Shown here piece after piece: positions 1-17,623 of a DNA stretch of 17,623 nt (within the stretch, counting starts at the first letter, position 1; every line of letters starts with the position of its first letter). The notes beneath the pieces were generated by a model. That model was given only the letters and a program-made list of their open reading frames with translations. It did no database searches and had not been told where the DNA came from. The stretch covers positions 1-17,623 of the forward strand of contig JALQUQ010000013.1 in the NCBI GenBank assembly GCA_023263735.1, written 5' to 3'. The position numbers and the translations under genes were made by a program. The DNA comes from Paracoccaceae bacterium (GTDB lineage: Bacteria > Pseudomonadota > Alphaproteobacteria > Rhodobacterales > Rhodobacteraceae).

Positions 1-542
1 AATTCGTGAAAATCGTTGTCCTGCAACAGCTTGATATGGTCGAGCCCGGATTCGACCATCGCATCCTGGCAGGGTTCGCCGTATTTCTCCAGCAAATGCT
101 TTTCCAGACTGCCCGCGTTGACACCGATGCGGATCGAACAGCCGTGATCCTTGGCCGCGCGCACCACTTCGGCCACGCGCTTGGCGTCGCCAATGTTGCC
201 CGGATTGATCCGCAGGCAGGCAGCCCCCGCTTCGGCCGCCTCGATCGCGCGGCGATAGTGGAAATGGATGTCGGCCACGATCGGCACCGGGCTTTCGGCG
301 CAAATCTCTTTCAAGGCGCGGGTCGATTCTTCGTCCGGGGTCGAGACCCGCACGATATCGGCCCCGGCAATCGCCGCCCGCTGCACCTGTTCAATCGTCG
401 CTTTGACATCGGTGGTCAGCGTATTCGTCATCGTTTGCACGCTGATCGGCGCATCGCCCCCCACCAGCACCTTGCCCACCCGAATTTGGCGGGATTTCCG
501 GCGATCGATGTTGCGCCACGGACGAATGGGATTGTGCGACAT
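1..542 (-). CDS. ispG: 4-hydroxy-3-methylbut-2-enyl-diphosphate synthase (IspG/GcpE), 3' part beyond window
   Basis: Reading the minus strand from the ATG at 540-542 gives about 180 residues beginning [20 protein letters not shown], followed by the family-typical stretches [37 protein letters not shown] and [10 protein letters not shown]. This is the N-terminal TIM-barrel half of IspG, which reduces MEcPP to HMBPP in the non-mevalonate isoprenoid pathway in the cytoplasm. The C-terminal domain that carries the 4Fe-4S cysteines lies beyond the left edge; the family is usually about 370 residues. The gene follows the rodZ-like gene on the same strand after a 95-bp gap that contains a hairpin, an arrangement common in alphaproteobacteria. 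The Shine-Dalgarno signal is weak (an AGGGA about 12 bases upstream). Identity is confident; only the length is incomplete. Confidence 0.95.
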
Positions 543-586
543 GGGGAGGGTCCCTGAACCAGTTTCACCGCCTAGATAAAACGCGA

Positions 587-613
587 ACGCCCCACCCGCA
601 ATGGGAGGGGCGT
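587..613 (-). terminator. Intergenic hairpin between the rodZ-like gene and ispG, possible terminator or attenuator
   Basis: ACGCCCC at 587-593 pairs perfectly with GGGGCGT at 607-613. After an A.A mismatch the stem extends by CCC/GGG around a GCAAT loop. Read on the minus strand, the stem is followed after five bases by TTTTAT. It lies 25 bases past the stop of the rodZ-like gene, so it may end or attenuate that transcript before ispG. The T-run is short and displaced, so termination may be partial. Confidence 0.5.
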
Positions 614-637
614 CATTCCTGCGCAGGCGCCTAAGGT

Positions 638-1867
638 TTACTCGGAAACCGGGGCCTGAGTGGCCTCGGCCACCGCGACGACCTTGGCCAGATCGGGATC
701 GGCGTTCAGATCCGCCTCGGCATATTTGTCGGTCAAGGCTTCGGTCGACAGGGCCACGTTCTTGACAACGCTTGCCCCTTTGGCTGCCGGGCCATAGGTC
801 TTGCCATTCACGCCGAAATAGACCGAACCAGAGTTGCCCGCGCGCAGAACCGGCGGCTCTTCCAGCATCGGAACGGCCCAACGTTCGCCCGCATCCAGAA
901 TTTTCTCGAACAACACGGTACCTTCGGCCGATTGCACGCGCACCCATGCCGGGCGAACGGCGATCAGTTCCACACCGGGCTGCGCCTCGGCCACGACTTG
1001 CACGCCATCCGTCGCCTCGGCCACGGCCGCGGCAATCGCGTCTGTCTGCGTCTCGGCCGGAGCGATGCCCGCCAAGGCACCGTTTTCGCGCGGGTTGATC
1101 GCGGCAATCGGGCCATCGCGCGCGGTCAGCACGGGCACATCCAGCGCCTCGGGACGATAAAGCCGGTCAAGCCCCTCATTCGGGCGCACCGGATCGGCCC
1201 CCGCCAAGGTTGCCCCACCCTCGGCATCGACCGGAGCCGAGCGAACCAAGGGCGCGGCCCCGTTCACATTGCCCAGCGGATCGATTTCCGCCACCACGGT
1301 CGGCGCCTGATCAACCGGCGCCAATTGCACGCGCTGCACCTCTTGCAACACCGACCAACCGCCGTAACCGATGGCCCCGATCAGCGCGATCAGCACCGCC
1401 ACCGACCCAACGGCACCGGGTTCGATGCGCGAAAACAGGCTTTCCGTCCGCGGGATAAAGGTCGCGTTCGGGTTGGCCAAAGGCTCACGAAACTCTTGTC
1501 TGGGGCGATTGCGGGTTGCGCTGATGGTGGCATTTGACGCCGCCGCGCTCATCCCATGGGCCACTTCGAACCCGGCTTCGCGGCAAAACCGCTGAAACGC
1601 GTGATCGGGGTCCATCCCCAGATAGCGGGCATAAGACCGCACATAGCCGGCCACGAACCCTTGGGATTCAAAGGCCGAAACATCGGCGTTTTCGATTGCT
1701 GCAATATAGGCGGCCTTGATCTTCAGCTCACGCTGAACATCAAGAAGCGACTTGCCCAAAGTCGCCCGTTCGCCGCGCATAAGATCGCCAAGGCGCAAAT
1801 CGTAGTCGTCAAAACCTTTCGGTTTTTCCTCCTCGACCGCCGAGGGCTTTGCCCTCCATCCGATCAT
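638..1867 (-). CDS. RodZ-like helix-turn-helix membrane protein with C-terminal DUF4115 domain
   Basis: The 409-residue protein has the layout of RodZ, the bitopic membrane protein that links MreB to the cell-elongation machinery. Residues about 24-98 form a Cro/C1-like HTH domain ([20 protein letters not shown], then [19 protein letters not shown] and the RodZ-typical [18 protein letters not shown]). A single hydrophobic helix at about 151-172 crosses the membrane. A long Ala/Pro/Asp-rich periplasmic linker follows. The end (about 300-385) matches the DUF4115 domain ([32 protein letters not shown]). It lies upstream of ispG on the same strand. In Rhodobacterales such proteins are often labelled only as helix-turn-helix or DUF4115 proteins, so no symbol is given. 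The start at 1867 puts a GGCAGG-like site just upstream; the next Met is at residue 30. Confidence 0.85.
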
Positions 1868-1985
1868 GCCGCCTGCCCCATCGTTTCCCGTGTCCCCAAC
1901 GCCGCCCTCACGGGCGACTCACATTCGTTTGATTTGGGGAGGAAGCTAACACAGCTCCCGACCGTTTGCACATGCAGAAGCGCGG

Positions 1986-3215
1986 TCAGGCCGACATCTC
2001 GGCACGATTCAGCGCACAGTGCCGCCACAGCTCGTCCATGGCATGCACCAACCCATCGATTTCCTTGGGATCATGCACCGGAGAGGGCGTAAACCGCAGC
2101 CGTTCGGTGCCGCGCGGGACCGTCGGGAAATTGATCGGCTGCACATAGACGCCGAATCGTTCCAGCAACATGTCGGACAGCATTTTGCAATGGATGGGGT
2201 CACCCACATGCACCGGCACAATATGCGACCCGTGATCGATGATCGGCAGGCCCATACCCTTGAGACGGGATTTCAAAATGCGGGCGTGCAACTGCTGCTT
2301 GTCGCGCAGCATCTGCCCCTCGGCCGTTTTCAGGAATTTGACACTGGCCGCAGCCCCCGCAGCAACGGCGGGCGGCAAAGAGGTCGTGAAAATGAAGCCC
2401 GGCGCATAGGACCGAACCGCATCGACCATCTTTGCACTTGCAGCAATATAGCCCCCGAAAACGCCAAAGGCTTTGCCCAAGGTGGCGTTGATGATGTCAA
2501 TCCGGTGCATCTGGCCATCGCGTTCGGCCACCCCTGCCCCGCGCGCGCCATACATGCCAACGGCATGGACTTCGTCGATATAGGTCAGCGCCCCGACCTC
2601 TTCGGCCAGATCGCAGATTTCGCGGATCGGGCCAAAATCGCCATCCATCGAATAGATCGATTCAAAGGCGATCATCTTGGGCGCCGCCGGATCATCGGCC
2701 GCGATCAATTCACGCAGATGCGCCACGTCGTTGTGGCGGAAAATCCGCTTGGGCCCATTGCCGCGCCGCACTCCTTCGATCATCGAGGCATGGTTCAACG
2801 CGTCGGAATAGATGATCAGCCCCGGGAAAATGGTGCGCAGGGTCGAAAGCGTGGCATCATTGGCGATATAGGCAGAGGAAAAGACCAAAGCGGCCTCTTT
2901 GCCATGCAGATCGGCCAGTTCCGCCTCAAGCCGCTTGTGATACACCGTGGTGCCCGAGATGTTGCGCGTGCCGCCCGACCCGGCCCCGGTCGAATCCAGC
3001 GCCTCGTGCATTGCCCCCAACACCACCGGGTGCTGGCCCATGCCCAGATAATCGTTGCCGCACCAAACGGTGATGTCTTTTTGCGACCCGTCCGGTTTGG
3101 TCCAGACGGCATGCGGAAACTGATCCTTGCGGCGTTCGATATTGATGAACGTGCGATAGCGCCCCTCGTCGTGCAGGCGTTGCAAGGCAGTGTCGAGGGC
3201 GGCTTCATAGTTCAT
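1986..3215 (-). CDS. hemA: 5-aminolevulinate synthase (ALAS)
   Basis: This 409-residue PLP enzyme condenses glycine and succinyl-CoA to 5-aminolevulinate, the first step of heme and bacteriochlorophyll synthesis by the Shemin pathway of alphaproteobacteria. It is nearly collinear with Rhodobacter capsulatus HemA. Visible landmarks are [14 protein letters not shown] (about 50-63), [14 protein letters not shown] (77-90), the PLP-stacking/Asp region [12 protein letters not shown] (212-223) and the Schiff-base lysine K248 in [13 protein letters not shown]. The C-terminus carries the conserved [14 protein letters not shown]. The ATG at 3213-3215 is chosen over one six codons upstream because GGAGA lies seven bases before it and [11 protein letters not shown] aligns with family N-termini. 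A near-consensus FNR-type box lies about 100 bp upstream. Codon use matches its neighbours. Confidence 0.97.
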
Positions 3216-3314
3216 CAGGCTTCTCCGTGGCACTTCGGCTGCGGTTTTCTAAAGGACCGCGAGGCCAAAAGATGTATCTGGCGGAACTCTTCTCATACCC
3301 TTGGACACGCGACC

Positions 3315-3328
3315 TTGATTTGAGTCAA
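3315..3328 (-). promoter_or_regulatory. FNR/FnrL-type binding site upstream of hemA
   Basis: TTGATTTGAGTCAA matches the FNR consensus TTGAT-N4-ATCAA at 9 of 10 defined positions (G instead of A at the first base of the right half-site). Its centre is about 106 bp upstream of the hemA ATG, in the 166-bp gap between hemA and the secreted-protein gene. FnrL control of hemA is known in Rhodobacter sphaeroides, which makes oxygen-responsive regulation plausible. No convincing -10/-35 pair could be fixed, so the promoter class is open. Confidence 0.6.
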
Positions 3329-3381
3329 GACAATGCGCCCCGGATCGGACAATTTGCCGCCCCGTGAAATGGGCTGGAAAA

Positions 3382-3807
3382 TCAGGGGTTCGGGCCGACT
3401 TCCAACACAACGACGCAAGGATCACCGCCGGATTTCGCCTTGTCACAGGCCTCCAGCACCTTGGCTCTGGCGTCTTCGGCGCTGGCCAGTTCGGCCATGG
3501 CGATGGCCGAGGCAACCGGCTGACCGTCACGAATGAAGCCGTCGGCCGGGGCGATGGCAATGGCGGCAAACCCGTTGTTCGAGGGCACGAACAGCGACAG
3601 CGCCTGTTCATTGGTCGCAACCAGGCGCAGGGTTTGCACCTCTTGCTCGTTCAGGAAATCGGGCAGCGTCAGCGTGATCTGCGACCCACCCAGAACCGTG
3701 GTTTCGGTCGCCAGTTCCGCCCGTGCCCGATCGGCCAGGCCAAAGCCCCCCGACACCACGGTCAGGGCCGAAATCAGGGCAACAACCCGGACGATTCCTT
3801 TATCCAT
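3382..3807 (-). CDS. Small secreted protein of unknown function, upstream of hemA
   Basis: A 141-residue protein starting at the ATG at 3805-3807, which has AGAGG six to seven bases upstream. Residues 1-30 look like a Sec signal peptide: a Lys near the start, a hydrophobic stretch (about 5-24) and a likely cleavage after ADRARA. The mature part has no domain I recognise. It contains ITLTLPDFLNEQEVQTLRLV, SLFVPSNNGFAAIAIAPADG and a C-terminal pair of cysteines (C121 and C131, the latter in GGDPCVVVLEVGP) that could form a disulfide in the periplasm. It sits 166 bp upstream of hemA on the same strand, and divergent from the chimeric ORF at 3963. The longer possible start at 3879 is rejected because it would bury the signal peptide. 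Function unknown. Confidence 0.75.
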   Translation of the reverse strand: MDKGIVRVVALISALTVVSGGFGLADRARAELATETTVLGGSQITLTLPDFLNEQEVQTLRLVATNEQALSLFVPSNNGFAAIAIAPADGFIRDGQPVASAIAMAELASAEDARAKVLEACDKAKSGGDPCVVVLEVGPNP

Positions 3808-3962
3808 TTGTGAACCTCTGGTTACAAAGCTTCTCGGCGCCCAGATAGCCCATGCCGGGGCCTCTGGACAGGGGGGCATCTCCTGTTACGTTCCACATTA
3901 GATCACAATCGAAAGAGTCGGCCAATTCTTGCTGACCTCTGTGCAAGACGGAGCATTCGCCC

Positions 3963-4775
3963 ATGAGCCTTGATGCTGTGCTGTCCCAAGTTGACAGCGA
4001 CCTCCCCCACGCGTTGGACCGCCTGATCGATCTTTTGCGGATTCCCTCGATCTCGACCGACCGCGCGTTCAAGGCCGACTGTGCCCGCGCCGCCGATTGG
4101 CTGGTCAAAGATCTGACATCGCTGGGCTTTACAGCCTCAAGCCGCCCAACCCCCGGTCATCCGATGGTGGTGGCCCATGGCGGCGAGGGGGGGCCGCATC
4201 TGCTGTTTTACGGCCATTACGATGTGCAACCGGTGGACCCGCTGACGCTGTGCGACGGTGTCGAAAAGCCCAAGGGCTTCCTGACCCACGGGCGCGTGGA
4301 CAACGAAATCTGGACCTGGGGCAATCTGGGCTATGTCGCGACCGGCGCGGATGGCGATTTTCTGGCCAGCACTCCGGCGGATGCGATTGTCGATCTGGTC
4401 TATGCGCTGGATGCGGCCTATCGCGCCAATGCGACCTTTGTCATGAATTCCAAAACCGCGGGTGCGGCGCGCAAGATGAAGGACGCCGATGGCCGCTTCC
4501 TTTGGTCGGATGGTCTGGCGGCGGGCGAGCCTGCGCGTCTGATGGGCTATCCGGTTCTGATTGCCGAAGATATGCCCGACATCGCCAACAATGCCTTTGC
4601 CGTGGCCTTTGGCGATTTTTCCTCGGCCTATACCATTGCGGAACGCCCCGATATGCGCGTTTTGCGTGACCCCTTCAGCGCCAAACCGCATGTGCTTTTC
4701 TATGCGTCCAAGCGTGTGGGCGGCGATGTGTCTGACTTTGCTGCGGTCAAACTGCTGAAGTTCGCAGTGTCGTAA
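3963..4775 (+). pseudogene. Chimeric ORF: N-terminus of M20 dipeptidase fused in frame to C-terminus of GTA major capsid protein (gp5)
   Basis: This 270-codon ORF is made of two unrelated pieces. Residues 1-96 are the N-terminus of an M20-family metallodipeptidase (LLRIPSISTD, ARAADWLVKDLTSLGFTA, LLFYGHYDVQPVDPL), with the first metal ligand H85 and the catalytic-type D87. The rest of that family (normally about 450-470 residues), including its remaining metal ligands and dimerisation domain, is missing. From about residue 98 the protein is the C-terminal half of the Rhodobacterales GTA major capsid protein, HK97 fold: DGVEKPKGFL, NLGYVATGADGDF, RANATFVMNSKT, MKDADGRFLWSD, EDMPDIANNAF, AFGDFSSAYTIAERPDMRVLRDPF and the terminal KRVGGDVSDFAAVKLLKF. 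Capsid proteins of GTAs are about 400 residues. The peptidase start keeps a GGAG nine bases upstream, so the fusion may be translated. It is unlikely to work either as a peptidase or as a capsid subunit. Confidence 0.9.
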
Positions 4776-4787
4776 CACCGGCTGGCG

Positions 4788-4803
4788 CGGGGGGAGACCC
4801 CCG
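4788..4803 (+). other. GC hairpin with GAGA loop after the capsid remnant
   Basis: CGGGGG (4788-4793) pairs with CCCCCG (4798-4803) around a GAGA tetraloop of the stable GNRA type. It starts 12 bases past the TAA of the capsid remnant. No T-run follows, so it is more likely an RNA-stability or attenuation element than a simple terminator. Seen directly in the sequence; its role is inferred. Confidence 0.4.
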
Positions 4804-4856
4804 AACCACGGGCGCGCGCCGAATTTGCGCTGTCTAGCTGCTCCCCCCTCCGTCCG

Positions 4857-4880
4857 ATCGGCGCGGGGCGCGCGCCCGAT
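4857..4880 (+). other. Second GC hairpin ahead of gp6
   Basis: ATCGGCGCG at 4857-4865 can pair with CGCGCCCGAT at 4871-4880 with one bulged base, leaving a short GC-rich loop. It ends 24 bases before the gp6 Shine-Dalgarno. With the hairpin at 4788 it makes the 140-bp capsid-gp6 gap the most structured intergenic stretch of the cluster. No promoter sequence was recognised in this gap. Confidence 0.35.
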
Positions 4881-4915
4881 TTCCTGTTGCAAAGTGGGGT
4901 TTTCGGAGACTGGTC

Positions 4916-5518
4916 ATGATGTTGACGGAACAGTCCGCCGTTTCCGGTGCGATCTTGCCGGTACAGGCGATGAAGGATCATCTGCGTCTGGGCACCGGCT
5001 TTGCCGATGATGGATTGCAGGATGCGTTGATCGAGGCGCATGTGCGGGCGGCGATGGCGGTGATCGAGGCGCGGACGGGCAAGTGCCTGTTGCAACGCCG
5101 GTTTTTGCTGCGATTGGCGGCGTGGAGAGACCACGGGGCCGGACAATCGCTGCCTTTGGCCCCGATTGTGGCGATCCATGGGGTGACTTTGGTGGATGCG
5201 ACGGGGGCGGAAACGCCGGTCGCCCCCGAGCGCTATCGGTTGGTGCCCGATGCGGCGCGCCCGGTCTTGGCGGGGCTGGGCGGGGGCTTGCCGCAGATCC
5301 CGGCGCTGGGTGAGGCGCGGGTGGAGTTCGATGCGGGTTTTGGTGCCGGATGGTCGGCGGTTCCGCCCGATCTGGCGCAGGCGGTGATGTTGCTTGCGGC
5401 CGAGTTTTATGAGCGGCGTCATGAGGGCGGCGAGCGGGTGCCGGGGCTGCCGATGACGGTGCAGGCGCTGATCGATCCGTGGCGGACGGTGCGGGTTTTG
5501 CGCGGGGTCAGCCTATGA
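4916..5518 (+). CDS. GTA head-tail connector / adaptor protein (RcGTA gp6-like)
   Basis: A 200-residue protein matching in size and place the RcGTA gp6 adaptor (Rcc01688; the phiE125 gp8-like head-tail connector family), which forms the ring below the portal. The N-terminal part is helical (KDHLRLGTGFADDGLQDALIEAHVRAA), as in gp6-type connectors that begin with a short helical 'LKxHLR' segment. The C-terminus has PPDLAQAVMLLAAEFYERRHE. It starts at the first of two adjacent ATGs with GGAG seven bases upstream, and its stop overlaps the next gene (ATGA). It follows the capsid remnant by 140 bp, as gp6 follows gp5 in intact clusters. Without a portal and a full capsid in this locus its normal partners are absent. 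Confidence 0.88.
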   Translation: MMLTEQSAVSGAILPVQAMKDHLRLGTGFADDGLQDALIEAHVRAAMAVIEARTGKCLLQRRFLLRLAAWRDHGAGQSLPLAPIVAIHGVTLVDATGAETPVAPERYRLVPDAARPVLAGLGGGLPQIPALGEARVEFDAGFGAGWSAVPPDLAQAVMLLAAEFYERRHEGGERVPGLPMTVQALIDPWRTVRVLRGVSL

Positions 5519-5853
5519 AACCGGTGCAATTGAGCCGCCGTCTGGTTCTGGAAGAGATGGCCGAAGGGTCGGATGGCGCGGGCGGGATCGTGCAAAGCTG
5601 GCAGGCGCTGGGCATGGTTTGGGCCGAGGTGACGGCGGGCGCGGGCCGGGACTTCGGCGCGGAAGAGGTGGTGCTGGCCCGCGTCGGCTATCGGATCACC
5701 GTGCGCGGGGCCGAAATTGGCACGCCCCGCAGGCCGCGGGCGGGGCAACGCTTTCGCGACGGGGCGCGGGTGTTTGCCATTCTGGCGGTCGCCGAGCGGG
5801 ACGCAGCGGCGCAGTATCTGACGTGCTTTTGCCGCGAGGAGGAGCCAAGATGA
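5515..5853 (+). CDS. GTA head-tail joining protein / stopper (RcGTA gp7-like)
   Basis: The 112-residue protein equals the RcGTA gp7 stopper (Rcc01689) in length and belongs to the phage head-tail adaptor family (SPP1 gp16-like). In intact particles it forms the ring that closes the head exit beneath the adaptor. Family-type features are LSRRLVLEEMAEGSDGAGG, WQALGMVWAEV and, near the end, FRDGARVFAILAVAERDA, the small beta-barrel expected for stoppers. The ATG overlaps the stop of gp6 by four bases (ATGA), so translation is probably coupled. It ends in another ATGA overlap with gp8. Nothing suggests damage. Confidence 0.88.
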   Translation: MKPVQLSRRLVLEEMAEGSDGAGGIVQSWQALGMVWAEVTAGAGRDFGAEEVVLARVGYRITVRGAEIGTPRRPRAGQRFRDGARVFAILAVAERDAAAQYLTCFCREEEPR

Positions 5854-6248
5854 GCTATTCCGGTGCTGCGGCCCTGCAATCGGCGCTTTTCGCGGCTCTT
5901 TCGGCGGCGCCCGCCTTGGCGGGGGTGTCGATCCTTGACGCCATTCCGGCGGGGGGCGGGGGCGGAACTTTTGTCTTGCTGGGGCCGGAAGAGGTGACGG
6001 ACGCCTCGGATAAATCGGGTCTGGGGGCAGATCATCGGGTGGTGATCAGCGTGATCAGCGATGCGCGCGGCTTTCTGGAGGCCAAAGAGATCGCCGCAGA
6101 TATTTCGGACGCTTTGGTCGATGCAACACCCCCGATCAGCCGGGGACGGATCGTGAGCATCGGGTTTGTCAAGGCGGTGGCCAAGCGGCTGAAGGATGGC
6201 GATGTGCGCCGGATCGATCTGACCTTTCGCGTCAGACTTGATCTGTAA
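5850..6248 (+). CDS. GTA tail terminator protein (RcGTA gp8-like, DUF3168)
   Basis: A 132-residue member of the DUF3168 family. RcGTA gp8 (Rcc01690) caps the head-proximal end of the tail tube and fixes tail length during assembly. The N-terminus SGAAALQSALFAALSAAPAL and the conserved core around DHRVVISVISDARGFLEAKEIA, ending in RIDLTFRVRLDL, are typical of this family. The ATG overlaps the gp7 stop (ATGA), with a GAGGAGGAG purine run just upstream as a strong Shine-Dalgarno. Full length with no frameshift. Confidence 0.88.
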   Translation: MSYSGAAALQSALFAALSAAPALAGVSILDAIPAGGGGGTFVLLGPEEVTDASDKSGLGADHRVVISVISDARGFLEAKEIAADISDALVDATPPISRGRIVSIGFVKAVAKRLKDGDVRRIDLTFRVRLDL

Positions 6249-6280
6249 ACATCTGAAAATCAATATTTCTGGAGAATGAC

Positions 6281-6694
6281 ATGGCTGTTCAGAATGGCAA
6301 GGATCTGCTGTTGAAGCTGGATCTGACCGGGGTTGGTCAATTTGAGACGGTGGCGGGGCTGCGGGCGACCCGGATCAGCTTTAACGCTGAAACGGTGGAT
6401 GTCACCAGTTTGGAAAGCGCGGGCGGCTGGCGCGAATTGCTGGCCGGGGCGGGCGTGAAATCGGCGTCGATTTCGGGGTCGGGGGTGTTTCGCGACGCCA
6501 ATACCGACGAACGGGCCCGCCAGATCTTCTTTGATGGGGAAATGCCGAACTGGCAGGTGATCATCCCCGATTTTGGCGTGGTGGAGGGGCGGTTTCAGAT
6601 CACCTCGATCGAATATGCGGGCAGCCATAATGGCGAGGCGACCTATGAGCTGTCGCTGGCGTCGGCGGGCGCGCTGACCTTTACGGCGCTGTGA
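6281..6694 (+). CDS. GTA major tail tube protein (RcGTA gp9-like)
   Basis: At 137 residues it matches RcGTA gp9 (Rcc01691), the subunit that stacks as hexamers to build the flexible tail tube; it belongs to the TP901-1-like major tail protein family. Characteristic segments are the start AVQNGKDLLLKLDLTG, then TRISFNAETVDVTSLESAGGWRELL, FRDANTDERARQIFFDGEMPNWQVIIPDFG and GEATYELSLASAGALTFTAL. A clear GGAG lies before the ATG, and the 32-bp gap before it is the longest between gp6 and gp15, fitting a gene that needs strong independent initiation for a high-copy product. The stop shares a base with the next start (TGATG). Confidence 0.92.
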   Translation: MAVQNGKDLLLKLDLTGVGQFETVAGLRATRISFNAETVDVTSLESAGGWRELLAGAGVKSASISGSGVFRDANTDERARQIFFDGEMPNWQVIIPDFGVVEGRFQITSIEYAGSHNGEATYELSLASAGALTFTAL

Positions 6695-7014
6695 TGGCGA
6701 ATCCTTGGGCCGGAGAGGTTGCGGTGACCCTGAACGGCAAACCGCATGTTGCCAAATTGACCTTGGGTGCCTTGGCCGAATTGGAGGAGGCTTTGGGCAG
6801 CCAATCCCTGTTTGATCTGGTGCAAAGGTTTGAAACCGGGGCGTTTTCGGCGCGCGATGTTTTGGCGCTTTTGCTGGCGGGGTTGCGGGGCGGGGGGTGG
6901 CAGGGGTCGATGGATGACCTGCGCCGCGTCGAGATCGGCGGCGGCCCGGTCGGGGCTGCACGGGCGGCGGCCGAAGTGTTGGCCCGCGCCTTTTCCATGC
7001 CCGAGCGACCGTGA
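6694..7014 (+). CDS. GTA gp10-like tail assembly chaperone family protein
   Basis: A 106-residue protein (MANPWAGEVAVTLNGKPHVA, then LTLGALAELEEALGSQSLF) of the GTA gp10 family, which resembles the tail assembly chaperones of siphophages. These bind the tape measure during tail assembly and are not found in the mature particle. It lies between the tail tube and tape measure genes, where lambda has G/GT. The start is taken at the ATG at 6694, which shares one base with the gp9 stop; a GTG directly before it (6691) would add one residue. No slippery heptamer was recognised at its 3' end, so a lambda-style frameshift product is not supported. Confidence 0.82.
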   Translation: MANPWAGEVAVTLNGKPHVAKLTLGALAELEEALGSQSLFDLVQRFETGAFSARDVLALLLAGLRGGGWQGSMDDLRRVEIGGGPVGAARAAAEVLARAFSMPERP

Positions 7015-7265
7015 TGGCGCCTGATCTGAAAGGGCTGGACTGGCCTGGCCTGATGCGGGTCGGGTTTCATGATCTGCGGTTGTCGCCGGCTGCGTTCTGG
7101 GCGCTGACGCCGTTGGAATTGAGCATCCTGTTGGGGGCCGAGGCCAAGGCCAAGCCCCTGACGCGCGCGCGGCTGGATGAATTGGCCGCGGCCTTTCCCG
7201 ATATCATAAAGGAGCGAAACGATGAGCCGGGTCGAGGATCTGCAGGAACAAACCAGCGCGCTTGA
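7014..7265 (+). CDS. Small phage tail assembly chaperone-like protein (RcGTA gp10.1 type)
   Basis: An 83-residue protein containing WPGLMRVGFHDLRLSPAAFW, ALTPLELSILLGAEA, LTRARLDELAAAFPD, the pattern of the small GTA/phage proteins (TIGR02216/Phage_TAC_6 type) between gp10 and the tape measure. They are thought to act as the second tail assembly chaperone. The ATG at 7014 shares a base with the gp10 stop. Relatives are, from memory, about 60-70 residues and end soon after FPD. Here the frame continues for about 20 more residues (KERNDEPGRGSAGTNQRA) and overlaps the start of gp11 by 44 bases, probably a lost ancestral stop. Confidence 0.75.
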   Translation: MAPDLKGLDWPGLMRVGFHDLRLSPAAFWALTPLELSILLGAEAKAKPLTRARLDELAAAFPDIIKERNDEPGRGSAGTNQRA

Positions 7266-7875
7266 AACCACTTTGGGTGCGTCGAGCGCGATGATTGCCG
7301 CCTTTTCGGGCGAGTTGGGGCGGATGCAACAAAGTCTGCTGTTCACGGGGCGAGAGGTGAATGCGCTGAGCACCTCGATCGGGGGTGGGTTGCGGCGGGC
7401 CTTTGATGGGCTGGTTTTTGACGGGATGAAACTTTCGGATGCGCTGCGCGGCGTGGCGCAATCGATGATCTCGGGCGTCTATAATGTGGCGATGCGGCCG
7501 GTTCAGGGGGCTTTGGGCGATTTCGTCGCGAATGGGCTGAATTCGGCCTTGGGCGGTATGTTGCCCTTTGCCCAAGGTGGGGCGTTTTCCCAAGGCCGGG
7601 TGATGCCCTTTGCCAAGGGGGGCGTTGTGACGGCCCCCACCCAGTTTCCCATGCGGGGGGCCACCGGGTTGATGGGCGAAGCCGGGCCCGAGGCGATCAT
7701 GCCGCTGACGCGTGGCGCCGATGGGCGGCTGGGGGTGCAGGCGGCGGGCGGGGGGCGCCCGGTGACGGTGGTGATGAACATCCAGACGCCGGATGTGCAG
7801 GGATTTCAACGCAGCCAAAGCCAGATCGCGGCCAATGCCGCGCGGGCAATGGCGCGTGGTCAGCGCAACAAGTGA
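7222..7875 (+). CDS. GTA tail tape measure protein (RcGTA gp11-like)
   Basis: A 217-residue protein, the same size as the unusually short tape measure of RcGTA (gp11, about 219 residues), which fits the short GTA tail. The N-terminal part (VEDLQEQTSALETTLGASSA, then SGELGRMQQSLLFTGREVNAL) is predicted helical. The C-terminal half has lambda-type tape-measure signatures: FDGMKLSDALRGVAQSMISG, repeated FAQGGAF/FAKGGVV glycine motifs and GLMGEAGPEAIMPLTRGADG. AAGGAG lies seven bases before the ATG. It overlaps the preceding ORF by 44 bases. In the particle it lies inside the tube and is released on DNA delivery. Confidence 0.9.
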   Translation: MSRVEDLQEQTSALETTLGASSAMIAAFSGELGRMQQSLLFTGREVNALSTSIGGGLRRAFDGLVFDGMKLSDALRGVAQSMISGVYNVAMRPVQGALGDFVANGLNSALGGMLPFAQGGAFSQGRVMPFAKGGVVTAPTQFPMRGATGLMGEAGPEAIMPLTRGADGRLGVQAAGGGRPVTVVMNIQTPDVQGFQRSQSQIAANAARAMARGQRNK

Positions 7876-7882
7876 GGCAGGC

Positions 7883-8515
7883 ATGGCATTTCACGACATC
7901 AGATTTCCCGCCAACCTGAGCTTTGGCTCGATCGGGGGGCCCGAGCGGCTGACCGAGGTGGTGACGCTGGCGAACGGCTTTGAAGAGCGCAACACGCCCT
8001 GGGCCCATTCGCGCCGACGCTATGAGGCGGGGGCGGGGCTGCGCACGCTGGATGAGCTGGAGGCGCTGATCGCGTTTTTCGAGGCGCGCAACGGGCGGAT
8101 GCACGGCTTTCGCTGGAAGGATTGGGCGGATTACAAATCTTGTGCGCCATCGCGACAACCCACGGCGCTGGATCAGACGATTGGCACGGGCGACGGGCAG
8201 ACGACGCGGTTTCAACTGGCCAAGACCTATCGATCCGGGCTGGAAACCTATCGCCGCACGATCACCAAGCCGGTTGCGGGCTCCGTGTTGGTGGCGGTGG
8301 CGCGTGACCCAAAGGTCGAAGGGCAGGAGTATTCGGTTGATCTGGCGGAGGGTGTCGTGACCTTTGTGGTGCCGCCCGACATTGGGGTGCTGGTTTCGGC
8401 GGGGTTCGAATTCGATGTGCCGGTGCGGTTTGACACGGATCGGATCGCCACCTCGGTCGCGTCGTTTCAGGCGGGTGAAGTGCCCGAAGTTCCCGTGATC
8501 GAGGTGCGCGTGTGA
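7883..8515 (+). CDS. GTA distal tail protein (RcGTA gp12-like, DUF2460)
   Basis: The 210-residue DUF2460 protein is equivalent to RcGTA gp12 (Rcc01695), the ring joining the tail tube to the baseplate. It has the family start MAFHDIRFPANLSFGSIGGP, then ANGFEERNTPWAHSRRRYEA, FFEARNGRMHGFRWKDWADYKSC (the mid-domain WxDxxD/FRW feature) and FEFDVPVRFDTDRIATSVAS at the end. The start is the ATG at 7883, eight bases past the gp11 stop; in-frame sequence upstream lies inside gp11 and is not used. The stop overlaps gp13 (TGATG). Confidence 0.9.
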   Translation: MAFHDIRFPANLSFGSIGGPERLTEVVTLANGFEERNTPWAHSRRRYEAGAGLRTLDELEALIAFFEARNGRMHGFRWKDWADYKSCAPSRQPTALDQTIGTGDGQTTRFQLAKTYRSGLETYRRTITKPVAGSVLVAVARDPKVEGQEYSVDLAEGVVTFVVPPDIGVLVSAGFEFDVPVRFDTDRIATSVASFQAGEVPEVPVIEVRV

Positions 8516-9369
8516 TGCAGGGCGCCTTGTTCAACCATTTGAAATCGGGATCAACCACGGTGTGCCGGGCTTGGTTGGTTCGGCGGGCGGATGCGGTGGT
8601 CTTTGGCTTTACCGACCATGATCAGGATCTGAGCTTTGACGGGGCGACGTTTCGGGCGCGATCTGGGTTGACGGCCAAGGCCCTGCAACTGGCAACGGGG
8701 CTTTCGGTGGACAACAGCGAAGCGGCGGGGGCGCTGTCGGATGATGCGCTGACCGAAGCGGATATTGCCGCCGGTCGGTATGATGCGGCCGAGGTGACCG
8801 TTTGGCTGGTGAACTGGGCCGATGTCTCTGAACGCTCTGTTCTGTTCCGCGGGAGTTTTGGCGAGATTTCGCGCAAGGGCGGGGCGTTTCGGGTGGAGCT
8901 GCGCGGTCTGGCGGAAAAGCTGAATGTGGTTCAGGGCCGCGCCTTTGTTCCCGATTGCGCGGCCCAATTGGGCGACCGGGCCTGTGGCGTTGATCTGAGC
9001 CTGCCGGGCCATCGGGTGGACACGACGGTGCAGGGGATTGTTTCGCTGCGCGAGATTGCCGTGCCCGATGATCCGACCCTGCCTGCGAACTGGTTCGCGG
9101 GTGGCAGGATACGGGTGCTTTCGGGGGCGGCGGCGGGGCTGTCGGTGACCATCGAGAGCGAGCGGGTTGACGGCGATCTGCGGCGGTTTCACCTGTGGCA
9201 CGCGCTGCCGGTGGGGGTGGCGGTTGGCGACGCGGTCACCCTTGAGGTGGGCTGCGATGGGTTGGCGCGAACCTGTCAGGTCAAATTCGGCAACTTTCTG
9301 AATTTTCGCGGCTTTCCGACAATTCCGGGGGAAAGCTGGTTGCGCGGCCCGGTGCGCGCGGATCGCTGA
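8515..9369 (+). CDS. GTA baseplate hub protein (RcGTA gp13-like, DUF2163)
   Basis: A 284-residue DUF2163 protein equivalent to RcGTA gp13 (Rcc01696), the hub below the distal tail ring. It shows FGFTDHDQDLSFDGATFRA near the start and the two conserved cysteine pairs C148/C157 (PDCAAQLGDRACGVDL) and C247/C254 (GCDGLARTCQVKFGN), followed by FLNFRGFPTIPGE. In the RcGTA structure the hub is reported to hold an iron-sulfur cluster, and these four cysteines are the expected ligands; all are present. The ATG at 8515 shares a base with the gp12 stop; a GTG one codon earlier is the alternative. Confidence 0.9.
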   Translation: MQGALFNHLKSGSTTVCRAWLVRRADAVVFGFTDHDQDLSFDGATFRARSGLTAKALQLATGLSVDNSEAAGALSDDALTEADIAAGRYDAAEVTVWLVNWADVSERSVLFRGSFGEISRKGGAFRVELRGLAEKLNVVQGRAFVPDCAAQLGDRACGVDLSLPGHRVDTTVQGIVSLREIAVPDDPTLPANWFAGGRIRVLSGAAAGLSVTIESERVDGDLRRFHLWHALPVGVAVGDAVTLEVGCDGLARTCQVKFGNFLNFRGFPTIPGESWLRGPVRADR

Positions 9370-9383
9370 AAAGGGCGAGGCTT

Positions 9384-9833
9384 ATGGAACAGCAGGATTT
9401 TGCGGCCCGCGTCGTTTTGGCGGCGCGGGGCTGGATCGGGACACCCTATGTGCATCAGGCGTCAATCCTTGGGCATGGGGCGGATTGTTTGGGCTTGGTG
9501 CGTGGGGTCTGGCGCGAATTGATCGGGCATGAGCCCGAGCCCTTGCCGGCCTATACGACCGACTGGTCGGAAGCCTCGGGGCGGGAGGTGCTGGCGCAGG
9601 CGGCGGGGCGGTGGCTGTGCCCGCGCCCCGATCCTGAGATCGCGCCCGGAGATGTCTTGTTGTTTCGCATCCGGTCGGGGGCGGTGGCCAAACATCTGGG
9701 CATTGTCAGCGAAACCGGGGCCTGCCCCCGGTTCATTCACGCCTATAGCGGCCATGGGGTGGTGGAAAGCCCGCTTTCAACGCCTTGGCGGGCAAAAATC
9801 GCCGGGGTTTTTCAGTTTCCGGCCAAGGGGTAA
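9384..9833 (+). CDS. GTA NlpC/P60-type peptidoglycan peptidase (RcGTA gp14-like)
   Basis: The 149-residue protein is a phage-type NlpC/P60 cysteine peptidase. In the particle it is part of the baseplate and is thought to cut cell-wall peptides during DNA entry. The catalytic cysteine is C35 in GADCLGLVRGVWREL. H104 in AKHLGIVS is the likely catalytic histidine, and RFIHAY (H119) follows. The aspartate-containing PEIAPGDVLLFR is typical of the fold. It has no signal peptide, as expected for a structural component. Spacing is 14 bases from gp13 and 3 bases to gp15. The catalytic residues are intact, which argues against long decay. Confidence 0.9.
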   Translation: MEQQDFAARVVLAARGWIGTPYVHQASILGHGADCLGLVRGVWRELIGHEPEPLPAYTTDWSEASGREVLAQAAGRWLCPRPDPEIAPGDVLLFRIRSGAVAKHLGIVSETGACPRFIHAYSGHGVVESPLSTPWRAKIAGVFQFPAKG

Positions 9834-9836
9834 ACA

Positions 9837-12800
9837 ATGGCGACGCTTCTTCTTTCGGCGGCTGGGGCTGCCATCGGGTCGGGCTTTGGCGGCACTGTTC
9901 TGGGGCTGTCGGGGGCGGTCATCGGCCGGGCCGTGGGGGCCACTTTGGGCCGGATCGTGGATCAGCGCATTTTGGGCGCGGGGGCCGAGCCGGTGGAAAC
10001 GGGCCGGTTGGACCGTATTCAGATCATGGGGGCCGGCAAGGGCGGTGCGGTGCCCGAGCTTTGGGGGCGGATGAAGATTGCGGGGCAGGTCATCTGGGCC
10101 TCGCCCTATACCGAGGTGCGACAGGAAACGGGGGGCGGCAAGGGGATGCCGCGCCCAAAGACGGTGGATTATTCCTATACCGTCAGTCTGGCGATTGCGC
10201 TGTGCGGGGGGGAGGTGACCTCGGTCGGGCGAATCTGGGCCGATGCCGAGGAATTGCCGGTCGGGACGTTGGACTATCGGCTGTATCCCGGGGATGAAAT
10301 GCAATTGCCCGATCCGGCCATCGAGGCGGATCTGGGGGCAGGGCAGGCCCCGGCCTATCGTGGAACGGCCTATGTGGTTTTTGAGCATCTGGACCTGTCG
10401 CGGTTTGGCAATCGGGTTCCGCAATTTGCCTTTGAGGTGACGCGCCGAGCCCCGCCCGAGGCGCGGGCGGATCATCCCGATCTGGCCGATTGCGTGCCGG
10501 GGGTGGCGCTGATTCCGGGAACGGGGGAATATGCGCTGGCAACCCAGAAGGTGCGGTTTCAAAAGGACTTTGCCACGGTTGAAACGGCAAATGCCCATAG
10601 TGGGGGGCCGGTTGCCGATTTCCCCTTGGCCTTGGGGCAATTGACGTCCGAGTTGCCACAGGCCCATGGGGTGTCGCTGGTGGTCAGTTGGTTTGGCACC
10701 GATCTGCGCTGTGGGGACTGCGCGATCCTGCCCAAGGTGGAACAGGCCAGCTTTGATGGGCTGGAGATGCCATGGCGCGCGGGCGGGATTGCCCGGGCCG
10801 CCGCGCAAGAGGTGCCGCGACTGGAGGGGCGTTCGGTTTATGGTGGAACCCCGGCCGATGCCTCTGTGGTGCAGGCGATTGCGGCGCTGACTGAGGCGGG
10901 CAAGGATGTGATGTTCTATCCCTTTGTTCTCATGGAGCAATTGCCGGGGAATGGTTTGCCCGACCCCTATCGGCCGGGGCAAGAGCAACCGTCGCTGCCG
11001 TGGCGCGGGCGGATCACCACGTCGGATGCCGTGGGGGGAACGGCGGCTGCGACGGCCGAGGTTGCGCGCTTTTTCGGGGCCGCACAGCCCGAGCATTTCG
11101 CGGTTGCCGAGGGCCAGATCACATATGCCGGGCCCGAGGATTGGGGCTATCGCCGCTTTATCCTGCATTATGCGCATTTGTGCGCGCTGGCGGGCGGGGT
11201 GGAGGCGTTTTGCATCGGTTCGGAATTGCGGGGGGTGACCCAGAGTCGCGGTGAAGGGGGCACCTATCCGGCGGTGCAGGCGCTGATTCAGTTGGCGGCC
11301 GATGTGCGGGGCATTTTGGGCCCATCGGTCAAGATCACCTATGCCGCCGATTGGTCGGAATATTTTGGCGATCACCGGGGCGGGGATGTTGTCTTTCACC
11401 TCGACCCGCTGTGGGCGGATGCGAATATCGATTTCATCGGCGTCGACAATTATCTGCCGCTGTCGGATTGGCGCGAAGGGGCCGATCATGCGGATGCGGG
11501 CTTTGGGTCGGTTCACAATCTGGACTATCTGAGCGCCAATGTCGCGGGCGGGGAATATTACGATTGGTATTATGACAGTGCTGAAGGCGAGGCCTATCAG
11601 CGTCGCCGCCCCATTGTGGATGAGGCCTTTGGCGAAGATTGGATCTATCGCCCCAAGGATTTTCTGAACTGGTGGTCGAACCCGCATTACAACCGCGTGG
11701 GCGGGGTGCGGGCCGGGCAGTCGTCGGATTGGGTGCCGCAAAGCAAGCCGATCCGGTTCACCGAATTTGGCTGTGCGGCACTGGACAAAGCAACGAATGA
11801 GCCGAACCGGTTTCTGGATCGACTGTCATCGGAATCGGGTTTGCCGCGGGCGTCGACCGGGGGGGTGGATGCCTTTTTGCAACTGCAATACTTCCGGGCG
11901 ATGAAGCGGCATTGGTCGAACCCGGTCAACAATCCGGTCTCGGTCGGTTATGGCGGGCCGATGGTTGCCTTTGACAAAAGCTATGCCTGGGCGTGGGATG
12001 CGCGGCCCTATCCGTATTTTCCGCAAAATGCCGAAGCCTGGAGTGATGCCGACAATTACCCGGCGGGGCATTGGCTGAACGGTCGGGCGACGCATGTGCC
12101 CTTGGATGCCTGTGTGACTGACATCTGTTTGGCGGCCGGGGGCGCGGCCCCGGTTGTCGATCGTTTGCAGGGGCTGACGGCGGGCTATCTGGTTGACCAG
12201 TCGGATACGGCCCGCGCGATCCTTCAGCCGCTGTCGATGGTGATGGGATTTGACGCCATCGAAGATGAGGGGCAGTTGCATTTCCAATCGCGGGGTGCCG
12301 CTGTTCGGGGCGTCATTGAGGCGGGTGAGGTCGTGCTGGGCGCAGAGGGCGCTGCGACCAAGGAACTGGTGCGGTTGCCGCATCATGAGGCGATTGCGCG
12401 CTGGCGCCTGGGCTTTGTCGAGGGGGAGGGGGTTCTGGAACCCTCGGCCATCGAACTTTCGGCCGGGCGTGGGGCGCAAGGTGGCGTGGCGCAGGCGGAT
12501 TACAATCTGCAATTGGGTGAAGCCGAGGCGCGGGCGGTTGCGCGCCGCTGGCTGTTGGAGGCGCAATTGGCGCAGGATCGTCTGACCCTGACGCTGCCGC
12601 CCAGTCGGTCGGATGTGACGGTGGGCATGGTGATCGATGTCGATGGGCTGCCCTATCGCATTGACCGGATGGAGCTGACCGACGCGCGTGAGATCGAGGC
12701 GGTTCGGGTTGATCTGGGGGTCTATGACGCGGACCGCGCGGTGCCCGCCCCGGTGCGCCGGTCGGCGCCGGAAAGCGCGGCCCCGGTTACGGTCCTTTGG

Positions 12801-13715
12801 GCCGATCTGCCACAGTTTCGCGCCGATCAGCCGCTGGGCCCGGTGGTGGCGGCGGTCGCACGGCCCTGGACTGGCACGGTCGCCGTCTGGAGCAGCGATC
12901 AAGACGCCGATTACGCGCCCAAACTGGCCATCGAGGCGCCCGCAGTGATGGGGACGACGCTGACAGAGTTGGCCCCGGGGCGGGCCGGTCTATGGGATCG
13001 GGGGGCGGGGTTGCGGATCAAACTGGTGAGTGGCCAGTTGGAAAGCGCCGCGGCGCTGTCGGTGTTGAACGGGCGAAATCTGTTGGCCATTGGGGATGGT
13101 TCGGCCAATCGGTGGGAGATTCTGAGCTTTCAATCCGCGACCTTGGTCGAGGCCGGAGTGTATGACATCAGGGATCGGTTGCGGGGATTGGCGGGAACCG
13201 ATCCCTTTGCCGAAACCGTCTGGCCCGAGGGGAGCCGGATCATCGTGCTGTCACCGGGGATGCCGGTCATGCCGCTCTCGATGGATCTGGCGGGATTGCC
13301 GCGCCATTACCGAACGGGTTTGGCCAATGCGGGCTATGCCGATGCGGATAGCGCGCATACGGTGCAGGCCTTTGATCTGAACCTGGCGCGCCCCTATCGG
13401 ATTTGCCACCTGCGCCATGATCTGGCCCCGAATGGCGATCTGAACCTGCGCTGGGTCAGGCGGGGGCGGATCGAGTCGGACAGTTGGCAGGGCGACGACG
13501 TGCCCTTGGGCGAACAGGTCGAACGGTATCTGCTGCGCTTTCGCACCGATGACCATCGGACCATTCGGCAGGAAACGGTGGCGGCCCCGGCCTATCATTA
13601 CCCGGCGACGCAGATTCTGGCCGATATCGGCAATGACTGCACCTATCTGGACATTGCGCAGGTGTCGCAAAGCTTTGGGCCGGGGCCGGCCTTGCGCTTT
13701 GATCTGCCGTTCTGA
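9837..13715 (+). CDS. GTA 'megatron' baseplate / host-specificity protein (RcGTA gp15-like)
   Basis: The 1292-residue protein matches RcGTA gp15 (Rcc01698, about 1300 residues), the central baseplate protein that contacts the recipient cell. The N-terminus is a Gly/Ala-rich hydrophobic segment (about 1-45) with GTVLGLSGAVIGRAVGATLG, followed by tail-hub-like sequence (PAYRGTAYVVFEHLDLSRFG at about 175, RVPQFAFEVT). A GTA TIM-barrel domain (PF13547 type) covers about 425-720, with GVEAFCIGSELRG, KITYAADWSEYFG, DFIGVDNYLPLSDWR and PIRFTEFGCAALD. A phage-tail_3-type domain follows, then a C-terminal region ending in FGPGPALRFDLPF. The frame is open throughout, which is notable for the longest gene of a locus that has lost its head module. 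It starts three bases after the gp14 stop with AAGGGG upstream. Confidence 0.93.
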   Translation: MATLLLSAAGAAIGSGFGGTVLGLSGAVIGRAVGATLGRIVDQRILGAGAEPVETGRLDRIQIMGAGKGGAVPELWGRMKIAGQVIWASPYTEVRQETGGGKGMPRPKTVDYSYTVSLAIALCGGEVTSVGRIWADAEELPVGTLDYRLYPGDEMQLPDPAIEADLGAGQAPAYRGTAYVVFEHLDLSRFGNRVPQFAFEVTRRAPPEARADHPDLADCVPGVALIPGTGEYALATQKVRFQKDFATVETANAHSGGPVADFPLALGQLTSELPQAHGVSLVVSWFGTDLRCGDCAILPKVEQASFDGLEMPWRAGGIARAAAQEVPRLEGRSVYGGTPADASVVQAIAALTEAGKDVMFYPFVLMEQLPGNGLPDPYRPGQEQPSLPWRGRITTSDAVGGTAAATAEVARFFGAAQPEHFAVAEGQITYAGPEDWGYRRFILHYAHLCALAGGVEAFCIGSELRGVTQSRGEGGTYPAVQALIQLAADVRGILGPSVKITYAADWSEYFGDHRGGDVVFHLDPLWADANIDFIGVDNYLPLSDWREGADHADAGFGSVHNLDYLSANVAGGEYYDWYYDSAEGEAYQRRRPIVDEAFGEDWIYRPKDFLNWWSNPHYNRVGGVRAGQSSDWVPQSKPIRFTEFGCAALDKATNEPNRFLDRLSSESGLPRASTGGVDAFLQLQYFRAMKRHWSNPVNNPVSVGYGGPMVAFDKSYAWAWDARPYPYFPQNAEAWSDADNYPAGHWLNGRATHVPLDACVTDICLAAGGAAPVVDRLQGLTAGYLVDQSDTARAILQPLSMVMGFDAIEDEGQLHFQSRGAAVRGVIEAGEVVLGAEGAATKELVRLPHHEAIARWRLGFVEGEGVLEPSAIELSAGRGAQGGVAQADYNLQLGEAEARAVARRWLLEAQLAQDRLTLTLPPSRSDVTVGMVIDVDGLPYRIDRMELTDAREIEAVRVDLGVYDADRAVPAPVRRSAPESAAPVTVLWADLPQFRADQPLGPVVAAVARPWTGTVAVWSSDQDADYAPKLAIEAPAVMGTTLTELAPGRAGLWDRGAGLRIKLVSGQLESAAALSVLNGRNLLAIGDGSANRWEILSFQSATLVEAGVYDIRDRLRGLAGTDPFAETVWPEGSRIIVLSPGMPVMPLSMDLAGLPRHYRTGLANAGYADADSAHTVQAFDLNLARPYRICHLRHDLAPNGDLNLRWVRRGRIESDSWQGDDVPLGEQVERYLLRFRTDDHRTIRQETVAAPAYHYPATQILADIGNDCTYLDIAQVSQSFGPGPALRFDLPF

Positions 13716-13771
13716 ATTTTGGGCTGTGCCGTTCGTGCCGGGTAAAATCTTGCGTCAGATGCGTTATCCGT

Positions 13772-13801
13772 TTGGACACGCCAGAGTATTAGCAGTAGAA
13801 T
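13772..13801 (+). promoter_or_regulatory. Possible sigma-70-type promoter for the HU-like gene
   Basis: TTGGAC at 13772-13777 and TAGAAT at 13796-13801 (five of six to TATAAT) are 18 bases apart, in the 148-bp gap between gp15 and the HU-like gene. This gap is visibly AT-richer than its surroundings. It would let the HU-like gene and tRNA be expressed independently of the GTA genes. The -35 match is poor, so this is tentative. Confidence 0.3.
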
Positions 13802-13863
13802 CGGAAACAATCACAGTGGCATCACGAAGCGCGGGATAAGCGCCGTGACAATGGAGCGGGCAG

Positions 13864-14292
13864 ATGAAAAAAACGACCAGAACTTCGGCCAAGAAACGCG
13901 TTTCGCCAGAGGTAACGGCGGAAACTGCTGCCGTTGTCGTTGAGGAACCGGCAGAGGCGGCCGAAGCGGCGACAGAGGCTGAGGGGGCCGAAGGTGCGTC
14001 CAAGACCGTGGCCGCCTTGAAACTGAAGGATCTGGTCGAAATGGTCGTCGCCTCGACCGGGGCCAAGAAGAAGAACGCCAAGGAAATCGTCGAAGCGACC
14101 CTGACCCAGTTGGGGGCGGCTTTGGCGGATGGAAAAGAGTTGAACCTGCCGGGCTTTGGCAAGGTTCGGGTGCAAAAGTCGGCGAATAAGGCCGATGGCC
14201 AATCGATGATGACGCTGAAAATGCGCAGTGCGAAACCGCAGCGCAAAAAAGATGCCGCAGAGCCACTTGCAGAAGCCGAGGAAGCGGTCTAA
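13864..14292 (+). CDS. HU/IHF-family DNA-binding protein with acidic Ala/Glu-rich N-terminal extension
   Basis: A 142-residue protein whose residues about 52-125 are an HU-type domain: LKLKDLVEMVVASTGAKKKN, AKEIVEATLTQLGAALADGK, ELNLPGFGKVRVQK and a Lys-rich end. HU proteins bend and compact DNA. Before the domain there is a short basic start (KKTTRTSAKKR) and about 35 residues rich in Ala and Glu; the C-terminus is again acidic (AAEPLAEAEEAV). Such tails lengthen the usual 90-residue HU by half and may tune DNA binding. It lies 148 bp after gp15 and only 12 bp before tRNA-Val, so the two may share a transcript. The exact paralogue (HU, IHF or a specialised relative) cannot be fixed. Confidence 0.85.
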   Translation: MKKTTRTSAKKRVSPEVTAETAAVVVEEPAEAAEAATEAEGAEGASKTVAALKLKDLVEMVVASTGAKKKNAKEIVEATLTQLGAALADGKELNLPGFGKVRVQKSANKADGQSMMTLKMRSAKPQRKKDAAEPLAEAEEAV

Positions 14293-14304
14293 GAGGCGGT
14301 CATC

Positions 14305-14379
14305 GGGCGATTAGCTCAGCGGTAGAGCGCTTCGTTCACATCGAAGATGTCAGCGGTTCAAATCCGTTATCGCCCACCA
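14305..14379 (+). tRNA. tRNA-Val (anticodon CAC), CCA encoded
   Basis: A cloverleaf of 75 bases. The acceptor stem GGGCGAT pairs perfectly with ATCGCCC. The D-arm contains TAGCTCAGCGGTAGAG. The anticodon arm is CTTCG-TTCACAT-CGAAG, giving anticodon CAC (reads the valine codon GUG). The T-arm is AGCGG-TTCAAAT-CCGTT. The discriminator A and CCA are encoded at 14376-14379. It begins 12 bases after the HU-like gene and is followed by an intrinsic terminator. Confidence 0.96.
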
Positions 14380-14405
14380 TTATTTGTCTTGCATCGCCAA
14401 GACCG

Positions 14406-14428
14406 ATGGCCCCCGGTTCGGGGGCCAT
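14406..14428 (+). terminator. Intrinsic terminator after tRNA-Val
   Basis: ATGGCCCCC at 14406-14414 pairs perfectly (9 bp) with GGGGGCCAT at 14420-14428 around a GGTTC loop, followed by a T-rich TTTGCATTT stretch. It lies 26 bases past the tRNA and would end the HU/tRNA transcript before dusA. Confidence 0.8.
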
Positions 14429-14564
14429 TTGCATTTGGGCGGTTGGGTTCCCGTGCGGGTACGACCGGCAAAAACCGCGCAGGGGCGGGGGGCGGCGCAA
14501 AGTTGGGTTGATTTTGGCCCAAGAATGCGGGCAAAGAGCGCAAGATCTAAGGAATGCGGAACCG

Positions 14565-15584
14565 ATGTCCGAACGCGCGGAAGTGACCCCCAAGGCAACA
14601 GAGGCTGTACGCACGGCGGCGCGGCTTTCCGTCGCCCCGATGATGGAATGGACCGACCGGCATTGCCGGTTTTTCCATCGGTTGATGACACGGCGGGCGA
14701 TGCTTTACACCGAGATGGTGACGGCTCCGGCTGTGGTGCATGGGCCAAAGCCGCGTCTGTTGGATTACAGCGATGCCGAGCATCCGGTTGCCCTGCAATT
14801 GGGGGGATCGGACCCGAAGGAACTGGCGCAAGCGGTGCGGATCGCCCGCGACTGGGGCTATGACGAGATCAACCTGAACGTTGGCTGCCCTTCGGATCGG
14901 GTGCAGTCGGGATGCTTTGGGGCGGTGTTGATGGAGCGCCCGGCGCTGGTCGCCGATTGCGTGGCGGCGATGCAGGATGTGTCGGACGTTCCGGTGACGG
15001 TGAAATGCCGGATCGGGGTGGATGAGCAGGTTCCAGAAAGCGTGCTTCCCGATTTCATCACGCGGGTTTCCGCGGCGGGGGTGCGCCATTTCGTGATTCA
15101 CGCGCGAAAGGCGTGGTTGCAGGGGCTGTCGCCCAAGGAAAACCGGGAAATTCCGCCGTTGAATTATGATCTGGTGGTTCAGATGAAACGGGATTTCCCC
15201 GATCTGACGATTGCGATCAATGGGGGGGTGACCACCTTGGCGCAGGTGCAGGATTTGCTGGCGCGGGGGCTGGATGGCGTGATGGTGGGCCGCGCGGCCT
15301 ATCATGATCCGGCGTCGGTGTTGATTGGGGCCGATGCGCTGTGGGGAGAGGATCACGCCCCCGATGCCTTTGCCGTGGCCGAGGCGATGCTGCCCTATAT
15401 CGAGGCCCATCTGCGCAACGGGGGGCGGTTGCACCAGATCACCCGGCACATGCTGGGTTTGTTTACCGGGCGACCGGGGGCGCGGACGTGGCGGCGGATC
15501 TTGTCAGAACGCGCCAACCAGCCCGGGGTCGGCCCCGAGCTGGTGGTGGAGGCGCTGGATCAGCTGCGGGCCGTGGCCGCCTGA
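14565..15584 (+). CDS. dusA: tRNA-dihydrouridine(20/20a) synthase DusA
   Basis: The 339-residue flavoenzyme reduces uridine in the D-loop of tRNAs to dihydrouridine, using FMN and NADPH. It has SVAPMMEWTDRHCRFFHRL near the N-terminus, NLNVGCPSDRVQSGCFGAVL with the catalytic cysteine C108, the DusA-diagnostic IHARKAWLQGLSPKENREIP (about 179-197), and the FMN-phosphate region INGGVTT...GVMVGRAAY (about 218-246). The helical tRNA-binding C-terminus is complete. The ATG at 14565 is preferred to in-frame ones upstream because AAGGA lies 11 bases before it and the upstream alternative lies inside the terminator. Its 3' end overlaps the convergent MFS gene by 25 bases. The tRNA just upstream is a possible substrate, but the neighbourhood may be chance. 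Confidence 0.95.
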   Translation: MSERAEVTPKATEAVRTAARLSVAPMMEWTDRHCRFFHRLMTRRAMLYTEMVTAPAVVHGPKPRLLDYSDAEHPVALQLGGSDPKELAQAVRIARDWGYDEINLNVGCPSDRVQSGCFGAVLMERPALVADCVAAMQDVSDVPVTVKCRIGVDEQVPESVLPDFITRVSAAGVRHFVIHARKAWLQGLSPKENREIPPLNYDLVVQMKRDFPDLTIAINGGVTTLAQVQDLLARGLDGVMVGRAAYHDPASVLIGADALWGEDHAPDAFAVAEAMLPYIEAHLRNGGRLHQITRHMLGLFTGRPGARTWRRILSERANQPGVGPELVVEALDQLRAVAA

Positions 15585-16756
15585 CCTTTGGCCGTGAGCG
15601 CGGCGCACAGGGCGGCGAGGGCCGCGCAGAGGAAGATTGCGCCGATCATCGGGCCGGGGGTGCCATCAAAGAAGGGCATCGCCATACCGCTGAGCGCGCC
15701 GCCGATCAGCATCTGAACGGTTCCGCCAAGCGACGAGGCCAGCCCCGCGATGTCGCCCACATCGTCAAGCGCCAGAACCATGACCGTGGGAATGACAAGG
15801 CCAAGGAAGGCATTGGCACAGAAAAGACCGGCCACGGTGACGGCGAGATTGGCGTATCCGGCCAATGACAGGGCAAAAAGCGCGCCGGTCACCAGAACGA
15901 AGCCAAAGCTTGCCCCACGAGCGACGGCAACGGCGCCAAAGCGCATTCCGGCCGATGCTGCCATTTGCGAGGCCGCGAAAAAGCCGATGGCGTTGACGGC
16001 AAAGGCAATCGAAAACCCGGTGGGCGTTAGTCCAAAGCTTTGCGTGTAGACAAAGGGGCCCGCAGCGATAAAGACGAAAAAGCTCGACATCGCAAAGCCA
16101 CCCAGCAGGGTCAGCAGCATGAATTTGCGGTCGGTGAACAGGCGACGCGTTCCGCGCAGGGTGTCGGAAAACGAGAAATGCTGGCGATTGGCATCGGTCA
16201 GCGTTTCGGAGAGCATGAAGCGCAACATGGCCAGCGCGGCAAAGGTGGCCAGCGCCAGAACGCCAAAGATCCACCGCCAATCGGCAAGGGCCAGAACCGC
16301 CGACCCGGCGAGCGGCGCCAGCATGGGCGAGACCGAGATCACCAGCATGATGGCGGCCATGAGGCGCGTCGCCTCGTGGCCGGTGGCGGTGTCGCGGATG
16401 ATGGCGCGCGGCACCACCATGACGGCGGCGCCGCCCAGACCCTGAACAAAGCGGCCCGCGATCAAAACGCCGATCGAGGGGGAAAAGGCACAGATGATGG
16501 TGCCGATGAAAAAGATGCCCAAACCCGCATACAGCGGCGGTTTGCGCCCTGCCTGATCGGCCCAGGGCCCATAGACAAGCTGCGCAACCCCGAAGGCAAG
16601 GAAATAGGCTGAAATCGTGCCCTGAACCGCCATGTCAGACGCGCCGACATCGGCGCCGATAAAGGGCAGGGCGGGCAAATACATGTCGATCGCAAAGGGA
16701 CCGACGCACGACATGAGACCCAGCACGAGGGCCAGTCGGAAGAATGAGGTTTGCAT
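15560..16756 (-). CDS. Bcr/CflA-type MFS multidrug efflux transporter
   Basis: A 398-residue protein with 12 hydrophobic segments and the family start LGLMSCVGPFAIDMYLPALP. MFS motif A appears as YGPWADQAGRKPP (about 62-74, with D67, R71 and K72). The drug:H+ antiporter motif region GRFVQGLGGAAVMVVPRAII and the fifth-helix antiporter-like segment SVSPMLAPLAGSAVL are present. Length equals E. coli Bcr (396). Members export drugs such as bicyclomycin or sulfonamides, or small molecules; the substrate here cannot be told. The ATG at 16754-16756 is chosen over one 12 codons upstream because MQTSFFRLALVLGL directly begins the first helix. Divergent from the TSUP gene (146-bp gap), convergent with dusA. 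Confidence 0.92.
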   Translation of the reverse strand: MQTSFFRLALVLGLMSCVGPFAIDMYLPALPFIGADVGASDMAVQGTISAYFLAFGVAQLVYGPWADQAGRKPPLYAGLGIFFIGTIICAFSPSIGVLIAGRFVQGLGGAAVMVVPRAIIRDTATGHEATRLMAAIMLVISVSPMLAPLAGSAVLALADWRWIFGVLALATFAALAMLRFMLSETLTDANRQHFSFSDTLRGTRRLFTDRKFMLLTLLGGFAMSSFFVFIAAGPFVYTQSFGLTPTGFSIAFAVNAIGFFAASQMAASAGMRFGAVAVARGASFGFVLVTGALFALSLAGYANLAVTVAGLFCANAFLGLVIPTVMVLALDDVGDIAGLASSLGGTVQMLIGGALSGMAMPFFDGTPGPMIGAIFLCAALAALCAALTAKGQAATARS

Positions 16757-16902
16757 GAGAACACTCTGTTTGTGGTTTCTGAGGTGTATCATTTGAGAAC
16801 GAAATGTGAATATGGAAAAAGCTCTGGCCGCCTTGGCCCGTGCGGGCTATCTGGCGGGGTGATGAGCTTGTCGGAAACGCTCCTTTTTGTTTGGGGAAAA
16901 CC

Positions 16903-17623
16903 ATGCCTGATCCAGCTTTGATTGGCCTGATGATCGCTTTGCTTGCCGTGATCGGCGCTTTTGCCGGGGTGATTGCCGGGCTTTTGGGCGTTGGGGGGGG
17001 GATCGTTCTGGTGCCCGCGTTCTTTTACGCGTTTGAGCATCTGGGTTTTGGCGGGCCGATGTTGATGCAGGTGTGTCTGGCCACATCCTTGGCCACGATC
17101 ATCGTGACCTCGATCCGGTCGGTTCTGTCGCACAACAAGAAGGGGGCGGTGGATTGGGCGATCCTGAAGGCGTGGGCCCCCTATATCGCCGCCGGTTCGG
17201 TCTTGGGGGTGATGACGGCCGCGCAACTGCGGTCAAGCACCTTGCAGGCGATCTTTGGTTGTCTGGGGATCGTCGTCGGGCTGTATATGGCCTTTGGCAA
17301 GCCGCATTGGCGGTTGGGGTCAGAGATGCCCAAGGGGGCGGGTCGGGCTGGCACGGGCTTTGGTGTTGGCTTTCTGTCGGTGTTGAGCCTTTACAACATG
17401 GCCATTCATCGCGCGGTTGCCACGGCGGCAGGATTTGGCGTTGTGATCGCTGTGCCGTCGGTGATCGGGTTCCTGATGCTGGATATCGCGGATGCGCCGC
17501 CCTTTACGCTGGGCGCGGTCAATCTGCCGGCGTTTTTCCTGATCATCTGCATGACGCTGATCACCACGCCGATGGGGGTCAAACTGGCGCATTCCATGGA
17601 CCCAAAGCCGCTGAAACGGGTGT
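16903..17623 (+). CDS. TSUP-family (TauE/SafE, DUF81) permease, 3' end beyond window, probable internal in-frame deletion
   Basis: About 240 residues are visible, beginning MPDPALIGLMIALLAVIGAF, with GGGG six bases before the ATG. It belongs to the sulfite/sulfonate exporter family: the first repeat has AGLLGVGGGIVLVPAFF (about 24-40), then QVCLATSLATIIVTSIRSV, SHNKKGAVDW and, in the second half, IHRAVATAAGFGV and AVPSVIGF. Family members carry a second GIGGG..GVP segment at the start of the second repeat, normally after GFLSVL. Here GFLSVL (to L161) is followed at once by SLYNMAIHRA, as if about 13 codons had been lost in frame near 17383-17388. The permease may therefore be inactive. The gene is open up to the window edge. 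Confidence 0.85.
   Translation, partial: MPDPALIGLMIALLAVIGAFAGVIAGLLGVGGGIVLVPAFFYAFEHLGFGGPMLMQVCLATSLATIIVTSIRSVLSHNKKGAVDWAILKAWAPYIAAGSVLGVMTAAQLRSSTLQAIFGCLGIVVGLYMAFGKPHWRLGSEMPKGAGRAGTGFGVGFLSVLSLYNMAIHRAVATAAGFGVVIAVPSVIGFLMLDIADAPPFTLGAVNLPAFFLIICMTLITTPMGVKLAHSMDPKPLKRV

Follow-up and report, generated by a model that had tools for sequence, protein, structure and literature searches.

The open reading frame at positions 3963–4775 of the window, by which we mean the whole analysed stretch of 17,623 nucleotides from a Paracoccaceae bacterium, runs from the beginning of an M20 dipeptidase gene into the end of the gene for GTA gp5, the HK97-type major capsid protein, and the window is very probably a chimeric contig from a fragmented draft assembly (740 contigs, 85.8% complete; here G000). 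The start of the M20 gene and its usual upstream neighbours would have been joined into the gp5 gene of an ordinary GTA cluster, either through a chimeric read or fragment or because the assembly graph was followed wrongly at one point; the join was presumably made during library construction or assembly, and a gp5 read from another organism may have bridged it. The true genome most likely holds an intact M20 gene adjoining hemA and an intact gp5 gene within a complete GTA cluster. A chimeric contig would explain the single occurrence of the fusion, the intact parents, the presence of the gp5 front on another contig of the same draft (C104), the missing stretches on the seam side, and perhaps also the mosaic patch that follows the seam. 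Left in the databases, the hybrid would pass for a new capsid fusion. If it is an artefact, it is mostly a within-species chimeric contig, which checks of completeness and lineage probably leave unflagged; if it is real, it records the loss of a GTA, which would be of modest interest.

The frame, on the forward strand, opens with the ATG at 3963, ends with the stop codon at 4773–4775 and encodes 270 amino acids with no stop inside, as the earlier note had read it; a random join preserves strand and frame about one time in six, and the in-frame state is thus weak evidence. Its first 96 codons (3963–4250) encode residues 1–96 of P0121, a full-length M20 protein, and find their best same-genus M20 matches at 75–84% identity. 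Seam 1 lies in codon 97 (TGC, 4251–4253), where P0121 has W and P0002, a full-length gp5, has G: in the protein alignment the residue order is VDPLTL-W-D in P0121, VSG-D-G in P0002 and VDPLTL-C-D-G in the window. Both the breakpoint placed at 4251–4253 and the neighbouring Trp and Gly that had been predicted from relatives agree with these near-identical full-length proteins. To judge from the letters, the codon fits a junction of TG from TGG with C from GGC, and G4252 may be assigned to either parent, which would leave a one-base ambiguity and one base common to both sides. Since the two sides of the seam share a single base, it is not a simple repeat-induced misjoin, which counts somewhat against a chimeric contig; a misjoin at a shared k-mer was rejected for this seam. 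Beyond it lie a patch of about 120 bases that differs from P0002 and is possibly foreign (4254–4373), and then the C-terminal part of gp5 (4374–4775).

The first half of the frame resembles the N-terminus of M20 peptidases of the cytosolic non-specific dipeptidase type (NF006579; PDB 4g1p, DUG1, and 2zof), and the identities that the earlier note had assigned to both halves are borne out by profile matches and by the full-length proteins. Residues 2–97 match NCBIfam NF006579 (E 7e-41, under the family's whole-protein cut-off), and a search with residues 1–98 retrieved P0121, a 456-residue protein encoded on an ENA contig 7,075 bases long, which is identical to the window at 96 of 96 positions over residues 1–96, aligns to PDB 4g1p over residues 2–451, and carries PF01546 (peptidase) at 81–454 and PF07687 (dimerisation) at 198–356. 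Compared with such an enzyme, the window copy is without residues 97–456, that is, almost the entire peptidase domain and the whole of the dimerisation domain. Pfam finds no M20 domain in the whole frame or in codons 1–96, the 96-residue head by itself giving no match at E 0.001, so that the pair of domains expected of a dipeptidase, PF01546 and PF07687, is missing from it. Residues 99–456 were not found in the 740-contig draft: with the M20 protein of the genome G003 as query, the one match there is the 98-residue piece of the window. A PF01546 profile search of the draft brought up four further genes (frames of 399–480 amino acids); they go unmatched by the G003 query, were ruled out as this M20 and are taken to be paralogues.

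The second half, the C-terminal 173 codons, resembles GTA gp5 (Rcc01687; PDB 6tb9 and 6tba; TIGR01554, PF05065) and differs from it in lacking the first 225 residues. Residues 98–267 match positions 118–280 of the 280 in Pfam Phage_capsid (PF05065; E 7e-52), and positions 228–385 of the 385 in TIGR01554 are present; although both scores exceed the curated cut-offs, what they capture is the C-terminal portion of the HK97 capsid domain only. P0002 (398 amino acids, found on two ENA contigs, the longer of 4,214 bases, aligning to PDB 6tb9 over residues 13–398) matches the window without a difference in its last 133 residues (fusion residues 138–270) and is identical over residues 1–165 to C104, a contig of 5,410 bases in the same assembly as the window. 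We take C104 to carry an incomplete mltG-like gene, which may be followed by gp1, and after that gp2, gp3, gp4 and the start of gp5, in the same order as in G003; its final ~53 bases belong neither to gp5 nor to M20. The gp5 gene of the draft is thus split over two contigs, both pieces running into something other than gp5, namely the C104 tail and, in the window, M20. In a profile search, Phage_capsid positions 65–117 (approximately gp5 residues 166–224) were not found in the 740 contigs.

The hybrid therefore joins 96 residues of a 456-residue dipeptidase to the final 173 of the 398 capsid residues, and because both domains are incomplete, no functional enzyme or capsid subunit would be expected from it if it is translated. 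Two signs of a chimera can be set beside each other here. Intact versions of both parents occur in P0121 and P0002, identical to the window over 96 and 133 residues, respectively, and from this degree of identity probably belonging to the same species. The complementary part of a parent is found elsewhere in the assembly for gp5 (residues 1–165 on C104), whereas the remainder of M20 is not found there. The earlier note had named, as the mark of an assembly chimera, a sister assembly in which both genes are intact and flanked alike; this has its counterpart at the level of the proteins only. The window resembles the chimeric contigs of draft prokaryotic genomes (GUNC, PMC8201837) in that unrelated genes are joined inside a coding sequence, in one assembly only, and differs from them in that both of its main parts appear to come from one species; to lineage-based tools such a join would probably be invisible.

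The fusion has been seen once. In a search of ~5.8 billion proteins, with 8000 candidates scored, it is represented by a single member on a single contig, which is the window, and each of the other 119 of the 120 matches listed covers at most 66% of it. Forty-nine of the 61 genomes searched, its own included, gave a match; among the relatives, none of the matches listed spans both parts, and three overhang the seam, on G029:C51 (residues 3–120, 49% identity, in a 503-residue frame), G029:C20 (residues 20–107, 37%) and G020:C20 (residues 92–268, 76%, a capsid match). A scan of genome_contigs, from which the window's own genome is possibly excluded, gave 80 loci among the matches listed (at least 592 related stretches), all with the capsid part only, and the 30-base junction pattern had no exact match in viral_contigs. 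Among the titles listed in a search of the literature there was nothing on an M20–capsid fusion of this kind. A natural and selected hybrid, in which the M20 N-terminus became attached to a capsid domain, would agree with the open frame and the retained M20 start codon, and the earlier note had allowed for such a protein; we give it hardly any credence. A natural gene fusion should be met in more than one independent sequence, while this one has a single occurrence; its full-length parents exist elsewhere, and the front of the same gp5 sits on C104. Moreover, its head brings 96 of 456 M20 residues, of which the Pfam M20 domain in P0121 begins only at residue 81, and its tail is without Phage_capsid positions 1–117.

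Upstream of the frame, on the reverse strand, lie genes which we take to be the N-terminal part of ispG, cut by the contig end (1–542; 88% identity to G003C1 23142–24272), a RodZ-like helix-turn-helix protein (638–1867; 73% to G003C1), hemA for 5-aminolevulinate synthase (1986–3233; 90.6% to G003C1) and a small conserved, IalB-like protein (3382–3879). The rodZ-like gene and hemA hold the same position in all eight M20 loci compared, ispG stands beside them and M20 in all eight, and the small protein is 46–55% identical to the M20 neighbour in seven, the eighth (L134) having no match. Downstream, on the forward strand, the remainder of the GTA head–tail cluster (4916–13715) extends to a presumed gp15-type tail protein in the gene order of the relatives' clusters, with GTA_TIM and Rcc01698_C located within 9837–13715; the GTA gene numbers, too, are our assumption. 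Past the tail gene come an HU-like gene, tRNA-Val and then dus (14496–15584), which in the nine relatives searched lies on another contig in five and at least ~74 kb from gp5 in four; the intergenic stretch 13716–14379 may mark another rearrangement or seam.

M20 adjoins hemA in all eight M20 loci, and the GTA cluster is elsewhere, on another contig or more than 100 kb away, except in G024, from another genus of the family, where it directly adjoins the M20–hemA pair (L134; G024:C3:698500–718000). This arrangement would favour a relocation of the GTA cluster beside hemA–M20 in the lineage, followed by decay of M20 and of the cluster front, a reading that is nonetheless highly improbable: in G024 the cluster and M20 are convergent and separate, and in the draft the cluster front lies on C104 behind the mltG-like gene, as in G003, which indicates that the cluster was not moved as a unit and led us to reject the relocation.

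A real chromosomal rearrangement in the strain, in which an inversion or translocation cut into both M20 and gp5 and left two broken genes and an incidentally open frame, finds more to recommend it and is still improbable. The gene order is regular as far as the seam on either side, and where M20 and gp5 share a contig they stand on opposite strands in G007, G014 and G024 (on the same strand in G010), so that one inversion could yield the join in the former. End joining often leaves no or one shared base, and the one base common to both sides of the seam fits it. An inversion, however, predicts a reciprocal junction of the gp5 start with the M20 end; this product was not found, and C104 runs from gp5 into neither, which counts against an inversion. 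The M20 remainder was likewise not found in the draft, full-length copies identical to both parts exist, and the patch at 4254–4373 would require a second event. That a rearrangement confined to one strain put the GTA capsid half under the M20 start, disabled the GTA production of that cell line and led to an expressed but folding-defective hybrid is, if anything, slightly less probable.

The chimeric contig may in turn contain a second seam, at the far end of this patch. Counted from residue 97, the window and P0002 disagree at 16 positions, which all fall in residues 97–137 (15 of them in 101–137), and agree at every one of the 133 residues beyond; a search with residues 97–150 places P0005 and P0006 (85%) above P0002 (72%). 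At the DNA level, the 120-base piece 4253–4372 scores 101 bits against other genera and 81.5 bits against its own genus, the same genus supplies none of its top five labelled loci, and its closest DNA is the IMG/VR contig L313, at 89.8% over 108 bases; in all pieces of the window's gp5 from 4313 onward the own genus is ahead. Two pieces of the gp5 on C104 itself likewise score higher with another genus (5200 by 16.6 bits and 5230 by 4.0 bits), which makes this test of a foreign patch a weak one; the same preference recurs in C104 piece 4330, in several C104 pieces at 3820–3940, which is the edge of the DNA available for the labelled loci, and in a few window pieces past gp5. That the capsid half opens with ~120 bases that look unlike the gp5 of the species is no more than suggestive of a second seam. 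A natural allele exchange within gp5 could also be the source of the patch, and a repeat-induced misjoin is possible at seam 2, in the conserved stretch past residue 137.

A survey for other bad joins compared 34 of the 740 contigs of G000 (379,453 bases, the window and C104 included) with 1,814,189 bases of G003, whose genome totals ~3.1 Mb; the mapped genes sum to ~114 kb of G000, and 13 of the 34 contigs have none. As a control, 10 loci of 175,009 bases (~117 kb mapped), several of which are relatives' own GTA and M20 loci, were treated alike. C-terminal truncations in mid-contig number two in G000, M20 in the window and prs on C188, and none in the control, which does not demonstrate that bad joins are in excess in G000 and counts somewhat against the chimeric reading. 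N-terminal cases (16 in G000, one of them the window's gp5, and 6 in the controls) were excluded, being judged mostly start-codon artefacts, for the most part without inspection. At 13799–14572 of L200 (G000:C188), a diverged second prs continues for approximately 62 codons from its start and then gives way to DNA that we take to be insertion-sequence-like. An intact, different prs lies on C165, which weakens the C188 case as a bad join; C188 is possibly a contaminant.

Foreign tails at contig ends are not clearly commoner in G000 than in other drafts. Fifteen of its contig ends lie in mapped genes, of which that of L203 was dropped, its alignment starting at the start codon; by hand count, 3 of the remaining 14 carry a foreign tail, of 38, 56 and 126 bases. 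Among 100 contig ends examined as controls, 74 were evaluable and 8 had a tail of at least 25 bases, that of C104 among them. At the right ends of L190 and L138 (G000:C33 and C3), the genes stop 126 and 38 bases early, respectively, and are continued by sequence unlike the G003 gene. At 3161–3281 of L136 (G000:C1), the homology to one G003 gene breaks, and just before the break the match is with an antisense frame in the same part of G003, which suggests a frameshift.
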